Part shown: positions 1 to 64,000 of the stretch, piece after piece
How the letters are laid out: every line of letters starts with the position of its first letter
How positions within the stretch are numbered: the first letter of the stretch is position 1
Source: Balneolaceae bacterium
GTDB taxonomy: Bacteria > Bacteroidota > Rhodothermia > Balneolales > Balneolaceae
Direction of reading: 5' to 3'
Length of the DNA: 64,000 nt
Assembly (NCBI GenBank): GCA_017643365.1
Contig: JAEPNO010000002.1
Location: forward strand, 157,849 to 221,848
Position numbers and translations under genes: made by a program
The notes under the pieces: generated by a model
What the model was told of the DNA's origin: nothing
The model's database searches: none
Seen by the model: the letters and a program-made list of their open reading frames with translations, nothing else

Positions 1-47
1 ATTGCCCTTTTATTTTCTGCACCTTCAAATGCAAAGTCCGTACCAAC

Positions 48-821
48 TCAATCTGTACTGCTAGAGCGTTGCAACCATTCTGCCAAGTCTGCATAAATGA
101 CAGGCTCCCAGTCTTCCGCTCGTTTGTCGAAATCAAATCCGTCAGGTTTGTAGTCGCCCAACACGGGTTTTAGCGCATTCGACAATTTTTTTCGGCGCTG
201 ATTAAAAGCCGTTCGAACTACCGATTTTAACATCTTGTCAGTGCAAGGGAGTGCAGGTTTGTCAAAACGTAAGCGGATGACCGAGCTCATCACTTTTGGA
301 GGTGGGCTAAATGAATTTGGCGACACATCGAACAGCATCTCGGGCGAGCTCATTAATTGAGTTTGCACGCTCAATATGCCATACTCTTTACTATGGGGAT
401 CGGCCACCAGCCGTTGAGCAACTTCTTTCTGCATCATAAAAATGGCTTCCCTAAAAAGATGCCGAAACTCGAGCACACTAAACAGAATGGGCGATGTTAT
501 ATAATAAGGTAGATTTCCGATGATGATATTTTGCTTATCAGGGTCAATCAACTCCACCCAATTCGCTTTCAACACATCCATCGCGTGGATGGTTAAATCC
601 GGCAGTGTTTCTTCGAGAACTTTGATTGCTCGCTGATCTACCTCGATGGCGTGCACATCATCAAACTGCTGCACCAGCCATTTTGTTAGAGCACCCGTAC
701 CCGGGCCGATTTCGATGATTCGGGCATTGGTTCCCGCTTCCACCGAATTTAGAATTTTGGTGATGATGTTATTATCGGTAAGGAAATGTTGCCCGAGGCT
801 TTTCTTAGTTCTAAACGACAA
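48..821 (-). CDS. rsmA: 16S rRNA dimethyladenosine transferase RsmA (KsgA)
   Basis: This enzyme dimethylates the two adjacent adenines (1518/1519) of the 3'-terminal helix of 16S rRNA with S-adenosylmethionine, late in small-subunit assembly. The 257-residue protein has the family's usual length. The N-terminal GQHFL signature is at residues 10-14, the SAM-binding GPGTG loop at 39-43 and the catalytic NLPYYI motif at 103-108. The C-terminal part has the FNQRRKKLSNAL segment of the family's RNA-binding domain. The ATG at 821 places GQHFL at the expected distance from the N-terminus. The upstream side is a repeat-filled gap of about 600 bases, so the gene probably has its own promoter there. 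Confidence 0.97.
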   Translation of the reverse strand: MSFRTKKSLGQHFLTDNNIITKILNSVEAGTNARIIEIGPGTGALTKWLVQQFDDVHAIEVDQRAIKVLEETLPDLTIHAMDVLKANWVELIDPDKQNIIIGNLPYYITSPILFSVLEFRHLFREAIFMMQKEVAQRLVADPHSKEYGILSVQTQLMSSPEMLFDVSPNSFSPPPKVMSSVIRLRFDKPALPCTDKMLKSVVRTAFNQRRKKLSNALKPVLGDYKPDGFDFDKRAEDWEPVIYADLAEWLQRSSSTD

Positions 822-930
822 AGTGTTCTTTTTTTGAACAAAGATAAGGATTTCGATATTCGTTAATCGTTATTTGTTCAAGAAAGGATTTGACACATAA
901 GCACTAAACCACTGAACTTTATTTTGGTTT

Positions 931-1029
931 GTCATTTCGAACGAAGTAAGAAATCTACAAATCGAAGCAATGGCCAGCTCCTTAGATCTCTCTCCCGATG
1001 AATCGGGATCGAGATGACAAAAAGTGAAT
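931..1029. repeat. Inverted-end intergenic element, copy 1
   Basis: The element begins GTCATTTCGAACGAAG..GAAATCT and ends AGATCT..TCGAGATGAC followed by AAAAAGTGA, so its two ends are imperfect inverted repeats. A second copy lies at 1270-1367. It resembles the small REP/BIME-like elements common in Bacteroidota intergenic DNA. An internal CCCGATGAATCGGG palindrome (993-1007) is visible. It carries no ORF of its own. Confidence 0.65.
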
Positions 1030-1079
1030 TAGTGATGATTTCCCAAGCGAAGTACTTTTACTGTAAGGACGTCTAGCAA

Positions 1080-1114
1080 AATCTGTCGGACGGACTTTAG
1101 CCGTCAGACAGATT
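1080..1114. repeat. Palindromic repeat, family with a second copy at 9087-9117
   Basis: AATCTGTCGGACGG at 1080-1093 pairs with CCGTCAGACAGATT at 1101-1114 (13 of 14 positions) around an ACTTTAG loop. The copy at 9087-9117, read on the other strand, keeps the core GGACGG-CTTTAG-CCGTC while the outer arm bases differ but still pair. Paired changes in the arms suggest that the folded form is maintained. Confidence 0.7.
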
Positions 1115-1269
1115 ACAGCACCTTTCTCCTGACCCCTTTCTCCTATTATCCGCCACGGAAGCACGAAACCACGAAAAGAGATTTACCAAGCGAAGTACTT
1201 CTCCCATAGGGATGCCCCTGACAAGTGCTTCGCGATAAAGCAACGATATTACGAAAAGAGAAAATGTTT

Positions 1270-1367
1270 GCCATTTCGAACGGAGTGAGAAATCTAAAGA
1301 GTCATCCACCAACACTCCCTCTAGATTTCTCAATCACATCCGCTCTTTCGAAATGATAAAAAGTGAT
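1270..1367. repeat. Inverted-end intergenic element, copy 2
   Basis: This copy begins GCCATTTCGAACGGAGTGAG and ends CTTTCGAAATGATAAAAAGTGA, matching both ends of the element at 931-1029 including the trailing AAAAAGTGA. The interior differs between copies, which suggests that the ends, not the centre, define the element. Confidence 0.65.
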
Positions 1368-1418
1368 TAATCCAGATAGATCATTCTTAATTGAATAATT
1401 CTTAATTGATAATTGAAA

Positions 1419-2408
1419 TCACTCCACCGGTTCTTCCAAAAACTGAGGTCGTACGGTAAGCAAAGGAACCTGTAGATGTCTCGAAACTTGTTCTGCGGTT
1501 GAGCCAATCAATACTCGAGCTAATCCGGTTCGTCCATGCGTGCTCATCACCACCAAGTCTGCTTCATCATTAGCGAAGTCAGTAATTTCGCGATGGGCAG
1601 AAATGCCTTTAACAATATTGGATTCCAATTCAACCGAAACCACATGATCACCCTCAGTAGAAACCAATACATCTTTATAGGTTACACCGGTTCGGTGAAT
1701 ACTCAAACCATAGGAATCATGCTCTTCTAAGTACTCGATTAAGCGAGTAATTAAGCCTTCGTAAATTGCATCCTCTTCGATAGAAGTTGGCACATATGGC
1801 ACCATATCGCTACCGGTTGTGTACAATTCGATTACATTAAACAGCACGATTTTGGCTTCGTATTCTTTCGCTAATTCAAAAGCAGGAATAATTGAAAAGA
1901 ATGAACCTTCCGAGAAATCAATAGGTACCATTATGGTGTGAATATTCTTCTCTGAAATTGCTTCGTTTACTGATAGAACAGGAACATGGCTATGCCGGAT
2001 TACTTTTTCGGTGGTTCCACCCATCAAATGCAGGGTATCGTGCTCGCCTTTGGCCGACATCAAAATCAAATCGTAATTTTCTTCTTTCGATTGGTTCACA
2101 ATTGCTTCAGAAGCTTTACGCTCTACATTGGTAATAATCTTACCGCGATACTCTTTTTTGATGTATTGCTCAGCGAGTTCTTCCAATTTCTCGTGTGCAC
2201 GTTCTATACAATGAGGATAAAGATGTTTTTCAATTGAAAATGGGACACCGAGTGGATCCATACTTTCATGGAAGTATTTCATCAATGGAACGGTGTGTAT
2301 GAGATCGACCGTACATCCATAAAAATCAACCATATTTCCGGCGGCTTGAATTGCCTTTATCGATCGTTCTGAAAAATCAGTTGGAACTAGTATATGTTGA
2401 ACTTTCAT
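1419..2408 (-). CDS. Tandem-domain universal stress protein
   Basis: A 329-residue cytoplasmic protein made of two UspA domains, about 1-150 and 155-322, each starting with a beta strand of the ILVPTDFSERS / IMVPIDFSEGS type. Both repeats keep the late G-x9-G-[ST] phosphate-binding signature: the first reads GEHDTLHLMGGT, the second GRTGLARVLIGST. The first Gly of the classical G-x2-G-x9-G motif is Ser in both, so nucleotide binding is likely but not assured. Usp proteins are stress- or energy-induced and usually regulatory; no specific target can be read from the sequence. The stop codon is followed by AT-rich simple sequence shared with the 3' end of the gene at 61124. Confidence 0.9.
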   Translation of the reverse strand: MKVQHILVPTDFSERSIKAIQAAGNMVDFYGCTVDLIHTVPLMKYFHESMDPLGVPFSIEKHLYPHCIERAHEKLEELAEQYIKKEYRGKIITNVERKASEAIVNQSKEENYDLILMSAKGEHDTLHLMGGTTEKVIRHSHVPVLSVNEAISEKNIHTIMVPIDFSEGSFFSIIPAFELAKEYEAKIVLFNVIELYTTGSDMVPYVPTSIEEDAIYEGLITRLIEYLEEHDSYGLSIHRTGVTYKDVLVSTEGDHVVSVELESNIVKGISAHREITDFANDEADLVVMSTHGRTGLARVLIGSTAEQVSRHLQVPLLTVRPQFLEEPVE

Positions 2409-2509
2409 GATAAACCTCCACTTAAAGTTGAATTTCTCTCACTCTAAATGTGTTTAAAAATCATGAAGGATTCATGAATTTCTTAATTAAAAACTTGATC
2501 TGTAGAAAG

Positions 2510-3631
2510 TTAGGTGGTTTTTACTTCCCGAAGTCGATCTAATCCACCTACCAGCACAACGCCAATAATCATCCCGAAAATCCCGCCCCAAACATTGGGT
2601 GAATCGCCTTCTCTGGATCCAATGCTTCCCGGAATGTACGGTTCGGTTTTAATCAGTTTCTTTTTGATAGTAAGTACTTCAATACCATCGGCAGTTTGTT
2701 CACCTAGTCGGTTAAATTCGGGCAGATTTTCATTCGGATTCGTTCGAAGCTCCTCCACGATGGGTGCATCCAATGCCACCACTTCTGTCTCTCTAACTTG
2801 TTCAATAAAATCTCTGTGTTGATACGGCCAAATTACAAACAAAGAACCGATCATAAATCCGATTAGAACAGCAATGGTTTGGGAATGAAATTTCCCGAGT
2901 AACCAAGATAGAAATCGTGAAAAAGCGGCAATCCCAACTAACGTTCCCAAAGTAAAAGGAGCGATGTTAATGATGCCCGTTACCGGATCGCTTCCCCAAA
3001 TCAGGCTGATATTCGACAAAATGTACTCGTACTTTCGCATGATGAGCAGCAAATAAGAACCCGAAATACCGGGTAATATCATGGCGCTAATCGAAATCAT
3101 TCCGGTTAAAAACACAAAAGCAGGATGATCGGGCGTATCAGTTGGAACCAAACTTACGATCCATAATCCAAAACCAAGTCCTGCCAACAGAAACACCCCT
3201 TCTTGCGATCTGAATTGGCTTTGTTCTTTGATGAGGATGTAAATGGAACCTACAATCAACCCAAAAAACAAACCATACACAATTTCGGGATGGGTAAACA
3301 TATAAATTTGTAGTGGCACAACTTTGGTGAAGAACACCGCGGCACTAAAAATCCCGGTGAATAATGTCACCAAAAATAACCAGTGTAAACCGCTAAAAGC
3401 TTCTTTGAGTTTAAAGCTGAATAGATTTTTAACAAACTGAATATCTACACTTTTGATGGCGTTCAGTAATCGCTCGTAGATGTCTAAAATCAACGCCATC
3501 GTTCCACCGCTCACACCCGGCACGATATCCGCAGAGCCCATCAAAAATCCTTTGATAGTTAAAATGGGTGCTTCTTTTAGTGTAGTTTTATCGGCGTTTT
3601 GCTTCGCTTCTTGCTGGTTTTCTACTTCCAT
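2510..3631 (-). CDS. DUF368 family membrane protein, PopT-type undecaprenyl-phosphate translocase
   Basis: A polytopic inner-membrane protein of 373 residues. It has the DUF368 signatures GSADIVPGVSGGTMALIL near residue 32 and LPGISGSYLLLIMRKY near residue 186, a re-entrant-type repeat pair. Characterised DUF368 proteins (PopT) return the lipid carrier undecaprenyl phosphate across the membrane during envelope synthesis; assignment here is by family only. A polar, acidic insert of about 65 residues (around 280-345) lies before the last helix and is longer than I expect for the family. The ATG at 3631 lies inside the end of pcm (10-base overlap), so the two are probably translationally coupled. 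Confidence 0.85.
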   Translation of the reverse strand: MEVENQQEAKQNADKTTLKEAPILTIKGFLMGSADIVPGVSGGTMALILDIYERLLNAIKSVDIQFVKNLFSFKLKEAFSGLHWLFLVTLFTGIFSAAVFFTKVVPLQIYMFTHPEIVYGLFFGLIVGSIYILIKEQSQFRSQEGVFLLAGLGFGLWIVSLVPTDTPDHPAFVFLTGMISISAMILPGISGSYLLLIMRKYEYILSNISLIWGSDPVTGIINIAPFTLGTLVGIAAFSRFLSWLLGKFHSQTIAVLIGFMIGSLFVIWPYQHRDFIEQVRETEVVALDAPIVEELRTNPNENLPEFNRLGEQTADGIEVLTIKKKLIKTEPYIPGSIGSREGDSPNVWGGIFGMIIGVVLVGGLDRLREVKTT

Positions 3632-4269
3632 CCCTTTTCGCCGATTAACGGCACAAATTTAAAATTATCCAGTTCTTCTTGTTGATATTCCGTCTCCGAA
3701 ACGCGGAAAATCCGCAACATCACTTGTTTTTTCTCATCGCCAACGGGAATCACTAATTTTCCGCCAATATTAAGCTGGGCGATTAAATCCTGTGGCACAA
3801 CCGGTGCACCCGCCGTTACTACAATTCCATCGTAAGGCGCATATGTGCTCCAGCCCAAAGTGCCATCACCGGCTTTAAGCATGGCTCGGTAACCATGTGT
3901 TTGCAAATGCTTTTTTGCACGGTGGTACAACTCATTATGGCGCTCCACGCTGTACACATTGGCGCCCATCTCGCACAACACCATACATTGATAGCTCGAA
4001 CCGGTTCCAATTTCTAAAATCTTATCCCCTTTTTTGATCTCCAGCAGTTCTGTTTGTCGGGCTACCGTATAGGGCTGCGAAATGGTTTGCCCCATACCAA
4101 TGGGAAGCGCTGTATCCTGATAGGCTTTGTTATGCAAACCGGAATCGATAAGCGTATGCCGTGGAATCTTTCCAATCGCCATCAGCACTCGTTCGTCCTG
4201 TATTCCCTTCTCCCGCAGTTGATCAACCAGTTTTTGACGCGGGCGCACAAATCGGCGATTTTCGAGCAA
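3622..4269 (-). CDS. pcm: Protein-L-isoaspartate O-methyltransferase
   Basis: Repairs isomerised aspartyl residues in aged proteins by SAM-dependent methylation. The 215-residue product has the normal length. Visible motifs are the substrate-binding GMGQTISQPY near residue 58, the SAM site ILEIGTGSSYQ near 85 and the GWSTYAPYDGIVVTAGA strand near 133. The first usable start is TTG at 4269, since an in-frame TAA lies 21 bases upstream; the conserved region begins soon after, so a TTG start is credible. The gene ends inside the start of the DUF368 gene. Confidence 0.95.
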   Translation of the reverse strand: MLENRRFVRPRQKLVDQLREKGIQDERVLMAIGKIPRHTLIDSGLHNKAYQDTALPIGMGQTISQPYTVARQTELLEIKKGDKILEIGTGSSYQCMVLCEMGANVYSVERHNELYHRAKKHLQTHGYRAMLKAGDGTLGWSTYAPYDGIVVTAGAPVVPQDLIAQLNIGGKLVIPVGDEKKQVMLRIFRVSETEYQQEELDNFKFVPLIGEKGWK

Positions 4270-4339
4270 TGTACCTGTGTTTTAGATGAGTGTTTTACCC
4301 TGCAATAATAGCCAAACTTTTACTCTTTTTTTGGGCTGA

Positions 4340-4370
4340 TTTGGGCTATTTAGTCTTCTTCTAAATTTTG
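4340..4370 (+). promoter_or_regulatory. Candidate Bacteroidota-type promoter for the ZIP transporter
   Basis: TTTG at 4340-4343 is separated by 18 bases from TAAATTTTG at 4362-4370. This resembles the TTTG-N19-TAnnTTTG promoter of Bacteroidota primary sigma factors, with one extra T in the second box. Transcription would start near 4376, about 36 bases before the ATG at 4412. It is a pattern match only. Confidence 0.35.
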
Positions 4371-4411
4371 TAAATATGCGGTCGAATTAGCAGGAATTAC
4401 TACCTTATTGC

Positions 4412-5164
4412 ATGGACTTTTTCTCGGAACCCATTGCACTCGTTTTTTGGTATTCGTTGCTAACCGCTGTGGCCACAGGCCTTGGTGCACTTCCGTTTTT
4501 CTTCATCAATAATATTTCCGATTCCTTTTTGGGTAAATCGAATGCTGTGGCTGCCGGACTGATGCTTTCGGCTAGTTTCAGCCTCATTTTCGAAGGCTAT
4601 CAGGAAGGTGAATGGATGACTCTTTTCGGGATGATCGCAGGCGTGGTGCTGGTGATAGTGGCCAATCGATGGATGGAACAGAGTTACAAAGTAGATGTTG
4701 GTGATTTAGTGGGAGCCGGAACCAAAAAAATGCTGCTCTTTCTTGGCATTATGACGATACACTCCTTTGCCGAAGGGGTAAGTGTTGGAGTTTCTTTTGC
4801 AAACACGCTCGAATTTGGCATTTTTATAGCCATGGCCATTGCCGTTCATAACATCCCTGAAGGTTTGGCTATCAGTTTGGTAATGGTTCCCAAGGGAACA
4901 AGCCCGATTAAAGCTGTTTGGTGGGGTATCTTTTCTAGCCTGCCTCAACCTCTCATGGCCATTCCTGCATTTCTGTTTGTAGAGACTTTTCGGGAATATC
5001 TCCCTTTTGGACTTGGACTGGCCGCCGGAGCAATGATTTGGATGGTATTTTCTGAATTGATTCCGGAAGCCCTTCAAAAATGTAAACCCCATGCTATCGG
5101 GTTATGGATCACCCTGTCGGTAATTGCCATGGCTGCGTTCCAGATATTAATGGGCGATTTGTAA
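4412..5164 (+). CDS. ZIP family divalent metal transporter
   Basis: A 250-residue inner-membrane transporter with about eight hydrophobic segments. The paired ZIP metal-site motifs are clear: HSFAEGVSVG near residue 113 and HNIPEGLAISLVM near 142, whose His and Glu residues bind Zn or Fe in the family. The length matches short bacterial ZupT/GufA-like members. The substrate is probably zinc or iron; the sequence does not decide. It stands alone between the divergent pcm gene and an element at 5183-5228 that could be its terminator or the promoter region of the next gene. Confidence 0.92.
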   Translation: MDFFSEPIALVFWYSLLTAVATGLGALPFFFINNISDSFLGKSNAVAAGLMLSASFSLIFEGYQEGEWMTLFGMIAGVVLVIVANRWMEQSYKVDVGDLVGAGTKKMLLFLGIMTIHSFAEGVSVGVSFANTLEFGIFIAMAIAVHNIPEGLAISLVMVPKGTSPIKAVWWGIFSSLPQPLMAIPAFLFVETFREYLPFGLGLAAGAMIWMVFSELIPEALQKCKPHAIGLWITLSVIAMAAFQILMGDL

Positions 5165-5182
5165 AAACATTTATGTAAACGC

Positions 5183-5228
5183 CATTTAAACCCTCGGTTT
5201 ATAAAGTTTTGCAATCGCTGGTCGATGT
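5183..5228. promoter_or_regulatory. Conserved hairpin-containing intergenic element, copy 1
   Basis: CATTTAAAC at 5183-5191 overlaps a small hairpin (AAACC/GGTTT, 5188-5200), followed by TTTTGC and TCGATGT. The same order is found at 6584-6621. The element lies 18 bases after the ZIP stop and about 50 bases before the next start. It could be a weak terminator or a promoter-proximal element; the sequence alone does not decide. Confidence 0.4.
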
Positions 5229-5280
5229 TAGTGATAACTTTTTTGTTAAGTGATCAAAATTAATCCTAGCAGACATTCCA

Positions 5281-6576
5281 TTGTTCAAAAAATTTATCTA
5301 CTTAGCTTCATTCATTCTTTTCTCAGCAGCAACTTTAGGGCAAGCACAAGACACCGCATCACTTGTAAATAATAACGATTCTGAAACCATCACGGTTTTT
5401 CTTGATTGCCGGGGTTGCGACGACAATTTCATACGAACAGAAACACGATTCGTAAATTTTGTTAGAGATCAGGGTTTGGCGGATCTTCACCTTTTGGTTA
5501 TCCGACAAAACACCTCAAACGGATCGCAATATTTAATCGATTATATAGACCAACGACGAGCGGATAAGCCAAAAAAAGAGATCATCCTCGATACTTACAA
5601 TTTCCAAACCGACGAGGAAATCAGAAATGAGTTGGCTACGGTTATAAAGTTGGGGCTCATCAGCTATCTCACCGATTCAAAGATTTTATCGCAACTTAGT
5701 GTTGCCTTCGATCCACAAGTAACCACCGATAATAACAGCCTGGAAGGTGATGACCCATGGAATAATTGGGTTTTTGAATTCGGGGTTGATGGGAACATCA
5801 ATGGGCAGGAAAATGAGCTCCGATATAATGTTGGTGGCGATGGCGAGATCCAACGCATTACCGATGATTGGAAAATTCGACTAAACTTTTGGGGAAATTA
5901 TAACCGACGGGCCTTAACCGAAGACGAAGAAGTTGTTAATGGAACAGATACCACATTCGTAGAAACTACTCGCTATTTCGACCGCTCAAACAGAAATTTA
6001 TTCGGCTTGGTAGCCAAATCAATTAACGACCATTGGTCGGTAGGTTTTTACTCTCGATATCGAAGCGACACCTTCCAAAATATCGACACTCAGATTGGCA
6101 TCACACCTGCCATCGAATTCAGTCTTTTTCCATATCGCGAGTTTACGCGTCGTGAAGTTACCGCTCGCGTTGGTGTGGTTACCAGCTACTACAGCTACAC
6201 CGAAACTACCGTATTGCAGGAAGATGAAGAGCTATTATTCCGCCCGGAGTTAGATCTTCGTGCTGATTTCACCCAACCATGGGGAAGTTTCAGAGCCGGT
6301 ATCGAAGCCGGAGCATTTCTCCACGATTTAAGCTTGAACCGCTTCGAATTCGACACACGTTTCGATTTACGAATCTCAAAATATTTATCCGTTTTCTTGA
6401 ACGGACAGTACTCCATAATCGCAGATCAAATTTCACTTCCTGCCGGCGAATTATCGACCGAAGAAGTACTAGCCGGTGTTCGTCAACAAGCAACTTCGTA
6501 CAGTTTCAGAGGCTCGTTCGGGGTATCGGTGCAGTTTGGCTCCATTTACAACAACATTGTAAATCCACGACTGTAA
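5281..6576 (+). CDS. Secreted protein, probable outer-membrane beta-barrel, unknown function
   Basis: A 431-residue protein with a clear signal peptide (about 1-23, ending GQAQ). Residues 35-125 look globular and contain a DCRGCDD segment with two Cys. From about 150 onward the sequence alternates polar and aromatic residues in strand-like stretches (for example WKIRLNFWGNYNRR, WSVGFYSRYRSD), typical of an outer-membrane barrel. I do not recognise a named family. The start is TTG; no ATG or GTG is available upstream in frame and the signal peptide begins right at this codon. It stands alone in transcription terms. Confidence 0.75.
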   Translation: MFKKFIYLASFILFSAATLGQAQDTASLVNNNDSETITVFLDCRGCDDNFIRTETRFVNFVRDQGLADLHLLVIRQNTSNGSQYLIDYIDQRRADKPKKEIILDTYNFQTDEEIRNELATVIKLGLISYLTDSKILSQLSVAFDPQVTTDNNSLEGDDPWNNWVFEFGVDGNINGQENELRYNVGGDGEIQRITDDWKIRLNFWGNYNRRALTEDEEVVNGTDTTFVETTRYFDRSNRNLFGLVAKSINDHWSVGFYSRYRSDTFQNIDTQIGITPAIEFSLFPYREFTRREVTARVGVVTSYYSYTETTVLQEDEELLFRPELDLRADFTQPWGSFRAGIEAGAFLHDLSLNRFEFDTRFDLRISKYLSVFLNGQYSIIADQISLPAGELSTEEVLAGVRQQATSYSFRGSFGVSVQFGSIYNNIVNPRL

Positions 6577-6583
6577 CTGCATT

Positions 6584-6621
6584 CATTTAAACTCCGAGTT
6601 TATCACTTTGCTGCTCGATGT
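6584..6621. promoter_or_regulatory. Conserved hairpin-containing intergenic element, copy 2
   Basis: CATTTAAAC (6584-6592) overlaps a hairpin AAACTC-C-GAGTTT (6589-6601), then TTTGC and TCGATGT, in the same order as the copy at 5183-5228. Arm bases differ between copies but pairing is kept (AAACC/GGTTT versus AAACTC/GAGTTT). It lies 8 bases after the stop of the barrel-like gene and about 95 bases before the next start. Confidence 0.4.
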
Positions 6622-6714
6622 GGCTAAATCTAACGATTTAATAACATCGGGCGGGCATCCCTTTTATTCCGATGTATCTGCTGTATCTTAATCGAAATCA
6701 TTAACAACCGTCTT

Positions 6715-7344
6715 ATGAGATTTCTATTATTCCTTTGTTCATTCCTTTTATTTACAACTTCTGCTTTTGCACAAAACGTGCCGGACGATCCATACAAAGT
6801 GTCGCCGTTGCTTATCAATTCAACTATTCCGGATGTCACAGTAAAAACCATTGATGGATCTGACATCTCGCTCCTTGAAGTAGTAAAAGAAAAGCCAACC
6901 GTGTTTGTGTTTTATCGCGGTGGATGGTGCCCCTATTGCAGCCGGCACATGGCCGAACTCGCGCAAATCGAAGATGAAATTCTGGAAATGGGATTTCAAA
7001 TTGTGGGCGTAAGTGTAGATCGCCCCGAAGTGCTTCGCAAAACCATGGATGAAGTGGAACTCGATTATATGCTCTTATCCGACAGCCCGGCAACAGCACT
7101 CAAAGCATTCGGTATTGCATACACAGTCGATCAAGCCACTGTTGATCGCTACAAAGGCGTGGGCATCGATCTGGAAGCGAATGCCGGTTACAATCATCAC
7201 ATCCTACCGGTACCAGCGGTGTACTTTGTGGATCAGAACGGGAATGTGGATTTCCAATACGTGAATCCCAATTACAAGGAACGAATCTCCGGTGAAATCC
7301 TTCGGGCTGCTGCAAAAACCTTTATGGATTCTAAGGCAGACTAA
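6715..7344 (+). CDS. Secreted peroxiredoxin-like (AhpC/TSA) protein
   Basis: A 209-residue protein with a signal peptide (1-19, ending SAFA) and a thioredoxin-fold AhpC/TSA domain. The active site reads FYRGGWCPYCSRHM near residues 64-77, a CPYC dithiol where typical peroxiredoxins have a PxxxTxxC site, so it is closer to the Prx-like/AhpC-TSA_2 branch than to AhpC itself. It probably acts in the periplasm as a thiol peroxidase or disulfide reductase. The 36-base gap to rlmN holds a candidate promoter for that gene. Confidence 0.85.
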   Translation: MRFLLFLCSFLLFTTSAFAQNVPDDPYKVSPLLINSTIPDVTVKTIDGSDISLLEVVKEKPTVFVFYRGGWCPYCSRHMAELAQIEDEILEMGFQIVGVSVDRPEVLRKTMDEVELDYMLLSDSPATALKAFGIAYTVDQATVDRYKGVGIDLEANAGYNHHILPVPAVYFVDQNGNVDFQYVNPNYKERISGEILRAAAKTFMDSKAD

Positions 7345-7376
7345 TTGGTCGTTCTATGGCAATCTGCGTATCTTTA
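7345..7376 (+). promoter_or_regulatory. Candidate promoter positioned for a leaderless rlmN mRNA
   Basis: TTGG at 7345-7348 is followed after 20 bases by TATCTTTA at 7369-7376, close to the TTG-N19-TAnnTTTG pattern. The ATG of rlmN is at 7381, only four bases after the second box, so a start at the usual distance would produce an mRNA with little or no 5' untranslated region. It is pattern-based and unproven. Confidence 0.35.
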
Positions 7377-7380
7377 GGCT

Positions 7381-8496
7381 ATGTCAGACCTCATTCAACA
7401 ACCACAGAAAATTACCGACCTTAAAACGCTCAACAAAGAACAGCTTCTTGCTTTTTGTAAGCAGTTAGGACTTCCACGCTTTCGAGCCGATCAGATTTTT
7501 CAATGGCTTTATCAGAAAGGCGCTTCTTCTTTCGATGAAATGACTAATCTGTCGAAAGATTTACGTGAGAAGCTCAAAGAAGTGGCCACCATCAACCGAA
7601 TTGAACCCGCGGCTCAGCAGAAATCGCAGGATGGAACCATTAAGTTTTTGTTCAAGCTGAATGATGAGGAAAAAGACTACAAAGTGGAGGCCGTTCTCAT
7701 CCCCGATTTTTACAACGATGGCGTGGCTAAACGCCTCACGGTTTGTGTTTCCTCTCAAGTAGGTTGTGTATTTGGATGCTCGTTCTGCGCGACCGGTAAA
7801 ATGGGATTTTTCCGGAATTTGAGTCATGGCGAAGTAGTGGATCAGGTGCAATACATCAACGAAGTGGCAGAAGCCGAATACGGCAAGAAAATCACCAATA
7901 TTGTGTACATGGGGATGGGCGAACCGTTGCATAATTACAAAACGGTGATCAATTCCGCCGATATCATCTCCGACCCATTGGGCATCGATCTTTCTCCGAA
8001 ACGCATCACTGTTTCAACCGTTGGGTTAACGAAGCAAATCAAGCAACTGGCCGACGATTCCGAGCCCTTCAACCTAGCCATTTCCCTTCACGCTCCTTCC
8101 GATGAAAAGCGCGATAAAATCATGCCGATTAATGCATCCATGAATCTGGATTCGCTGGAAGAAGCCGTGCGTTATTATCACCGCAAAACCGAAAAGCCGC
8201 TTACCTACGAATATTTGTTGTTTGATGGCTTTAACGACACCCACGAAGACGCAAAGAATCTGGCTAAGATTGTGAATTGGGCGCCCTCGAAAGTGAATAT
8301 TATCATGTACAACAATGTGGCAGGAGTTGAGCTGCAACGCGCTCGCGAAGATCGCTTAAATGCGTTCATGAAAGCACTCCTCAAAAACGGAGTCCGCGCT
8401 ACGGTTCGTCGTTCCCGCGGCGATGATATCGACGCCGGATGCGGTCAATTGGCTATTCGCGAAGGCGCACCAAAAGGCAAAACGATAGCGAAATAA
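7381..8496 (+). CDS. rlmN: Dual-specificity RNA methyltransferase RlmN
   Basis: A radical-SAM enzyme that methylates C2 of A2503 in 23S rRNA and of A37 in some tRNAs. The 371-residue protein has the normal length. The iron-sulfur Cys motif is C129-x3-C133-x2-C136 (GCVFGCSFCATGKMGF), followed by NIVYMGMGEPLHN. The late Cys in DIDAGCGQL (near 355) corresponds to the residue that becomes methylated in the RlmN/Cfr mechanism. No Shine-Dalgarno sequence precedes the ATG. Confidence 0.97.
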   Translation: MSDLIQQPQKITDLKTLNKEQLLAFCKQLGLPRFRADQIFQWLYQKGASSFDEMTNLSKDLREKLKEVATINRIEPAAQQKSQDGTIKFLFKLNDEEKDYKVEAVLIPDFYNDGVAKRLTVCVSSQVGCVFGCSFCATGKMGFFRNLSHGEVVDQVQYINEVAEAEYGKKITNIVYMGMGEPLHNYKTVINSADIISDPLGIDLSPKRITVSTVGLTKQIKQLADDSEPFNLAISLHAPSDEKRDKIMPINASMNLDSLEEAVRYYHRKTEKPLTYEYLLFDGFNDTHEDAKNLAKIVNWAPSKVNIIMYNNVAGVELQRAREDRLNAFMKALLKNGVRATVRRSRGDDIDAGCGQLAIREGAPKGKTIAK

Positions 8497-8508
8497 GAAC
8501 GGGATCAA

Positions 8509-8544
8509 CTGTGCTAAAGTTTACTAATCGAAGCTTTAGCACAG
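8509..8544. repeat. Perfect inverted repeat downstream of rlmN
   Basis: CTGTGCTAAAG (8509-8519) and CTTTAGCACAG (8534-8544) form an 11-base stem with a 14-base loop, starting 12 bases after the rlmN stop. A competing pairing CGAAGC/GCTTCG (8529-8534 with 8549-8554) overlaps the right arm. No T tract follows, so it is not a standard intrinsic terminator, although it may protect or end the rlmN transcript. Confidence 0.5.
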
Positions 8545-8715
8545 ATTAGCTTCGTTGATTAAAAATTACGAATAAGATTCTTTGTTCTTTCTTGGTTCGT
8601 AATTCTATTCTTGAAATTTTTTTTGGCAGCTTCGCTTGGTGGATTTTTTCAGTGCTATATTCCAATTTTTGTTAGGATAAAGTATTGCCTTAATTCAACC
8701 CGGAATCAAATTAAA

Positions 8716-8764
8716 AAAGTCTCCCTCTCCTATTGTAAGAGAGTGAATAAGGGTGAGGTCAAAT
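8716..8764. repeat. CTCCCTCTCCTA palindromic element, degraded copy
   Basis: The order AAAGTCTCCCTCTCCTATTG..AGAG..AAGGGTGAGGTCAAATAA matches 10001-10049 nearly throughout. The right arm of the palindrome has diverged here (TAAGAGAGTG against TAGGAGAGGG). A partial third copy that keeps only the right part (ACAAGGGTGAGGTCAAATAA) is at 9180-9222. Confidence 0.65.
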
Positions 8765-9086
8765 AAAATGGATTTTCGGAATGAGCGGTAAAGACGAAAA
8801 TCTAACCTTAGTTTTATCACGCTTTAGATCCCTGCCGTCGCTAGAATAATAGCGTAGTTTTATCTAGGTTTTGTGATTTCTTGGCTATACAAAAGAGCCC
8901 TAGGTTGGCACCTCCCTGACACGAGGTGTTTAAGAATTTTGAGTAGACAATCCCTCCTCAAGGAGGGAAATGTATTTGTTGGGCGAGGATTTAGGATTTG
9001 GATTCTCAGTTATCTGGGTAGTAACAAATTCGATCAAAATCAAAGAGAGGTAATTCGAACAAATGACATAAACCCATCCTAGCTTC

Positions 9087-9117
9087 TCGGTCTGACGGCT
9101 AAAGCCCGTCCGACCGA
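9087..9117. repeat. Palindromic repeat, second copy of the 1080-1114 family
   Basis: TCGGTCTGACGG (9087-9098) pairs with CCGTCCGACCGA (9106-9117) with one mismatch around CTAAAGC. It is inverted relative to the copy at 1080-1114 and shares its core, with outer arm bases exchanged in a pairing-conserving way. Confidence 0.7.
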
Positions 9118-9274
9118 TGGATATTGGCTCAGTAATTGACATTTTTAAAGTCATTCGATCCAACGAAATTCATGTGCATGGGACAAGGGTGAGGTCAAAT
9201 AAAACGGGCTTTCGGAATGAGAATAAAAACCATTCGTGTTTTTGTGCTTCCGTGGCTAGAAAAACCCGTTTCAC

Positions 9275-9714
9275 CACCTAGCGCAAGCTACGCTTGTGCT
9301 TTCCTCATACTATCGATGTAACATTAAAATTAATTTGATTCTCTAAACAATCACAGTATGCTGAAAGAACTATAATTGCTTCACCTTCTTTCAATGCAGT
9401 TATTTTTAACATGGATAGTCGTTCATTTTCATTTGGGTTTTGTACCTCAACTACATCAATTATTCCTATTCCTGATAGATTGCTTTTGTCGTAGACTATA
9501 CCACCTTCAGAACAAACGAATACTGGAGGATTGGTTAAATCCAAAAACAATATATCCCCAACCGTCATTGTAATGTCTTCAATAGGATTTTCTACGACTA
9601 GTGTACCCTCGCATAGACCATCTCGTGTGCAACTCCCACTAGTAAAACCTATAGCTAGAGATAAAATTAGTAATGGATATAAGGTTTTAAAACTCATAAT
9701 ACACCTAGCGCAAG
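9275..9714. repeat. 13-base direct repeats flanking a small secreted-protein gene
   Basis: CACCTAGCGCAAG occurs at 9275-9287 and again at 9702-9714, bracketing the gene at 9305-9697. The left copy continues into an imperfect hairpin (AGCGCAAGC with GCTTGTGCT). Two exact 13-base copies only 430 bases apart are unlikely by chance, so the pair may mark the edges of an inserted or duplicated segment, or be two copies of a dispersed hairpin repeat. Confidence 0.5.
9305..9697 (-). CDS. Small secreted protein or lipoprotein with a Big2-like domain
   Basis: The open frame reaches 9727, but the signal peptide begins at the internal ATG at 9697 (MSFKTLYPLLILSLAIGF), giving 130 residues. The signal peptide ends before GSC, a possible lipobox. 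The mature part has the pattern of a bacterial Ig-like Big2 domain: an early DITMTVGD strand and a late LKITALKEGEAIIVLSA strand. Four further Cys are present. It resembles the 136-residue protein at 32591-33001 in size, export signal and strand pattern. No function can be assigned. Direct repeats flank it and no partner gene is adjacent. Confidence 0.6.
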   Translation of the reverse strand: MSFKTLYPLLILSLAIGFTSGSCTRDGLCEGTLVVENPIEDITMTVGDILFLDLTNPPVFVCSEGGIVYDKSNLSGIGIIDVVEVQNPNENERLSMLKITALKEGEAIIVLSAYCDCLENQINFNVTSIV

Positions 9715-10222
9715 TCACAAAGCACAAAAGATTTCAGATTTACATTAATACTAGTATCCATCAAGCAAATAAAAATGATTTGCATGTTGGTATTATAAAA
9801 CTTGAATTACATTACCAAAAATATTGGTTTTATGGCTTAATGCAAGTTATAAATTGCGGTACTAAAAGTTTTAAGTCACAGACTTAAAATATCTTTTGGG
9901 GGCGAGAAAAGTGAATACGATATTAGCCAAAATACCGCTGATCCTTCGCTTTCACTCATGATGACCACCAATCAAACGATCCAGATTGAAACGCATAAAC
10001 AAAGTCTCCCTCTCCTATTGTAGGAGAGGGAACAAGGGAGAGGTCAAATAATAATCCGTTTCGATTTTTAAATTAGAAGCTGGAGCTTCTGGCAATGCAT
10101 TCCGAAGGCGGACCATCGGAACGAGAATCAAACAAGAGTGAGTTCAATTAAAAAACTTTCGTGTTTTTGTGCTTTCGTGGCATTAACACCTTTCGTGCTT
10201 TAGTGCTTCCGTAGCAATAGTA
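9698..10222. repeat. Gene-free gap with repeat elements
   Basis: About 525 bases with no credible gene. It holds the right copy of the 13-base direct repeat (9702-9714), the best-preserved CTCCCTCTCCTA palindrome (10008-10030), a GAAGCTGGAGCTTC palindrome (10077-10090) within a GCAATGCATTCCGAAGGCGGAC..CGGAACGAG element, and two tandem variants of the TTTCGTG..GTGCTTTCGTGGC repeat (10157-10215). Between 9720 and 9900 I see only AT-rich sequence. Confidence 0.75.
10001..10049. repeat. CTCCCTCTCCTA palindromic element, intact copy
   Basis: CCCTCTCCTA (10008-10017) and TAGGAGAGGG (10021-10030) form a perfect 10-base stem with a three-base loop, followed by AACAAGGGAGAGGTCAAATAA. It is the most intact of three copies in this part of the window (others 8716-8764 and 9180-9222). 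Confidence 0.7.
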
Positions 10223-11833
10223 TCAGTCCCAAGAACCGTACATCGCGTTGGGTAGAATTAGAATGTCTATGCCTTGCAGCTGTAGAAACTCTTCGAGATT
10301 TACGTTTTCTTGCGTCGTGAAAATGAAATCCTTGATGTTATCCCCTACTTGCATAATCACTGCCAATGGCTGGTTCCATGCAGCTTTCGCTTCGGGGTGA
10401 CTTTCCCAGCAGTAGCTTGCTTCGCCTGTCATAATCTGATTTCTACGCAGGTCCTTATCGTTTACAATTCCGGGACGTCCAACTGCTTCTTTGTCTTCTG
10501 CCGCTCTGCCCATGATGCAGGTATTAGCTCGGGTAATCGGGTAGCCTAGTTTTTCGAGATTTGACCAAGTGTGTGCATCCATTTCGCGGTCGCGATTGGT
10601 GATGAGTGCGATTTGACCGCCATTCGAAAGTACAAACTCCACAAATTCTTTCGAGCCCGGTACGATACCGGCTTCTTCACGCATCACCCACTCGTTCCAG
10701 CTTTCGGGAGTGAACGACAATCCGGCCACATCCCGACTATAATTGTATGCGCTGTTATCCAGAATCGTTTCGTCAACATCCATAAAAACCACCCATGGCT
10801 CGTTTTCGGGGATATTTGCTTCCAGATTTCCCATCGCCATTTTATAAAGCGATGCTGTGATAAGCCTGTATTCAGCGCTGTTTTGTGTCCAACGCACTGC
10901 CGTACTTGGCGGATGACTTTCCGAAAGATTGAAATTCAAATCCAGCCCAACCGGACAGTGATCACTCAACATATCTTCTTCCGTCATGTTCTCATCCGTA
11001 AAGAAAAATACTTGCTCACTTCCTTCTTCATAAAAATTCAATGCAGCTGATCCAACCACAACATGATCGATCGGCGCCGGATATCTTGGGTGACATCCAC
11101 GAAGATTTGCCATGCTGTTGCGTAGTTGCACAGGCGCGCCGTCCATGGTTGTTAAATCGCTCCATAATCGGTTTTCCGGCTCCACAATTCTGTGATTGAA
11201 ATCCCCCAAAACTACAAACCCGGTATTACTTTCGATGCGCTCTTCGATCCATTCATCCAAAATCGGAGCTTGTTGCTCGTAAGTTTCGCAAGCATCACGA
11301 TCTGAAGTCGAGTAATCGTTCACAAAACAACCTGATTTCATATGCACGTTCATCACTTCAATTGGCGATGGACCATCAAGAAGTTTGATTACCAAGCCAT
11401 GGCGTAATCCGCGTCGATTCAATGCCAATTCTTCAAAACTGCCCAGATTTTCGAAATTCACCCCTTTTCGGATCGCATACGCTACTTTTTGCTGTGTGGA
11501 TGGTCGACCACTTCCACGGCACTCGTAAGCTTCAGTGTCTGGCCGTTCCGACATCACAATGTTCCAATCACTTAAAGGAAATACCCGGGCAACCGCTTTG
11601 GCCGATTCAACTTCTTGAAGGGCAACTACGTCGGCGCTCATGGTAGCTGCAAAGGTGCGGAGTTTAGCGTAATCTGCTTCGGTGCGAGCTACACATCCTT
11701 CGCCATCATTTTCGGCAAGGTGTTCGATGTTCCAAGTTACGATGCGAATTTCATCGGATGGTGTATTCTGTGCAAAAACTGATGCGTTAAATCCTAGAAA
11801 AACCAGAGTGAGGAATAGCATTTTTTTAATCAT
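10223..11833 (-). CDS. Secreted fusion: EEP-family nuclease plus class-B-like HAD acid phosphatase
   Basis: A 536-residue protein with a signal peptide (1-21, ending FAQ) and two enzyme domains. Residues 28-305 form an endonuclease/exonuclease/phosphatase domain: LQEVE at 72-76, GDFN at 210-213, IDHVVVG near 255 and SDHCPV at 290-295. Residues 318-536 form a HAD phosphatase of the acid-phosphatase class B / lipoprotein e(P4) type, with the nucleophile motif DVDET at 352-356, preceded by a YRLITASLY helix and followed by an ALITNRD motif. The pairing suggests that the nuclease cuts nucleic acid and the phosphatase removes phosphate from the products, for phosphorus or nucleoside salvage in the periplasm or outside the cell. 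It is followed upstream by lepB after 85 bases. Confidence 0.9.
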   Translation of the reverse strand: MIKKMLFLTLVFLGFNASVFAQNTPSDEIRIVTWNIEHLAENDGEGCVARTEADYAKLRTFAATMSADVVALQEVESAKAVARVFPLSDWNIVMSERPDTEAYECRGSGRPSTQQKVAYAIRKGVNFENLGSFEELALNRRGLRHGLVIKLLDGPSPIEVMNVHMKSGCFVNDYSTSDRDACETYEQQAPILDEWIEERIESNTGFVVLGDFNHRIVEPENRLWSDLTTMDGAPVQLRNSMANLRGCHPRYPAPIDHVVVGSAALNFYEEGSEQVFFFTDENMTEEDMLSDHCPVGLDLNFNLSESHPPSTAVRWTQNSAEYRLITASLYKMAMGNLEANIPENEPWVVFMDVDETILDNSAYNYSRDVAGLSFTPESWNEWVMREEAGIVPGSKEFVEFVLSNGGQIALITNRDREMDAHTWSNLEKLGYPITRANTCIMGRAAEDKEAVGRPGIVNDKDLRRNQIMTGEASYCWESHPEAKAAWNQPLAVIMQVGDNIKDFIFTTQENVNLEEFLQLQGIDILILPNAMYGSWD

Positions 11834-11918
11834 AACTACCTTTTTGTAATTCGTTGAATAGTCAGGCAGAACCGAACATACCTCCGGCCCTTTTTACAAA
11901 AATCCTGTTGTCAATTTT

Positions 11919-13034
11919 TTAGTCGATGATGTGGAAGATTCTACTGAAACGCGGAACCATGCCATCCAGCGACATCCAAACGATAAACGCCTTTCCGATG
12001 ATATGATCTTTCGGAACGAAGCCCCAGAAACGGGAATCTTCCGAGCTATCGCGATTGTCACCCATCGCAAAATAATAATCTTGCTTAACGGTGTATCGAT
12101 TGGTTCGCTCGCCATTGATGATAAATTGATTGCCATCTTGTGTGACTTCATTTCGCTCATAGCGTTCGATCAAATCTTTGTACACAAACCAGTTTTGAGG
12201 AGTTAGTTCAATCTCTTGTCCCTCGAATGGAATCACGATTTCAGAGAGGTGGTCGTGGTTGTTTTGTGATCGGGAGAAATTGCCATCGCTGTTCACATAT
12301 TGGCTCAATCGTTGATCTTCATCAAACATAAAATAGTACAAAGTGTCAACTTCCGGCCATGAGCGTACCGTTTCAGCAACTTCTTCGGTCAGGTTTACCA
12401 AATAAGTATTCGGCTCTTGTTGTTGCCCGATATATCGCTCACTTCCACCGATGGTTCCTGCACCGGCCGATTTCATCTTGGCATCACTTAACCGAACACG
12501 ATCGTTCATTTTGATAATATGAAAACGCTGAACACCATCATGATTTGGTTCACGTTCGCCATTCACATAAACGACCTTGTCTTGAATTTCCAGCGTATCG
12601 CCTGCAACGGCAACTGCCCGTTTGATGTAATTGGTTTTTTGGCTGATGGGTTTCACTTCCCAAGGCACATTAAATACGATAATATCATTGCGCTCTACAT
12701 CTCTAAAACCCGGTAAACGCGTGTTTGGAATTTTCACTCCCGGCAGACAAATCTGAGTAAAAGGCACGCAAATTGCCATCGGAGTTCGGGCTCCGTAAGT
12801 AAGATTCGATACGATCAGAAAATCGCCGATGAGTAAATCCTGCTCCATCGAGCCGGTAGGAATTTTATAAGACCCGAAGATGAGTGATCGCAAAATAGCC
12901 GCTGCGATGAATGCAAAAACCAACGCATCGAGCCATTCGCGTAGCCATGATTTTGCTTTTTGTTCGTCCCGATCGGCACCATTGCTTTTATCTGTGCCTG
13001 AATGTTCTGTAGAATTTTTGTTGTTGTCTTCCAA
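11919..13034 (-). CDS. lepB: Signal peptidase I
   Basis: Cleaves signal peptides from exported proteins at the outer face of the inner membrane. The 371-residue protein has a charged N-terminus, one membrane segment (about 36-52) and the catalytic Ser62 in KIPTGSMEQDLLIGD. The catalytic Lys is K138 in NYIKRAVAVAGD, and the C-terminal box FAMGDNRDSSEDSR is clear. It is longer than E. coli LepB mainly through the segment between the Lys box and the C-terminal box, as in other FCB-group enzymes. It lies 13 bases after an unknown secreted-protein gene, which overlaps lepA, so lepA-unknown-lepB looks like one operon. Confidence 0.95.
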   Translation of the reverse strand: MEDNNKNSTEHSGTDKSNGADRDEQKAKSWLREWLDALVFAFIAAAILRSLIFGSYKIPTGSMEQDLLIGDFLIVSNLTYGARTPMAICVPFTQICLPGVKIPNTRLPGFRDVERNDIIVFNVPWEVKPISQKTNYIKRAVAVAGDTLEIQDKVVYVNGEREPNHDGVQRFHIIKMNDRVRLSDAKMKSAGAGTIGGSERYIGQQQEPNTYLVNLTEEVAETVRSWPEVDTLYYFMFDEDQRLSQYVNSDGNFSRSQNNHDHLSEIVIPFEGQEIELTPQNWFVYKDLIERYERNEVTQDGNQFIINGERTNRYTVKQDYYFAMGDNRDSSEDSRFWGFVPKDHIIGKAFIVWMSLDGMVPRFSRIFHIID

Positions 13035-13047
13035 CGTAGTAAATCGA

Positions 13048-13629
13048 TTAATTTATTTTGAAATGCGTGGGAGTGTCGATTTCTTCCTTCGCATATTTTC
13101 CGTCTTTGTAACTTACTTTGTACCACTGCTCACGCTCGGGCGAGAAAAAGTAATCGACGTATTCTTTGGGTTCGACCTCGGTTACGGTACGAGTTAGTGT
13201 TCGTTTCACTTCGGGCATTAAATCAATGTAACGGCTTGCACCAACATAAACTAGACCATCGGCAAACGGCCCGTCGAGGTCGAGCACCATCATGGGGATG
13301 GAGCCATTAACGATAAACCAATATTCGAACTGAATGGCTTTTCCGGCTCTGAATTTACCGTCACCCATCACATTTTCGATGGTTTTTGTAGGCTCGCCAT
13401 AAGCACTTTCTAAGCGAGCGCGTATTTCGATGGCGGGCATCCGATCTAAGCTATTGTAGTTAAATCCCTGGCCGGTCCATTTGATATCAGCGAACCGCTC
13501 CTGGAATTGATCGGCATTTTGCGCTTCTATTTTTAAAATCTGTGGTTCGTCAAATTGTGCCATGGCTGTACCTGATAATAACACCATCAACACAAAAAAG
13601 AATACTAGTTGTTTCTTGATTTTTCTCAT
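13048..13629 (-). CDS. Secreted protein of unknown function between lepA and lepB
   Basis: A 193-residue protein with a signal peptide (1-24, ending TAMAQ). The mature part has mixed alpha/beta character and no Cys. An [22 protein letters not shown] segment and a late [15 protein letters not shown] segment are its most distinctive parts. I do not recognise a family. Its ATG overlaps the lepA stop by four bases and it ends 13 bases before lepB, so it is co-translated with a ribosome factor and a signal peptidase; a part in export or envelope quality control is possible but unproven. Confidence 0.8.
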
Positions 13630-15431
13630 TTTCGATCTTCGTCATCCATTGATAGCACAGCCAGAAACGCTTCCTGAGGAATCTCTACGGAACCAACCTG
13701 CTTCATTCGTTTTTTACCTTCCTTTTGCTTTTCAAGTAACTTTCGTTTTCTCGAAATATCACCACCGTAACATTTTGCCGTCACATCTTTACGCAACGCA
13801 CGAACTGAATCGCGGGCGATAATTCGGCTACCGATTGCAGCCTGAACAGCTACTTCAAATTGTTGACGAGGAATAAGTTCCTTCAGTTTTGCACAAACTT
13901 TTCTGCCCTGATAATACGCTTTATCACGATGTGTGATACTACTAAGTGCATCAACCGGTTCAGCGTTTAACAGAATATCTAAGCGAACAAGATCACCTTT
14001 TCTAAACTCTATAAATTCGTAATCGAGTGATGCATATCCACGTGTACCGGATTTCAGTTTGTCATAGAAATCGAAAACTACCTCAGCCATCGGTAGTTCA
14101 TACGTTATTTCTACCCGATTATTTTGCATAAAATGCTGATTCACATAAACGCCCCGTCTTTCTTGGCACAACTTCATTATCGGACCGATAAACTCAGCAG
14201 GTGTAATCATGCTGGCTTTTATATACGGCTCATAAATTGCATCAATATCACCAACTTCGGGCATCTGGCTAGGGTTATCAACTTCAATCGTTTCGCCACT
14301 TTCCAGTTTAACCTCGTACTGCACGTTTGGTACAGTAGTGATAATATCGATATTGAACTCACGATCTAGTCGCTCCTGAACAATCTCCATATGCAAGAGA
14401 CCAAGGAAACCGGCACGGAATCCAAACCCAAGAGCTTTTGATGTTTCCGGCTCGTAACTGAGCGAGGCATCATTTAATTGTAATTTTTCCAGTGCGGTTC
14501 TAAGATCTTCAAATTCCTCTGCATTGGTGGGGAATATCCCACTGAAAACCATTGGTTTTGCTTCCTGATAACCCGGAATAGCTTTATCTGCAGCATTTTT
14601 CACGGTAGTGATAGTATCACCTACACGAACATGAGAAAGTGATTTCACACTACCAATTACATAGCCAACATCTCCGGCTTTAAGCTCTTTGGTGGGTTGA
14701 TAATCCATTCGCAAATAGCCAATCTCTTCTGCATTGTATTGCTCTTTGTTGGCCATAAACTTGAACAAATCGCCCTTTTTAAGCACGCCTTCCATCACAC
14801 GCACATATGCAACCGAACCTCGGTATGTGTTGAATACAGAATCGAAAATCAACGCTTTTAAAGGAGCATCGGTGATTTGTTTTGGCGATGGAACCCGCTC
14901 AACAATTGCTTCGAGAAGTTCAGGCACACCTTCGCCCGTTTTACCAGATACAATGAGTATATCTTCGCGTTCGCACCCGATTAAATCAATAATTTGCTGC
15001 CCTACATTTTCAGGATCAGAACTCGGCAAATCGATTTTGTTCAACACAGGAATAATTTCTAAATCCTGCTCAATGGCTTGATACAAATTCGAGATGGTTT
15101 GTGCCTCAATTCCTTGGGTTGCATCTACCACCAAAATTGCTCCTTCGCATGCTTTTAGCGCTCTCGAAACTTCGTAGGCAAAATCAACGTGGCCAGGGGT
15201 ATCAATCAGGTTAAACACATATTCATCGCCATTAGGATGTTTATAATCCAGCTTAATAGCATGACTTTTAATGGTGATACCACGTTCACGCTCAAGATCC
15301 ATATCATCGAGCACTTGCTCCTGCATCTCTCTTTCGCTGATGGTACCGGTCATTTGTAATAGTCGGTCGGCCAATGTGGATTTTCCATGGTCGATGTGTG
15401 CAATAATGCAAAAATTGCGAATGTTACTCAT
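13626..15431 (-). CDS. lepA: Elongation factor 4 (LepA)
   Basis: Translational GTPase that acts on ribosomes during initiation, assembly or stalled elongation. The 601-residue length is standard. The G1 motif AHIDHGKST is at residues 10-18, G3 is DTPGH near 77-81 and G4 is NKIDLP near 131-136. The C-terminal LepA-specific domain ends in the basic [25 protein letters not shown] region. It is the first gene of the probable lepA-unknown-lepB operon and overlaps the next gene by four bases. Confidence 0.98.
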
Positions 15432-15528
15432 ATAGTGTGATCGGTGCGTCTCTTTCTAAAAAGTTTAAGATACGAAGAAGGAGGCTTGGACAGAAAAAAA
15501 GGTTAGAACTACAATCAAAGGTTTAGGC

Positions 15529-15828
15529 TCAAGCTATCTGCTTAATTCCCAAATCTCTTTCTATTACTTCCGGATTTTCTGAAGCGGCTATAAGTTCTCT
15601 TTTTTCACGCATATTCATCCCCTTGAGAGCATGGAATTGGCATACCGCCTCTTTAGGGTCGGTAAAGTGCTTAACGTATTCAACTTTGTAAAAGGCAAAG
15701 TTAGCCTTAAAACTCTGAACGTTTTGCGTGCGGTGCTTCTGTAGCATACTTGGCAAGTCGGTTGTTAAACCAACATAAAGCATCCCTGAAGCATTACTTA
15801 ATATGTATACAAAGTATTCGGTTATCAT
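15529..15828 (-). CDS. GIY-YIG domain protein, UPF0213/YhbQ-like
   Basis: A 99-residue single-domain protein. The GIY-YIG core is readable as YFVYILSNASGMLYVGLT in residues 5-22, followed by the usual H/R-rich segment and VEYVKHFTDPKEAVCQFHALKG. Stand-alone proteins of this kind are mostly of unknown role; some cut DNA. Such genes are often in variable regions. There is no operon partner; lepA is about 100 bases downstream on the same strand. Confidence 0.85.
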   Translation of the reverse strand: MITEYFVYILSNASGMLYVGLTTDLPSMLQKHRTQNVQSFKANFAFYKVEYVKHFTDPKEAVCQFHALKGMNMREKRELIAASENPEVIERDLGIKQIA

Positions 15829-15876
15829 AGTACCGGTAAGAACACTCGCAGAGGAAGTCCTTACAAAAAATTTAAA

Positions 15877-16119
15877 TTATTTTTCAGGGCTTAACAGCTC
15901 AACATGAAGCCTGAATCGCTCTTGCTCAAGAGCCATGCTATTGTAAATGTCACGAATAGCATTGAATACAGTGTCAGTATCACCAATCACTGTGGTTGAT
16001 AAATAGCCAACTTCTATTTTTAAATCATATTGAGCAATATGTTCCAACAATTCTCGCACTTTTTCGGTTGGATTATGGATTGCTAATGGTATAAAAGTTA
16101 ATTGTGCAATAGTTTTCAT
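15877..16119 (-). CDS. Thiamine-binding-like protein (MTH1187/YkoF family)
   Basis: An 80-residue ferredoxin-like-fold protein. QLTFIPLAIHNPTEKVRELL at the start and VFNAIRDIYNSM..RFRLHVELLSP at the end match the Thiamine_BP (YkoF/MTH1187) pattern. Family members are small cytoplasmic homo-oligomers that bind thiamine or its precursor. No thiamine gene and no TPP riboswitch is visible nearby, so ligand and role are inferred from the family only. Confidence 0.65.
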   Translation of the reverse strand: MKTIAQLTFIPLAIHNPTEKVRELLEHIAQYDLKIEVGYLSTTVIGDTDTVFNAIRDIYNSMALEQERFRLHVELLSPEK

Positions 16120-16261
16120 GTGCCCTTTTGTGCTAATACTCTTAAGTGAAACAGGTTTTTTCTGATAATTATTTTCTTACAGTGTATAAACTTAAGGCAT
16201 TGACTTAACAATGTAAATTCGCAATTATACGTATTCAACAATCATACTTAACTATTATAAA

Positions 16262-16580
16262 ATGGAACAATTAGGATTTGAGCAATGGTTCGGCATTTTA
16301 GAATTACCATTTCTTCTCGTTTGCATCGTCTATAGCTTTAAAACAGCTCGTACTTTAAAAGGTGGCGTATTTGGCCAAGGAATGGTTTACCTCGCTTGGG
16401 GATTTGGTTATGGCCGTTGGTCATTTAAGCCTGCAAATTACAAACTTCTTTGGGGTTGATATCTTCGATATGTTATTAAATCAACCTCTTGGAAAAGTAG
16501 CTTGGTTTATTGCGTTAATGACAAAATGGGGACTTTCAGCTGTAGGTTTCTACAAGATTTATCAAGCAAGTAAAAATTGA
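16262..16580 (+). pseudogene. Small three-helix membrane protein gene split by a frameshift
   Basis: Frame one from the ATG at 16262 gives MEQLGFEQWFGILELPF and continues as a membrane protein to about 16411. The downstream half is open in the next frame (LVMAVGHLSLQITNFFG to ASKN, stop at 16580). Skipping a single G in GGATTTGGTTATG near 16403-16408 joins them into one protein of about 105 residues with three hydrophobic helices. It may be a true frameshift mutation, a sequencing or assembly error, or programmed frameshifting; no slippery heptamer is evident. It lies 39 bases before a hybrid kinase that has no membrane segment, so it may have been that kinase's membrane partner. Family unknown. 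Confidence 0.6.
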
Positions 16581-16588
16581 TATCCATG

Positions 16589-16613
16589 CCGGATTTAGAA
16601 GTCCGGTTTTATT
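16589..16613 (+). terminator. Weak intrinsic terminator-like hairpin
   Basis: CCGGAT (16589-16594) pairs with GTCCGG (16601-16606, one G-T pair) around a six-base loop, followed by TTTTATT. It ends the transcript of the split membrane-protein gene or attenuates read-through into the kinase, whose ATG is at 16620. The short stem makes strong termination uncertain. Confidence 0.45.
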
Positions 16614-16619
16614 CTCGTA

Positions 16620-19016
16620 ATGGGATTTCTCAAAGATTTATATAATTCATTTTCTAATAAAATCTCTCCTGGATCATCAGGTAGAGATTTTTTTGGTGAT
16701 ACTATAGAGGCAATGTTCGCCTTTTTAACCTCTAAGATTACGAGTTCAAATCAGGCTTATGCTACCATTGTTTATATCAACAATTACTTAAAGTTGAAAA
16801 GCAATGAGCGCCTTGAGCGCCTTCCAGAAAGCTATCTTTTTGTTGAGAAATATCTTACCGATATCGATCCGGATTTCAATCAGAGTAAAGAAAATTTACG
16901 AGCCCAAATCAAAGTACAGTATGCAAATTTACTGTCGGTACCCGGCTTCGAAATTATATTCGAAGAAGAATCAAAACAAGAGTTTGAGCTTTGCAAGCTC
17001 TTTTTGAAGCTGGTAATTAATGGGTTGCAGGATTTACTTGGACAAAAGGGTGGCGAAGAAATTCAAAATATTGGAAAATACCTTGACGATATTCCTAATG
17101 GATTCCCGAGCCAAAACCCGTTAAACGATCACACTTTCAACCCATCAAACTATAACGACTGGGTTCAGTTTTTACGACGTTTAAGCTTTCATAGCTTTAA
17201 TATCCTCACAGAAAAACTTGGCGAAGAAGCTGCATTACGCCGATTTGATAATGGATATAAACAGGTTGCCAAAAAATTCATCAACCTCGATACCTTTCAG
17301 ATAATCATTTCGGTACTTCCCGAAAATCTGATGGACGAAGATCGAGTGGGAGCACTCACAAAACATCAGATTGAAAAATTACTGCTAAAAAAGGCCGATC
17401 ATTTTGAGCAACTCACCAAAGACTTACAAGAAAAAAATAAAGAGCTAGAACGCACTCAGCGTTTGTTGATTGAGGCCAAAAATAAAGCCGAAGACGCTAC
17501 TCGAGCTAAGGCAATGTTTCTTGCGAATATGAGCCACGAAATTCGAACGCCGATGAATGCAGTTATCGGAATGACGGAAATTTTACGCGAAACGAGTCCA
17601 AGTAAAGAGCAGTTGCTATATATCGATACTATCTACAAAAGTGGCTACGACCTCATTCATATCATCAACGACATTCTCGATTATTCGAAAATAGAATCCG
17701 GAAGCCTTCAATTAGAACAACAGCCTGTAAACCTTCATAACCTAACGGCCGATTTAGGAAATCTGTTGATCCTAAAAGCGGAGGAGAAAAACATTGAACT
17801 TGTTTTTTATGTTGATGAAAAAGTGCCTGATTACATCATTGGTGATGCAGTTCGTTTAAAACAAATTCTTACCAACCTGCTGGGTAACGCCATCAAATTC
17901 ACTGAAGTTGGTGAAGTGGTTCTGGAAATTCATGCTGAAAATATCTCGCCTAACAGTGTAAAACTCGAGTTTTTAGTTAGAGATACCGGTATTGGAATTC
18001 CTCAAAATAAGATTGATCATATATTCGATTCATTCTCGCAGGTGGATGCCAGTACCACTCGTAATTATGGCGGAACGGGTTTAGGACTTACCATAACTAA
18101 AAGTCTGGTTTCGATGATGAATGGTGAAATTTGGGTTAACAGTGTTGTTGGCGAAGGCACAAATTTCACGTTTACGATGGCCGTTGATGTTGATGTTACA
18201 AAAACTAGAACTTCGGTTGATAATCAAATGTTTGTGGGCAAAACTGCACTTGTGGCAGGGCAAAATAATACACAGCGCGAAATGCTAGCCAAAAAACTAA
18301 AAGCATTTGGTTTTAAAACGGTCACATTTTCAACCTTACCCGAACTAATTTTAGGCATTCAGGAAACGCCTGCCAGCCATTTAGTAATTGCTGAAGAATA
18401 TTTATATAAGTCGATTGATCAATCCTTAAAAAACAGTTTTAAAATGCAATTGGAGGCAAAAAACTTACCTTTGATTAGTATTATCCCATTTTCGAGCAGT
18501 GCCAATCATTTGGATGATAAAGAAAGCTTGAGTATCACAAAACCTATTCGACGAGATGTTCTTATCAAAAAAATAAATCGGGCATTTTCTGTTGATCAAT
18601 CTGTGCCGGAACCTTTAGCAGATGAAACCACGCATAAAGTACGATCCATTAATATTCTGTTGGCAGAAGACAATCCAACTAACCAAATGGTAGCAAAAGG
18701 ATTGATGCGTAATATTGGTTACGAAATTGATGTGGTTAGTAACGGCCAACAAGTGCTGGAATATTTAGATCGAAAGTTTTACGATCTTGTGTTGATGGAT
18801 GTTCAAATGCCGGTACTTGATGGTTTACAAGCTACTCAGAAAGTTAGAATGAAGGTTATTGCTCCACATCAGCCAATAATTATTGCTATGACGGCTAACG
18901 CCTCGGAAGAAGATCGACAAGTGTGTTTATTTGCAGGAATGAATGATTATTTGAGCAAGCCGGTTACTCGAAGTGAAATTATTCAAAAAATCGAAAATTG
19001 GTTTCCCGAAAGTTAA
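16620..19016 (+). CDS. Soluble hybrid sensor histidine kinase with a pseudo-receiver and a receiver
   Basis: A 798-residue protein without signal peptide or membrane segment. An unrecognised N-terminal sensory region (1-240) leads into a coiled coil (about 245-295). HisKA follows with [18 protein letters not shown] and phospho-accepting His near 310, then an HATPase domain with N box NLLGNAIKFTE and G boxes DTGIGIP and YGGTGLGL. Next is a degenerate receiver (about 540-660) in which the acidic and phospho-Asp positions are not preserved. The C-terminal receiver is canonical: LAEDNPTNQ, phospho-site LVLMDVQMPVLDG, and a SKPV lysine. The ATG at 16620 follows a small hairpin. No cognate regulator is adjacent, so a phosphorelay partner is elsewhere. 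Confidence 0.93.
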   Translation: MGFLKDLYNSFSNKISPGSSGRDFFGDTIEAMFAFLTSKITSSNQAYATIVYINNYLKLKSNERLERLPESYLFVEKYLTDIDPDFNQSKENLRAQIKVQYANLLSVPGFEIIFEEESKQEFELCKLFLKLVINGLQDLLGQKGGEEIQNIGKYLDDIPNGFPSQNPLNDHTFNPSNYNDWVQFLRRLSFHSFNILTEKLGEEAALRRFDNGYKQVAKKFINLDTFQIIISVLPENLMDEDRVGALTKHQIEKLLLKKADHFEQLTKDLQEKNKELERTQRLLIEAKNKAEDATRAKAMFLANMSHEIRTPMNAVIGMTEILRETSPSKEQLLYIDTIYKSGYDLIHIINDILDYSKIESGSLQLEQQPVNLHNLTADLGNLLILKAEEKNIELVFYVDEKVPDYIIGDAVRLKQILTNLLGNAIKFTEVGEVVLEIHAENISPNSVKLEFLVRDTGIGIPQNKIDHIFDSFSQVDASTTRNYGGTGLGLTITKSLVSMMNGEIWVNSVVGEGTNFTFTMAVDVDVTKTRTSVDNQMFVGKTALVAGQNNTQREMLAKKLKAFGFKTVTFSTLPELILGIQETPASHLVIAEEYLYKSIDQSLKNSFKMQLEAKNLPLISIIPFSSSANHLDDKESLSITKPIRRDVLIKKINRAFSVDQSVPEPLADETTHKVRSINILLAEDNPTNQMVAKGLMRNIGYEIDVVSNGQQVLEYLDRKFYDLVLMDVQMPVLDGLQATQKVRMKVIAPHQPIIIAMTANASEEDRQVCLFAGMNDYLSKPVTRSEIIQKIENWFPES

Positions 19017-19037
19017 ATCAATTCTTATCTTCTCACC

Positions 19038-19109
19038 GTGAATTCAACATTACATCATATCCCATCTATTCATCATGATCGCCATCACGGCCATCATCAC
19101 GTGCACTAA
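19038..19109 (+). CDS. hisL: His operon leader peptide (attenuator ORF)
   Basis: A 23-codon ORF from GTG (19038) to TAA (19107-19109). Ten codons are His: 19053, 19056, 19071, 19074, 19083, 19086, 19092, 19095, 19098 and 19104, including the run HHGHHHVH. It ends 71 bases before the hisG ATG. This matches the known his attenuation architecture, where ribosome stalling at His codons under starvation stops formation of a terminator. GTGAATTC at its start (19038-19045) is an exact reverse complement of GAATTCAC at 19131-19138 between the leader and hisG, and AATTC at 19108-19112 can pair with part of the same site, which gives mutually exclusive pairings. A T run follows at 19146-19150. The exact terminator fold is not resolved by eye. 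Confidence 0.85.
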   Translation: MNSTLHHIPSIHHDRHHGHHHVH

Positions 19110-19180
19110 TTCTACGCACTGTCGCCAAGCGAATTCACTTATAACCTTTTTCTACAACTCCTTTTTACTTACTTAATTTT
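19107..19180 (+). promoter_or_regulatory. hisL: Putative attenuator region between hisL and hisG
   Basis: GAATTCAC at 19131-19138 can pair with the leader start (19038-19045) or, more weakly, with AATTC overlapping the leader stop (19108-19112). A CCTTTTTC tract at 19144-19151 follows. Position and alternative pairing fit an attenuator, but no strong GC-rich terminator stem is obvious, so control could also work through Rho or translation. Confidence 0.5.
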
Positions 19181-20062
19181 ATGAACCGCACGAAAGATTC
19201 TTCGACTTCATTACGCATTGCTATTCAAAAAAGTGGCCGATTAACAGATAAAACCATCAATTTACTGCATGGTATTGGCATCGAATTCGATAACTATAAA
19301 CGTAATTTGATGGTAAAAACTCGCAATTTCGATGTTGAATTACTCCTACTTCGCGATGACGATATTCCTGAATATGTACAGGATGGAATTTGTGATTTAG
19401 GCTTTGTTGGCGCGAACGAAGTGTTCGAAAAAGATGCAGACGTTTCTGTTTTGCGTGGGTTAAATTATGGCCGGTGCCGGCTTTCAATTGCAGCCCCAAA
19501 AAACGGAGACCTACAAGTTGCCGAAGATTTCGAAGGCAAAACCATTGCAACCAGCTATCCTTTTTTAACAAACAAATTCTTTGAAGATCAAGGTGTTAAC
19601 GTTGATTTGGTTGAGATTTCGGGAGCTGTTGAAATAACCCCTCAGTTGGAAGTTGCCGATGCAATTTCCGATTTGGTTTCAACTGGTGGAACTTTAATAG
19701 CTAACGGCTTGCAAGAGTTATTCACGATTTTAGAGTCGGAGACGAAACTCATCCAAACCAACAAAGAACTTTCGCCGGGTAAGCAAAAACTGGTGGAAAA
19801 ATTTCTGGTTCGCATCGACGGTTATCAACAAGCGAAAAAGAGTCGCTACATAATGATGAACGCTCCTGAAGATAAAATTGAGCTCATCAAAGACATTATC
19901 CCATCCATGAAAAGCCCAACCATCGTTCCGTTGGCAAAAACTCAAATGGTAGCCATCCACACTGTAATTCCTTATGATAAATTTTGGCAGGTGATGGAAG
20001 AATTAAAAAGCGCCGGAGCCAGCGATATTGTTATGCTCCCGATTGAAAGCATGATTTTATAA
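19181..20062 (+). CDS. hisG: ATP phosphoribosyltransferase, long form
   Basis: First enzyme of histidine synthesis, joining ATP and PRPP. At 293 residues it is the long HisG form, with a C-terminal ACT-like regulatory domain (about 222-293, including [20 protein letters not shown]) that binds histidine for feedback inhibition, so no HisZ is required. The N-terminal catalytic part has [14 protein letters not shown]-type opening and [12 protein letters not shown]; the PRPP-binding loop is in [14 protein letters not shown] near 169. The ATG at 19181 opens the domain correctly. The TAA overlaps the hisD ATG by one base (TAATG), indicating coupling. Confidence 0.97.
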
Positions 20063-21354
20063 TGAAAACCTATTCGCTAAACGCATTAACCGATCAGCAG
20101 AAAACAAGCCTGCTTCAGCGCCCAAAGATGGATTTCGTTTCCATTTTCAACACGGTGCAACCCATTATTGATGACGTTGAAAGCCAAGGCGATGCCGCTG
20201 TGAAAGCATTTACAAAACGATTCGACAACGTTGAGTTGGATTCGATCACTGTACGTCCGTCTGACCTCGAAGTGAGTTTGTCGGATGAGTTGAAATCAGC
20301 CATTGATGTAGCTTTTGAGAACATTCAAAAATTTCACGAGGCGCAAACTCAGCCGATTCTTGAACTTGAAACAATGCCGGGAGTTCGATGCCGCAAAGTG
20401 ATGAAACCCATCGAGCGAGTTGGATTGTATGTGCCGGGCGGAACAGCCATTTTGCCATCCACCGCTATGATGTTGAGTATCCCCGCGATGATTGCCGGTT
20501 GCAAAACGGTGGTTTTGGCTACACCACCAAATGCGGAAGGCAAGGTGCCGGATGAAGTCGTTTATATCGCCCAAAAAGCAGGTGTGACCGACATCCTTTT
20601 AGCGGGCGGTGCACAGGCAATTGCTGCCATGGCGTTTGGGACGGAAACTGTGCCAAAAGTCGACAAAATTTTTGGTCCCGGTAACCAGTATGTGACGGCA
20701 GCCAAAATGATATTGCAAAACAGTGAAGCTCAAATCGCTATCGATATGCCTGCCGGTCCATCTGAAGTTTTGGTAATCGCTGATGAAGATGCCAATCCTG
20801 CTTATGTGGCCGCTGATTTACTTTCGCAGGCAGAACACGGCGCCGATAGCCAAGTGGTGTTAGTCTCGATTTCAGGGTTTGATTTGGTGGCGCTGAATCA
20901 GGAATTGGCGTCTCAACTCAGCCAGCTTCCTCGGAAAGAATTGGCCGCAAAAGCACTCGAAAACAGCTTCATCATTGAAGTTGATTCTATTGATGAAGCC
21001 ATTCAGTATTCTAATGAATACGCGCCGGAACACTTGATTATCAACATTAAAGATGCTGAATCGGTGTTGGATGATATTACCAATGCGGGATCGGTTTTCT
21101 TCGGTGAGTTTACTCCGGAAAGTATAGGAGATTACGCATCTGGTACTAATCACACGCTCCCGACTTATGGCTACGCGCGAATGTACAGCGGTGTGAATCT
21201 CAGCTCGTTTCAGAAATCCATCACCATGCAAACACTTACTGCCGAGGGATTGAAAGCACTTGGTCCGACTGTTGAAAAACTAGCTGCAGCTGAAGGTTTA
21301 GACGCCCATAAAAACGCAGTAACCCTGAGATTGAGGGATTTGGAAAATGAATAA
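20062..21354 (+). CDS. hisD: Histidinol dehydrogenase
   Basis: Zn-dependent enzyme that oxidises L-histidinol to histidine in two NAD-linked steps. The 430-residue protein is of standard length. Diagnostic parts are [17 protein letters not shown] near 124, [14 protein letters not shown] near 202, the zinc-site [13 protein letters not shown] near 255 and the active-site YAPEHLIIN near 320. It overlaps hisG by one base. A 99-base gap with a palindromic repeat separates it from hisC. Confidence 0.97.
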
Positions 21355-21375
21355 CTCTATAACTTTCAAAATTAC

Positions 21376-21451
21376 ACCTCTCTTTCCCCTCCTTAAGGAG
21401 GGGACGATCTTCGTACAGATTGACTCATTTGGCAGAAATCAGGGGAGGTCG
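21376..21451. repeat. Palindromic repeat inserted between hisD and hisC
   Basis: The centre CCCCTCCTTAAGGAGGGG (21386-21403) is a perfect 18-base palindrome. The element begins ACCTCTC and ends AGGGGAGGT (21441-21449), so the outer ends are also complementary. A related palindrome, TCCCTCCTCAAGGAGGGA, lies at 8951-8968. Its terminal GGGGAGG sits five bases before the hisC ATG and acts as the hisC Shine-Dalgarno site. Confidence 0.7.
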
Positions 21452-21453
21452 AA

Positions 21454-22518
21454 ATGAATTCAAACTTCGATATTAAAAAGCTAGTCCGACCGAATATTCT
21501 AGATTTGATGCCCTACCGTAGTGCTCGGGATGATTTCGATTCGGGAATTTTACTCGATGCCAACGAAAATGCATACGGTGCGCCTTTTGAAAATGATTTA
21601 GAGCTACATCGCTATCCGATGCCTTATCAAGAAAAACTGCGTGATTTGATTGCGGATTTCAGAGGTGTTGATGCCGCTAACATTTTTACTGGTGTGGGTA
21701 GCGATGAGGCTATCGATTTATTGTTTCGGATTTTCTGCGAACCGGGCTCCGACGAAGTTCTCATCACTCCACCAACCTACGGGATGTACAAAGTTTCGGC
21801 GGCTATAAATAATGTGGCAGTTAATCAGGTGCTTTTGACACCAGATTTTCAGCTTCACGTCGATGAGACTTTGCAAGCAGTTTCCGATCGTACTAAAATC
21901 ATTTTTCTGTGCTCGCCTAACAATCCCACCGGGAATAGCCTGAATCGTGAAGATATGATAGCGGTTGTTGAGCAATTCAATGGAATTGTGGTAGTGGATG
22001 AAGCGTACATCGACTTTAGTGTAGCAGAGAGTTTCGCAACATTGGTGAACGAGTATCCAAATTTGGTGGTGCTTCAAACTATGTCGAAGGCATTTGGACT
22101 GGCCGGAATCCGCTTGGGAATTGCCATCGCGAATCCTGCTATTATCGAGTTTATGATGAAAGTGAAAGCCCCATATAACGTGAATAAGCTCACTTCACAG
22201 GCTGCGATTCGAGGATATTCAAATATCCAAGCAATGAAACAAAATGTTGCTGAATTATTAACTGAGCGGGATCGAGTTATCGAAGAGCTTTCTGCGATCA
22301 ATGAAATTGAGCACATCTATCCTACCGATGCTAACTTTTTGATATTTCGAGTAAAGGAGGCTTTATCAGTGTACAAAAAACTAGCGGAAGCCGGTGTAAT
22401 CGTCCGCTTTCGTGGAAATGAACCGCATTGTGAAAATTGCTTGAGATTAACTATAGGAACAACTATCGAAAACAATACATTTCTCGAAGCCTTGAGAAAT
22501 GTGTTTCAATCCGATTGA
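21454..22518 (+). CDS. hisC: Histidinol-phosphate aminotransferase
   Basis: PLP enzyme converting imidazole acetol phosphate to histidinol phosphate. The 354-residue class-I/II aminotransferase has the family's LDANENAYGAP opening near residue 31, FTGVGSDEAIDLLFR near 77, CSPNNPTGN near 151 and the PLP Lys in TMSKAFGLAGIRLG near 209. The ATG at 21454 is preceded by a strong GGGGAGGT, supplied by the repeat element in front. Its 3' end overlaps the convergent doxX gene by 13 bases. Confidence 0.97.
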   Translation: MNSNFDIKKLVRPNILDLMPYRSARDDFDSGILLDANENAYGAPFENDLELHRYPMPYQEKLRDLIADFRGVDAANIFTGVGSDEAIDLLFRIFCEPGSDEVLITPPTYGMYKVSAAINNVAVNQVLLTPDFQLHVDETLQAVSDRTKIIFLCSPNNPTGNSLNREDMIAVVEQFNGIVVVDEAYIDFSVAESFATLVNEYPNLVVLQTMSKAFGLAGIRLGIAIANPAIIEFMMKVKAPYNVNKLTSQAAIRGYSNIQAMKQNVAELLTERDRVIEELSAINEIEHIYPTDANFLIFRVKEALSVYKKLAEAGVIVRFRGNEPHCENCLRLTIGTTIENNTFLEALRNVFQSD

Positions 22519-22913
22519 GCCACTAATTTTTCTCCAATGACAGGAATATTGCCCCGATTAGCCCACAATAGAATTGCGGATGAAATGGTAACAATTAGCG
22601 CCATCGCAAATAATGTACCACCGTCGTTTTGCACTTCAATTCCCAACACCGTTAAATGGCTCACGATGGCCCCTGCCATCACGCCTAAAGCTAACATTGC
22701 TCCCAGCCAGGTTGTGCGGGGAATCAGTAATAAAACGGAAGCAATAAGTTCTGCTAACCCGGATGCGTATCTCCCAAAAGGTTCTAGTCCTACGGTTTCG
22801 AAAATGTATATGCTTTCGGGTGCACCTGAAAATTTAAAGAATAATGTCTGTAGCATGATGAAAGCTGCAACAAGGCGCAATATCCAATAGAAAATGTGTA
22901 CTTTTGATTTCAT
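22506..22913 (-). CDS. DoxX family membrane protein on the opposite strand of the his cluster
   Basis: The open frame extends to 23045, but the protein most likely starts at the ATG at 22913, giving 135 residues with four hydrophobic helices. GLEPFGRYASGLAELIASVLLL is typical of DoxX proteins, which are small inner-membrane proteins often tied to thiol or quinone redox. The gene lies between hisC and hisB but points the other way, so it breaks the his cluster into two transcripts. Upstream of the ATG sits a small hairpin AAACTC-CC-GAGTTT (22915-22928). Confidence 0.8.
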   Translation of the reverse strand: MKSKVHIFYWILRLVAAFIMLQTLFFKFSGAPESIYIFETVGLEPFGRYASGLAELIASVLLLIPRTTWLGAMLALGVMAGAIVSHLTVLGIEVQNDGGTLFAMALIVTISSAILLWANRGNIPVIGEKLVAQSD

Positions 22914-23010
22914 AAAACTCCCGAGTTTGTTTTCCGAAAATGTAACTCGACTTATGATTCTTATAGTCACAAAAGAGTAACAAATCGAACACAGAACTAT
23001 CCACCAGCTC

Positions 23011-23904
23011 ATGAACATCTGGATCCATCCTGAAATTTTTACCAACTCGAATAATAAGTACTTACCAAAGGGCTTTGTCCATTTCTGTGCAACCTTAAAT
23101 GGCGAATCTATTCGGTTAAATTCGGAAACCGATTCGCTGCGGAAACGCCAAAATGCACAAATTGAATTGGAAGAACTATTCAGCGACTTTCAACCTGCAG
23201 ACAAAAACGGTTTAATCGAGTTTGATAAAAGCGAAGGCAAACTATTGTTTTGGGTTGGGGAAACCTGTGTTGCTTCTGGCTACGATTTTGCCGATTTGTT
23301 GGCATCTTATCAAACAGGAAAAGAGCGCACCGCAAGCATTGCCAGAACTACTAACGAGACCGATATTTCGATTGAGCTGAACCTGGATGGAACGGGTAAA
23401 AATGAAATTTCAACGGGATTGAATTTCTTCGATCACATGCTCGAGCAAATAGCTCGACATGGTTTTGTGGATCTGAATCTCCGTTGCGATGGCGATTTGC
23501 AAGTGGATGAACATCACACGATAGAAGATGTAGCAATTGCTCTTGGAGAATGCATAACCAGCGCTTTGGGCGACAAAAAAGGCATTGAACGTTACGCTTT
23601 TGTTCTGCCCATGGACGAAACGCAAGCTACCGTAGCCATGGATCTTTCCGGTCGACCTTACTTAGTTTTTGAAGGCGAATTCAATCGCGTGTACGTGGGA
23701 GATATGCCAACCGAAATGGTTAAACACTTTTTTTACAGTTTAGCGATGCATCTCAAAGCAACGCTGCATATCGAGTTTAAAGGCGATAACGATCACCATA
23801 AAATTGAAGCTATTTTTAAAGGCTTTGCTCGTGTGTTAAAAACTGCCGTGGAAAAGAATCCCCGCATCAAAAATATGATCCCAAGCTCGAAAGGAAGCCT
23901 TTAA
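23011..23904 (+). CDS. hisB: Imidazoleglycerol-phosphate dehydratase with an unrecognised N-terminal domain
   Basis: Residues 106-297 are a complete HisB dehydratase that dehydrates imidazole glycerol phosphate at a dimanganese site. It shows FFDHMLEQIARHG near 139, DEHHTIEDVAIALGE near 166 and DNDHHKIEAIFKGFARVL near 264. Residues 1-105 are extra: this region starts MNIWIHPEIF and contains a KLLFWVGETCVASGYDFADLL segment. It lacks the DxDGT motif of the HAD histidinol phosphatase fused to HisB in enterobacteria, so that activity must be encoded elsewhere. Any internal start would still leave an extension. The gene needs its own promoter in the 97-base divergent gap with doxX, and overlaps hisH by one base. 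Confidence 0.9.
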   Translation: MNIWIHPEIFTNSNNKYLPKGFVHFCATLNGESIRLNSETDSLRKRQNAQIELEELFSDFQPADKNGLIEFDKSEGKLLFWVGETCVASGYDFADLLASYQTGKERTASIARTTNETDISIELNLDGTGKNEISTGLNFFDHMLEQIARHGFVDLNLRCDGDLQVDEHHTIEDVAIALGECITSALGDKKGIERYAFVLPMDETQATVAMDLSGRPYLVFEGEFNRVYVGDMPTEMVKHFFYSLAMHLKATLHIEFKGDNDHHKIEAIFKGFARVLKTAVEKNPRIKNMIPSSKGSL

Positions 23905-24500
23905 TGATTGCTTTAATTAAGTATCGCGCCGGCAATATTGCTTCGGTATCAAATGCCTTAGAACGTCTGGGAGTGGATTTTTACCTCGCTGAAACAGCTA
24001 ATGAACTTGATAAAGCTGATGGGGTGATTTTCCCCGGAGTTGGGCATGCGTACTCGGCGATGGAGTCACTCAAGGAACAGGGAATTGCTGAATGGCTCAA
24101 ATCCACCAAAAAACCTGTGCTTGGAATTTGTGTTGGAATGCAATTGCTGTTCGAATCCTCAACCGAAGGAGATACCGAGGGGCTTGGAGTTATCCCCGGA
24201 AAATTGCTAAAGTTTGATGCCTCGAAAGAAAAAGTGCCGCATATGGGCTGGAATTCCATTCAAAAACAAGCGTATCATCCTCTTTTGAAAGACATCAACG
24301 ATGAAGATTTCTTGTATTTCGTGCATAGCTATTATGCGCCCGAAAGTGATTTTTCAGTGGCAACCTGCGATTACATCACACCATTTACAGCGGTAGTTTC
24401 GAAAGACAACTACTTTGGAGTGCAGTTTCATCCTGAGAAGTCGGGTAAATTGGGCGCTCAAATCCTTAAAAATTTTGTGGATTACGTTTATCAAAGCTAA
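23904..24500 (+). CDS. hisH: Imidazole glycerol phosphate synthase, glutaminase subunit
   Basis: Class-I glutamine amidotransferase that delivers ammonia to HisF. The 198-residue protein has the nucleophile Cys in LGICVGMQLLFE near residue 78 and the His-Glu pair in VQFHPEKSG near 180. The start overlaps the hisB stop (TAATG). The partner hisF is not in this window, so it must lie elsewhere on the genome. A toxin-antitoxin pair follows 67 bases downstream. Confidence 0.96.
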   Translation: MIALIKYRAGNIASVSNALERLGVDFYLAETANELDKADGVIFPGVGHAYSAMESLKEQGIAEWLKSTKKPVLGICVGMQLLFESSTEGDTEGLGVIPGKLLKFDASKEKVPHMGWNSIQKQAYHPLLKDINDEDFLYFVHSYYAPESDFSVATCDYITPFTAVVSKDNYFGVQFHPEKSGKLGAQILKNFVDYVYQS

Positions 24501-24567
24501 TCGATTCTTTTAAACCTTTTTATTAATTCAGAATATTTAACTTTATTCAATTAACTAAGCGAACTTC

Positions 24568-24798
24568 ATGAATATTGATAGTATAAAATCTGATATCATT
24601 GATTGGATAAACACCCTTGAAGATGAACAGACGCTGCAAGAGTTGCTTCATTTCAAAGAGGGCGATTCGTTTCTATCTGACGATCAAAAGAATATTCTAA
24701 ACGAACGAATTGAGAAATACGAGGCGGGTGACATGAAATTTTCCGAATGGAAAAGTGTAAAATCCAGGATAGAAAATAAATCAACGGATGATCTATAA
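24568..24798 (+). CDS. Antitoxin-like addiction-module protein
   Basis: A 76-residue acidic, helical protein. The pattern LSDDQKNILNERIEKYEAGDMKFSEWKSVKSRI matches the 'putative addiction module component' family, whose C-terminal E-x2-K-x-R-type helix wraps the toxin. It overlaps the downstream ParE-type gene by 11 bases, the usual order for an antitoxin. It lies between hisH and hisA. Confidence 0.8.
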   Translation: MNIDSIKSDIIDWINTLEDEQTLQELLHFKEGDSFLSDDQKNILNERIEKYEAGDMKFSEWKSVKSRIENKSTDDL

Positions 24799-25090
24799 AA
24801 TTCACGTTTCAAGTGAAGCGGAATTAGATTTACAAGATTCCTATAATTGGTACGAATCAAAAGTTGAAGGCTTAGGTGAGAAATTCCTTTCACATATTGA
24901 TCGTAATTTTGAGACCATTGCCTCTAACCCATTTGCCTATGCAGTTCGTTTTAGATCCTTCGTTCGAGCCTATGTCATGCCCTATTCCCCTTACTTGATA
25001 CTTTATATTATCACAGAGGAAAGCATTAAAATTATTGCAGTTTTTCATACAAGATTGAATCCCATTAAATTAAAAGACCGGTTGGCTTAA
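24788..25090 (+). CDS. ParE/RelE-type toxin
   Basis: A 100-residue protein with the ParE/RelE toxin plan: EAELDLQDSYNWYESKVEGLG near the start, then FLSHIDRNFETIASNPFAYAVRF, and the closing IIAVFHTRLNPIKLKDRL. Family members target gyrase or mRNA on the ribosome; this sequence fits the ParE side better. Together with the 76-residue gene in front it forms a type II module embedded in the his cluster, transcribed in the same direction as hisH and hisA. Confidence 0.85.
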   Translation: MIYKIHVSSEAELDLQDSYNWYESKVEGLGEKFLSHIDRNFETIASNPFAYAVRFRSFVRAYVMPYSPYLILYIITEESIKIIAVFHTRLNPIKLKDRLA

Positions 25091-25136
25091 TCTACCTTCT
25101 CTAATATTTATTAACACACCATCAACAAACCAAAAA

Positions 25137-25853
25137 ATGCAAGTTATCCCCGCTATCGACCTTTACAACGGAAAGTGCGTTCGGCTTCATAAAGGCGATT
25201 ACGACGCCATAACTGTTTACAATGAGTCTCCTATTGAGCAAGCTCAGATTTTCCAAGATGCCGGTTTCGATCACATTCATATTGTGGACTTGAATGGCGC
25301 TAAAGAAGGTCGATTTGTAAACCTGCCACACATAAAACAGATCATCAAAGAACTGGGAATTTCGGTACAAACCGGCGGTGGTATTCGAGCGTACGACGAT
25401 TGCGAGTATTTACTGCGCGAGGGCATCTCGAAAGTAATTTGCAGCTCCATGGCTGTTCGAAATGAAGAAGATTGGGTTAAACTTCTTCATAATCATCCTA
25501 AAAAAAGTATCCTAGGGATGGATTTAAAAGATGGCAAAATTGCCTACGCCGGCTGGCTGGAAACCGCTGCCGAAAGTGTTGATTCGTTTGTAAACCGAAT
25601 GCTGGATGAAGGCTTACAGGAAATTTTGTGTACCGATATTTCTAAAGATGGCACGCTTTCTGGTCCGAATCAGGAATTATATGAAGAACTGAAAGCCAAA
25701 TTCCCGACTATCCGATTGATAGCTTCCGGTGGTGTTTCTAACATCGACGATCTGAAGCGACTTTCTGCAGCTTCGATTGATGCCGTTGTAGTAGGCAAAG
25801 CGTATTACGAAGGGCGCATCAACTTAGAAGAGATGTACGCCCTTAATTATTAG
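25137..25853 (+). CDS. hisA: ProFAR isomerase
   Basis: (Beta-alpha)8-barrel isomerase that opens the ribose of ProFAR to PRFAR. The 238-residue protein has the catalytic Asp8 in VIPAIDLYNGKCVRL and the second catalytic Asp in CTDISKDGTLSGPN near 130. Phosphate sites are TGGGIR near 80 and IASGGVSN near 196. It is the last his gene here: six bases later a serpin gene ends on the other strand, and neither hisF nor hisIE follows. Confidence 0.96.
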   Translation: MQVIPAIDLYNGKCVRLHKGDYDAITVYNESPIEQAQIFQDAGFDHIHIVDLNGAKEGRFVNLPHIKQIIKELGISVQTGGGIRAYDDCEYLLREGISKVICSSMAVRNEEDWVKLLHNHPKKSILGMDLKDGKIAYAGWLETAAESVDSFVNRMLDEGLQEILCTDISKDGTLSGPNQELYEELKAKFPTIRLIASGGVSNIDDLKRLSAASIDAVVVGKAYYEGRINLEEMYALNY

Positions 25854-25859
25854 CAGCAA

Positions 25860-27095
25860 TTACTCCGCGGCAGGATTTCCAATCTTGCCGATAAACAAAA
25901 TAGCGCCGGTACTTTTCTCGCGTAACAGCAGTAAATAAGGCTGGTTGTATACAATAGTTGGATAACTTGGTCCTGTACTTTCTGTTGTTACTGTTACTGC
26001 AGTTACCGCTGCAGCTTCTGTGCCCTCTTCATTCATTTTTAAGAAGGTTTTCTGCAACACACTCGATACATACAAATTATTGATCGTGGTAAATAAGTTA
26101 GTTAGATCTGCGCCTCCCTCAATAAACAAATCGTTCATCCCTAAGGATTGTAAATCAGGAATTAACTGACGTTGATATTCGAGCTTTAATTTTGGGATAA
26201 GGTATCCGACTTGCCCTTTTCTAAGATCAGATATCCAAGTTTGAAGCTGAGCTGCATTAAGCCTTGATTCGATTAATTCATCAACCGAAGAATACTCAGC
26301 CCCCGGTTTTATAAACAGCGCACTGAATTTGTCATTCCCGTAGGGTAGCTCAACCATCTCAACTTCATCGTTGATCAGATACCCCACTTCGGCGGTTTGA
26401 TTCATCATCTCAACCGACACGGTCGTGTTCTCATCCACATAAAATTCCCAGTCTTCGGTAAACTCTGGATCAAACTCGTATTTCCACGGACCATTGAAAT
26501 ACACCGCATTGATCAAAAACATTACATCGTCTCCACTTATCCTCTCGATGATTTTTTCGATTCGATCGTTAGTTTTGTCAGCCACCCAACCGTTTATTAC
26601 ATCAAGTGTTTTAGGATCGGCAAAATCTAAACTACTCGTTTCTGCATCGAAGTATTCTTCCACCGTTGTTAAAAACTCGGGATTAACCTCAAAGCCTTGT
26701 TTCGACCAAACTGAGTTTGCAATTTTCAACTCAACCTTGTCGTCGGCGTTTTGCAAATCCTGCAGTAAAGCCTGATAGCCTTTGTTAATTTCTCCTTTAG
26801 TCAGATCGCCAAAACCCAAGGTATTTTGCATCTCCACAAAAGTATTACCGGCGGCGCCATTCATTGTCATACCCAATGCCATTGAAGCGCTAAGTGGAGA
26901 TATGAAGATGTTTTCTGCTAGCGAATCTCCTTGATGAACGGCAGTAAAAAAATCGATGCTAAACCCTGAATCTGCCTCAATTAATTTGGCTTTTGCGGCT
27001 TGTACTTCAGGATCTTCTTTTGATGTATTGGTGGTATCGCAGGCAGTTAGTCCTACACCAATCAGAACGGTCAAGAGAATATAAATGTGTTTCAT
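25860..27095 (-). CDS. Serpin lipoprotein (serine protease inhibitor)
   Basis: A 411-residue protein with a lipoprotein signal (LTAC, Cys19) and a full serpin fold. It shows ISPLSASMALGMTMNGA near residue 66, FLINAVYFNGPWKYEFD near 193 and the C-terminal VYNQPYLLLLREKSTGAILFIGKI. The reactive-centre hinge reads EEGTEAAAVTAV, the small-residue pattern of inhibitory serpins. Counting P17 from the first Glu puts a Glu at P1 and Ser at P1'. That would favour a Glu-specific protease, but P1 assignment by counting can be off by a residue. Lipid anchoring places it at the periplasmic or outer surface. Confidence 0.93.
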   Translation of the reverse strand: MKHIYILLTVLIGVGLTACDTTNTSKEDPEVQAAKAKLIEADSGFSIDFFTAVHQGDSLAENIFISPLSASMALGMTMNGAAGNTFVEMQNTLGFGDLTKGEINKGYQALLQDLQNADDKVELKIANSVWSKQGFEVNPEFLTTVEEYFDAETSSLDFADPKTLDVINGWVADKTNDRIEKIIERISGDDVMFLINAVYFNGPWKYEFDPEFTEDWEFYVDENTTVSVEMMNQTAEVGYLINDEVEMVELPYGNDKFSALFIKPGAEYSSVDELIESRLNAAQLQTWISDLRKGQVGYLIPKLKLEYQRQLIPDLQSLGMNDLFIEGGADLTNLFTTINNLYVSSVLQKTFLKMNEEGTEAAAVTAVTVTTESTGPSYPTIVYNQPYLLLLREKSTGAILFIGKIGNPAAE

Positions 27096-27206
27096 ATTTT
27101 CGAATTTTTGGTTGGGTTGAAAACTAAATCAAACAAAGCTAACTAAAGATCGCATGAAAAGACTACATCGATATTATTTTATCGGTAACTTTGATCTTTA
27201 CGGAAT

Positions 27207-27222
27207 GCTAAGTAATCTTAGC
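27207..27222. promoter_or_regulatory. Small hairpin before pgpH, with TAACTTTG box upstream
   Basis: GCTAAG/CTTAGC with a TAAT loop (27207-27222) lies 28 bases before the ATG at 27250. Just upstream, TAACTTTG (27186-27193) matches the TAnnTTTG box exactly, although no good TTTG partner is seen at the usual distance. If that promoter is used, the hairpin would be in the 5' untranslated region. Confidence 0.3.
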
Positions 27223-27249
27223 TTCTAAATTAAAAAAAGGCACTCCCGT

Positions 27250-29679
27250 ATGGGTTTTCTCGAAAAAATTGGTCTGGGACGGAAAAAGAAAGAGTTAATT
27301 CCGTTACTGGGCGACAAAATGAAGAAGGAGAAAGAAGCGTATTCGTTGAAGCGCAATCCTTATATCCGGGCACTCATTTTCCTTTGTTTTATTTTGATCT
27401 CGGTATTTTCCCTTCCCCGAAATTCAGTAAATACAGGATATATTTACACCCAAGGTCAGCCTTGGCGAGCTGATGACTTAACCGCGCCATTTACATTTTC
27501 GTTGAACAAAACGGCACAGGAAATTGCAGACGAGCAAGAGGAAATCAGAAATCAGATTCCACTAATTTTTGAGGTTAAACCAAGTTCAGAAATTGCAATT
27601 CAAACCCGGCTCGATTCGCTGTATCGCAATATCCAACCGGTGCTAGAAACCTTTCATCAGTGGCAGATTTCAAAAGAAAATAATCGCCCTACCCTTTTTG
27701 ATGACAGTTTACGCTTTGCCCGCGAATTCCAGATCGCTAACATCGGTATCACAGAAGCTTCGCTAAACGTTCTGCTAAACAGCTATCACGATGTTCAAAC
27801 TCGAAATTTAAATTACAATCGCTTTGATGGAGTGATCGTAAAAACCCGTCTCGAAAGTTTAATCGACCAACTTTTGAATCAGGGCATTATCGATATGAAT
27901 AAACGGAACATAAGTTCTGAGGTGATCACTGTAATTAACCCATCACAAAGTACCGAACAATCGGTGAATGTAGCTCGAGTTCGTGATTTACGTGAAGCGA
28001 ATGAATTCGCGCAATTTCAACTCAACAGATCGTTTAACGAAGAACGTGCTCAGTTGGCCATCGAATTATATAACAAGGTTATTGGCCCGAATTATATCAA
28101 CAGCACCGAACGGCGACAACAGCGAATTAATGAAGCACTAGCTAATATTTCCCCAACCAAAGGCGCTATGGCACAAGGTCAGGTAATTATCCGCCGCGGT
28201 GATATGGTAACTTCAGATACTGTGAATATTCTCGAAAGTTTAAATGCGGCACGTGCTTTAAATGCTACCAACGCCGAACGTTGGCTAAGATTTACCGGCG
28301 GTGTGATTCTGGTGATAATAATATCCCTGGTATTTTTTATGTATTTGTACTTGTACCGCCGCAGCATAAGCTCTCACAATGGTCTGTTTTTACTGGTTTT
28401 TCTTACGATGGGACTTATCAGCATTGCAAACCTGGTACTCATGTATTTTGATACGGCCAACGCCTACATCATACCCGTAGCAATCGCTCCGATTATACTT
28501 ACCATCATTTTTGACTCTCGGGTTGGCATTATTGCAGCGGTAACCATGGCTTCTCTGATTGGATTGGTACACGGCTTCGATTTTGAATTTACTATCTCCA
28601 CCTTTGCTGCTTGTTCGATGGGGGTATTTTCGGTACGTGATGTTCGTAATCGATCTCAGTTTTTCTTTACCACTCCCGGCATCGTTTTCATTACTTATCT
28701 GGTTTCGATGGGGGCATTCAGCCTTTCGGTGATGGAAGAATGGGAATTAGTGCTAAACAACGGCTTATTCATTGCGATAAACTGCTTGTTCATCTTGTTT
28801 ACCTATCCAATTATTCTGCTTTTCGAGAAGATTTTTGGCGTTACAACCGACTTCACTTTACTCGAACTGGGAGACACCAATCAACCGCTGTTAAAAGATC
28901 TGATGAACAAAGCGCCGGGTACTTTTCATCACAGTTTGCAGGTTGCTAATCTTTCTGAAGCAGCTGCATCAGCCATCAATGCAAACCCTTTATTGGTACG
29001 CGTAGGTGCTTTATATCACGATATCGGCAAAATGGTGAAGCCCGAATATTTTGTAGAAAACCAGACTGGAGGCAACAACGAGCATGATAAACTCAAGCCT
29101 CAGATGAGTGCTATGGTGATAAAATCGCATGTGAGCGAAGGCGTTAAAATGGGCAAAGAGTATGGGTTGCCAAATATTTTAATCTCGTTTATCGAAACGC
29201 ACCACGGCACTTCTATCATCCGATACTTTTACGAGAAAGCAAAAGCCAACGAAGAGGATAAAGACAAAGATATGCCGGCGAAGGAAACCTTCCGGTATGA
29301 CGGTCCTTTACCGAATACCAAAGAAACCGGTATTCTGTTATTGGCGGATGGCATTGAGGCAGCTTCCCGAGCCATGAAAAACCCAACCTACAGTAAGCTC
29401 GAAAACCTTGTAAACCGAATGGTTGACGATCGGGTGAGCGAAGGTCAGCTTAGTCATTGTCCGTTAACGTTTCGGGATCTTCAAGTGATTAAAGAGTCGT
29501 TTATTTCCATTTTGGTTGGAGTTTATCACAGCCGAATCGAATATCCTGAAGAAGGCAAGACCACAACTCAGATCGAAGAAGAAAACAGAAAAGAACAGAA
29601 AGCTTTAGCAAAAGAAGCTAATGCAACCAACGGAGATGCCGAAGCCATCCCTAAAAAAAATGCCGAAAACGAAGAGTAA
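27250..29679 (+). CDS. 7TM-HD family phosphodiesterase, PgpH-type
   Basis: An 809-residue inner-membrane protein. Membrane segment near 35-55, a large periplasmic 7TMR-HDED domain (about 60-345), seven transmembrane helices (about 350-545) and a cytoplasmic HD domain with TFHHSLQVANLSE near 560 and YHDIGKMVKPEYF near 596. PgpH proteins hydrolyse cyclic di-AMP, which governs potassium and turgor; substrate is inferred from the family. The C-terminal 40 residues are charged and low-complexity. A recombinase gene starts three bases after the stop. Confidence 0.92.
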   Translation: MGFLEKIGLGRKKKELIPLLGDKMKKEKEAYSLKRNPYIRALIFLCFILISVFSLPRNSVNTGYIYTQGQPWRADDLTAPFTFSLNKTAQEIADEQEEIRNQIPLIFEVKPSSEIAIQTRLDSLYRNIQPVLETFHQWQISKENNRPTLFDDSLRFAREFQIANIGITEASLNVLLNSYHDVQTRNLNYNRFDGVIVKTRLESLIDQLLNQGIIDMNKRNISSEVITVINPSQSTEQSVNVARVRDLREANEFAQFQLNRSFNEERAQLAIELYNKVIGPNYINSTERRQQRINEALANISPTKGAMAQGQVIIRRGDMVTSDTVNILESLNAARALNATNAERWLRFTGGVILVIIISLVFFMYLYLYRRSISSHNGLFLLVFLTMGLISIANLVLMYFDTANAYIIPVAIAPIILTIIFDSRVGIIAAVTMASLIGLVHGFDFEFTISTFAACSMGVFSVRDVRNRSQFFFTTPGIVFITYLVSMGAFSLSVMEEWELVLNNGLFIAINCLFILFTYPIILLFEKIFGVTTDFTLLELGDTNQPLLKDLMNKAPGTFHHSLQVANLSEAAASAINANPLLVRVGALYHDIGKMVKPEYFVENQTGGNNEHDKLKPQMSAMVIKSHVSEGVKMGKEYGLPNILISFIETHHGTSIIRYFYEKAKANEEDKDKDMPAKETFRYDGPLPNTKETGILLLADGIEAASRAMKNPTYSKLENLVNRMVDDRVSEGQLSHCPLTFRDLQVIKESFISILVGVYHSRIEYPEEGKTTTQIEEENRKEQKALAKEANATNGDAEAIPKKNAENEE

Positions 29680-29682
29680 ATC

Positions 29683-30594
29683 GTGCGTTTTAAACAAGAA
29701 CTTGATCTATACCTTCAATTTATAAAACTAGAAAAAGGGCTGTCTCAAAATTCGGTGGTTTCGTATGAGAATGACCTTCGACGGTATCTCGATTTTTTAA
29801 CCACAGAGTATAAGTTCACCGATCTATCCGGTGTTTCTTTAACACACATCGAATCGTTTTTAGATTTTCTGATTGATAACGAGCTCCTTTCGGCTTCTTC
29901 ACTTGCAAGAAATATATCAAGCATTCGTGGTTTTCATGAATTTGCGATGGTTGAAGGTTACACCAAGGCGAATCCGGCCGAGTTAATTGAGCTCCCTAAA
30001 AAAGCAAAGAAACTCCCCGAAATTTTAAATCCGGAAGAGATTTTCGCTATGCTCGACTCACCGGACACTTCAAAACCGGCCGGTATCAGAGACAAAGCCA
30101 TTCTGGAATGTTTGTACGGAACAGGAATGCGGGTTAGCGAACTCACTGATTTGCAAACCGACCGACTGTTTTTTGAAATCGGGTTTATTCGCGTAATTGG
30201 AAAAGGAAGTAAAGAACGACTGGTTCCCGTTGGTGAGCATGCACAAGATGCGCTAGAGCATTACATCGAGCATGTACGTCCGCTTTTCTTTAAACCTGAA
30301 AAAGCAGAGAAGGCGAAGAATAAAGTGTTTTTAAATCAACGTGGAGGGGCATTAACCCGGATGAGCGTTTGGAATATCGTGCAAAAAGCGGCTAAAGCAG
30401 CCGACATCACCAAAAACGTTTACCCACATATTTTCCGCCATTCTTTCGCTACGCATTTACTCGAAGGTGGCGCCGATTTACGTGCCGTTCAGGAGATGTT
30501 GGGGCATTCCTCTATCCTTACCACCGAAATCTATACGCATGTAGATCGCTCGCTTTTGCATCAGGTTCACAAGCAATTCCACCCTAGAGCTTAA
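29683..30594 (+). CDS. Tyrosine recombinase XerC/XerD
   Basis: Site-specific recombinase that resolves chromosome dimers at dif. The 303-residue protein has an N-terminal SAM-like DNA-binding domain (1-90) and the catalytic domain. Catalytic residues are visible: Arg in YGTGMRVSEL, Lys in GKGSKERLVP, His and Arg in IFRHSFATHLL, His in MLGHSSILTTE and Tyr in IYTHVD. XerD-like features are stronger than XerC-like ones, but with only one copy in view I leave the symbol open. The GTG start at 29683 follows pgpH by three bases. It is a housekeeping Xer, not a phage integrase. Confidence 0.92.
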   Translation: MRFKQELDLYLQFIKLEKGLSQNSVVSYENDLRRYLDFLTTEYKFTDLSGVSLTHIESFLDFLIDNELLSASSLARNISSIRGFHEFAMVEGYTKANPAELIELPKKAKKLPEILNPEEIFAMLDSPDTSKPAGIRDKAILECLYGTGMRVSELTDLQTDRLFFEIGFIRVIGKGSKERLVPVGEHAQDALEHYIEHVRPLFFKPEKAEKAKNKVFLNQRGGALTRMSVWNIVQKAAKAADITKNVYPHIFRHSFATHLLEGGADLRAVQEMLGHSSILTTEIYTHVDRSLLHQVHKQFHPRA

Positions 30595-30596
30595 AA

Positions 30597-30725
30597 GTAA
30601 CCACGGAGTTCACAGAGTACACTGAGTGAACAAAGTGAGGTACTTTTTTTTAACAAACCACGCCTTTTAAAGTAAATTCAAATTCTCTGAAATCAGCGAG
30701 CTATGTGCACTCTGTGGTTTAAGTC
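30597..30725. repeat. ACCACGGAGTTCACAGAG dispersed repeat
   Basis: The 133-base gap between convergent genes starts with AACCACGGAGTTCACAGAG and ends TGTGCACTCTGTGGTTT, which is an imperfect reverse complement of the start. Repeats of this wording are widespread in bacterial intergenic DNA. Between the ends is a short T run (30645-30652), so it may also end both transcripts. Confidence 0.55.
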
Positions 30726-30727
30726 CA

Positions 30728-31114
30728 TTACTTAAGGGCTTGAAGTAAGTAATCGGCTTGCACGAGATGATGCGAGCCCTGCCATGCCACTTCCCCATTT
30801 TTTATCACCAATAATTGGGGCGATTCATGGCGAACGCCCACTTTCTCTTCAACATATCGTGAAAGCGGTCGTTGGCGGATAACATCCACAATATGCAAAT
30901 CAGCAGATTTCAAATCTTCCTCAGAAATAAGTTCTAAATTCTTCTTTGCAAAGAAACTAGTAGCACATTGATTACTGTGCTTCAAAATCACTTGGGGGCG
31001 TTCCATCGACTGCATCAGAATAGCATCCATCTCTTCTTTGCTTTGAATATTGCTCCAAAATTGAGGCTTTTCATCGCCTTCGCTACTGCCAAATAATCCG
31101 TCTAAAAATCCCAT
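30728..31114 (-). CDS. YtxJ-like thioredoxin-fold protein (bacillithiol-system type)
   Basis: The open frame begins at 31195, but the ATG at 31114 has a strong AAAGGAG site and opens the conserved part, giving 128 residues. The sequence matches the YtxJ/DUF2847 plan: an early WSNIQSKEEMDAIL, a single-Cys site HSNQCATSFFAKK and a late SPQLLVIKNGEVAWQGSH, in a thioredoxin-like order. YtxJ proteins are predicted monothiol bacilliredoxins. It is divergent from the metallo-beta-lactamase-fold gene at 31211. Confidence 0.82.
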   Translation of the reverse strand: MGFLDGLFGSSEGDEKPQFWSNIQSKEEMDAILMQSMERPQVILKHSNQCATSFFAKKNLELISEEDLKSADLHIVDVIRQRPLSRYVEEKVGVRHESPQLLVIKNGEVAWQGSHHLVQADYLLQALK

Positions 31115-31210
31115 GTTTTTCTCCTTTATCCTTTTTAAGATACATGAACAGGTGGAGACTTTCAGTTGAAGCTCAAATATTAACCGAGAGATCATAAATA
31201 ACTAACTATT

Positions 31211-31912
31211 ATGGAATTCAAGACTCAAGTATTCTGGCTGGGACATTCGGCCGTAAAACTAATTAGCCCAAGTGGAAATATTATTTACATCGATCCTTTC
31301 TTATCCCAAAACCCATCCACTCCCGAAGAACTGAAATCAGTTGAAAAGGCGGATTTCATCTTGCTAACGCACGGGCACGAAGATCACGTTGGTGACACCA
31401 TCGAGATTGCAAAAAATACCGGTGCAAAAGTTGTTGGTATCGTAGAATTGATGGGATTACTTGCGAAAGAAGGATTATCAGACGATCAATCGGTAGCGTT
31501 TAACAAAGGTGGAACTGTTCACTTTGACGACTTCTCGGTGACCATGGTTTCGGCCAATCATAGTTCGTCGTTTAAAGGTCAATACGCAGGTGACCCGGCA
31601 GGACTCATCATCTCTTTCGAAGACGATATTTGCGTGTATCACATGGGCGACACCAACATTTTCGCTGATCTGGAATTATATGGCGAGTTGTACGATCCAC
31701 ATTTAGTATTTGCTCCCATCGGCGATCACTTTACAATGGGCCCCGAAGAGGCCGCTTATGCCGTAGAAATGATCGATCCGGATATTGCTGTGCCCATTCA
31801 TTACAACACATGGCCGCCAATCGAAGCAGATCCGAATGATTTTAAAGAGATTTTGGAAGATTTTGGTATCGATGCACGCACACCCAAAGTTGGAGAAAAT
31901 ATCATTGTGTAA
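31211..31912 (+). CDS. Metal-dependent hydrolase, UPF0173 metallo-beta-lactamase fold
   Basis: A 233-residue cytoplasmic protein. The metal site LLTHGHEDHVGD near residue 51 is the HxHxDH motif, with further ligands in YHMGDTN near 140 and the closing VPIHYNTWP. Members of this UlaG/UPF0173 group are stand-alone hydrolases whose substrates are mostly unknown. The 3' end overlaps the first codons of the next gene, suggesting co-transcription. Confidence 0.9.
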   Translation: MEFKTQVFWLGHSAVKLISPSGNIIYIDPFLSQNPSTPEELKSVEKADFILLTHGHEDHVGDTIEIAKNTGAKVVGIVELMGLLAKEGLSDDQSVAFNKGGTVHFDDFSVTMVSANHSSSFKGQYAGDPAGLIISFEDDICVYHMGDTNIFADLELYGELYDPHLVFAPIGDHFTMGPEEAAYAVEMIDPDIAVPIHYNTWPPIEADPNDFKEILEDFGIDARTPKVGENIIV

Positions 31913-32594
31913 TACCACTAATCAGTTTTTCTGGTTGTTTCTGATCGGTTTTTTAATTCTGTGTACCCCAGTTGATTTAAAGGCTCAGGATTTTCAACCT
32001 ATATCCAAGATTAGAGGGAATAATTATTTTTTGGGTTTGGGAATTGGTGATGCCCAACTCAACCAATACAATAACTCCGGCACTTTTGGCCGAAGCACGT
32101 ACTTTCCTCGTTTAAGTGTTGAGTTCGGGCGATATTATAAAATTGATCCCCTTTTTGGATTGTTAATCTCCGCTAAAATTTCGCACCAACGGCTACGGTT
32201 GCATCCGATTCAAACCGAAGAAGAGTATAACGACCTTTTCTCGTTTACCGATTTGCAACTTCGATATGGAGTTTATCTTGGAAAAGACTTGATAAAGTTA
32301 CATTTGGGTGGATCGATGAGGACTCCACTTTGGTCTAGATTTAAGGTCAAAAGTTTGAATGGAAAGGGTGAAGAAGATTGGTACGATTTAAGTAATGAAG
32401 TGAAAGCATCTAAAATTTCATTTGCTACCGAATTGGGTTTAACGTTCATGTTTAAATCTTTTCATATCAGTCCAACATTTACGTGGAATTTGAGAGAATT
32501 CATCGATAGCTCATTCTCTAACGGAGCCTATTTATTTGATGACACTGAATACTATACCCTTGAGTTTATAATCTATATACCTTTGGAACTATGA
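31905..32594 (+). CDS. Secreted protein, probable outer-membrane barrel, unknown function
   Basis: The open frame extends back to 31785 inside the preceding gene, but the hydrophobic signal sequence starts at about 31905, where TTG is the best start (229 residues). The signal ends DLKAQ. The mature part has barrel-like strands (YFPRLSVEFGRYYKID, LQLRYGVYLGKDLIKL, FATELGLTFMFKSFHISP) and ends in a hydrophobic LEFIIYIPLEL. It overlaps the next gene by four bases, so the two probably act together. I recognise no named family. Confidence 0.6.
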   Translation: MCNTTNQFFWLFLIGFLILCTPVDLKAQDFQPISKIRGNNYFLGLGIGDAQLNQYNNSGTFGRSTYFPRLSVEFGRYYKIDPLFGLLISAKISHQRLRLHPIQTEEEYNDLFSFTDLQLRYGVYLGKDLIKLHLGGSMRTPLWSRFKVKSLNGKGEEDWYDLSNEVKASKISFATELGLTFMFKSFHISPTFTWNLREFIDSSFSNGAYLFDDTEYYTLEFIIYIPLEL

Positions 32595-33001
32595 ACCTTT
32601 CAATGATTTTTAGCAGTTTAGTTATTGCTCTCCTATTGCTGGCCGATCCTTCTACAAGCTCATGTGGTGACTGCAATGTATATGTAGAGCGAGTTGCTAC
32701 CTTATCAGACACTACCTTGAATGTAGGAAGCACTTGGAATATTGTAATAACTGAGCAGTTTGCCAGAGCCTCAGATTACTGTTATTACGATTATGATGCC
32801 CCTTCAAATAGAAGTTATTATACAGCACCTGATCTAGATTGGAAAATTGAAGGAACGTCGATTTCGCTAAGGCAAAAAGAAGACACCCTCTACATTGAAG
32901 CCTTATCAACTGGGACTTCTAGATTATTTCTTTCGGCTTCATCGGTATCATCAAACGATCCAAATGTTGTAAATCAACATTTAAGCATACTGGTGAAATA
33001 G
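32591..33001 (+). CDS. Small secreted protein with a Big2-like domain
   Basis: A 136-residue protein with a signal peptide ending STSSC, a possible lipobox. The mature part has the Big2-like order: DTTLNVGSTWNIVI, a central WKIEGTSISL and a closing LYIEALSTGTSRLFLSAS. It resembles the protein at 9305-9697 in layout. The ATG overlaps the stop of the barrel-like gene in front (ATGA), so it could be a surface partner of it. The function is unknown. Confidence 0.65.
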   Translation: MNLSMIFSSLVIALLLLADPSTSSCGDCNVYVERVATLSDTTLNVGSTWNIVITEQFARASDYCYYDYDAPSNRSYYTAPDLDWKIEGTSISLRQKEDTLYIEALSTGTSRLFLSASSVSSNDPNVVNQHLSILVK

Positions 33002-33058
33002 AAGAAGTCATTTTTACATACATTCCTTCAATTTTAAACGAATTACTATCTATTATCT

Positions 33059-33847
33059 ATGAAATTACTTATCAGTTTTTTAATCGCCTTAATTTCCTTT
33101 TCAGGAAGTACAGAAACTGAATACGAATCCCGCCGTTGGGGACAGGTTGGCCACCGTGCTACCGGATATATCGCCGCAGAGCATTTAACAGATCAGGCTG
33201 CCGCTGAAGTTGCCCGTGTTTTAAATGGAGATTCCATCGCCGAAGTAACTACCTGGATGGATGAAGTTCGCTCTGATCCAAACTTTAGGTTTATGTCGCC
33301 GTGGCACTATTGCACCATTCCCGAAGGCATGACGTACGAAGAAGCCGGAACTCCAGAAGAAGGCGATATCCTTTGGGCTATCGAAAAAATGGTTACCGAG
33401 CTAAAAGCCGGTGGATTATCCCCCGAACAAGAAGCCATCAACCTCAAAGTATTAATTCACTTGGTTGGAGATTTACATCAGCCACTTCATGTTGGCAATG
33501 GCACCGATCGTGGTGGAAACGATGTTCGTGTGCAATGGTTTGGTGAAAATTCGAATCTGCATCGCGTTTGGGATAGCAATATGATCGACAGTCGCCAACA
33601 TACCGGGCGTGAACTTGCCGATTTTTCGGATGATCAACTCACCGACGAACTCATTGCAGAATGGCAAAGTACTTCTTGGTTAGATTGGGCCTACGAATCG
33701 AAGGCGCTTTTGCCACAGGTTTACGATTTTGAAGGTGACCGACTCAGCTATGAATATGGGTTTTTGAATTTTGAAACCGTAGAAAAGCGAATTGTACAAG
33801 CGGGTGTTCGATTAGCAGGATTAATAAACGAAATCTACTCAAACTGA
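33059..33847 (+). CDS. S1/P1-type zinc nuclease, secreted
   Basis: A 262-residue protein with a signal peptide. The S1/P1 fold uses three zinc ions bound by conserved Trp, His and Asp: here WGQVGHRATGYIA near residue 27, PWHYCTIP near 81, LIHLVGDLHQPLHVGN near 131 and HRVWDSNMID near 164. Such enzymes cut single-stranded DNA and RNA and release 5'-nucleotides. The family's Trp is normally the first mature residue; here a few residues (ESRR) precede it. The stop overlaps the start of the next gene by one base. Confidence 0.93.
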   Translation: MKLLISFLIALISFSGSTETEYESRRWGQVGHRATGYIAAEHLTDQAAAEVARVLNGDSIAEVTTWMDEVRSDPNFRFMSPWHYCTIPEGMTYEEAGTPEEGDILWAIEKMVTELKAGGLSPEQEAINLKVLIHLVGDLHQPLHVGNGTDRGGNDVRVQWFGENSNLHRVWDSNMIDSRQHTGRELADFSDDQLTDELIAEWQSTSWLDWAYESKALLPQVYDFEGDRLSYEYGFLNFETVEKRIVQAGVRLAGLINEIYSN

Positions 33848-34731
33848 TGAAAAACAAATTTCTACTTTCCGGCCTTTTAGCCGTTTCCGGCTTTTTAACG
33901 ATCAATTGCGATGCTCAATCAACATGGATTGAAGGACAAGGACCCGATGACATCCTCTTTTCTGTAGATGGCTTTGACGGACCCGAAGCAGTTCGCTATG
34001 ATGCCGATCTCGACGTCTATTTTGTATCGTGCTTTAATGGTCGAACTTCCGGCGACGCCAATGGATATGTATCTAAAGTATCATCTGATGGTGAAATCGT
34101 AGAATTGCAATTTATGACCGGCACCGACGATTTTCCTTTTGATGCCGGGCGTGGCATGTTCATCACAGGCGACACTCTATGGGTTGCCGATCATTCGGGC
34201 ATTCATTATTTCGATAAGAATTCAGGTTCTCATCTTGGGTTTGTTGACTTTTCAGCTGAAAACCTAGGTTTTTTAAACGACATTGCCGCAGATCAATCCG
34301 GCAATCTACATGTTACCGATACTGGTACCAGAAAAGTATATCGCTTCGATGCAGAAGGCTATGAATTATTAATCGAAGATCTGCCGATCATGCCAAATGG
34401 CATCACGTTGTTGCCGAATGGAAACCTGGCTTTAGCACCTTGGCAGGAAGGTCCGAATATCTATCAGGTAAATCCAAGTACCGGCGAATTACAAGTTTTT
34501 GGTACGGTAAACGGCTCCGATAACTACGACGGAATCGAGTTTTATGATGGAGCGTTGATCACATCCACCCAACAAGATTCTAGTTTACACATTATGCTAA
34601 ATGGCGAGGATGAGTTGTTCATCAAAGTTTCTGGTCGCCCTGCTGATATTGCCATAAATACCAATGAAAGTGTAGTTGCTGTTCCTTATGTTGCGTTGAA
34701 CAAAGTTGATTTTTGGAAACTTAAGCAATAA
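33847..34731 (+). CDS. Secreted beta-propeller protein, SMP-30/gluconolactonase-like
   Basis: A 294-residue protein with a signal peptide (about 1-23, ending DAQS). The mature part is a six-bladed propeller in style, with repeated blades such as LNDIAADQSGNLHVTDTGT, PNGITLLPNGNLALAP and EGPNIYQVNPSTGEL. SMP-30-like proteins hydrolyse lactones or bind sugars using a bound metal; no catalytic claim is made here. It overlaps neighbours by one base on both sides, so it forms a tight operon with the S1/P1 nuclease and the oxidoreductase. Confidence 0.75.
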   Translation: MKNKFLLSGLLAVSGFLTINCDAQSTWIEGQGPDDILFSVDGFDGPEAVRYDADLDVYFVSCFNGRTSGDANGYVSKVSSDGEIVELQFMTGTDDFPFDAGRGMFITGDTLWVADHSGIHYFDKNSGSHLGFVDFSAENLGFLNDIAADQSGNLHVTDTGTRKVYRFDAEGYELLIEDLPIMPNGITLLPNGNLALAPWQEGPNIYQVNPSTGELQVFGTVNGSDNYDGIEFYDGALITSTQQDSSLHIMLNGEDELFIKVSGRPADIAINTNESVVAVPYVALNKVDFWKLKQ

Positions 34732-35702
34732 TGGAACATCTAAACTGGGGCATACTTAGCACGGCTAAAATTGGTGTTAAGAATGTGATCCCGGCTATTC
34801 AACGTACTAATGGAAATCGTGTAATAGCTATCTCTTCACGATCTGCTGAGAATGCACAAAAAGTTGCATCTGAGTTAGGGATCGACAAAGCGTACAGTAA
34901 TTACGATGAGCTTCTCAAAGACCCCGAGATAGATGTAATTTACAATCCCCTGCCTAATCATTTGCATGTTGAATACACAATAAAAGCTCTACGAGCGGGA
35001 AAACATGTATTGTGTGAGAAGCCCATTGCTGTTAATCATCAAGATGCTTTAGAATTAGAAAAGGTTGTAAGCAACCATCCGCATTTAAAAGTGATGGAAG
35101 CTTTTATGTATCGTTTTCATCCGCAGTGGAAGTTCATTCGAAACATCATTGATTCAGGTGAAATTGGCGAAATCAGGCACGCACATTCTACTTTCACTTA
35201 CTTTAATAACCAACCTGATAATATTAAAAATCAGGCGGATCTCGGCGGAGGAAGCTTGCTAGATATTGGATGCTACTGTGTGAATTTCTCTCGATGGGTT
35301 TTCCAACAAGAACCTATCGAAGTACAATCAATGATGAATTTTGATCCGGTTTTTAATACCGATCGATTTACCTCAGCGCTCTTAACTTTTGACGGTGGCT
35401 CTGCCAGTTTTCTATGCGGGATGCAAATTCATCAAGATCAACGAGCTCAGATTTACGGCTCAAGTGGTAAAATAGAAATTAGCATTCCCTTTAATGCTGC
35501 AGATGAAATTCAGCGCAAAGTCTCCATCACCAAAAATGGCGAGACCGAGACGCATTTCTTTGAGCCGTGCAATCAATACGATCTTCAGGTGGAAGCTTTC
35601 TCAGCTTCCATACGAGAAAACAAACCCGTTCCTATCCCTTTATCTGATGCTACAGCCAATATGGATGTGATCACTCAGATATTTACTAATCATTTAACAT
35701 AA
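34731..35702 (+). CDS. Gfo/Idh/MocA family oxidoreductase
   Basis: A 323-residue NAD(P)-dependent dehydrogenase. The N-terminal Rossmann part has WGILSTAKIGVKNVIPAI; the substrate-side motif is VLCEKPIAVNH with the catalytic Lys near residue 98. YRFHPQWKFIRNII and GGGSLLDIGCYCVNF place it in the branch acting on sugars or trans-dihydrodiols. The substrate is not determined. It is the third gene of the nuclease-propeller-oxidoreductase set and stops five bases before the terC gene. Confidence 0.92.
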   Translation: MEHLNWGILSTAKIGVKNVIPAIQRTNGNRVIAISSRSAENAQKVASELGIDKAYSNYDELLKDPEIDVIYNPLPNHLHVEYTIKALRAGKHVLCEKPIAVNHQDALELEKVVSNHPHLKVMEAFMYRFHPQWKFIRNIIDSGEIGEIRHAHSTFTYFNNQPDNIKNQADLGGGSLLDIGCYCVNFSRWVFQQEPIEVQSMMNFDPVFNTDRFTSALLTFDGGSASFLCGMQIHQDQRAQIYGSSGKIEISIPFNAADEIQRKVSITKNGETETHFFEPCNQYDLQVEAFSASIRENKPVPIPLSDATANMDVITQIFTNHLT

Positions 35703-35707
35703 CTCTC

Positions 35708-36412
35708 ATGGCCGATCTCATCGGTATTTTTGCACTATTAATTGGCCTCGAACTCGTTCTTGGGGTCGACAATATTTTGGTAATCACCATTTTGGTGAAT
35801 CGCTTACCAGATGAGCAACAAAACAAAGCTCGAGTTCTGGGGCTAGCGTTGGCGATGGTAGCCCGTATCTTATTATTATTTTTGCTTCTAAAACTTACCG
35901 GATTAACTCAGGCCGTTCTTTTCGGGTTAAGCGTGCGTGATATAATTCTTATCGTAGGTGGATTATTTCTTATCTACAAAGCCGTAAAGGAGATACATCA
36001 TGTTGTTGAGCTAAAAGACGAAGACGATGCTCGTCATCCCAATAAACACACCTTTAAAAGTGTAATTACTCAAATCGTATTATTAGACATCGTGTTTTCT
36101 GTGGATTCGGTGATAACCGCGATTGGCCTTACGGAACAAGTTTGGGTAATCGTTTCTGCAGTAATTTTATCGTTTTCGGTTTTGCTGATATTTGCGCGAC
36201 CTATTGGGGATTTCATTGTTCAAAACCCGGCATTAAAAATATTGGCGCTTTCTTTCTTAATAAGTATTGGTATTACCATTTTTATGGAAGGCTTTCACAA
36301 AGAAGTGCCAAAAGCTTATATCTATTTACCAATGGGCTTTGCACTAGCTGTAGAGTTACTGCAAATGCGATATTCGCGAAATAAAGCTGAAAAATCTGAG
36401 AAGAATTCTTAA
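35708..36412 (+). CDS. TerC family integral membrane protein
   Basis: A 234-residue inner-membrane protein with about seven helices. The family signature is clear in LELVLGVDNILVITIL near the N-terminus and in VLLDIVFSVDSVITAIG near 127, whose Asp pairs line the predicted metal site. TerC proteins handle manganese or other metals and support metalation of exported proteins. It is closely spaced after the oxidoreductase. Confidence 0.92.
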   Translation: MADLIGIFALLIGLELVLGVDNILVITILVNRLPDEQQNKARVLGLALAMVARILLLFLLLKLTGLTQAVLFGLSVRDIILIVGGLFLIYKAVKEIHHVVELKDEDDARHPNKHTFKSVITQIVLLDIVFSVDSVITAIGLTEQVWVIVSAVILSFSVLLIFARPIGDFIVQNPALKILALSFLISIGITIFMEGFHKEVPKAYIYLPMGFALAVELLQMRYSRNKAEKSEKNS

Positions 36413-36523
36413 CCGAAACATCTTTTTAACTTACTTGAGAATGAATGATGAAGTGCATTACTCAGTTTCAATTGAAAATTCGTACTTTTAACCATCATTG
36501 ATTAACCAGTTTAACACAGATCT

Positions 36524-37627
36524 ATGCCTTCTCTGGTAACTTTTAACAACAAGATTGATAAAGAATTCAGCAAAGCGGTTAAGAAGAGAGTAAATGCCTA
36601 TTTCGAAGAAAAGGGCATTTCTAAACACGCTAATGCTGCCATGGTTTTTAAAACGATTGCCATTTTATCTTTGTATTGGGTGCCCTTCGTACTCATACTT
36701 ACTGCAGGTTTCTCGGTTGAAATTATGTGGCTGCTTTGCTTTATAATGGGAATTGGGATGGCAGGTATTGGCTTCTCGGTAACTCACGATGCTTTACATG
36801 GGGCTTATTCGGCCAACCCAACAGTGAATAACATCCTTGGTACGATGTTCGATTTAGTAGGTGCAAACGGCTACATCTGGAAAATCACACATAACATCAT
36901 TCATCACACGTATACTAACATTCATGGCCATGATGAAGACTTAGAAGTTGCTGAGTTTATCCGTTTATCCCCTCACACCGAGTACAAACCGGTTCACAAA
37001 TTTCAGCACTTTTTAGCATTTCCGGCCTATAGCTTTGCCACCATTTTTTGGGTTTTTGTTAAAGATTACTGGTATTTCTTTAAATCACCCTTAGGACCAT
37101 ACGAGAATAAAAATCACCCTACCAAAGAGTGGGTTAAGTTAATCATCACTAAAATTGTAGTGTACACGTTAACTATTGTACTGCCTTTAACCTTACTAGA
37201 CATTACTTGGTGGCAATATTTAATTGGCTTTTTCTCTGTTCACCTAACAGCAGGGTTAATTCTCGGGATCATCTTTCAGTTAGCGCATGTAGTTGAAACT
37301 ACCACACATCCGTTACCCAACGAGCAGAATATGATTGAAAATCATTGGGTAATCCACGAAATGCTTACTACCAACAACTTTGCTAGAAAGAACAAACTGC
37401 TCTGCTGGTATGTTGGTGGATTGAATTTCCAGATTGAGCATCACTTATTCCCAAAAGTATGTAGCATTCATTATCCGGCGATCAGCCCAATTGTTGAAGA
37501 AACTGCCAAAGAGTTTGGGATTCCTTATAACTGCCACGAAACTTTCCTTGAGGCTGTCGCATCTCACTATCGCACTCTGAAAAAATTTGGCGATAAAGAC
37601 TTCACTTGGTCGCCAGCTACAGCCTAA
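36524..37627 (+). CDS. Membrane fatty acid desaturase
   Basis: A 367-residue diiron desaturase of the inner membrane. All three His boxes are present: HDALHGAYS near residue 88, HNIIHHTYTN near 126 and QIEHHLFP near 306, the last in the QxxHH form typical of acyl-CoA and front-end acyl-lipid desaturases. Hydrophobic helices flank the boxes as expected. It introduces a double bond into membrane acyl chains, probably for fluidity control. A strong intrinsic terminator follows. Position specificity cannot be read from the sequence. Confidence 0.92.
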   Translation: MPSLVTFNNKIDKEFSKAVKKRVNAYFEEKGISKHANAAMVFKTIAILSLYWVPFVLILTAGFSVEIMWLLCFIMGIGMAGIGFSVTHDALHGAYSANPTVNNILGTMFDLVGANGYIWKITHNIIHHTYTNIHGHDEDLEVAEFIRLSPHTEYKPVHKFQHFLAFPAYSFATIFWVFVKDYWYFFKSPLGPYENKNHPTKEWVKLIITKIVVYTLTIVLPLTLLDITWWQYLIGFFSVHLTAGLILGIIFQLAHVVETTTHPLPNEQNMIENHWVIHEMLTTNNFARKNKLLCWYVGGLNFQIEHHLFPKVCSIHYPAISPIVEETAKEFGIPYNCHETFLEAVASHYRTLKKFGDKDFTWSPATA

Positions 37628-37644
37628 TTACATTAAGTTGTTCT

Positions 37645-37673
37645 AAAGCTCATCATAGATGAGCTTTTTTTTT
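37645..37673 (+). terminator. Intrinsic terminator of the desaturase gene
   Basis: AAAGCTCATC (37645-37654) and GATGAGCTTT (37658-37667) form a perfect ten-base stem with an ATA loop, followed by a run of T. It begins 17 bases after the desaturase stop. An ATG at 37659 lies in the second arm and is not the start of the following kinase. Confidence 0.9.
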
Positions 37674-37718
37674 ATACAATTATCTACATTCCCACTCAAT
37701 CAAGTATATTCTCTGTTT

Positions 37719-40070
37719 ATGCGACAGTTTTTCGGGTATTTTATTTTTTTTGCAGCAATCAGTGTTTCAGCTGTTGCACAGCCCATAGCTATACGTGGTG
37801 TTTTGGATTTACGCGATTTAAAATTCGACAATCGAACCGAAATAGAGTTAAATGGCGAATGGCAATTTTTTTGGGAAATTCTAGAACGTTCTGGTAATCG
37901 ATTGCGGGAACTACCCCGATTAGTTGAAATCCCACACCTTTGGGATACTGATGTAACTCTCGGCTCAACCGGTTATGGCACCTACAAATTGCAAATTCTC
38001 TTGCCTCGTAACCGACCAGATTTAGCCATAACACTACCGCAGTTATATACAGCTTCGAATGTATATGTAAACGGACAACTTATTGCCTCAAGTGGAACCG
38101 TTGGTACAAATGAAGAATCACATAAACCAAATTGGGCTCCGAGTACAGTACCTTTAAATATCCCTTCCACAATCGATAATATTGAGTTGATTATTCAAAT
38201 CTCAAATTATTCGCACAGTAAGGGTGGCATCAGAGAAGCCATAACTATTGGTTCAAAATCATTTCTTATCAATAAGCGAGAACGTGCACTTGCTTATCAG
38301 TTTCTGGTATTTGGCGCCTTTATAACCGGTGGATTCTTCTTTTTGGCGCTGTTTTACTTGGGAAAATCAGAGAAAGCGATACTGTATTTTGCTGTCTTTT
38401 GCCTCTGCTATAGCTTGCGAATAATTACAACTGAGTTATATCCCATCCTAATAATTAGCACTTCGCTTCCATTTTGGTTTACTGTTCGGCTAGAGTTCTT
38501 ATCGTTTTATTCTTCGGCAATTTTCTTCGGTTTATATATTCGAAATCTGTTCCCTACCGAAGTAACCAAAGACTATGTACGTGCTTTTACTATCATTCTT
38601 GTGATATTCTCGATCACTACCATCGTACTTCCGGCTACTATATTTACTGCCTTTATTGATTACTTCTTTGGTGTGATTGTAATCTACTCGATGTTTTTAG
38701 GCTACTCTAGTTTTAAAGCTATTACAAATTCACGCTCGGGTGCAGTTTTCACATTTATTGGCTTACTCGTGTTAGCATTTATTGTCGCCATCGATATACT
38801 AACCTTCTACGATGTTTTATCAGTTAACACCATTGTTCTTTTACTCTGTTATTTAGCATTTATAGGCTTCCAATCGCTTACAATTTCTAATCGATTTGTT
38901 TACCGATTTAACAAGGCTAAGGAAAAAGCTGAATCAGCAAGTGTTGCTAAAACTCACTTCTTATCTACCATGGGGCACGAGCTACGAACTCCATTAAATG
39001 CTGTTATCGGTTTGTCGGAATTATTGCTCGATAGTAAATCGGAAAAAGAGAAAACTCAGTTTGCTCGCACCATTAAACGAAGCGGTGAGAACCTATTAGG
39101 TATTATCAATAACATTCTTGATTTCACAAAAATAGAGTCAGACGAGGTAAAATTTGATTATCAACCTACAAACATTCCAATGCTCCTGGCTGACACTATT
39201 AAAATGCTAGGATCATTAGTTGACGCCCAGAAGGTTAACCTAAGCTTTCGTTTTGATGACTCTTTGGGTAACTACTTAGTGGTTGATCCTGCTCGTTTAC
39301 AGCAAATCATTATCAATTTGGTGGGTAATGCCATCAAATTTACCGAAGAAGGTGAGATTTCAGTACAAGTAACTACTACCGAATCGATCTCAGAAAAAGA
39401 TCAAATTTTATTCATCGTAAAAGATTCAGGTATTGGTATTCCCGAGGAGAAAATGAGTCTATTATTTGATCGATTCTCTCAAATCGACAATGCAAGATCT
39501 CGAAAATATCAAGGCACCGGCCTAGGCCTAGCAATTAGTAAGCGCCTGATTGAAGCTATGGGCGGTCGAATTTGGGTGCAAAGTAAAACAGATATCGGCA
39601 CAACATTCTATTTTACGCTAACCGCACGTGCTGCAAGCAAGTTCGAAATTAGTAAAATAGAAACTGAACGTAATCACGACAATGTTGCGTTATCGAAAGA
39701 ACTTGAAATACTGGTTGTAGAAGACAATCTTATCAACCAAAAAGTAGTAATTAAGGTATTAGAACGTCTGGGTTTTGAAGCCGATATTGCTGTGAATGGA
39801 TTCGATGCTATCCAGAAAGTGAAAGAAAAAGCTTATGACCTTATTTTCATGGATATGGAAATGCCTGAGATGGATGGAATTGAAGCAACGTATAGAATAA
39901 AAATGTTACCGGATTTACAAAAAAGCCCTTTAATAGTTGCTATGACTGCCAACGCAACCACCGAAGATAAAGCACGTTGTTTTGAAGCCGGAATGAAAGA
40001 TTTTATCGCGAAACCCATCACGCTGCAAACTACTGAAAATGTATTGCTTAAATGGTTTTCCAACAAATAG
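37719..40070 (+). CDS. 7TMR-DISM hybrid sensor histidine kinase (first of a tandem pair)
   Basis: The open frame begins at 37659 inside the terminator, but the signal peptide starts at the ATG at 37719 (MRQFFGYFIFF), giving 783 residues. Order: signal peptide, a carbohydrate-binding-like periplasmic 7TMR-DISMED domain with ELNGEWQFFWE, seven transmembrane helices, a coiled linker, HisKA with [18 protein letters not shown], HATPase with NLVGNAIKFTE and YQGTGLGLAIS, and one C-terminal receiver with VVEDNLINQ and [13 protein letters not shown]. It probably senses a periplasmic solute, perhaps a sugar or glycan. The stop is six bases before the second kinase. Confidence 0.93.
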   Translation: MRQFFGYFIFFAAISVSAVAQPIAIRGVLDLRDLKFDNRTEIELNGEWQFFWEILERSGNRLRELPRLVEIPHLWDTDVTLGSTGYGTYKLQILLPRNRPDLAITLPQLYTASNVYVNGQLIASSGTVGTNEESHKPNWAPSTVPLNIPSTIDNIELIIQISNYSHSKGGIREAITIGSKSFLINKRERALAYQFLVFGAFITGGFFFLALFYLGKSEKAILYFAVFCLCYSLRIITTELYPILIISTSLPFWFTVRLEFLSFYSSAIFFGLYIRNLFPTEVTKDYVRAFTIILVIFSITTIVLPATIFTAFIDYFFGVIVIYSMFLGYSSFKAITNSRSGAVFTFIGLLVLAFIVAIDILTFYDVLSVNTIVLLLCYLAFIGFQSLTISNRFVYRFNKAKEKAESASVAKTHFLSTMGHELRTPLNAVIGLSELLLDSKSEKEKTQFARTIKRSGENLLGIINNILDFTKIESDEVKFDYQPTNIPMLLADTIKMLGSLVDAQKVNLSFRFDDSLGNYLVVDPARLQQIIINLVGNAIKFTEEGEISVQVTTTESISEKDQILFIVKDSGIGIPEEKMSLLFDRFSQIDNARSRKYQGTGLGLAISKRLIEAMGGRIWVQSKTDIGTTFYFTLTARAASKFEISKIETERNHDNVALSKELEILVVEDNLINQKVVIKVLERLGFEADIAVNGFDAIQKVKEKAYDLIFMDMEMPEMDGIEATYRIKMLPDLQKSPLIVAMTANATTEDKARCFEAGMKDFIAKPITLQTTENVLLKWFSNK

Positions 40071-40076
40071 GTTCAT

Positions 40077-42869
40077 TTGAAATGGTTTTTCCTTCATAGC
40101 TGTAATCTCGGTAGATATGCTAAACTGCTGATACTTTTGATATGTGTTGTAGTGCCATCTTTTCAGGCTTCTGCTCAGCATACTTCAATTCCTGTTTATG
40201 ATTTACGCTCTCACAATTTTGAAGAAAATCCTATTGTAGATATTGACACTTCTTGGGCATTTTATTGGAAAACTCTACTTAAATCTGCTCAACTTAATAC
40301 AACCCAACCCGATACCCTTCTTCCTTTTACAACAAATTGGGCAACTTTACCCGAACTAGACCCAAATGGCTACGCAACCTATGCAATAACCATTTTATTA
40401 CCCGATAAACATCCATCTCTGGCATTAGATATCCCCGACTTTTACAGTGCTTACCATCTGTATGTTAGTGATTCATTATTTGCTGAAAACGGCAAAGTGG
40501 CAAACACGAAAGAAGAGTACGAACCAAAATGGCTGCCACTTACAAAATCACTTTCTCAATTCAGGTCCGATTCACTAACCTTAGTACTGCAGGTTGCCAA
40601 TTTCCATCACAGTAAAGGCGGTGCGTATTTACCAATAAAAATCGGCGATTCTGATATTCTTTACCGCGATCGATTTGTGAGCTATGGGTATACGTTTATA
40701 ATTACGGGTGTGCTATTAATGGCTGGGCTGTTTTTTCTGGGTGTGTATTTATTTGGGCGCCGTGAGACTTCTATCCTCTATTTTGCTGCCTTTTGTTTAG
40801 TATATAGTTACCGGATAATAGGTTTTGGCAGCTATGCCTTCCACATGCTATTCCCTGAAATCCCATGGATTGTAACTCTTCGAATTGAGTATACAACGCT
40901 CTTTCTATCTGGCTTACTTTTTGGCTTGTATACACTGTATCTCTACCCTAGAGAGACTTCAAAACCGATGATTTATGTGCTGAGCGCAATCTCTGTTTTA
41001 TTCACTTTAGAGTCCTTGTTTTTACCCCCATCCGTTTTTACACAACTTGTTATCCCGTACTTCATACTGTTAATTTTCTACCTTGGGTTGGCCTTTTATG
41101 TGTACATATTGGCAGTAATTAATAAACGCCCCGGAGCGATTTATTCGCTGATTAGTTCCGGTGCCATTTTTGTAGTTTTTGGATACGAAATTTTTGTTTA
41201 CCTGGGAATTTTCGAGACCTCATTATTCCTAAACTTTGCCGGATACCTCTTCTTCTTTTTCTTTCAATCTCTGGTTCACTCTTTCCGATACTCAAAAGCA
41301 ATGCGCAAGGCTCTACACCGAGCAGAAGACTCATCCAGGGCCAAATCGCAATTCCTGTCTACAATGAGTCATGAAATCCGTACTCCTTTAAATGCAGTTA
41401 TTGGCTTATCCGGACTGTTAGTTGACAGTAAACTTAATCCAAGGCAACTCGAGTTTGCCGGTACTATTAAGAAAAGCGGTGAAAATCTGCTGGGTATCAT
41501 CAACAATATTCTGGATTTCTCTAAAATTGAATCCGGTAAATTAGAGATAGAAGAAGCTGAATTTAATCTCTTTGAGGTGATAGAAAATGTGCTTGATGTG
41601 GTATCATCTTCAACTAAAAATCCAAACATTGAGTTGCTTTATTCGGTTACCGACGACATCCCTAAATTTATAACAGGCGATGCCACACGCCTACAACAGG
41701 TGTTAACCAATTTATTAGCCAACGCTACTAAATTCACCGAAAAAGGCGAAATTATACTCTCTGTTGATACAGAGCGCTTATTCTCGGAATCGATTGTGTT
41801 ACGATTTGAAGTTAAGGATACCGGTATTGGTATCAGCGAGGATAAATTGCATCGATTATTTCAATCATTTACACAAGTTGATGCTTCCTCAACCAGAAAA
41901 TATGGAGGCACCGGGCTCGGTTTAGTCATCAGCAAGCGTTTAGTTGAAGCTATGGGTGGCTCAATTTGGGTTGAGAGTGATGAAGGCCATGGAACCAGCT
42001 TTTTCTTCACTATTCCGGTAGGTATAAGCCAACGTGAGGATGACTTCAAGACTCCATCCGTACTTGAAAACAAAAAAGTGTTTTTACTAGATGATAATGA
42101 AACCAACCTGCGCATACTTCAGCATCAATTAAAAAAGGCAAACCTTAAAGTAAGTACCTACAACAACCCACATATGTTGTTAGCCACTATTAATGAGTTG
42201 GGCGACTTTGATTTTGGAATTCTTGATATGCAGATGCCCGAAATTGATGGTGTAACAGTAGCCAAAAATATCAGAGCAAAATACTCTAGCAACGACTTAC
42301 CCCTCGTGCTACTCAGTTCTATTCACGAACTGGGCAATCATCAGGATAAAGCCCTTTTTGAGCTATTTTTAAAGAAACCCATACATCAAACGCGTTTTTT
42401 AAACAATATAGAACGCCTATTTACGACCGACTTTACTCCATCACCGGCAAGTTCTAATATCGAAAACGACAAAAAGCTGTTCCAAACTGATTTTAACGTG
42501 TTGATAGTTGAGGATAACATCGTAAATCAAAAAGTAGCACTGCGTATTCTTGAGCGAATGGGAATTAACGCTGATGTTTGTGATAATGGAAAAGCAGGTG
42601 TTGAGGCTGTTCAATCAAAAGCCTACGATCTTATTTTTATGGACATGGAAATGCCGGTTATGGATGGTTTAGAAGCAACCAGGATAATTAAAGAGAAACG
42701 ACACCCACGTAATGAGGCTCCCATTATTGTTGCTATGACTGCAAACGCCTTGCAAGAAGATCGCGAACGTTGTTTTGAAGCCGGTATGGACGATTTTGTT
42801 GCCAAGCCAATCTCACTGGAAATAACTCGTAAAATTTTAATAAAATGGCTCGCCGACGAGCTTCATTAA
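40077..42869 (+). CDS. 7TMR-DISM hybrid sensor histidine kinase with two receivers (second of a tandem pair)
   Basis: A 930-residue paralogue of the preceding kinase with the same layout plus an additional receiver. After the periplasmic domain ([15 protein letters not shown]) and seven helices come His[20 protein letters not shown], HATPase with YGGTGLGL, then two receivers. Receiver one has LLDDNETN and [12 protein letters not shown] and a LKKPI lysine, so it appears functional. Receiver two has IVEDNIVNQ and [13 protein letters not shown]. The start is TTG at 40077, the only usable one before the signal peptide. It is probably translated with the gene in front. Confidence 0.92.
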
Positions 42870-42935
42870 TAGCTTTTTACTACTCGAAGTCTGCACATCT
42901 ATTATAATAAGTGAAATCGCTATACAGAATTTCAC

Positions 42936-44225
42936 ATGCGCCCTTCGTTTAAAATTTATTTTCTAATTTTAGTTTCTTTCTACGTAGGCTGTTCAGACTC
43001 AATTACAGTTTCTGAACAGGATACCGCTGAAATTCTCAAAATTCTTGCTTCCGACGATTTAAAAGGGCGACACGCCCTGTCTAGTGAGATTACAAAAGCT
43101 GAAGATTTTATAGCCGCACATTTTCAAAGCTACGGACTTGAATACGCGAATGATGAAGCGGATTATTTTCAATCATTCAGAATTAAGGAAGTTTCTATTT
43201 TAGACAGTGAGTTACTAGTTAACGGTAACGAAATTGATGAATCTCGATACTTCGGGTTCTTTTCGCAAGATGATGTGTTTTTAAGCTCAACAAACACTGA
43301 AATAGTTTATCTGGAAAAGGGCAAAAACTTTCGTTCAGTTTTTAATGAAATGCGATCATCAAAAGAAGACAAATTGGTGATTGTAGACTCCGAATACGAC
43401 GATATTTTTGGCCGATATCAATCGTATTACTCTCAAAATAACCGAATTATGGAAGGTGAGGAGCGAGGAAATATTTTATTTCTGATTAGCGATGAGCAAG
43501 TAAACAACTTTTCAGCACACATTACAGCAAGTTCTAAATTTTATGAGCTTAGAAATGTAGTTGGCATAATAAAAGGAAAAAGAACCGATGAGATCGTGAT
43601 TTTTTCAGCTCACCATGATCATATTGGAATACGAACAAGCGCCAATGCCGATTCTATCGCAAACGGTGCTAACGATAACGCCTCCGGAGTTACAGCTGTA
43701 ATTCAACTGGCGAACTACTTTTCGAAACAACCGCAGCCTGAACGTACTCTTATGTTTGTGACGTTTACCGCCGAAGAAATGGGTGGCTTTGGCTCCAGAT
43801 TTTTCTCTAAAAAACAGAATCCGGATGATATCGTAGCCATGTTCAATATCGAAATGATTGGCAAACCGGCCGTTTCAGGCCCTAATACCGCTTGGATAAC
43901 CGGATATGATCGTTCCACTTTTGGGGAGATTTTAAGTGCTAGTACCGAAAATTCTGAATACGAATTCTACGCAGATCCCTACCCAAACCAAGGCTTATTC
44001 TACCGTTCAGATAATGCTGTACTCGCACGCTTGGGAGTGCCTGCACATTCAATCTCTACAACCCCAATCGACGTTGATCCGGATTACCATGAAGTTAGCG
44101 ATGAGTACGAAACGATCGACATCAGTCACCTCAACAATACCATTACAGCAATAGCCAAAGCTGCCGAAACTATTGTTTCTGCTAAGGCAACTCCCACCCG
44201 AGTAGATACGACCTTAGTCGACTAA
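42936..44225 (+). CDS. M28 family metallopeptidase, lipoprotein
   Basis: A 429-residue protein with a lipoprotein signal (YVGC, Cys19). The M28 zinc-site residues are FSAHHDHIGI near residue 226, GANDNASGVTA near 245, TAEEMGGFGS near 279 and a late PAHSISTTP segment. It is an aminopeptidase-type enzyme held at the cell surface or in the periplasm by its lipid. Its stop is one base from the end of the convergent metZ gene. Confidence 0.9.
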   Translation: MRPSFKIYFLILVSFYVGCSDSITVSEQDTAEILKILASDDLKGRHALSSEITKAEDFIAAHFQSYGLEYANDEADYFQSFRIKEVSILDSELLVNGNEIDESRYFGFFSQDDVFLSSTNTEIVYLEKGKNFRSVFNEMRSSKEDKLVIVDSEYDDIFGRYQSYYSQNNRIMEGEERGNILFLISDEQVNNFSAHITASSKFYELRNVVGIIKGKRTDEIVIFSAHHDHIGIRTSANADSIANGANDNASGVTAVIQLANYFSKQPQPERTLMFVTFTAEEMGGFGSRFFSKKQNPDDIVAMFNIEMIGKPAVSGPNTAWITGYDRSTFGEILSASTENSEYEFYADPYPNQGLFYRSDNAVLARLGVPAHSISTTPIDVDPDYHEVSDEYETIDISHLNNTITAIAKAAETIVSAKATPTRVDTTLVD

Positions 44226-44226
44226 A

Positions 44227-45396
44227 TTAATCCTTCAAAGCTGCTTCCACATCATTGATAATATCATCGATGTGCTCCAGACCAACCGAAATCCGGATGG
44301 TTCCCGGCATAATCCCTACGGCATTTCGCTCTTCTTCCGTGAGCTTTGAGTGCGTAGTTGATGCAGGATGCGTTGCAATAGTTCTAGAATCCCCCAGATT
44401 CGACGACAATGAAATCATTGAAAGCTGATCCAGAAATTTACGTCCACCTTCTAATCCTGATTTTAACTCAAACGTAACCAAACCACCGCCCTGACGCATT
44501 TGGCGTTTGGCTAAATCCATATTCGGATGAGAATCTAAATAAGGATAATGTACTTTCGAAACCACCGGTTGATCCTCGAGGAATTTTGCCAACGTCAAAG
44601 CATTTGAACAATGCCGATCCATGCGAACAGCCAGTGTTTCCAGGCTTTTCGAAAGCACCCAGCCGTTAAATGGCGACATTGCCGGTCCGGTATGCCTGCT
44701 CATAAACATCACTTCTTCAATCACCTCTTTTGATGATAAAACCGCTCCACCTAGAGTCCTGCCTTGTCCGTCGATGAATTTTGTAGCCGAGTGAGTGACA
44801 ATATCAGCACCTAAAGCGATTGGATTTTGGAGATATGGCGTGGCAAAGCAATTATCAACATTTACCAAAATACCATGTTGATGGGTAATCTCAGAAATTG
44901 CGGATATATCGAACACATTTAAACCCGGATTGGACGGCGTTTCCAGAAAAAACATTTTGGTAGTTGGCGTGATAGCCGCTTCCCATTCGTCCATATTAGC
45001 TCCATCAACATAGGTATAGCTCACGTTCCAGCGAGGTAATAATTGCGTTAAAATCTGATGTGTGGATCCAAATACCGATCGGCAAGCAACGATATGATCG
45101 CCGGCTTTTACGAAGGAAGCCAAGCTGATGAACATCGCTGCCATCCCTGATGCTGTCGCTATTCCTGCTTCTGCACCCTCTAAAGTACATAATTTTTGAA
45201 CAAATTCATCATTATTGGGATTGGAATATCGGGAATACACATTGCCTTCCACCTCTTTGGCAAAGAGAGCTCGGGCATGCTCGGCATTATCAAACAAATA
45301 ACTGGAGGTAGCATAAATGGGAACGGAATGCTCGCGATGGTTCGATCGTTCTGTTTGCAAGCGGATCGCTTGGGTCTCAAACGCTTTGGAGTTCAT
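44227..45396 (-). CDS. metZ: O-succinylhomoserine sulfhydrylase
   Basis: PLP-dependent enzyme making homocysteine from O-succinylhomoserine and sulfide (direct sulfhydrylation). The 389-residue protein belongs to the cystathionine gamma-synthase fold: YSRYSNPNNDEF near residue 54, TASGMAAMF near 81 and the PLP Lys in HSATKFIDGQGRTLGG near 204. The FIDGQGR continuation is typical of MetZ rather than MetB. Only 73 bases lie between its start and the divergent hydrolase gene, and no SAM riboswitch is visible there. Confidence 0.93.
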   Translation of the reverse strand: MNSKAFETQAIRLQTERSNHREHSVPIYATSSYLFDNAEHARALFAKEVEGNVYSRYSNPNNDEFVQKLCTLEGAEAGIATASGMAAMFISLASFVKAGDHIVACRSVFGSTHQILTQLLPRWNVSYTYVDGANMDEWEAAITPTTKMFFLETPSNPGLNVFDISAISEITHQHGILVNVDNCFATPYLQNPIALGADIVTHSATKFIDGQGRTLGGAVLSSKEVIEEVMFMSRHTGPAMSPFNGWVLSKSLETLAVRMDRHCSNALTLAKFLEDQPVVSKVHYPYLDSHPNMDLAKRQMRQGGGLVTFELKSGLEGGRKFLDQLSMISLSSNLGDSRTIATHPASTTHSKLTEEERNAVGIMPGTIRISVGLEHIDDIINDVEAALKD

Positions 45397-45469
45397 ATAC
45401 TTCGAATTATATTAGTGAGTGGTCCGCAAGATACATCGTCCGTATTTCTATATCTCAAAATTCTATCCC

Positions 45470-46276
45470 ATGAAAAAGCTATCACTCTTCGTCATCACCC
45501 TATTATTCTCTGTATCAGTTGCAGCACAAGAGTATGCACAACAACAAGTTGAAAACTCACCTCGACATCATGAGTGGGTAACCATTAATTCAAACGATCG
45601 GGAATTACACACCTTTGTTGCTTATCCCGAAGTTGATGAGAAAGTGCCGGTAGTTTTAGTGATTCACGAAAATCGAGGATTAAACATTTGGGCACGCTCT
45701 TTCGCTGATCAAATTGCAGAAAACGGATACATCGCCGTTGCCCCTGATCTTATCAGCAATACTCAAGATGGCTTTGTTAAAACCTCCGATTTTGCTACTT
45801 CAGACGATGCTCGCAGTGCCCTGTACGAACTTGATCCTGATAAGGTAACCACTGATTTGATGAACACTCTGGAATACGCGAAAAGCATTGCGGCCGGGAA
45901 TGGAAATGTAATTGTAGTTGGCTTTTGTTGGGGTGGCTCGCAATCGTTTCGATTTGCAACCAACGCCGGTGATATGATTGAACAAGCAATTGTTTTTTAT
46001 GGTACCGGTCCTCGTGAAATGGAAGCCTATCAATCTATAGAAGTACCGGTTTTCGGTTTTTATGGTGGCGATGACAATCGTGTGAATGCAACCATTGAGT
46101 TCTCGGAAGAAGCGATGAATGAATACAATAAGTCGTACGAATATGTGATTTACGATGGAGCCGGACACGCATTTATGCGCCGGGGAGATGACCCTGCCCT
46201 ACCGTCAACCGATTCCAATAAAATGGCTCGCAATCAAGCTTGGGAAAAACTCAACGAAATACTTTCGAAGTTCTAA
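45470..46276 (+). CDS. Secreted dienelactone hydrolase family protein
   Basis: The open frame starts at 45419, but the signal peptide begins at the ATG at 45470 (MKKLSLFVITLL), giving 268 residues. It is an alpha/beta-hydrolase of the dienelactone-hydrolase family: VLVIHENRGLN near 64, the nucleophile Cys in VVGFCWGGSQ near 146, an Asp in YGGDDNRVN and the His in YDGAGHAFM near 229. The Cys nucleophile is typical of the family. The natural substrate is unknown; hydrolysis of an ester or lactone outside the cytoplasm is likely. Confidence 0.88.
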   Translation: MKKLSLFVITLLFSVSVAAQEYAQQQVENSPRHHEWVTINSNDRELHTFVAYPEVDEKVPVVLVIHENRGLNIWARSFADQIAENGYIAVAPDLISNTQDGFVKTSDFATSDDARSALYELDPDKVTTDLMNTLEYAKSIAAGNGNVIVVGFCWGGSQSFRFATNAGDMIEQAIVFYGTGPREMEAYQSIEVPVFGFYGGDDNRVNATIEFSEEAMNEYNKSYEYVIYDGAGHAFMRRGDDPALPSTDSNKMARNQAWEKLNEILSKF

Positions 46277-46443
46277 GTTTAACAATATTTGAGTCATAGA
46301 TTTCCAATTCTTGTGTGGTAATAGTGGAAGCGGTTTTATAAGTTCTGCCGTTTAGCTGATGTTTGCCAAAACCAATGCTTTTTCGTGGTTAATAGACAAA
46401 CATTCCAGTATCACCACTTATCAACTATACAATCAGAATCTCT

Positions 46444-47874
46444 ATGAGCACATCAGACAACGCCGTTTATCAGGTAAAGTCATTTAATACGGGTTTAATC
46501 CTCATTGCAATCGTCGCCTCGTTGGGCGGTTTACTTTTTGGATACGACACCGGCGTAATTAACGGCACCCAATTTTATTTCAGTAAATATTTCGATTTAG
46601 ATGCAGCCATGAAAGGCTGGGTAGTTGGTAGCGCACTTTTAGGTTGTTTAATCGGGGCCGCTTCCTCGGGATTGATTAGTAGTTCAATCGGACGGAAAAA
46701 CTCTCTCATTTTGTCTGCCAGTTTATTCACGGTTTCTGCGTGGGGATCAGGATTACCTGAATTCTTGCCACAGTCGGTTTCTTTGTTAGTGATGTTCCGA
46801 ATTTTAGGTGGACTGGGCATCGGTATTGCATCGATGAACGCCCCAACATACATCGCAGAGCTTTCACCGGCTAAGATTCGAGGTAAGATGGTTACCTATT
46901 ATCAAATGGCCATCGTAATCGGGTTTTTCGTGGTATTTTTGGCAACGTATGCCATCGGCCAAGGTGGCGATGAAGTGTACAATCTTGAACGTGGCTGGAG
47001 ATTGATGTTCTGGTCGGAATTGATTCCATGTACACTTTTCTTAGTGTTATTGTTTTTCGTGCCTAAAAGTCCACGCTGGTTGATGTTAAAAGGACGTGAA
47101 GAAGAAGCCGTAATCGTGCTTGAAAGAGTGCATGGTAAAGAAATGGCGAATCTGGAATTGATCGAAATCAAACAATCGCTAAAAGGAAAACAAACAACAC
47201 CATTCAAAGATCTGCTCAAAAAATCGGTATTGCCGATTATCGTAATTGGTTCGGTTATATCAGGATTGCAACAATTTACCGGGATCAACGCGGTGCTTTA
47301 TTTCGGTGCTGATATCTTCGAAAAAGCGCTAGGGTTCGGGCAGGATGAAGTGCTAGCTCAGCAAATATTACTTGCCGGCGTAAACTTCTTATTCACGTTC
47401 ATTGCAATGTTTAGTGTTGATAAATGGGGACGTAAACCTCTTATCATTTCAGGTTCAATCGGCATGATTGTCGGATTCTTGATGCTTGGCGTATCTTTGA
47501 TGACAGATAATATTGGCTTGATTTCACTAATTGGCGTGCTCGTATTTATCGGTTCATTTGCAATGAGTATGGGACCGGTTGTTTGGGTTCTTCTTTCTGA
47601 AATGTTCCCGAACAGCATCCGAAGTGCGGCTATGTCGATTGCAGTAGCTGTGCAATGGGCGATGAACTATGTGGTTTCGCAAAGTTTCCCAATCGTTGTT
47701 GAAAGCGAAGTGAACAACAATGCATTCTGGAATGGATCACTCCCCTACTTCATTTTCATCGCATTTATTGTGGTAATCATAGTATTTACGATGAAATATA
47801 TCCCGGAAACCAAGGGAAGTTCGCTGGAAGATCTGGAGAAAATCTGGGAAGAAAAGTATGGCACCATCTCCTAA
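46444..47874 (+). CDS. MFS sugar porter (xylose/arabinose:H+ symporter type)
   Basis: A 476-residue transporter with twelve predicted helices. Sugar-porter signatures are GGLLFGYDTGVING near residue 28, a GRK motif between helices 2 and 3, the PKSPRWLM box near 205, QQFTGINAVLYF near 275 and PETKGSSLEDLE at the end. It imports a hexose or pentose with protons. The exact sugar is not determined. No sugar-catabolic gene is adjacent; a DinB-family gene follows after 12 bases. Confidence 0.93.
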   Translation: MSTSDNAVYQVKSFNTGLILIAIVASLGGLLFGYDTGVINGTQFYFSKYFDLDAAMKGWVVGSALLGCLIGAASSGLISSSIGRKNSLILSASLFTVSAWGSGLPEFLPQSVSLLVMFRILGGLGIGIASMNAPTYIAELSPAKIRGKMVTYYQMAIVIGFFVVFLATYAIGQGGDEVYNLERGWRLMFWSELIPCTLFLVLLFFVPKSPRWLMLKGREEEAVIVLERVHGKEMANLELIEIKQSLKGKQTTPFKDLLKKSVLPIIVIGSVISGLQQFTGINAVLYFGADIFEKALGFGQDEVLAQQILLAGVNFLFTFIAMFSVDKWGRKPLIISGSIGMIVGFLMLGVSLMTDNIGLISLIGVLVFIGSFAMSMGPVVWVLLSEMFPNSIRSAAMSIAVAVQWAMNYVVSQSFPIVVESEVNNNAFWNGSLPYFIFIAFIVVIIVFTMKYIPETKGSSLEDLEKIWEEKYGTIS

Positions 47875-47886
47875 TTCAATCTCATT

Positions 47887-48411
47887 TTGAAATCCATCCC
47901 CGAAATAAAAGATGGATTAGATCATGCATTTAATGAAGTGATTCGATATGTGGAAACACAGCCGGATCACCTCTTTGAAGCATCGGAAGCCGAAGGTAAA
48001 TGGTCTACCGGTCAGCAGCTAGAGCATTTGATCAAAAGTGTTTCGCCGGTAATTTTAGGTTTATCAGGACCTGCTATTCTTTTAATAATTAAGTTCGGAA
48101 AAGTAAAACGAGAAGAAATGTCGTACAACGAATTGCTAGAGTTGTACCATCAAAAGCTACGTGAAGGCGGCAAATCAACCGCACCTTACCTTCCCGACCC
48201 TGTTCCTCTTTCTACAAAATCGGAGGTTTTAAAAACCTTCGATAAGAAGCGGAAAAAGCTGATCAAAGTAATCGATCGTTGGACAGAGAAAGAGATTTCG
48301 ACAATCGCTGCTAAACACCCATTGCTAGGAGTGCTTTCCCTTCGCGAGGTGCTGTACTTCACCGAATTTCATACAATGCATCACCTGGAAAGCATTAAAA
48401 AGATCCGCTAA
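47887..48411 (+). CDS. DinB-like four-helix protein
   Basis: A 174-residue protein of the DinB/YfiT superfamily. WSTGQQLEHLIKS near residue 40 and VLYFTEFHTMHHLESI near the end carry the widely spaced His residues expected for its metal site. These proteins are often thiol-transferase-like metal enzymes; some depend on bacillithiol or mycothiol. The start is TTG at 47887, 12 bases after the sugar porter, and a TetR regulator follows 55 bases after its stop. Confidence 0.82.
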   Translation: MKSIPEIKDGLDHAFNEVIRYVETQPDHLFEASEAEGKWSTGQQLEHLIKSVSPVILGLSGPAILLIIKFGKVKREEMSYNELLELYHQKLREGGKSTAPYLPDPVPLSTKSEVLKTFDKKRKKLIKVIDRWTEKEISTIAAKHPLLGVLSLREVLYFTEFHTMHHLESIKKIR

Positions 48412-48447
48412 GAATCGAATTGTAAGTTAGTTTCTCGAAAAGTACAT

Positions 48448-48467
48448 TAGTGAGTGATCGCTTACTA
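48448..48467. promoter_or_regulatory. Palindromic operator overlapping the start of the TetR gene
   Basis: TAGTGAGTGA at 48448-48457 and TCGCTTACTA at 48458-48467 form an imperfect palindrome (16 of 20 symmetric positions). The last A is the first base of the ATG. TetR-family proteins often bind such AGTGAGT-type palindromes and repress themselves. A similar half-site TTAGTGAGTGG lies upstream of the hydrolase gene at 45412-45422, without a matching second half. Confidence 0.6.
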
Positions 48468-48997
48468 TGACAGAAAAAAAGAGAACTATCATTCAAGCTG
48501 CATCTGAACTTTTTGCTTCGGATGGCTACACGGCTACATCCACCAATAAAATTGCGAAGAAAGCCGGTGTTTCTGAAGGATTGGTGTTCAGACACTTTGC
48601 TACCAAAGAGGGTTTACTTGAAGTAATCTTAAAAGAAGGCGAGCAGCGTGTTAAATCTTTTTATTCGGATATCGTATTTGAGTCTGATCCGAAAAATGTT
48701 CTCAAAAAAACCATCAATCTTCCTTTCCAACTATCTGAAGAAGATATTGAATTCATGAAATTGCAGGTAAAATTAGCCTGGGAGTTGAATAAAAAAGAAG
48801 TGGTTAACCTTGAACCGCTTCGTTTAAAACTTGGTGTTGCGTTCAAAAAACTTGGGTTTCAGAATCCTGAACTTGAAACGGATACCCTATTTTATCTCAT
48901 AGATGGAATCAATGCTGCGATTTTACAAGGGTCGCTTAAGGATGCAGATTCTTTAAAGTCCTTCCTGATTAACAAGTATTTGGACAACACAGAATAA
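48467..48997 (+). CDS. TetR family transcriptional regulator
   Basis: A 176-residue repressor. The N-terminal helix-turn-helix reads ASELFASDGYTATSTNKIAKKAGVSEGLVFRHF in two parts (residues 12-44). The helical C-terminal half is the ligand-binding domain and is not similar to any I can name. A palindrome overlaps the start, so autoregulation is likely. It is the last gene of the porter-DinB-TetR run and its stop is one base from the convergent pxpC end. Confidence 0.9.
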   Translation: MTEKKRTIIQAASELFASDGYTATSTNKIAKKAGVSEGLVFRHFATKEGLLEVILKEGEQRVKSFYSDIVFESDPKNVLKKTINLPFQLSEEDIEFMKLQVKLAWELNKKEVVNLEPLRLKLGVAFKKLGFQNPELETDTLFYLIDGINAAILQGSLKDADSLKSFLINKYLDNTE

Positions 48998-48998
48998 A

Positions 48999-49868
48999 CT
49001 AGTCAACTATTCTAAACCGAATTCGATCTCCGGGTCGAACCTGCCCGGCCCGCCATAATTGATAATTGGCTACATGCAGTATTCTGGGATATCCGCCAAT
49101 GGTTTGCGCATCTTTCATTAGCAAAATGGGAATACCCGAAGGCGGCAACTGAATTATTCCCGGAGCCACTGCCGATGATTTCATATCCGGCAATTTCGTT
49201 TCGATAGTCTCGCCCGAAAACCTAATCGCCATTCTGTTCGATGTAGATTCTACAATATACTCACCATCAAATAATCGCTGTTTTTGATGTTCATTCAGCC
49301 AATTCCATTCCGGTCCAGGACAAACATCCAAAGTAAGTTTACTCGAGAAATATGGAATTTGAAATTCAGTTTCTGTTTCGATGATTTCTTTATCTGATGT
49401 GAGATTCCATCGCAATATGTCATTGGCTTTTAGCGGTCGACCTTCAAAACCACCAAAAGCACCCGGTACATAGGTTGAATACGATTCCATCACTTTTGGC
49501 ACCACTAATTGTCCACGAATTGCTAGGTAGCTTCGCATCCCTCTTTTTGGATATCCAATTTTCAATCGATCGCCTATTTTAATTTCTAAAGCTTGATATG
49601 GGGCAACCTGTTTGTTGTTGATAAGGATTTCTGCTTCCGCTCCGGTAATTGCAATCTTAGCTTTGGTTTCAAACTCATACTCACCTCCATCAAAAGTACA
49701 TTCTAATACTGCGGATCCCGCTTCATTGCCTACTATTCGGTTGGCTGCCTCCATCGCTCTCGAGTCCATGGCACCGCTAACCGGTACACCAAATTTCTTA
49801 TATCCAAACCGACCACCATCTTGAATTGTGGTGTAAAATCCGGGCTTTATCACTTTTAATTGTCCCAC
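48999..49868 (-). CDS. pxpC: 5-oxoprolinase subunit C
   Basis: Carboxylase-like (KipA) subunit of the bacterial ATP-dependent 5-oxoprolinase PxpABC, which opens cyclic 5-oxoproline to glutamate. The 289-residue protein shows TTIQDGGRFGYKKFGVPVSGAMDS near the N-terminus and GIPILLMKDAQTIGGYPRI near 240, both typical of the KipA family. It is two bases downstream of pxpB. Confidence 0.93.
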   Translation of the reverse strand: MGQLKVIKPGFYTTIQDGGRFGYKKFGVPVSGAMDSRAMEAANRIVGNEAGSAVLECTFDGGEYEFETKAKIAITGAEAEILINNKQVAPYQALEIKIGDRLKIGYPKRGMRSYLAIRGQLVVPKVMESYSTYVPGAFGGFEGRPLKANDILRWNLTSDKEIIETETEFQIPYFSSKLTLDVCPGPEWNWLNEHQKQRLFDGEYIVESTSNRMAIRFSGETIETKLPDMKSSAVAPGIIQLPPSGIPILLMKDAQTIGGYPRILHVANYQLWRAGQVRPGDRIRFRIVD

Positions 49869-49870
49869 GA

Positions 49871-50482
49871 TTAACCAACCTCTACAAATTGCACAAAATC
49901 GCCGGGCATGATAGTGATGGGCGGATGTTGATCAGCATTAAAAAAACGATCCTCCGATATACCGATGATATTCCAACCGCCGGCACTTGGCAAAGAATAC
50001 ATTCCCGTTTGCGAGCCACCAATTGCAATTGCTCCCTTTGGAACCCGGTTACGGGGTGAATCTAATCGGGGAACGGCCAGTTCTGGAGCTAGTCCATCCA
50101 AAAAAATAAAACCGGGTAAAAAGCCGATCATAGCCACTTTGTACTTTGTAGCCGAGTGCTTTTTTATGATTTCAGATCGATTTAATCCCGTTTTTTCCTC
50201 CACTCGAACCCAGTCTAAGCCTTTGCTGTACTCAACGTTTAATTGGATGGTTTTTGCGGTGACTTTCTCGGTGCTAAACGTTAACGAACTGATTTGTTCA
50301 ATCAGATTTTGCTTGTTGGTTTTTGATGCATCCCAAAAAATAGTCAGACTATCGTAAGCTGGTACTAAATCGATCACCCCATTTAGAGAAGTCGCTCCCA
50401 TCACCTTAAAAACCTTATGAATATGCTCGAGGGCATGCTCATTCTCTTCAGGCTGGAGAATAATCGCATGTTCATTTAGCAT
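49871..50482 (-). CDS. pxpB: 5-oxoprolinase subunit B
   Basis: KipI-type subunit of PxpABC. The conserved core GFLPGFIFLDGL, DSPRNRVPKGAIAIGG and YSLPSAGGWNIIG lies in the C-terminal half. The open frame reaches 50530 inside pxpA, but the first 16 residues read through pxpA in another frame and the conserved start is MLNEHAIIL at 50482, giving 203 residues. Either start keeps the domain whole. Confidence 0.92.
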   Translation of the reverse strand: MLNEHAIILQPEENEHALEHIHKVFKVMGATSLNGVIDLVPAYDSLTIFWDASKTNKQNLIEQISSLTFSTEKVTAKTIQLNVEYSKGLDWVRVEEKTGLNRSEIIKKHSATKYKVAMIGFLPGFIFLDGLAPELAVPRLDSPRNRVPKGAIAIGGSQTGMYSLPSAGGWNIIGISEDRFFNADQHPPITIMPGDFVQFVEVG

Positions 50483-50504
50483 GCTTACCAACCAACTCTG
50501 ATGA

Positions 50505-51257
50505 TTAATACGGAGCGATGTCACAGCCATGATCTTTCAAATATTGATGGATTTGCTTGGCGAGATGAATGGCGCCGGCAGTATCACTATGCAAGCACAT
50601 GGTTTCGGCTGTGATCGGTAACACTTTTCCTGAAAATGTTTTCACCGCTCGGTCTAAAATCATCCGGTGGATGTGCTCTTGAACCTCTGCAAAATCGTTC
50701 AAAACTGCTCCGGGTTTAGTTCTGGAACGTAATTCAAGAGTGTCCTCGTAGGCTCGATCGGCAAAAACTTCGTTTACACAGGTAAAGCCTAGCTCTTGGG
50801 CCATGTCCTTTAAAACGCTGTTTGGCATCGTATAAATGGGAACCGATAATTTGGTTTCGATAAGTGCATCAAGAATGGTTTGGGCAGTGGTTTCATCCTT
50901 TGCCGCAAAGTTATACAAAGCACCATGCGGTTTTACGTGATGGATTTCGGCATTCAAATCGTCGGCATGCTTTTTAAATCGCTCTATTTGTTCGATGAGT
51001 GATTTCTTTAACTCAGCCGGCTTTATATCCAAAACCTTTCGCCCGAAATGTTCTTTATCGGGATATGAAGGATGCAGCCCTATCGCAACCTGATGTTCGA
51101 GTGCCAGTTGAATGGTGCTTCGAATAGATTCATCATTTCCGATATGCCCGCCGCAAGCAATGTTACACGAAGTAATGAAGGGCATGATTTTTCGGTCGTT
51201 GTTTCGACTTTCGGCCGTTTTCCATTCTCCAAGATCACAATTTAAATCAATGCGCAT
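50505..51257 (-). CDS. pxpA: 5-oxoprolinase subunit A
   Basis: LamB/YcsF family subunit of PxpABC. The 250-residue protein starts with the family's IDLNCDLGEW and has FITSCNIACGGHIGND near residue 28, IGLHPSYPDKEHFGR near 56 and HVKPHGALYN near 103. It is encoded between the NRAMP transporter and pxpB; gaps to both neighbours are tiny, giving the operon order nramp-pxpA-pxpB-pxpC. Confidence 0.94.
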   Translation of the reverse strand: MRIDLNCDLGEWKTAESRNNDRKIMPFITSCNIACGGHIGNDESIRSTIQLALEHQVAIGLHPSYPDKEHFGRKVLDIKPAELKKSLIEQIERFKKHADDLNAEIHHVKPHGALYNFAAKDETTAQTILDALIETKLSVPIYTMPNSVLKDMAQELGFTCVNEVFADRAYEDTLELRSRTKPGAVLNDFAEVQEHIHRMILDRAVKTFSGKVLPITAETMCLHSDTAGAIHLAKQIHQYLKDHGCDIAPY

Positions 51258-51258
51258 A

Positions 51259-52494
51259 TCACAAAAATTGAAAAACAGAATTTAAACTACGCGCACCTAA
51301 TGCAAAGGCAACTAACAACACGATGATTCCGGCTGCATTTTGAAAAACGCTGTTGGTATAAACGCCAAGCAATTTGCTTTGATTCATCAGATACAACAAA
51401 AATACGGCCACTAACGGTAGTAAAACCCCATTTGTAACTTGTGCAAATTGAATGATTTCGATAGGGCTTCCACCAAACATGCTTGAAAGCATCCCCAAAA
51501 TAAGAATGCTCATCCAAACCAATCGAAACTTGAATGATCGGAGGCTCTTTGCTTCCCAACCCAGGATTCCTCGCGCAGCATAAGCGGCTGCCAGTGGCGC
51601 GGTAATCGCGGATGAAATTCCGGCCGCAAACAAACCCGTTCCCAAAAAATAACCCGACCAACTCCCTAACAAAGGCTCCAGTTGTTGCGCCATATCCGCA
51701 GCGGATTGGATGTCGTCGCTACCAAATAAAGTAGTCGCACTCGTGATGATGATACACATCGAAATAACTCCACCAAGAATGATTGCCACGGCATTTTCTT
51801 TTCGAAGATCGGAAAGTGAGCGAACGCTCGAATATTTTTCTTTGATCAAAGATGCATGCAGAAACAAATTATAGGGCACTACGGTTGTCCCAATCAAGCC
51901 AACCAACAAAACCCAATCAGTATCGCCGGTAAATGGAATAAACATTCCGCGTAAAATTTGTTTGATGTCCGGTTCAACGATTACAGCTGTAGTGATGAAC
52001 ACCAAGCTCAATACCATCACCAATCCGATAAGAAACCACTCTATCAGTTTTACCTCACCGATAAATAATATCAGAAAAGCAATGCCTCCCAGTATTAACG
52101 GCGTTAACGAAATATCTTCGCCACCCATTTCGGTTGTTAACGCTCCAAATAACTCGTAGAAACCAAGCACGGCTCCCGAGATATTTCCGCCTTCATAAGC
52201 TGCGTTGCCAATTACAATCGCTCCAAAAATTAGGATAACCGCCGACCATCGGAACACCGGGTTTTGAAGTTGATCTCGGATGGCTTCCCCAAATCCATTT
52301 TGTGTAACCAGCCCAAGTCGAGCAGTCATTTCTTGCAAAATGATGGTGGTAAACACCGAAAAAACTACCGCCCAAAGTAAAGTATAGCCACCCGTAACTC
52401 CTGCAAGTGTACAAATAGTAACAGTACCGGGGCCAATAAATGCGGCGGTAACCATGGTACTAGGGCCGAAATATTTAGAAATAGTGGCTTTCAC
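51259..52494 (-). CDS. NRAMP family transporter linked to 5-oxoprolinase
   Basis: A 411-residue transporter with about eleven helices. The NRAMP fold is shown by AAFIGPGTVTICTLAG near residue 18, where typical metal transporters have DPGN, and by a helix-6 region ISSAITAPLAAAY where the usual metal-binding MPHN-type motif is absent. It belongs to the YcsG-like branch that accompanies pxpABC, for example in Bacillus. Substrate could be 5-oxoproline or a metal; the altered motifs argue against a classical Mn/Fe role. The start is GTG at 52494. Confidence 0.88.
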   Translation of the reverse strand: MKATISKYFGPSTMVTAAFIGPGTVTICTLAGVTGGYTLLWAVVFSVFTTIILQEMTARLGLVTQNGFGEAIRDQLQNPVFRWSAVILIFGAIVIGNAAYEGGNISGAVLGFYELFGALTTEMGGEDISLTPLILGGIAFLILFIGEVKLIEWFLIGLVMVLSLVFITTAVIVEPDIKQILRGMFIPFTGDTDWVLLVGLIGTTVVPYNLFLHASLIKEKYSSVRSLSDLRKENAVAIILGGVISMCIIITSATTLFGSDDIQSAADMAQQLEPLLGSWSGYFLGTGLFAAGISSAITAPLAAAYAARGILGWEAKSLRSFKFRLVWMSILILGMLSSMFGGSPIEIIQFAQVTNGVLLPLVAVFLLYLMNQSKLLGVYTNSVFQNAAGIIVLLVAFALGARSLNSVFQFL

Positions 52495-52601
52495 AAAAAA
52501 TTGGTTTAGGAGTTAGTATCTCACTTTTATTTATCAATCTATCAAATTATTATAAGCCCAGCGAGTCAGTATTTCCAACTATAATTGAAAACACACTTTA
52601 C

Positions 52602-53027
52602 ATGGCGGATAATAAGACAGTCCCGACCAAATTGAGTGTTGATGAATACATCAATGCCATCGAACATCCGCAACGCAAAGAAGACTGTAAAGCTATTATA
52701 GAGCTGATGAAGGAAATTTCCGGAAGGGAACCAGTGATGTGGGGTCATAGTATTGTTGGATTTGGAAAGTATCACTACAAATATGAAAGTGGTCGTGAAG
52801 GTGATATGCTGGCAACCGGTTTTTCGAATCGCAAGCAGGCTATCACATTGTATATTATGGGGGGCTTTAAACGCTACGAAGAATTGCTCGATCGAATTGG
52901 TACATACAAAAACGGTAAATCGTGTTTTTATATTAAAAGGCTTTCTGATATAGACATTGAGGTACTTTCTGCATTAATTTCAGAATCTTTGAAAGCCGTT
53001 GAAGAAAAGTACACGATTCTTGAATAA
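52602..53027 (+). CDS. DUF1801 family protein
   Basis: A 141-residue cytoplasmic protein. SVDEYINAIEHPQRKEDCKAI, EPVMWGHSIVGFGKYHY and YIKRLSDIDIEVL match the DUF1801 (YdhG/Fra-like) family. The role is unknown. It stands alone, divergent from the NRAMP gene, with 162 bases before the next gene in which I see no clear feature. Confidence 0.85.
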   Translation: MADNKTVPTKLSVDEYINAIEHPQRKEDCKAIIELMKEISGREPVMWGHSIVGFGKYHYKYESGREGDMLATGFSNRKQAITLYIMGGFKRYEELLDRIGTYKNGKSCFYIKRLSDIDIEVLSALISESLKAVEEKYTILE

Positions 53028-53189
53028 TGACTATTAGTTTTTTCAAGACAGAACTTGGTTTTAGGAACATCAATCAAACAGGAAAGTACATTACATCTAT
53101 ATTTTCTAAAGCTTTGCTTTGCTGATATCGTACATTACCTGAATTAGTAGAAATAAAAACACCCGTTAATAATTAATACATAAGTACGG

Positions 53190-53627
53190 ATGGAAAACAC
53201 AATCGAATTAAAGACTACTATTAAAGCGAGTGCCGATAAAGTTTGGGATGCAATCACAAATCCTGATAAAATTGAGCAATACATGTTTGGCTCCCGCACC
53301 GAAACTGATTGGAAACCGGGTAGTAAATCGAATTTTTATATTGAGCAAGACGACAAACAAATTACCATCGTAAAAGGTGAAGTGATCCGTAATATTCCGG
53401 GGAAGTTGCTCGAACACACTTTATTTCCAAATGATCATAAGCTCAACGATTCACTCGAAAACTATATCGTGATTACTTATACACTGGAAGAACATGATGG
53501 CGAAACGGATCTTACCATCACCCAAAAAGGCTTTAAATATGTAGAAGAGGGTCTTCAACGTTACATAGATTCCCAAAAAGGCTGGAAAATTGCCCTTCCT
53601 AAACTTAAAGAAGTAGCCGAATCTTGA
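53190..53627 (+). CDS. SRPBCC/AHSA1-domain protein
   Basis: A 145-residue START-like protein. [22 protein letters not shown] opens the domain and a long C-terminal helix ([18 protein letters not shown]) closes it. AHSA1-type proteins bind hydrophobic ligands or act as stress co-factors. The last codons overlap the next start (TTGA). Role unknown. Confidence 0.88.
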
Positions 53628-53860
53628 GCTCTCAACCCAATAATCCTTTACATGGCGTAAAATTAAAGCAGATAGTTGAAGATCTGGTTAAATATTACGG
53701 CTGGGAGCAGCTAAGCTTCCACGTTGATATTAATTGCTTTAAGAACGATCCGTCAATTAAATCTAGCTTGGTGTTTTTGCGCCGACACCAATGGGCGCGT
53801 GATGAAGTTGAAGCCCTTTGGGTGGATGTGATTTGGCCGATGAAAAATTCGGATTCTTGA
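53624..53860 (+). CDS. VF530 family DNA-binding-like protein
   Basis: A 78-residue protein. [40 protein letters not shown] and [11 protein letters not shown] match the VF530/DUF2132 family, whose structures suggest nucleic-acid binding. Starts at TTG overlapping the preceding stop by four bases. The stop is one base from the convergent DoxX-like gene. Confidence 0.88.
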
Positions 53861-53861
53861 A

Positions 53862-54419
53862 TTATCGACCAACGAAGTTCAACATCTGATTTTCCAGTAA
53901 AACCAGCACAATCACCCCTGCCACTCCAATTCCAAGCTTTATAAAACGGTCTTTCCATTCCTTCTTTGGAGGAGGAATCAACACTTTAGAGAATGCTTCG
54001 AAGATTCGTTCGCGATTGTAGAATAGCACAAAGTTTATCGCAATAAAGTAGCTGATGGCGCTCATCATCGCCCCGATCGAAATCTCATAAAAATAATCCA
54101 CAATGATGATATTCATCAAAATTGGGACCAAAATGGCAGCGCCCAGGATTTTTGTACGCTCGAAAAGTAAAAGCAAAGATCCTATCACTTGTGAGCCACC
54201 GATAAACAAAATATAACCGAACGAATACCCGAAGAAGGTCCAGGCTAAATCGAAACTACCCACTTCTGCCAACGGAGTTAATGCCACTGATTCGGGAATT
54301 TTCCCATCCTGATAAAATTGTCCACCCATAATCTTACCCAACCCGTACACACTTAACATTGTGCACGCATATAAACGAGCGATGAACTCTGCATACGACA
54401 ACCATTTCTTTTCCATCAT
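53862..54419 (-). CDS. DoxX-like membrane protein
   Basis: The open frame extends to 54452. The double ATG at 54419/54416 follows a GGAGGT site and is the likely start, giving 185 residues. About five hydrophobic helices are visible. ARLYACTMLSVYGLGKIMGGQFY near the N-terminus and LVPILMNIIIVDYFYEI near 105 recall DoxX/DoxD-type proteins, but the match is only moderate. The function is unknown. It lies directly downstream of the glycosyltransferase gene. Confidence 0.65.
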   Translation of the reverse strand: MMEKKWLSYAEFIARLYACTMLSVYGLGKIMGGQFYQDGKIPESVALTPLAEVGSFDLAWTFFGYSFGYILFIGGSQVIGSLLLLFERTKILGAAILVPILMNIIIVDYFYEISIGAMMSAISYFIAINFVLFYNRERIFEAFSKVLIPPPKKEWKDRFIKLGIGVAGVIVLVLLENQMLNFVGR

Positions 54420-54457
54420 ACCTCCGATTAATTTCGACGATGATGTACGCAATCGTT

Positions 54458-55582
54458 CTAAATTGTTTCAGCTAGTGTCGAAAAACGATCGTCGTAAGAC
54501 TCGATGATTTTAATCCAATCATACTTTTCAACCAGCATCTGTGGGGATGGATAACTAGTAGCGTCCCAGTTTTTGATCACCTCTTCTAAGCACTTTTGAA
54601 ACTCTCCTTCTTCGTACAAAAATGCTTTTTTAGCAGACTTGTCCAGGTGTCCGGGATACGCAAGTCGATTCGGAAGCAATGGCTCGCAACCACAGTACAT
54701 CGCTTCAACCACGCTGCCTCCGAAGAAATCTTGTTTCGAAGTGACGGGCAAGATATCCCCTTTCCACAGCCACTTGGCATATTCCTCGAAACTTTTTGCA
54801 TAGCCCCAATGCACGATGTGTTTTGCTAGATCTGCTTTTGCTTCATCAAAACTCTTGGGGATCATTTCATTGCGCTCGCCCAAAACGGCCAATTTAAAAT
54901 CGATGCCTTTTTCGCTGATTTTCTTTAATGCTGAAAAGAATGGTTTTGGACGTTTATCGTACTCCCAGCGATGATTCCAGACAATTAATGGAACGGAATA
55001 ATCGTGAGTGCTTTGATGTGGGTCAAAACGAGAGAGATCTAATCCCAAGTGAAGCACTTCGCTCTTTTCGCGTATTATCTCGATGTTCAATTTATCGCGC
55101 CTATCCGGAAATTGATTGAGGAATCCGGGTAGTGCTTCCAGAAACGTGTGAATATGATACTCCGAATTAAAAAACACCCGGTCCGCAACCAACGCCGAAC
55201 TGTAATTGATAAATGCGTAGTGATTATCTCGCTTATTCTTCACATCTCGATCTTGTGGCGACCACGGGTAAGTGAGTTGATTTTCGTGAAAATACATCGC
55301 CGTTGGAATACCAACGGATTTGTGTCGGGTCAAGCCCAAAAAAGTTGAAAAATCGAGCATGGAGGTACCAAGAATCAAATCCGGTTTGTATTCCAGCTCG
55401 TTGAATTGCTTTGCCAGAGATAGTGCTCCACCGTGCATTCGCCATTTCCAATGTCTGCCAGGCAGACTTAAAATCTCGATGTTATGGCTCGAGTACTTTT
55501 TAAAACCTTCCGCCCACTGCCGATGCGATCCTGAATAAAAAGGCTCTAGAAGGACGATATGAAGGGGCTTTTTATCGATCAG
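54458..55582 (-). CDS. tRNA-queuosine alpha-mannosyltransferase (QTMAN), non-standard start codon
   Basis: The 374-residue reading frame matches the QTMAN/GTDC1 family, which adds mannose to queuosine in tRNA-Asp. The N-terminal part HIVLLEPFYSGSHRQWAEG (residues 8-26) and LPGRHWKWRMHGGALSLA (40-57) are family hallmarks, followed by GTSMLDFSTFLGL and YFHENQLTYPWSP. An ATG at 55438 would delete the first 48 conserved residues. Between the upstream in-frame TAA and HIVLLEPFY no ATG, GTG or TTG exists. The best start is CTG at 55582, four bases after a GAGG. The gene is downstream of an acetyltransferase. Confidence 0.82.
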   Translation of the reverse strand: MIDKKPLHIVLLEPFYSGSHRQWAEGFKKYSSHNIEILSLPGRHWKWRMHGGALSLAKQFNELEYKPDLILGTSMLDFSTFLGLTRHKSVGIPTAMYFHENQLTYPWSPQDRDVKNKRDNHYAFINYSSALVADRVFFNSEYHIHTFLEALPGFLNQFPDRRDKLNIEIIREKSEVLHLGLDLSRFDPHQSTHDYSVPLIVWNHRWEYDKRPKPFFSALKKISEKGIDFKLAVLGERNEMIPKSFDEAKADLAKHIVHWGYAKSFEEYAKWLWKGDILPVTSKQDFFGGSVVEAMYCGCEPLLPNRLAYPGHLDKSAKKAFLYEEGEFQKCLEEVIKNWDATSYPSPQMLVEKYDWIKIIESYDDRFSTLAETI

Positions 55583-55606
55583 TTAACCTCAACTATAATA
55601 ATTCAA

Positions 55607-55656
55607 AATGAAAAATTTAAAATTCAAGATGATTCTACAATTTTAAATTTTTCATT
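55607..55656. repeat. 18-base perfect inverted repeat at the end of the acetyltransferase gene
   Basis: AATGAAAAATTTAAAATT (55607-55624) and its exact reverse complement (55639-55656) flank a 14-base spacer. The right arm contains the stop codon of the acetyltransferase. The surrounding AT-rich wording resembles the simple AATTAAAAATTAAG-type filler at other gene boundaries in this window. It may stop transcription in either direction. Confidence 0.6.
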
Positions 55657-56107
55657 CTTCATTTTTAATTCCCATTGCCCATTCATAAAAATTTACGGAG
55701 TCCATCAGTTTGAAATCGGTAGCCGGATAAAGTTGATTACCAATGTGGTTGTCTTTACTCGTTTCCAGATACATGCCACAGGCTTTTGTTTCGCGACAAA
55801 GATCTTTAGCTCGCTCAATCAGTGCTTTCGAAACTCCTTTACCCCGATGTTCCGGTGCAACGAACAAGTCATTTAGTAGCCAATATCTCGCCATTCTAGT
55901 TGACGAAAACAGCGGAAACAACTGAACAAATCCCGTTGCGGTTTCCCCCTCCCACGCCATAAAAATCTCAGATTCGCTCTTCTCGATTCGTTCCTTCAAA
56001 AACGCTTTACTCGCTTCTAAATCAGAGGGTTTTTTATAAAATCTCCGATACTGATCGAAGAGATCGTTTAGGGCATCTAGTTGTTTTAGATCAGCTTTTT
56101 TAATCAT
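55652..56107 (-). CDS. GNAT family N-acetyltransferase
   Basis: The open frame reaches 56167, but the ATG at 56107 follows GGAGG and overlaps the stop of the gene in front (TAATG), giving 151 residues. The GNAT acetyl-CoA motif is LNDLFVAPEHRGKGVSKALIERA around residues 73-95, with a good R/Q-x-x-G-x-G/A loop. The last residues (GIKNEE) are written in the AT-rich repeat, so the C-terminus may have been rebuilt by it. Substrate unknown. Confidence 0.88.
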   Translation of the reverse strand: MIKKADLKQLDALNDLFDQYRRFYKKPSDLEASKAFLKERIEKSESEIFMAWEGETATGFVQLFPLFSSTRMARYWLLNDLFVAPEHRGKGVSKALIERAKDLCRETKACGMYLETSKDNHIGNQLYPATDFKLMDSVNFYEWAMGIKNEE

Positions 56108-56841
56108 TAATCCTCCGGAAATGTTGTTAATCGCTCGAATGTAATGGTAAGTCCATCTCTTGTCCAAGTCATTTGATCTTCGCTAGCAAAATCAAGCGAC
56201 CAATACTGTAAAGATTTCTCGCCATCGTAATAAAGTATATCAATCACTGATCGATGCGCATCAACTCGCCAAATTCCACTTCTTCTCCCTTCAGTAGTAA
56301 TTTCCTGAATAAGGTTGTCCCATCGCACAAACACCGCTTGAAATTCTTCGGAGGTAAATTGTTCGGTTACCTTAAGATTTTTATCCAAAACCTCAGTGAT
56401 CCGCCATAAACCAACCGCTTTTGTAGCTGGACTTTTAGGGATTTCTGTAATTCTTCGATTGAAAACAGTAACCATTGCGCCAGCTTCCTCTCTCGTCCAT
56501 TTCATTTCGTTTTGGTTGATCATTTCCACAGAAAAAGGACTAAAAGAATCTTCAAAACCGGTTTTCACTATCATTGTTAGCGATTTCGATTCTTCATCAT
56601 AAATCCACTCTCCGTCGCTGTTGGTTAGCCAGCCATTTCCGCTTAAAAAGTTACCATTTTCATTAAACTCGGTCCATTATGCAACCGGCGTCATCGATTC
56701 TGATCCAACCTGAACCGAGGTAACTTCCCATAATCCAGAAATCTGAGCGATTAATGGTATTGGTACATTTGTAGCAATTAGGATTATGATAAAAGCTTTA
56801 AATGATGTGGCAAATTTTGGATAACTATTCCTAATTCTCAT
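56107..56841 (-). pseudogene. Secreted lipocalin-like protein gene interrupted by an ochre codon
   Basis: From an ATG at 56841 the frame reads a signal peptide (MRIRNSYPKF..LIAQ), then GLWEVTSVQVGSESMTPVA, then TAA at 56679-56677 (codon 55), and continues unbroken as WTEFNENGNFLSGNGWLTNS to the stop at 56107. The segment around the stop has the layout of small lipocalin-like proteins of Bacteroidota, with G-x-W near the start of the mature part. Two one-base changes of TAA restore a coding triplet. No TAA recoding system is known, so this is a nonsense mutation, a sequencing error, or a gene now expressed from a downstream start such as 56574. It overlaps the acetyltransferase by one base. 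Confidence 0.8.
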
Positions 56842-56867
56842 ATTTCTAATTCCTAATTGTCAATCAA

Positions 56868-58433
56868 CTAATCTTTAATTCCAAGCCGAGAAGCAACTTG
56901 GGCAGCCACTTTCTCCCCATCTATCGCCGCAGACACAATTCCGCCGGCGTACCCGGCTCCTTCTCCACACGGGAATAACCCTTTGATGCGAACATGCTCT
57001 AAGGTTTTTCGATCTCGTGGGATTCGAACCGGGCTCGAGGTTCGTGTTTCCGGAGCATGAACCACCGCTTCGTTAGTCAGATATCCTTTCATCGATTGAT
57101 CGAACATTCTGAAGCCTTTTTGCAGAGAGTTATGGATGATTTCCGGTAAAACCTCTCCCAGCTGAACCGATGCAATTCCCGGTGAATAAGACGTATCAGG
57201 GAGATTCGTAGACATCCGACCTTCAACAAAATCGAGGAGTTTTTGCGCCGGAGCAGTTTGAGTTTTACCCGCGGCTTCCCAAGCTTTTTGCTCGATGGAT
57301 TTCTGAAATTCCATCGCTGCAAGCGGACCATATTTCTCGAACGGTTTGAAATCTGCATCACGCAGTTCAACCACAATACCTGAGTTTGCAGTAGAACGAG
57401 CTCTTCGGGAAGACGACCAACCGTTAGTTACAATCTCGCCGGGACTGGTAGCACATGGTGCAATCACCCCGCCCGGACACATACAAAACGAATACACCCC
57501 ACGTCCGTCCACTTGTTTTACAATGCTGTAGGGCGATGGAGGCAAAAACTCACCACGATCGTCGCAAGAATATTGGATGGTATCGATGAGCGATTGTGCA
57601 TGCTCCACCCTAACGCCGATGGCGATCGGTTTTAACTCAATTTCAATTTCTTTCTGATGAAGCAGCTCGAAAATATCCCTTGCTGAGTGTCCGGTTGCCA
57701 ATATCACTTGATCGGCTTTAAAAATATCACCGGATAGTGTTTTCACCCCATGGATGGCATCCCCTGCAAGTAGAAAATCAGTAACCCGAGTATTAAAATG
57801 AATCTCACCACCATGCGCCAGAATCGTTTCGCGCATCTTAGCGATAATACCGGGAAGTTTATTTGTCCCAATATGTGGATGAGCCTCCACCATGATGTCT
57901 TTTACGGCTCCAAAGCCAACCAACAATTCCAGAATTCGGTTTACATCGCCTCGTTTTTTGGATCGGGTGTAGAGCTTGCCATCCGAGTAGGTTCCGGCGC
58001 CTCCTTCCCCAAAACAGTAATTAGAATCTTCGTTTACGATATGTTGAACGTTGATTCCCTTCAAGTCCTTGATCCGAGCTTTAACGTCTTTTCCCCGTTC
58101 GAGCACTATGGGTTTAAGCCCTTGCTCAATGAGTTTCAACGCGGCAAACAATCCGGCAGGGCCAAGTCCAATCACCAGCACCTCTCGGGCATTTCGTACA
58201 TCTGGATAATCCGGCAGGTTTATGGGGATTTCCTCAAAGTCCTCGTTGATGTACACCTGTAATTTTAAGTTGATGTAGACCTGTTTTTGGCGAGCATCGA
58301 TGGATCGTTTCATGATTTCGATGTGGCGAATTTCGGATTCTGAAATCCCGATTTTTTTTGAAACGAAGGTCTTAAGTTCGTCGGGCTGTCCGGCTATTTC
58401 CGGAAAAACCCTCAGCTGTAGTTCTTTTTGCAT
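56868..58433 (-). CDS. FAD-dependent oxidoreductase of the COG2509 family
   Basis: A 521-residue flavoprotein. The N-terminal part (1-85) is a family-specific region with IKRSIDARQKQVYINLKLQV. The FAD Rossmann motif is VLVIGLGPAGLFAALKLIEQG near residue 88, followed by VLERG and GEGGAGTYSDGKLYTR. The C-terminal FPCGEGAGYAGGI is the second FAD contact. The enzymes are predicted dehydrogenases of unknown substrate. It is the first gene of a run with the broken lipocalin gene and the acetyltransferase. Confidence 0.9.
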   Translation of the reverse strand: MQKELQLRVFPEIAGQPDELKTFVSKKIGISESEIRHIEIMKRSIDARQKQVYINLKLQVYINEDFEEIPINLPDYPDVRNAREVLVIGLGPAGLFAALKLIEQGLKPIVLERGKDVKARIKDLKGINVQHIVNEDSNYCFGEGGAGTYSDGKLYTRSKKRGDVNRILELLVGFGAVKDIMVEAHPHIGTNKLPGIIAKMRETILAHGGEIHFNTRVTDFLLAGDAIHGVKTLSGDIFKADQVILATGHSARDIFELLHQKEIEIELKPIAIGVRVEHAQSLIDTIQYSCDDRGEFLPPSPYSIVKQVDGRGVYSFCMCPGGVIAPCATSPGEIVTNGWSSSRRARSTANSGIVVELRDADFKPFEKYGPLAAMEFQKSIEQKAWEAAGKTQTAPAQKLLDFVEGRMSTNLPDTSYSPGIASVQLGEVLPEIIHNSLQKGFRMFDQSMKGYLTNEAVVHAPETRTSSPVRIPRDRKTLEHVRIKGLFPCGEGAGYAGGIVSAAIDGEKVAAQVASRLGIKD

Positions 58434-58593
58434 GCTGAAAGATAAAACTAATTATTGGTCATCGCGAGAAAGCTGAGTTTTGTTTTTTTATCATTTAAAA
58501 TTCAACATGGCGATCACAATTTCTAAGCAATCGACTATTATATTTCTTCGGCAATGATTCTCTTTAATATAATTCGAATCTAAACTCCTTGCA

Positions 58594-58621
58594 TTGACAG
58601 ATCTATTTCATGTTATATTTC
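58594..58621 (+). promoter_or_regulatory. Candidate promoter of the TIMP-like gene
   Basis: TTGACA begins at 58594 and TATATTTC at 58614-58621, followed by G. TTG-N17-TAnnTTTc resembles the Bacteroidota promoter pattern, and the ATG is at 58641. It is a pattern match only. Confidence 0.35.
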
Positions 58622-58640
58622 GATTGTTTACTTTCAAAAA

Positions 58641-59258
58641 ATGAACAAACTAATACTTATCCCATTAATTATATTTAGCATAAATAATACGCTTCTAGCA
58701 TGCAGCTGTGGTGAATGGGAATTTCAAAATACTGTTGATATTGCGGAAGAAATATTTATTGGGCGGTTAATCAAAATTGAATTAGATAGTTACCCTTTTA
58801 CTGATGACTTTTCAGATGGAGTTTATACGTTCGAAATTTCTAAAAAATGGAAAGGAAGTTCTTCTAATCGGATTTTGATTTATGACAGTGACGGTTGTTT
58901 TCCAACCTTACATCCTTTTTCAGAATACATTATCTACGCTTATAAAGATGAATCACAATTTGAAGAAGTAATCAGAACGAAAACAGATTTACATGAGTAC
59001 TTCGACACATCTTTACTCCCTGGCTACCGATTTACTACTATGTATTGTATGCGAATTAAAGATGTTGCTTGGTATTTAGAAAAAGCCCCGTTTCGAGATG
59101 AAATTGCCAGATTGGATAGCACATTTACAAGTCCAATTACTTTAAGGCCACACTATTTGAACTTTAAAAACATTTTTTTTCTATCACTAATTGGCTTTTC
59201 AGTTATTTGGATCTGGAAACGTCGAACTCTTGATTCTTCAGCAGTAACTTCTCAATGA
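58641..59258 (+). CDS. TIMP/NTR-like protein with C-terminal membrane anchor
   Basis: A 205-residue protein. Signal peptide 1-20 (ending LLA) is followed by Cys21-Ser-Cys23, so the mature N-terminus begins C-x-C as in tissue inhibitors of metalloproteinases, where the free N-terminal Cys chelates the protease zinc. The next stretch EEIFIGRLIKIELDS and GVYTFEISKKWKGSS fits the OB-fold order of NTR domains. Further Cys are at DGCFPTL and TMYCMRI. A hydrophobic segment near 177-193 then basic residues suggests a C-terminal membrane anchor. It could inhibit a metalloprotease; that is inference from the CSC pattern. Confidence 0.65.
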   Translation: MNKLILIPLIIFSINNTLLACSCGEWEFQNTVDIAEEIFIGRLIKIELDSYPFTDDFSDGVYTFEISKKWKGSSSNRILIYDSDGCFPTLHPFSEYIIYAYKDESQFEEVIRTKTDLHEYFDTSLLPGYRFTTMYCMRIKDVAWYLEKAPFRDEIARLDSTFTSPITLRPHYLNFKNIFFLSLIGFSVIWIWKRRTLDSSAVTSQ

Positions 59259-59324
59259 ATTATCAGATTATTGAAAATTGGTTACTGTATGTTCAATGTT
59301 GAATATTGAATGTTCAATTCTGCT

Positions 59325-61037
59325 CTACACTTCCTGCAGTAGATACTTTTTCAGAATGATTAACAGCTTATCGCGCGAAAATGGTTTTGTTAGGTAATCG
59401 GGCATTCCATGTTCAAAGGCTTTGCGCTTGGCATCGGTGGTCACATCAGCGGTTAATGCCACTATCGGAACATCTATGCCTTGCTCTTTAATTAGATTAG
59501 CTGCCTCGTACCCGTCGATATCGGGCATGTGTAAATCCATCAAAATCAAATTATATGGATGCTTTGCTGCCAACTCAATCCCACCTGATGCACTTTCAGC
59601 GTAATCGGATTTAATACCGTAGTACTCCAACGTTTTTTGGATGACCAGTATGTTCACATAATTGTCATCAACAACTAAAATCCTACTATTTGGAAATTGG
59701 ATTTGGGGACTTTCGGCACTAGTTAATCCATCTTCAATGTTGGAATCCTCTGGAACATCCAGTTTTTTGAAACGGAAATTAACCTCAAAAGTAGTGCCCA
59801 CTCCTACATTACTTTCAACAGCAATGGTTCCACCCAATGCCTCAACCAGTTTTTGGGTAATTGCAAGTCCAAGTCCCGTACCTTCATATTTCCTATTTGG
59901 TTGAGCATCTATTTGATTAAATCGCTCAAATATTTCACTCCGTTTCTCTTCGGGGATTCCAATACCGGTGTCAGAAACTAATATCTCATAATTTACATAG
60001 TCTTGCTCATCAACAACCATTACTCGAATGGTAAGCCCTCCCCGATCGGTAAATTTGAAAGCATTTCGGATTAGATTATTAAATATCTGATGAAATTTAT
60101 TCAAATCTCCCAGAACCCAAATCTTGGCATCACCCTTAAACTCAGATTTAATGTACAGTCCCTTTTCATCAAAAAAGACCTCCTGCATTTTCATCAATTT
60201 ATGCAGTTCAGCCAACGGGTTGAACCTAATCTCGGTTAGTAGAATTTCGCCGGACTCTAACTTCTCGATTTCAAGAATATCGTTAACAATACTCAACAGA
60301 TTTTTAGACGAAACCTCCATCAAGTTTAAATACTCGCGATGTTTTTGGGTGATTTCTTCTGATTTAAGCACCGATATAAACCCCAAAACTACATTCATAG
60401 GAGTTCTGATTTCATGGCTCATATTGGCCAAAAACTTGGTTTTCGAAAGCGATGCCTGCTCCGCTTTTTCCCATGCTTCTGTCAGTTTAGCATTGGTTTC
60501 TCTCAAATTTCTTGAATTTCGCCGTGCAATTTGGGCGTAGTACACGGTTACACCTAGTAAAAACGACATCACCATAGCAATAAAAAGCCCGACGTAAATA
60601 AAGCCGTAATTGGTATTGTTGAAGAACGCAGGAGTTGTTCTTACAATTAAACGCCAATTATTTAAATCATCAGAATCGGAATTTAATTCGAGTATTGATT
60701 GATGATCATCCAGGCTGCCGGCAAATTCACCAGACTGATAAAATTTCTGATCATTACTATTTCGAATTTCTATGTATAAATCCGCATAAGATTCGAGTTC
60801 ATCATCGAAAATTGCCGTAAGGTCGGCCATGCTTAACCCTAGGCCTCGATAACTCGTTATTATGTTAGATATTCGCTCTGCGGTTAATTCAACCTGATTA
60901 GATATTGATTCATCAAATCGGTCTTTAATGGTTGTCCAAACATTGAGAATAACCACGGCAAATAACATCCCAGTGGCTATTGAAATCAGCTGAATTCGAT
61001 ATCGGGTGAGAATATTAGGATTCGGATTATTTTGCAC
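59325..61037 (-). CDS. Membrane hybrid sensor histidine kinase
   Basis: A 570-residue kinase. Two membrane segments (about 14-32 and 147-167) enclose a periplasmic sensor domain of about 110 residues. HisKA has [18 protein letters not shown], HATPase has NLIRNAFKFTD, DTGIGIP and YEGTGLGLAI, and a single C-terminal receiver has VVDDNYVNI and LILMDLHMPDIDG with a TKPFSR lysine. The small periplasmic domain has no family I can name. It stands alone, with no response regulator nearby. Confidence 0.93.
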   Translation of the reverse strand: MQNNPNPNILTRYRIQLISIATGMLFAVVILNVWTTIKDRFDESISNQVELTAERISNIITSYRGLGLSMADLTAIFDDELESYADLYIEIRNSNDQKFYQSGEFAGSLDDHQSILELNSDSDDLNNWRLIVRTTPAFFNNTNYGFIYVGLFIAMVMSFLLGVTVYYAQIARRNSRNLRETNAKLTEAWEKAEQASLSKTKFLANMSHEIRTPMNVVLGFISVLKSEEITQKHREYLNLMEVSSKNLLSIVNDILEIEKLESGEILLTEIRFNPLAELHKLMKMQEVFFDEKGLYIKSEFKGDAKIWVLGDLNKFHQIFNNLIRNAFKFTDRGGLTIRVMVVDEQDYVNYEILVSDTGIGIPEEKRSEIFERFNQIDAQPNRKYEGTGLGLAITQKLVEALGGTIAVESNVGVGTTFEVNFRFKKLDVPEDSNIEDGLTSAESPQIQFPNSRILVVDDNYVNILVIQKTLEYYGIKSDYAESASGGIELAAKHPYNLILMDLHMPDIDGYEAANLIKEQGIDVPIVALTADVTTDAKRKAFEHGMPDYLTKPFSRDKLLIILKKYLLQEV

Positions 61038-61123
61038 AACCAGAGTTATTGTATGAACTCATTAAACCATTATTATACAATAACTATATAAAATATTTCG
61101 TACAGATTTATTCTTAATTGAAA

Positions 61124-61729
61124 TCACTCAATCCAGAAAGGAATCTCGGCTTCATAGATTTTTAAACGTCCGGTTGAATCGCGTTTCGCATCTGCCTCAT
61201 CAACAGCTGGGCGATAAACACCCAGCACCTGCTTTCCCGTTGAAATGGAATCAGGCAATCGAAAATAGCCTTGTAACCCTGCCTGATCATTTTTCGGATG
61301 ATTGTAGAATAGAAAATCCGACTCAAGAGTATCATCCTCGCTTAAAACAATAGTGAAAAATCGATTGGTACAATCAAGATTATAGCTACTCGTTTGTTTA
61401 CGGCGTTCGTACCTGCTTAAAGAATCGGCTGGACTGAAATCATCACAGAATTTCCCCAGCTTAGTATCCATCATTTTCGAATAGGGAATAAATAATGAAA
61501 GTAGTTCGCCTTTTTTAATAGTTGGTGACGGAATTATAGGTCGGTTGAAATATCCATCTTCAAATTCGCTTTCATAGTTTGTCGAATTCATTAAATACGC
61601 TGATGACCGTGCATTGTAGAAATCTCTGGGTTCCCATAGATTAGCACCCATCAACTCAAAGGTATTTGCCATAAAAATCCCCATAAAAACTACAAAAAAT
61701 CCCATCCCATAAAGGGAGACCTTCTTCAT
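61124..61729 (-). CDS. Membrane-anchored protein of unknown function, pair member 2
   Basis: A 201-residue protein with an N-terminal hydrophobic segment (about 4-24) acting as an anchor or signal. The rest is soluble, with two Cys (FCDDFSPADSL and NLDCTNRFFT) that could form a disulfide outside the cytoplasm, and a closing KIYEAEIPFWIE. I recognise no family. Its ATG overlaps the stop of the four-helix protein in front (ATGA), so the two are surely co-translated. The stop runs into TTTCAATTAAGAAT simple sequence also found after the usp gene. Confidence 0.7.
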   Translation of the reverse strand: MKKVSLYGMGFFVVFMGIFMANTFELMGANLWEPRDFYNARSSAYLMNSTNYESEFEDGYFNRPIIPSPTIKKGELLSLFIPYSKMMDTKLGKFCDDFSPADSLSRYERRKQTSSYNLDCTNRFFTIVLSEDDTLESDFLFYNHPKNDQAGLQGYFRLPDSISTGKQVLGVYRPAVDEADAKRDSTGRLKIYEAEIPFWIE

Positions 61730-62484
61730 TGGGAGGTTGGAAAAAAAGTGAGATTTAAAAACTGTATCGGTTTGTTTATAAAAGGATAAAACAACTGAGA
61801 AAAATGCCAGTTTACCAAAAAATGGATTTTAGAATATTTCTCATTTTTTCGAAATCGCTCCATATTAAGGACAATGGAAATGATTGAAACTCCTAGTAGA
61901 AATACCCCGGAAACAATCAAAATTATATTCGAATACACATCAAATGTTTCAGGGCTTACCATCAGCTTAACGCCGTTTACCAGGATAAAGAAGACAATAT
62001 AGACCACCGATATTCCTATCAGATATAGCACAAAAAGAGCTGCAATCGAAAAGATGAGACTAGCCAGTTTATCCGTAGCGAGCAGAAAGGTGTCTTTATC
62101 TCCAATTCTCTTTTTCATTTCTGTTTTGTAATACTCGCTATACGGTAAGTCGTCGTACTTGATTCCCTCTCGGTACACAGAAGTAAGCCCCATCAAGCCC
62201 ACCCAAAAGGCACGAACAATAAAGTGAAAGATGAACGCGAAGCTCAACACTTGCAACGCAGTTAGAAATACTCCAACTACCAAAATGGGTACTAATTCAT
62301 CAATAAACCCCGAATCGAGCTGTAGATTGTACTTATAGTAGTGATGAAATTTCCATACATATTCGGGCAAATTTAAGGTAGCGAATATGGCCAAACCCGA
62401 TATCAATAACTCCGGCTCCCAGCTTTGTTCTGCTACTTTCTGAAGCCAACTTTTATTGTGTAATTTCGAATTTGAATCGCTCAT
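61726..62484 (-). CDS. Four-helix membrane protein of unknown function, pair member 1
   Basis: The open frame extends to 62577, but the ATG at 62484 begins a typical N-terminus (MSDSNSKLHNKSWLQKV), giving 252 residues. Hydrophobic helices are near 25-40, 70-105, 155-185 and 200-225, with a charged cytoplasmic loop (KTEMKKRIGDKD) between them. No family is recognised. It is translated with the following 201-residue gene. Its promoter lies in the short divergent gap with the cytochrome gene. Confidence 0.7.
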   Translation of the reverse strand: MSDSNSKLHNKSWLQKVAEQSWEPELLISGLAIFATLNLPEYVWKFHHYYKYNLQLDSGFIDELVPILVVGVFLTALQVLSFAFIFHFIVRAFWVGLMGLTSVYREGIKYDDLPYSEYYKTEMKKRIGDKDTFLLATDKLASLIFSIAALFVLYLIGISVVYIVFFILVNGVKLMVSPETFDVYSNIILIVSGVFLLGVSIISIVLNMERFRKNEKYSKIHFLVNWHFSQLFYPFINKPIQFLNLTFFPTSQ

Positions 62485-62628
62485 TCTTTGCCCTTTTTGA
62501 TGATCAGTCAAAGTGGGGTATCTGCCAAAAAAAGGCAATGCACTTTTTAATTCGGATTTTACATTCCGATTTATCAAATTTTAGCGACTGTTCTGGGGAG
62601 GGGAATATCAACAAAAATATTGGGTGCC

Positions 62629-63618
62629 ATGAAGTTAATAGGGAAAATCGCAGCTGCGTTAGTTGGAATTATAGTGTTATTAGTAGGGGGATTACTAATT
62701 TATGTTAACACGGCTTTACCGGCCGTTGATGATGCGCCTGAGTTGGCGATCGAAATTACCCCCGAGCGAGTTGCTCGCGGACAATATCTTGCCAACCATG
62801 TATATGCTTGTACCGATTGCCATTCCGATCGCGATTATTCACAGTTCGGACATACTTTGGATGAAGAAAACTTGGGTAAGGGAGGAAATTTATTTGGCTT
62901 AGATCATGGATTTCCCGGTGATTATTATGCAAAGAATTTAACGCCCTACAATTTAGGTGAATGGAGTGATGGGGAGATTTACAGAGCTGTTACTGCCGGA
63001 GTTCGAAAAGATGGCTCACCTATGTTTCCAATCATGCCTTACACCAATTACTCGAAAGTTGACCCGGAAGACATTTACGATATTATAGCGTATCTCAGAA
63101 CGCTGGAACCGGTAGTAAATGATGTACCTGAAAGCTCTTCGCCTTTTCCTATGAGCCTCATCATTAATACTATTCCTACCAATCCCACAATGTCTAAAAG
63201 ACCGGATATTTCTGATAAAATCGCTTACGGGAAGTATTTGGTTACTGCAGCAAGTTGTGCCGATTGCCACACGCCGATTGATGAACGAGGAGCACATCTT
63301 CCTGGGATGGATTTTGCTGGTGGAATGGAATTTCAAGTACCAGGTGGCTTCGTTAAATCAGCCAACATAACTCCGGATATGGAAACTGGAATAGGAGCTT
63401 GGAATGAAGAAGCTTTTGTAGCCGCTTTTAAACGATTTCAGGATCCCGAGAACGCAATTAATACGAATACTTTGACACCTGGTGAATTCAACACTTCCAT
63501 GCCTTGGAGACCTTACAGCAAGATGAATGAGGAAGATTTACGAGCCATTTATGCCTACCTTCGAACGCTTACGCCGGTTTCGCATACTATGGAGCGTTTC
63601 GTGGCGGCAAGTGATTGA
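62629..63618 (+). CDS. Membrane-anchored diheme cytochrome c
   Basis: A 329-residue protein from the ATG at 62629 (an upstream TTG at 62620 is possible). One N-terminal membrane helix (about 7-26) anchors two cytochrome c domains. The heme-binding sites are CTDCH near residue 61 and CADCH near 205. Each domain has a Met-rich distal region (SPMFPIMPYTNY and TSMPWRPYSKM). The pattern fits the diheme electron carriers that serve periplasmic dehydrogenases. It is the first gene of a run with the lactonase-like gene. Confidence 0.9.
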   Translation: MKLIGKIAAALVGIIVLLVGGLLIYVNTALPAVDDAPELAIEITPERVARGQYLANHVYACTDCHSDRDYSQFGHTLDEENLGKGGNLFGLDHGFPGDYYAKNLTPYNLGEWSDGEIYRAVTAGVRKDGSPMFPIMPYTNYSKVDPEDIYDIIAYLRTLEPVVNDVPESSSPFPMSLIINTIPTNPTMSKRPDISDKIAYGKYLVTAASCADCHTPIDERGAHLPGMDFAGGMEFQVPGGFVKSANITPDMETGIGAWNEEAFVAAFKRFQDPENAINTNTLTPGEFNTSMPWRPYSKMNEEDLRAIYAYLRTLTPVSHTMERFVAASD

Positions 63619-63650
63619 TCCAATAATTCTCACTCTTTGAACACCATTTT

Positions 63651-64000
63651 ATGTACCGATTGCTCTTACTCTGCACTATTTGTGTGATGGGGATGGCTTG
63701 CAAGCAAAAAACCAATCCTGACACTCATTCTAAGACCGATTCAGAAATGATAAAGCAACCCGAGAAGATATTTATTGGCACGTACACTCGTGACGAAGGT
63801 TGGGTTAACGGGAAAGGTGACGGCATTTATCTTGCTTCACTTGCAGACGATGGATCATCAATTACAGATGCTCAAATAGTTGCAGAATTGGTAAATCCTA
63901 CATTTTTAAACCTCTCCCCTGATCGCAAGAATTTGTACGCCGTTAGTGAAATTGGAGGTGGAGAACCCGGTTCCGGGTTGGTTGTAGCTTACGCGATTGG
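63651..64000 (+). CDS. Lactonase-family (6-phosphogluconolactonase-like) lipoprotein, cut by the window edge
   Basis: An ATG at 63651 opens a frame that runs to the end of the window (116 codons visible). A lipoprotein signal peptide ends MGMAC. After a short linker, FIGTYTRDEGWVNGKGDGIY and LVNPTFLNLSPDRKNLYAVSE match the start of the seven-bladed propeller of the lactonase/YbhE family. It lies 32 bases after the cytochrome gene. The 3' end is outside the window. Confidence 0.85.
   Translation, partial: MYRLLLLCTICVMGMACKQKTNPDTHSKTDSEMIKQPEKIFIGTYTRDEGWVNGKGDGIYLASLADDGSSITDAQIVAELVNPTFLNLSPDRKNLYAVSEIGGGEPGSGLVVAYAI

Follow-up and report, generated by a model that had tools for sequence, protein, structure and literature searches.

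An EEP domain fused to a predicted class C-like acid phosphatase in Balneolaceae: a candidate exported enzyme for gaining phosphate from nucleic acid

In Vibrio cholerae the extracellular nucleases Xds and Dns release nucleotides, which the periplasmic enzymes UshA, CpdB and PhoX then dephosphorylate (PMC4723616, PMC6746945). Class C acid phosphatases are anchored in the membrane by an N-terminal lipid (PMC8475336). The stretch of DNA analysed here, 64,000 nucleotides from a Balneolaceae bacterium (the window), encodes both an EEP domain and a predicted phosphatase of class C type in a single open reading frame, with the following parts:

10223..11833, minus strand: fusion gene for an EEP domain and a putative class C-like acid phosphatase, ATG to stop with the stop included, 536 amino acids
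11768..11833, minus strand: signal-peptide-like N terminus, residues 1-22, SPI-like and with no lipobox Cys, as judged by eye
10928..11758, minus strand: EEP (DNase I fold) half, residues 26-302, assigned from PF03372, the predicted DNase I match (Z 20.2) and invariant residues
10226..10927, minus strand: predicted class C-like HAD-IIIB acid phosphatase half, residues 303-536, assigned from PF03767, TIGR01533 and class C structures (Z 22-25)

This two-domain fusion is real. The first-pass annotation had described two enzyme domains fused in one frame and had the coordinates right, as both families score above their curated Pfam cut-offs, PF03372 (EEP) over residues 32-266 (E 1.4e-11, 45 bits against 24.5) and PF03767 (HAD-IIIB acid phosphatase) over residues 313-535 (E 2.4e-30, 106.2 bits against 27). 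Because length and both domains are preserved in the 13 fusions that we aligned, which are 42-81% identical to the window protein, the frame is neither a chance product nor an assembly join, and the same architecture occurs in independent genomes, including two named MAG records. The motifs that had been quoted as catalytic are present, GDFN at residues 210-213, SDH at 290-292 and DVDET at 352-356, and the catalytic-type residues checked are invariant in all 13 aligned fusions, which rules out a degenerate half and bears out the earlier view that both domains are intact. Without residues 1-22 the protein has a mass of about 57.8 kDa and is acidic, with a computed pI of 4.5. Eight cysteines are invariant in the alignment of the 13 fusions, and these would fit an exported, disulfide-bearing protein. 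The N-terminal lipid anchor that is a trait of class C enzymes was looked for by eye: a lipobox-like Cys stands at the start of five of the six fusions from a second family (f9) and is absent from the window protein and the other fusions of its own family (f1), which show the same SPI-like start. The full-length model, built from a 13-row alignment, is middling (pLDDT 71.8, pTM 0.51) and its domain arrangement is of low confidence, so we make no claim on domain orientation; its structure matches are to EEP structures only, and the phosphatase half was modelled separately.

The phosphatase half is predicted, from sequence profiles and a structural model, to be class C-like, of the e(P4)/5'-nucleotidase type, and the class-B-like assignment made at first has to be given up. 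Modelled alone from a 34-row alignment, this half reached a mean pLDDT of 94.2 and gave Z 25.4 against the class C structure 3pct (200 residues aligned, rmsd 2.6) and Z 24.2 against e(P4), compared with 18.7 for plant vegetative storage protein and 12.0 for the class B enzyme AphA. Its matches include e(P4) complexes with 5'-AMP and NMN, at Z 24-25, and a class C phosphatase of Sphingobium sp. RSMS, titled non-specific, at Z 22.3. The sequence comparisons agree: TIGR01533, the e(P4) 5'-nucleotidase equivalog, is the best NCBIfam match, with 128 bits against a cut-off of 216.05 that it does not reach, and the seven sequence matches among solved structures bear the names class C acid phosphatase, lipoprotein E / P4 or acid phosphatase. 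The Pfam name Acid_phosphat_B (PF03767), which covers HAD-IIIB, may be the source of the earlier class B reading. Three stretches of this half matter for what follows:

10766..10780, minus strand: HAD motif I DVDET, residues 352-356, of which D352 and D354 are shared by all 34 aligned phosphatases
10409..10519, minus strand: stretch from Cys439 to Cys475 around NDKDLRR (motif III Lys460), an insertion seen only in phosphatases of fusion type
10325..10345, minus strand: HAD motif IV GDNIKDF, residues 497-503, of which D498 and D502 are shared by all 34

All 13 fusions have D352, D354, E355, T412, N413, K460, D498 and D502, and D352, D354, N413, K460, D498 and D502 recur throughout the 34 aligned phosphatases, with Thr or Ser at position 412 in every row. 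W379 and Y532, both invariant in the fusions, align with Trp91 and Tyr221 of e(P4), which Singh et al. reportedly described in 2010 as the aromatic site that holds the nucleotide base. The strict two-part sequence signature of class C acid phosphatases, said to go back to Thaller in 1998, is found in none of the 13 fusions, but of the 14 ordinary class C-like rows no more than 7 fit one or other of its patterns, and the relaxed patterns D.DET and GD[NDT]..DF match all 34 phosphatase rows. A phosphatase tree of 49 rows sets the fusion-type sequences together (support 100/100), apart from 28 ordinary ones; in the alignment, all 20 fusion-type rows have Cys439 and Cys475, which none of the 14 ordinary class C-like rows has. 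We read the fusion-type phosphatases as a distinct branch of the class C-like enzymes. The fusion gene is the one PF03767 gene in the window's whole genome.

A search for the domain pair across genomes, which the first-pass annotation had suggested, recovered 13 fusion-bearing genomes among the 244 of the class, seven of them in f1 (7 of 92 genomes of that family) and six in f9, and none in any other group searched; among genomes sampled from the phylum the count was 9 of 394. Armatimonadota had it in 0 of 124 genomes (E limit 1e-10), viral contigs held no relative, phages had no fusion and two records with phosphatase-only matches, and plasmids, by which alone Pseudomonadota were covered, gave 47 and 44 matching records, none covering 80% of the query. 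A virus- or plasmid-borne fusion was thus looked for and found in none of the viral contigs, phage or plasmid records. A scan of genome contigs, which detects close relatives only, returned two fusions and one EEP-only locus. In one genome (G283) a second EEP/phosphatase-type fusion was suspected and rejected, the class C-like phosphatase there (L040:3470-5095, a 541-aa frame) carrying a long, unrelated N-terminal extension. An Armatimonadetes MAG (L034) has two EEP genes close together, in plus-strand frames at about 5188 and 7896.

Seven of the 92 genomes of the window's family, all of one genus (g11), encode the phosphatase half, 54-57% identical, without the EEP half:

L039:6477-7337, with relatives at L048-L053: standalone, lipoprotein-like phosphatase of fusion type, genus g11, no EEP half

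The four of these proteins that were checked all begin with a lipobox-like LLFC, and no EEP gene of the fusion kind was found in the 14 kb covered at one g11 locus. Because these genomes have the phosphatase without its partner, the pairing is dispensable. The phosphatase tree unites the g11 proteins and the f1 fusions (99/98), leaving the f9 fusions outside, a topology that fits two separate fusion events as well as a single one after which g11 lost the EEP half. Free trees of both halves do not group the fusions together, and in the EEP tree the f9 fusions have a standalone Pseudoalteromonas protein as their neighbour (support unstarred). Trees in which all 13 fusions were held together were not rejected by AU tests, which were run after the trees had been seen (p-AU 0.0939 for the phosphatase half; for the EEP half 0.0909 with one long branch and 0.157 without it), and a single origin of the fusion is possible.

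In the window the fusion lies beside a lepB-like gene and not beside phosphate genes:

11919..13034, minus strand: signal peptidase I-like gene (lepB), upstream of the fusion across an 85-base gap, named from its sequence and from the lepA-lepB order in E. coli

In the window and at a locus of the same genus (L032) the order on one strand is lepA, a 193-aa gene, lepB and the fusion, lepA being named from its E. coli match and lying two genes upstream of lepB. Neighbours vary by genus, no operon partner is conserved across all fusions, and promoter and terminator scans gave matches at the shuffle (chance) level. In one genome (G187, L046:10002-13047) the fusion is followed on the same strand by genes for a calcineurin-like phosphoesterase and a purple acid phosphatase, and in all four genomes of genus g31 (G239, G328, G525, G526) the gene immediately upstream of the fusion, on its strand and 17-30 bases away, encodes a TonB-dependent receptor:

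L041:6535-8754, L043:5717-7957, L081:1037-3256 and L080:8453-9265 (the last at a contig edge), same strand as the fusion: TonB-dependent receptor genes of genus g31

The metallophosphatase genes downstream in the one case and the receptor upstream in the other give modest support to a role in phosphate or nucleoside gain. The best named matches of the g31 receptor are ZnuD-type zinc receptors and haem receptors, far below the cut-offs (ZnuD, 210 of 950 bits), and on these profile scores its likeness does not appear to point to nucleotides. The S1/P1 nuclease that had been noted in the same region is indeed encoded in the window (33059-33847, plus strand; PF02265, E 1.9e-60) and is the genome's only PF02265 match; some 21 kb separate it from the fusion, to which it is not linked. 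Directly downstream of the fusion, at 9305-9727 on the minus strand, is an ORF of 140 aa that, judged by eye, may start with a signal peptide; it has no Pfam family above cut-off and no relative in the loci fetched, including L032. In two f1 genomes the gene directly upstream of the fusion (L045:9514-11535, L046:6173-8224) encodes a glyoxalase / cytochrome c / rhodanese multidomain protein. Elsewhere in the window, at 25863-27095 on the minus strand, a bacterial serpin gene (PF00079, E 4e-105) lies beside histidine-biosynthesis genes.

Our results lead us to propose, with a probability of roughly 0.55, that the fusion is exported and, as diesterase and monoesterase in one, converts nucleic acid to nucleosides and phosphate. 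The N-terminal EEP domain would hydrolyse phosphodiester bonds, most likely those of extracellular or periplasmic nucleic acid, to give nucleotides, and the C-terminal class C-like HAD phosphatase would strip the phosphate from these by way of an aspartyl-phosphate on Asp352, with Asp354 as the acid/base of this step, so that nucleosides and phosphate would become available for uptake. The nucleic acid substrate, the order of the steps, the coupling of the domains and the scavenging role are all what we infer. In the EEP half the two quoted motifs lie as follows:

11195..11206, minus strand: EEP motif GDFN, residues 210-213, read from the sequence, with D211 and N213 invariant in 13 fusions
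10958..10966, minus strand: EEP motif SDH, residues 290-292, invariant in 13 fusions

Invariant in all 13 fusions are N35, E74, H164, D211, N213, D256, H257, S290, D291 and H292, which presumably play the roles of the conserved EEP active-site residues (N, E, H, DxN, D/H, SDH). The EEP part of the model has DNase I as its top fold match (Z 20.2, 224 residues aligned, rmsd 2.9), tied with TDP2 (Z 19.9); nocturnin comes a little lower at 18.9, as does human neutral sphingomyelinase at 18.4. When a profile built from 18 EEP halves and relatives is searched against the PDB, bacterial sphingomyelinase C is instead the best match (1.9e-6 and 3.1e-6, against 2.7e-3 for DNase I), a weak one at 30.7 bits, and the fusion protein passes no NCBIfam nuclease model, the ExeM/NucH extracellular DNase model NF033681 giving 10.9 bits against a cut-off of 300. 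The EEP half might thus be a phospholipase C or sphingomyelinase-type enzyme, or another phosphodiesterase with a substrate other than nucleic acid, and the phosphatase would then free phosphate from the head group or monoester and make the protein a scavenger of lipid or other organic phosphate, a reading to which the match to the Sphingobium phosphatase titled non-specific also lends support. We consider this rather unlikely, since the fold ranking is led by DNase I and TDP2 and not by sphingomyelinase C, and since all fusions and all aligned standalone relatives have an Arg (Arg144 in the window protein) where DNase I, as we align them, has its DNA-contacting Arg and where the aligned sphingomyelinase has Lys. 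On the sequence comparisons and the model together, a nuclease appears the likelier reading of the EEP half.

A separate question is whether the two halves work on one substrate. They may be joined and yet act independently, the EEP half, for example, on biofilm nucleic acid and the phosphatase on cofactors of the NMN/NADP type, on which e(P4) is known to act, with the fusion an accident kept by co-export. The lone, lipoprotein-like phosphatase of g11 and the low-confidence domain arrangement of the full-length model (pTM 0.51) would suit such independence, as would the nearest standalone EEP relatives seen, which are plasmid-borne in Pseudoalteromonas and Sphingomonas (39% identity over the aligned half), annotated by superfamily only and with no phosphatase gene annotated alongside. 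The fused form has nevertheless been kept over a deep divergence, the window protein and the f9 fusions being 42-45% identical with both active sites intact, and we regard independent halves as quite improbable. For the two-step conversion of nucleic acid, then, speak the invariant active sites, the match of the phosphatase to e(P4), W379 and Y532, and the top fold rank of DNase I; against it stand the sphingomyelinase C profile match, the absence of a passed nuclease model, the adjacency to lepB, the zinc/haem-like receptor and the dispensable pairing. It is tempting to go further and to speculate, more tentatively, that Balneolaceae and a related family have, on the cell surface or in the periplasm, a one-polypeptide nucleic-acid-to-phosphate enzyme in which an EEP nuclease feeds a tethered phosphatase from a previously undescribed class C-like subfamily marked by a Cys pair; in one lineage a lipid would anchor this enzyme and a dedicated TonB-dependent receptor would be coupled to it.

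Both enzyme kinds are known; what is new is their combination, together with a phosphatase branch specific to the lineage. The first-pass annotation knew the two families as separate secreted proteins. A named architecture for the fusion was found neither in NCBIfam nor, by title and the start of the abstract, in the open-licence PMC literature; the open-licence PMC papers likewise contained no description of the fusion, and architecture databases may list the pair without comment. As both parent families are well known, the surprise lies in the combination and not in the chemistry. Known DNA-using bacteria rely on separate nucleases and phosphatases, and one exported chain would, if our proposal is true, be a compact and portable tool for phosphate scavenging. 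It would also suggest a substrate for this class C-like phosphatase branch and offer a clear test of extracellular substrate channelling.

Among described enzymes, the phosphatase half most resembles e(P4) (TIGR01533, PF03767; PDB 3pct, 3ocu, 3sf0), with which it shares a predicted fold at Z 24-25 over about 200 residues, the DxDET and GDNxxDF motifs, the motif III Lys and the aromatic positions W379 and Y532. It differs from e(P4) in being only 25-26% identical, below the TIGR01533 cut-off, and in having a private Cys pair and insertion and an EEP domain, and the fusions of the window's family do not look like lipoproteins. The other half shares its predicted fold and catalytic-type residues with EEP nucleases (DNase I, TDP2, ExoIII and the secreted Xds/ExeM type), whereas its identity to the listed structures is 13-20%, it passes no Xds/ExeM cut-off and it is followed by a C-terminal phosphatase; by Pfam the fusion has no OB or LTD domain, both of which are described for Xds in PMC6746945. 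Bacterial sphingomyelinase C, of the same EEP superfamily, is the best PDB sequence-profile match, yet the match is weak and the fold ranking favours nucleases. With the V. cholerae route described in PMC4723616 the fusion shares the same proposed chemistry, from DNA to nucleotides and on to nucleoside and phosphate. In contrast to that route, which uses separate proteins and phosphatases of other families, the fusion would bring these activities together in a single exported chain.

Follow-up and report, generated by a model that had tools for sequence, protein, structure and literature searches.

Attenuation by a leader peptide is the textbook mode of his operon control. In the genome of a Balneolaceae bacterium, a short open reading frame (ORF) packed with histidine codons lies directly before hisG, and the question raised by this locus is by what mechanism its translation could govern the operon when the intrinsic terminator of a classical attenuator is missing from between the two.

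A Histidine-Rich Leader ORF Precedes hisG in Balneolaceae

The window, that is, the whole stretch of 64,000 nucleotides of DNA that was analyzed, belongs to a metagenome-assembled genome (MAG) of Balneolaceae, the nearest named records of which are Balneolaceae MAGs and Gracilimonas. The leader ORF and the first genes of the operon are located in the window as follows.

19038..19109, forward strand: His-rich leader ORF (GTG to TAA, 23 codons, ten His), with the first base of the GTG as the predicted transcription start
19181..20062, forward strand: hisG, ATP phosphoribosyltransferase (TIGR00070, E=5e-55)
20062..21354, forward strand: hisD, histidinol dehydrogenase (TIGR00069)
21454..22518, forward strand: hisC, histidinol-phosphate transaminase (TIGR01141)

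The leader ORF opens with the GTG at 19038, closes with the TAA at 19107-19109 and encodes MNSTLHHIPSIHHDRHHGHHHVH, a peptide that devotes ten of its 23 codons to His; a gap of 71 bases separates its stop from the start of hisG at 19181. These coordinates agree in full with the ORF described in the original prediction. Such a density of His is rare in the genome. In 458 kb searched in six frames (a total of 915,476 codons), at least 8 His per 18 codons were found in the leader ORF and at one other site only. The leader peptide has no match in Pfam, and an Rfam scan of the window and its relatives returned no family: RF00514 (His_leader) was unmatched even at E values up to 10, and the leader had no Rfam match to a T-box or other riboswitch.

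Downstream of the leader, the gene order is hisG, hisD, and hisC, then hisB and hisH. A DoxX-family ORF on the reverse strand (window 22506-23045) lies between hisC and hisB, where it splits the run of his genes and overlaps hisC at its end and hisB at its start. About 100 additional N-terminal residues of HisB (window 23011-23320) fall outside the match to the IGPD models.

The sample of DNA upstream of hisG comprised about 90 genomes at the level of family and order and about 40 at that of class and phylum. Nearly all Balneolaceae with a HisG of the window type had a His-rich ORF at the corresponding position, as did several other Balneolales and many Bacteroidota from outside the class. Among these leaders the His residues are kept, and length and non-His residues drift. 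Recurrence of the ORF in relatives had been put forward as a check when it was first described as a his operon leader peptide. That description is strongly supported, as almost every Balneolaceae genome examined has the ORF, as do numerous other Bacteroidota. Directly before the operon there is thus a leader ORF, conserved in relatives, with many regulatory codons, as is expected of an attenuator.

Some Balneolaceae encode a HisG that shares only 43-45% identity with the family type (L107-L109 in genomes G016, G022, and G006, and also G031). The three upstream regions of these divergent hisG genes that were read held no leader of the family kind. Divergent HisG without a leader suggests, as judged from the sequences, that hisG may have been replaced in these genomes.

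The position of the first His codon is nearly fixed. Of 63 leaders, 56 have His at codon 7, and codons 2-6 and 8 almost never encode it; the tie-break used for this count favored codon 7, although most leaders had only one candidate start. The surroundings of this single His codon are conserved as TACATA throughout the family (codons 6-8 of the leader, 19053-19061 of the window), possibly owing to codon context or an unrecognized RNA element.

Promoter Geometry and a Predicted Leaderless Start

Leaderless mRNAs are a small minority in Bacteroidota, and Shine-Dalgarno sequences are lacking in this phylum. The -7 box of Bacteroidota promoters is TANNTTTG, with transcription beginning 4-5 nt beyond it (Flavobacterium johnsoniae; PMC6847099). 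For each leader, the best-scoring box in the 140 nt before the leader stop was recorded with the start codon disregarded. A perfect box was present in 31 leaders, and in 27 of these it was positioned 4-5 nt before an in-frame ATG or GTG. Randomly placed boxes show this spacing in 2.1% of cases. Among ordinary genes of the window genome with a perfect box, which are mostly leadered, a spacing of 4 nt was observed in 2 of 21. The corresponding element in the window is the following.

19026..19033, forward strand: TATCTTCT, candidate -7 box for the Bacteroidota sigma factor, separated by 4 nt from the start codon of the leader (consensus and spacing from PMC6847099)

The promoter geometry expected of a leaderless attenuator, with transcription starting at the start codon, is therefore present in these leaders, on a box that in the window itself is degenerate (4 of 6 consensus positions; the sister genome L002 has TATCTTTG). 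Given a box-to-start spacing of 4-5 nt, transcription should begin at the leader start codon, and the leader mRNA, with its 5' end placed by this geometry, most likely begins with that codon and is leaderless. It should be noted that only 21 nt separate the end of an upstream kinase gene from the leader. Some transcripts may therefore enter from upstream, and these would not be leaderless.

RNA Helices of the Leader

Three helices, termed P0, P1, and P2, were delineated in the leader region by folding and by strand covariation.

19038..19045, forward strand: 5' strand of P0, GTGAATTC, in the start codon region (folding and covariation)
19075..19083, forward strand: 5' arm of P1, ATGATcGCC, within the His codons
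19089..19097, forward strand: 3' arm of P1, GGCcATCAT (folding and covariation)
19101..19104, forward strand: 5' arm of P2, GTGC, just before the leader stop
19116..19119, forward strand: 3' arm of P2, GCAC, just after the leader stop, with the TAA in the loop
19131..19138, forward strand: 3' strand of P0, GAATTCAC, the exact reverse complement of the 5' strand, 21 nt beyond the leader stop

Folding of positions 19030-19200 with RNAfold, a check proposed along with the original prediction, gave -20.8 kcal/mol (z = -2.2) and a structure closed by the GTGAATTC/GAATTCAC helix. When members were folded singly, a common three-way shape was recovered in most of the genera g1, g6, g13, g17, and g18, in which P0 joins the start codon region to sequence past the stop, P1 lies in the His codons, and P2 spans the stop. 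A MAFFT alignment was tried for the RNA structure and rejected. It misaligned the strands of P0 and P1, and strand-swap tests were therefore adopted, in which 3' strands are exchanged between members without alignment and cognate pairings are compared with swapped ones. In these tests, cognate P0 strands paired at -8.6 kcal/mol versus -5.9 kcal/mol for swapped strands across five genera (p<2e-5), and P1 (p<2e-5) and P2 (p=1e-4) were likewise supported, with the caveat that permutation p-values overstate independence as the sequences are related. Twelve 14-nt segments of the leader were compared in this way, and only the first, at the start codon, gave the P0 signal (the second, which overlaps it, had p=0.013). 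The strands of P0 pair as GTGAATTC/GAATTCAC in the window, as TGAAAAACA/TGTTTTTCA in L005, and as ACTTAGA/TCTAAGT in L004. In P1, synonymous changes of Gly and His codons track the opposite arm (GGC/GCC, GGA/TCC; CAT/GAT, CAC/GGT).

The interpretation first given to this locus is borne out in part. Its leader peptide stands, and the complementarity that it had noticed between the leader start and downstream sequence is a real helix, P0, that co-varies in five genera. Its additional pairing with AATTC at the leader stop is kept only in the window's genus and found no support, and the predicted leaderless start, P1, and P2 had been missed.

P0 was also considered as a family-wide element, and this was rejected, as the strand-swap test gave it no support in the genera g4+g8, g19, or g7. 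Either another structure forms at the 5' end in these leaders or P0 is not a universal switch. A local 5'-end helix inside the g4+g8 leader, considered as such an alternative, had no support (p=0.29). An RNA structure that is mutually exclusive with a stalled ribosome, with the 5' strand of P0 lying in the expected footprint, is thus seen in five genera only. Further, strong hairpins of other kinds, lacking a U-tract, surround or closely follow the leader stop in the genera g7 (L016, L066, L071) and g5 (L010, L014, L037). These hairpins differ, indicating that the RNA part has diverged and the leaderless His leader has been retained; the -7 box geometry is clear in g7 and weaker in g5.

Absence of an Intrinsic Terminator

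The sequence between the leader and hisG, in which termination would be expected, has the following properties.

19110..19180, forward strand: leader-hisG spacer, G 7%, C 27%, T 42%, of rut-like composition and without an intrinsic terminator

A scan of 63 Balneolaceae leaders identified no intrinsic terminator between leader and hisG. The best hairpin directly before a U-tract had a median of -3.4 kcal/mol in these 63 leaders, and 27 of them, including that of the window, had no such hairpin. The lack of a strong terminator had been remarked on at the outset, and the hairpin and U-tract scan shows that remark to be correct; the accompanying suspicion of a non-textbook mechanism also held, in that a terminator/antiterminator switch was looked for and is absent. 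As controls, good intrinsic terminators were found at some gene ends of the window genome, and strong hairpins before U-tracts were found in the trpE leaders of 18 Balneolaceae, the window genome included. The lack of a terminator is therefore specific to the his leader. The His leaders of other Bacteroidota mostly show hairpins of -12 to -23 kcal/mol, along with visible antiterminator-type complementarity. Classical terminator hairpins were recorded in the other-Bacteroidota His leaders L130-L136, L138, L140, L142, L145-L148, and L110; among the leaders of this kind that were scanned, none matched a his-leader family in Rfam.

A Rho-dependent attenuator would be expected to combine a rho gene with unstructured RNA that is rich in C and poor in G, and both are present: the spacer lies at the 2nd percentile of the window genome in C minus G, and Rho is encoded in the genome. 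Two Rho-like genes were detected, L170 (G000:C11) and L171 (G000:C7), one of which scores above the NCBIfam cut-off and the second of which is shorter (E=4e-126).

A Putative Mechanism and Its Alternatives

The leader ORF and its conservation, the leaderless geometry, P0, P1, and P2, and the lack of an intrinsic terminator are well supported as predictions from sequence. We consider the chances somewhat better than even that the leader is a ribosome-mediated, histidine-responsive his attenuator in a form specific to Balneolaceae. In such an attenuator, transcription would start at the leader's start codon and the first ribosome would load on the bare 5' end. Were charged His-tRNA scarce, this ribosome would stall when the first His codon (codon 6-7) enters its A site. 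With codon 7 in the A site, nucleotides 16-18 would occupy the P site, and a footprint of the usual size would cover about nucleotides 1-30. The stalled ribosome would then cover the whole 5' strand of P0 and stop short of P1, and, with P0 blocked in this way, RNA polymerase would proceed into hisG. Were histidine ample, the ribosome would traverse the His codons, melting P1, and exit at the TAA; until then, P1 may hold RNA polymerase back. The freed 5' end would pair with the sequence past the stop, yielding a closed three-way junction of P0, P1, and P2 that would also hide the leader start codon, and transcription would be lost before hisG. P0 may also simply keep a second ribosome from loading. 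Because a stalled ribosome would cover the 5' end and a ribosome at the stop would free it, stalling and P0 should be mutually exclusive. From this exclusion we infer the logic of an attenuator in which the ribosome serves as antiterminator. The footprint, the stall at codon 7, the sensing of histidine, and the direction of control are likewise what we infer from the arrangement of the leader.

Since a hairpin followed by a U-tract is missing, the loss of transcription would most likely be Rho-dependent, over the G-poor, C-rich spacer; Rho as the termination step is our guess. Exposure of the spacer does not by itself account for the sign of the response, as a stall at codon 7 leaves the spacer equally naked. 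In a minimal attenuator without a terminator/antiterminator pair, a ribosome stalled at the fixed codon 7 of a leaderless mRNA would itself be the antiterminator, sitting on the 5' terminus and blocking pairing past its own stop, and the released state would be ended by Rho or another non-intrinsic step. This scheme taken as a whole is possible, though on balance doubtful.

Several other explanations would account for some of the same observations. Intrinsic attenuation by a weak terminator, in which P2 or P0 together with a conserved U-tract terminates and a stalled ribosome blocks termination, draws on the conserved CTTTTTCTAC tract that follows in many members, on the U-tract directly after P0 in L003, L053, L055, and L008, and on the TTTTC after P2 in L061. 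However, no hairpin abuts the U-tract in the window, where P0 and the U-tract are 8 nt apart, P2 has 4-6 pairs only, and in these genomes the trp leader provides an example of how a functional terminator looks. The distance from P0 to the U-tract varies, and pausing therefore fits better than intrinsic termination. A weak terminator is thus unlikely. The failure to find a terminator is also compatible with a switch in mRNA stability, in which a ribosome at codon 7 would cap the bare 5' end and shield the his mRNA from 5'-end-dependent decay; a stalled ribosome would indeed come to sit on the 5' terminus, given the leaderless geometry and a His codon fixed at position 7. Yet P0 would equally protect the 5' end at plentiful histidine, which is the wrong sign, making such a switch quite unlikely.

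Translational control, by a leader structure that hides or frees the hisG start, would accord with the tuning of Bacteroidota translation by mRNA structure (PMC6847099). This is very unlikely at hisG: in most members, the predicted folds leave roughly the last 40 nt upstream of its ATG without pairing, and 42 nt lie between the end of P0 and that ATG. Lastly, the peptide itself might act, for example by binding metals, as His-rich peptides can, or its richness in His might be due to chance. Both ideas are hardly credible: conservation is confined to the His residues and the codons involved in RNA pairing, whereas length and other residues drift, the leader is always found before hisG and is without a Pfam match, and conservation together with the genome-wide count excludes chance.

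Comparison With Known Leaders

The preferred reading, a ribosome-mediated attenuator in a Balneolaceae form, shares with the enterobacterial his attenuator (RF00514) a short His-packed ORF just before hisG in the same operon, and P1, in the His-codon region, resembles the enterobacterial pause hairpin. Unlike the enterobacterial system, the Balneolaceae leader is predicted to be leaderless, has neither an intrinsic terminator nor a terminator/antiterminator pair, has no Rfam match, and spreads its His codons across the ORF instead of grouping them in a single block. The his leaders of other Bacteroidota (e.g., the Flavobacteriaceae hisG 5' element; PMC9723704) similarly place a His-rich ORF before hisG, but these have a strong GC hairpin and U-tract, antiterminator-type complementarity, and no adjacent -7 box. 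In Flavobacterium psychrophilum, there are clues for his leader-peptide attenuation and a conserved hisG element that is absent from Rfam (PMC9723704). Translation of a leader decides Rho termination in speF orf34 (PMC6386406), mgtL, and tnaC, a likeness to the mechanism considered here. The difference is that Rho dependence in Balneolaceae is suggested by composition only. Mycobacterial polycysteine leaderless short ORFs reportedly repeat one amino acid and attenuate the downstream operon; they differ in phylum, amino acid, and RNA anatomy. For trpL of Sinorhizobium meliloti, the 5' end is not known to pair with sequence beyond the stop codon. As predicted for the Balneolaceae leader, the mRNA of this leader peptide starts at the start codon, but its regulatory codons are Trp codons and a short trpL RNA arises from transcription attenuation (PMC7298713).

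A literature search recovered no paper on a Balneolaceae his leader, and no description was found of the combination of a leaderless His leader, a fixed codon 7, a 5'-end helix, and no terminator. If the proposed attenuator is real, it would show that amino acid attenuation can act at the bare 5' terminus of an mRNA: a ribosome occupying the start codon region would take the place of the antiterminator, and the textbook hairpin and U-tract would not be needed. It would also represent a clear case in Bacteroidota in which leaderless initiation looks selected for regulation.

A scan of 458 kb for further leaderless, amino-acid-rich leaders yielded nothing convincing, and a targeted look at leuA revealed no leader there. 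Trp-rich leaders precede trpE in nearly all Balneolaceae looked at. In 18 Balneolaceae (L172-L190), a Trp-rich leader ORF that usually starts 5-7 nt past a -7 box precedes trpE, together with a strong intrinsic terminator, and by its sequence features the trpE leader is a near-leaderless, putatively classical trp attenuator. The same genomes would hence provide a built-in control, a trp leader with a classical terminator and a his leader without one. In the window genome, the trp leader (L185, G000:C47) encodes MQIIVLNETTWWWPVDNSTAGLLH and lies about 250 nt before trpE.
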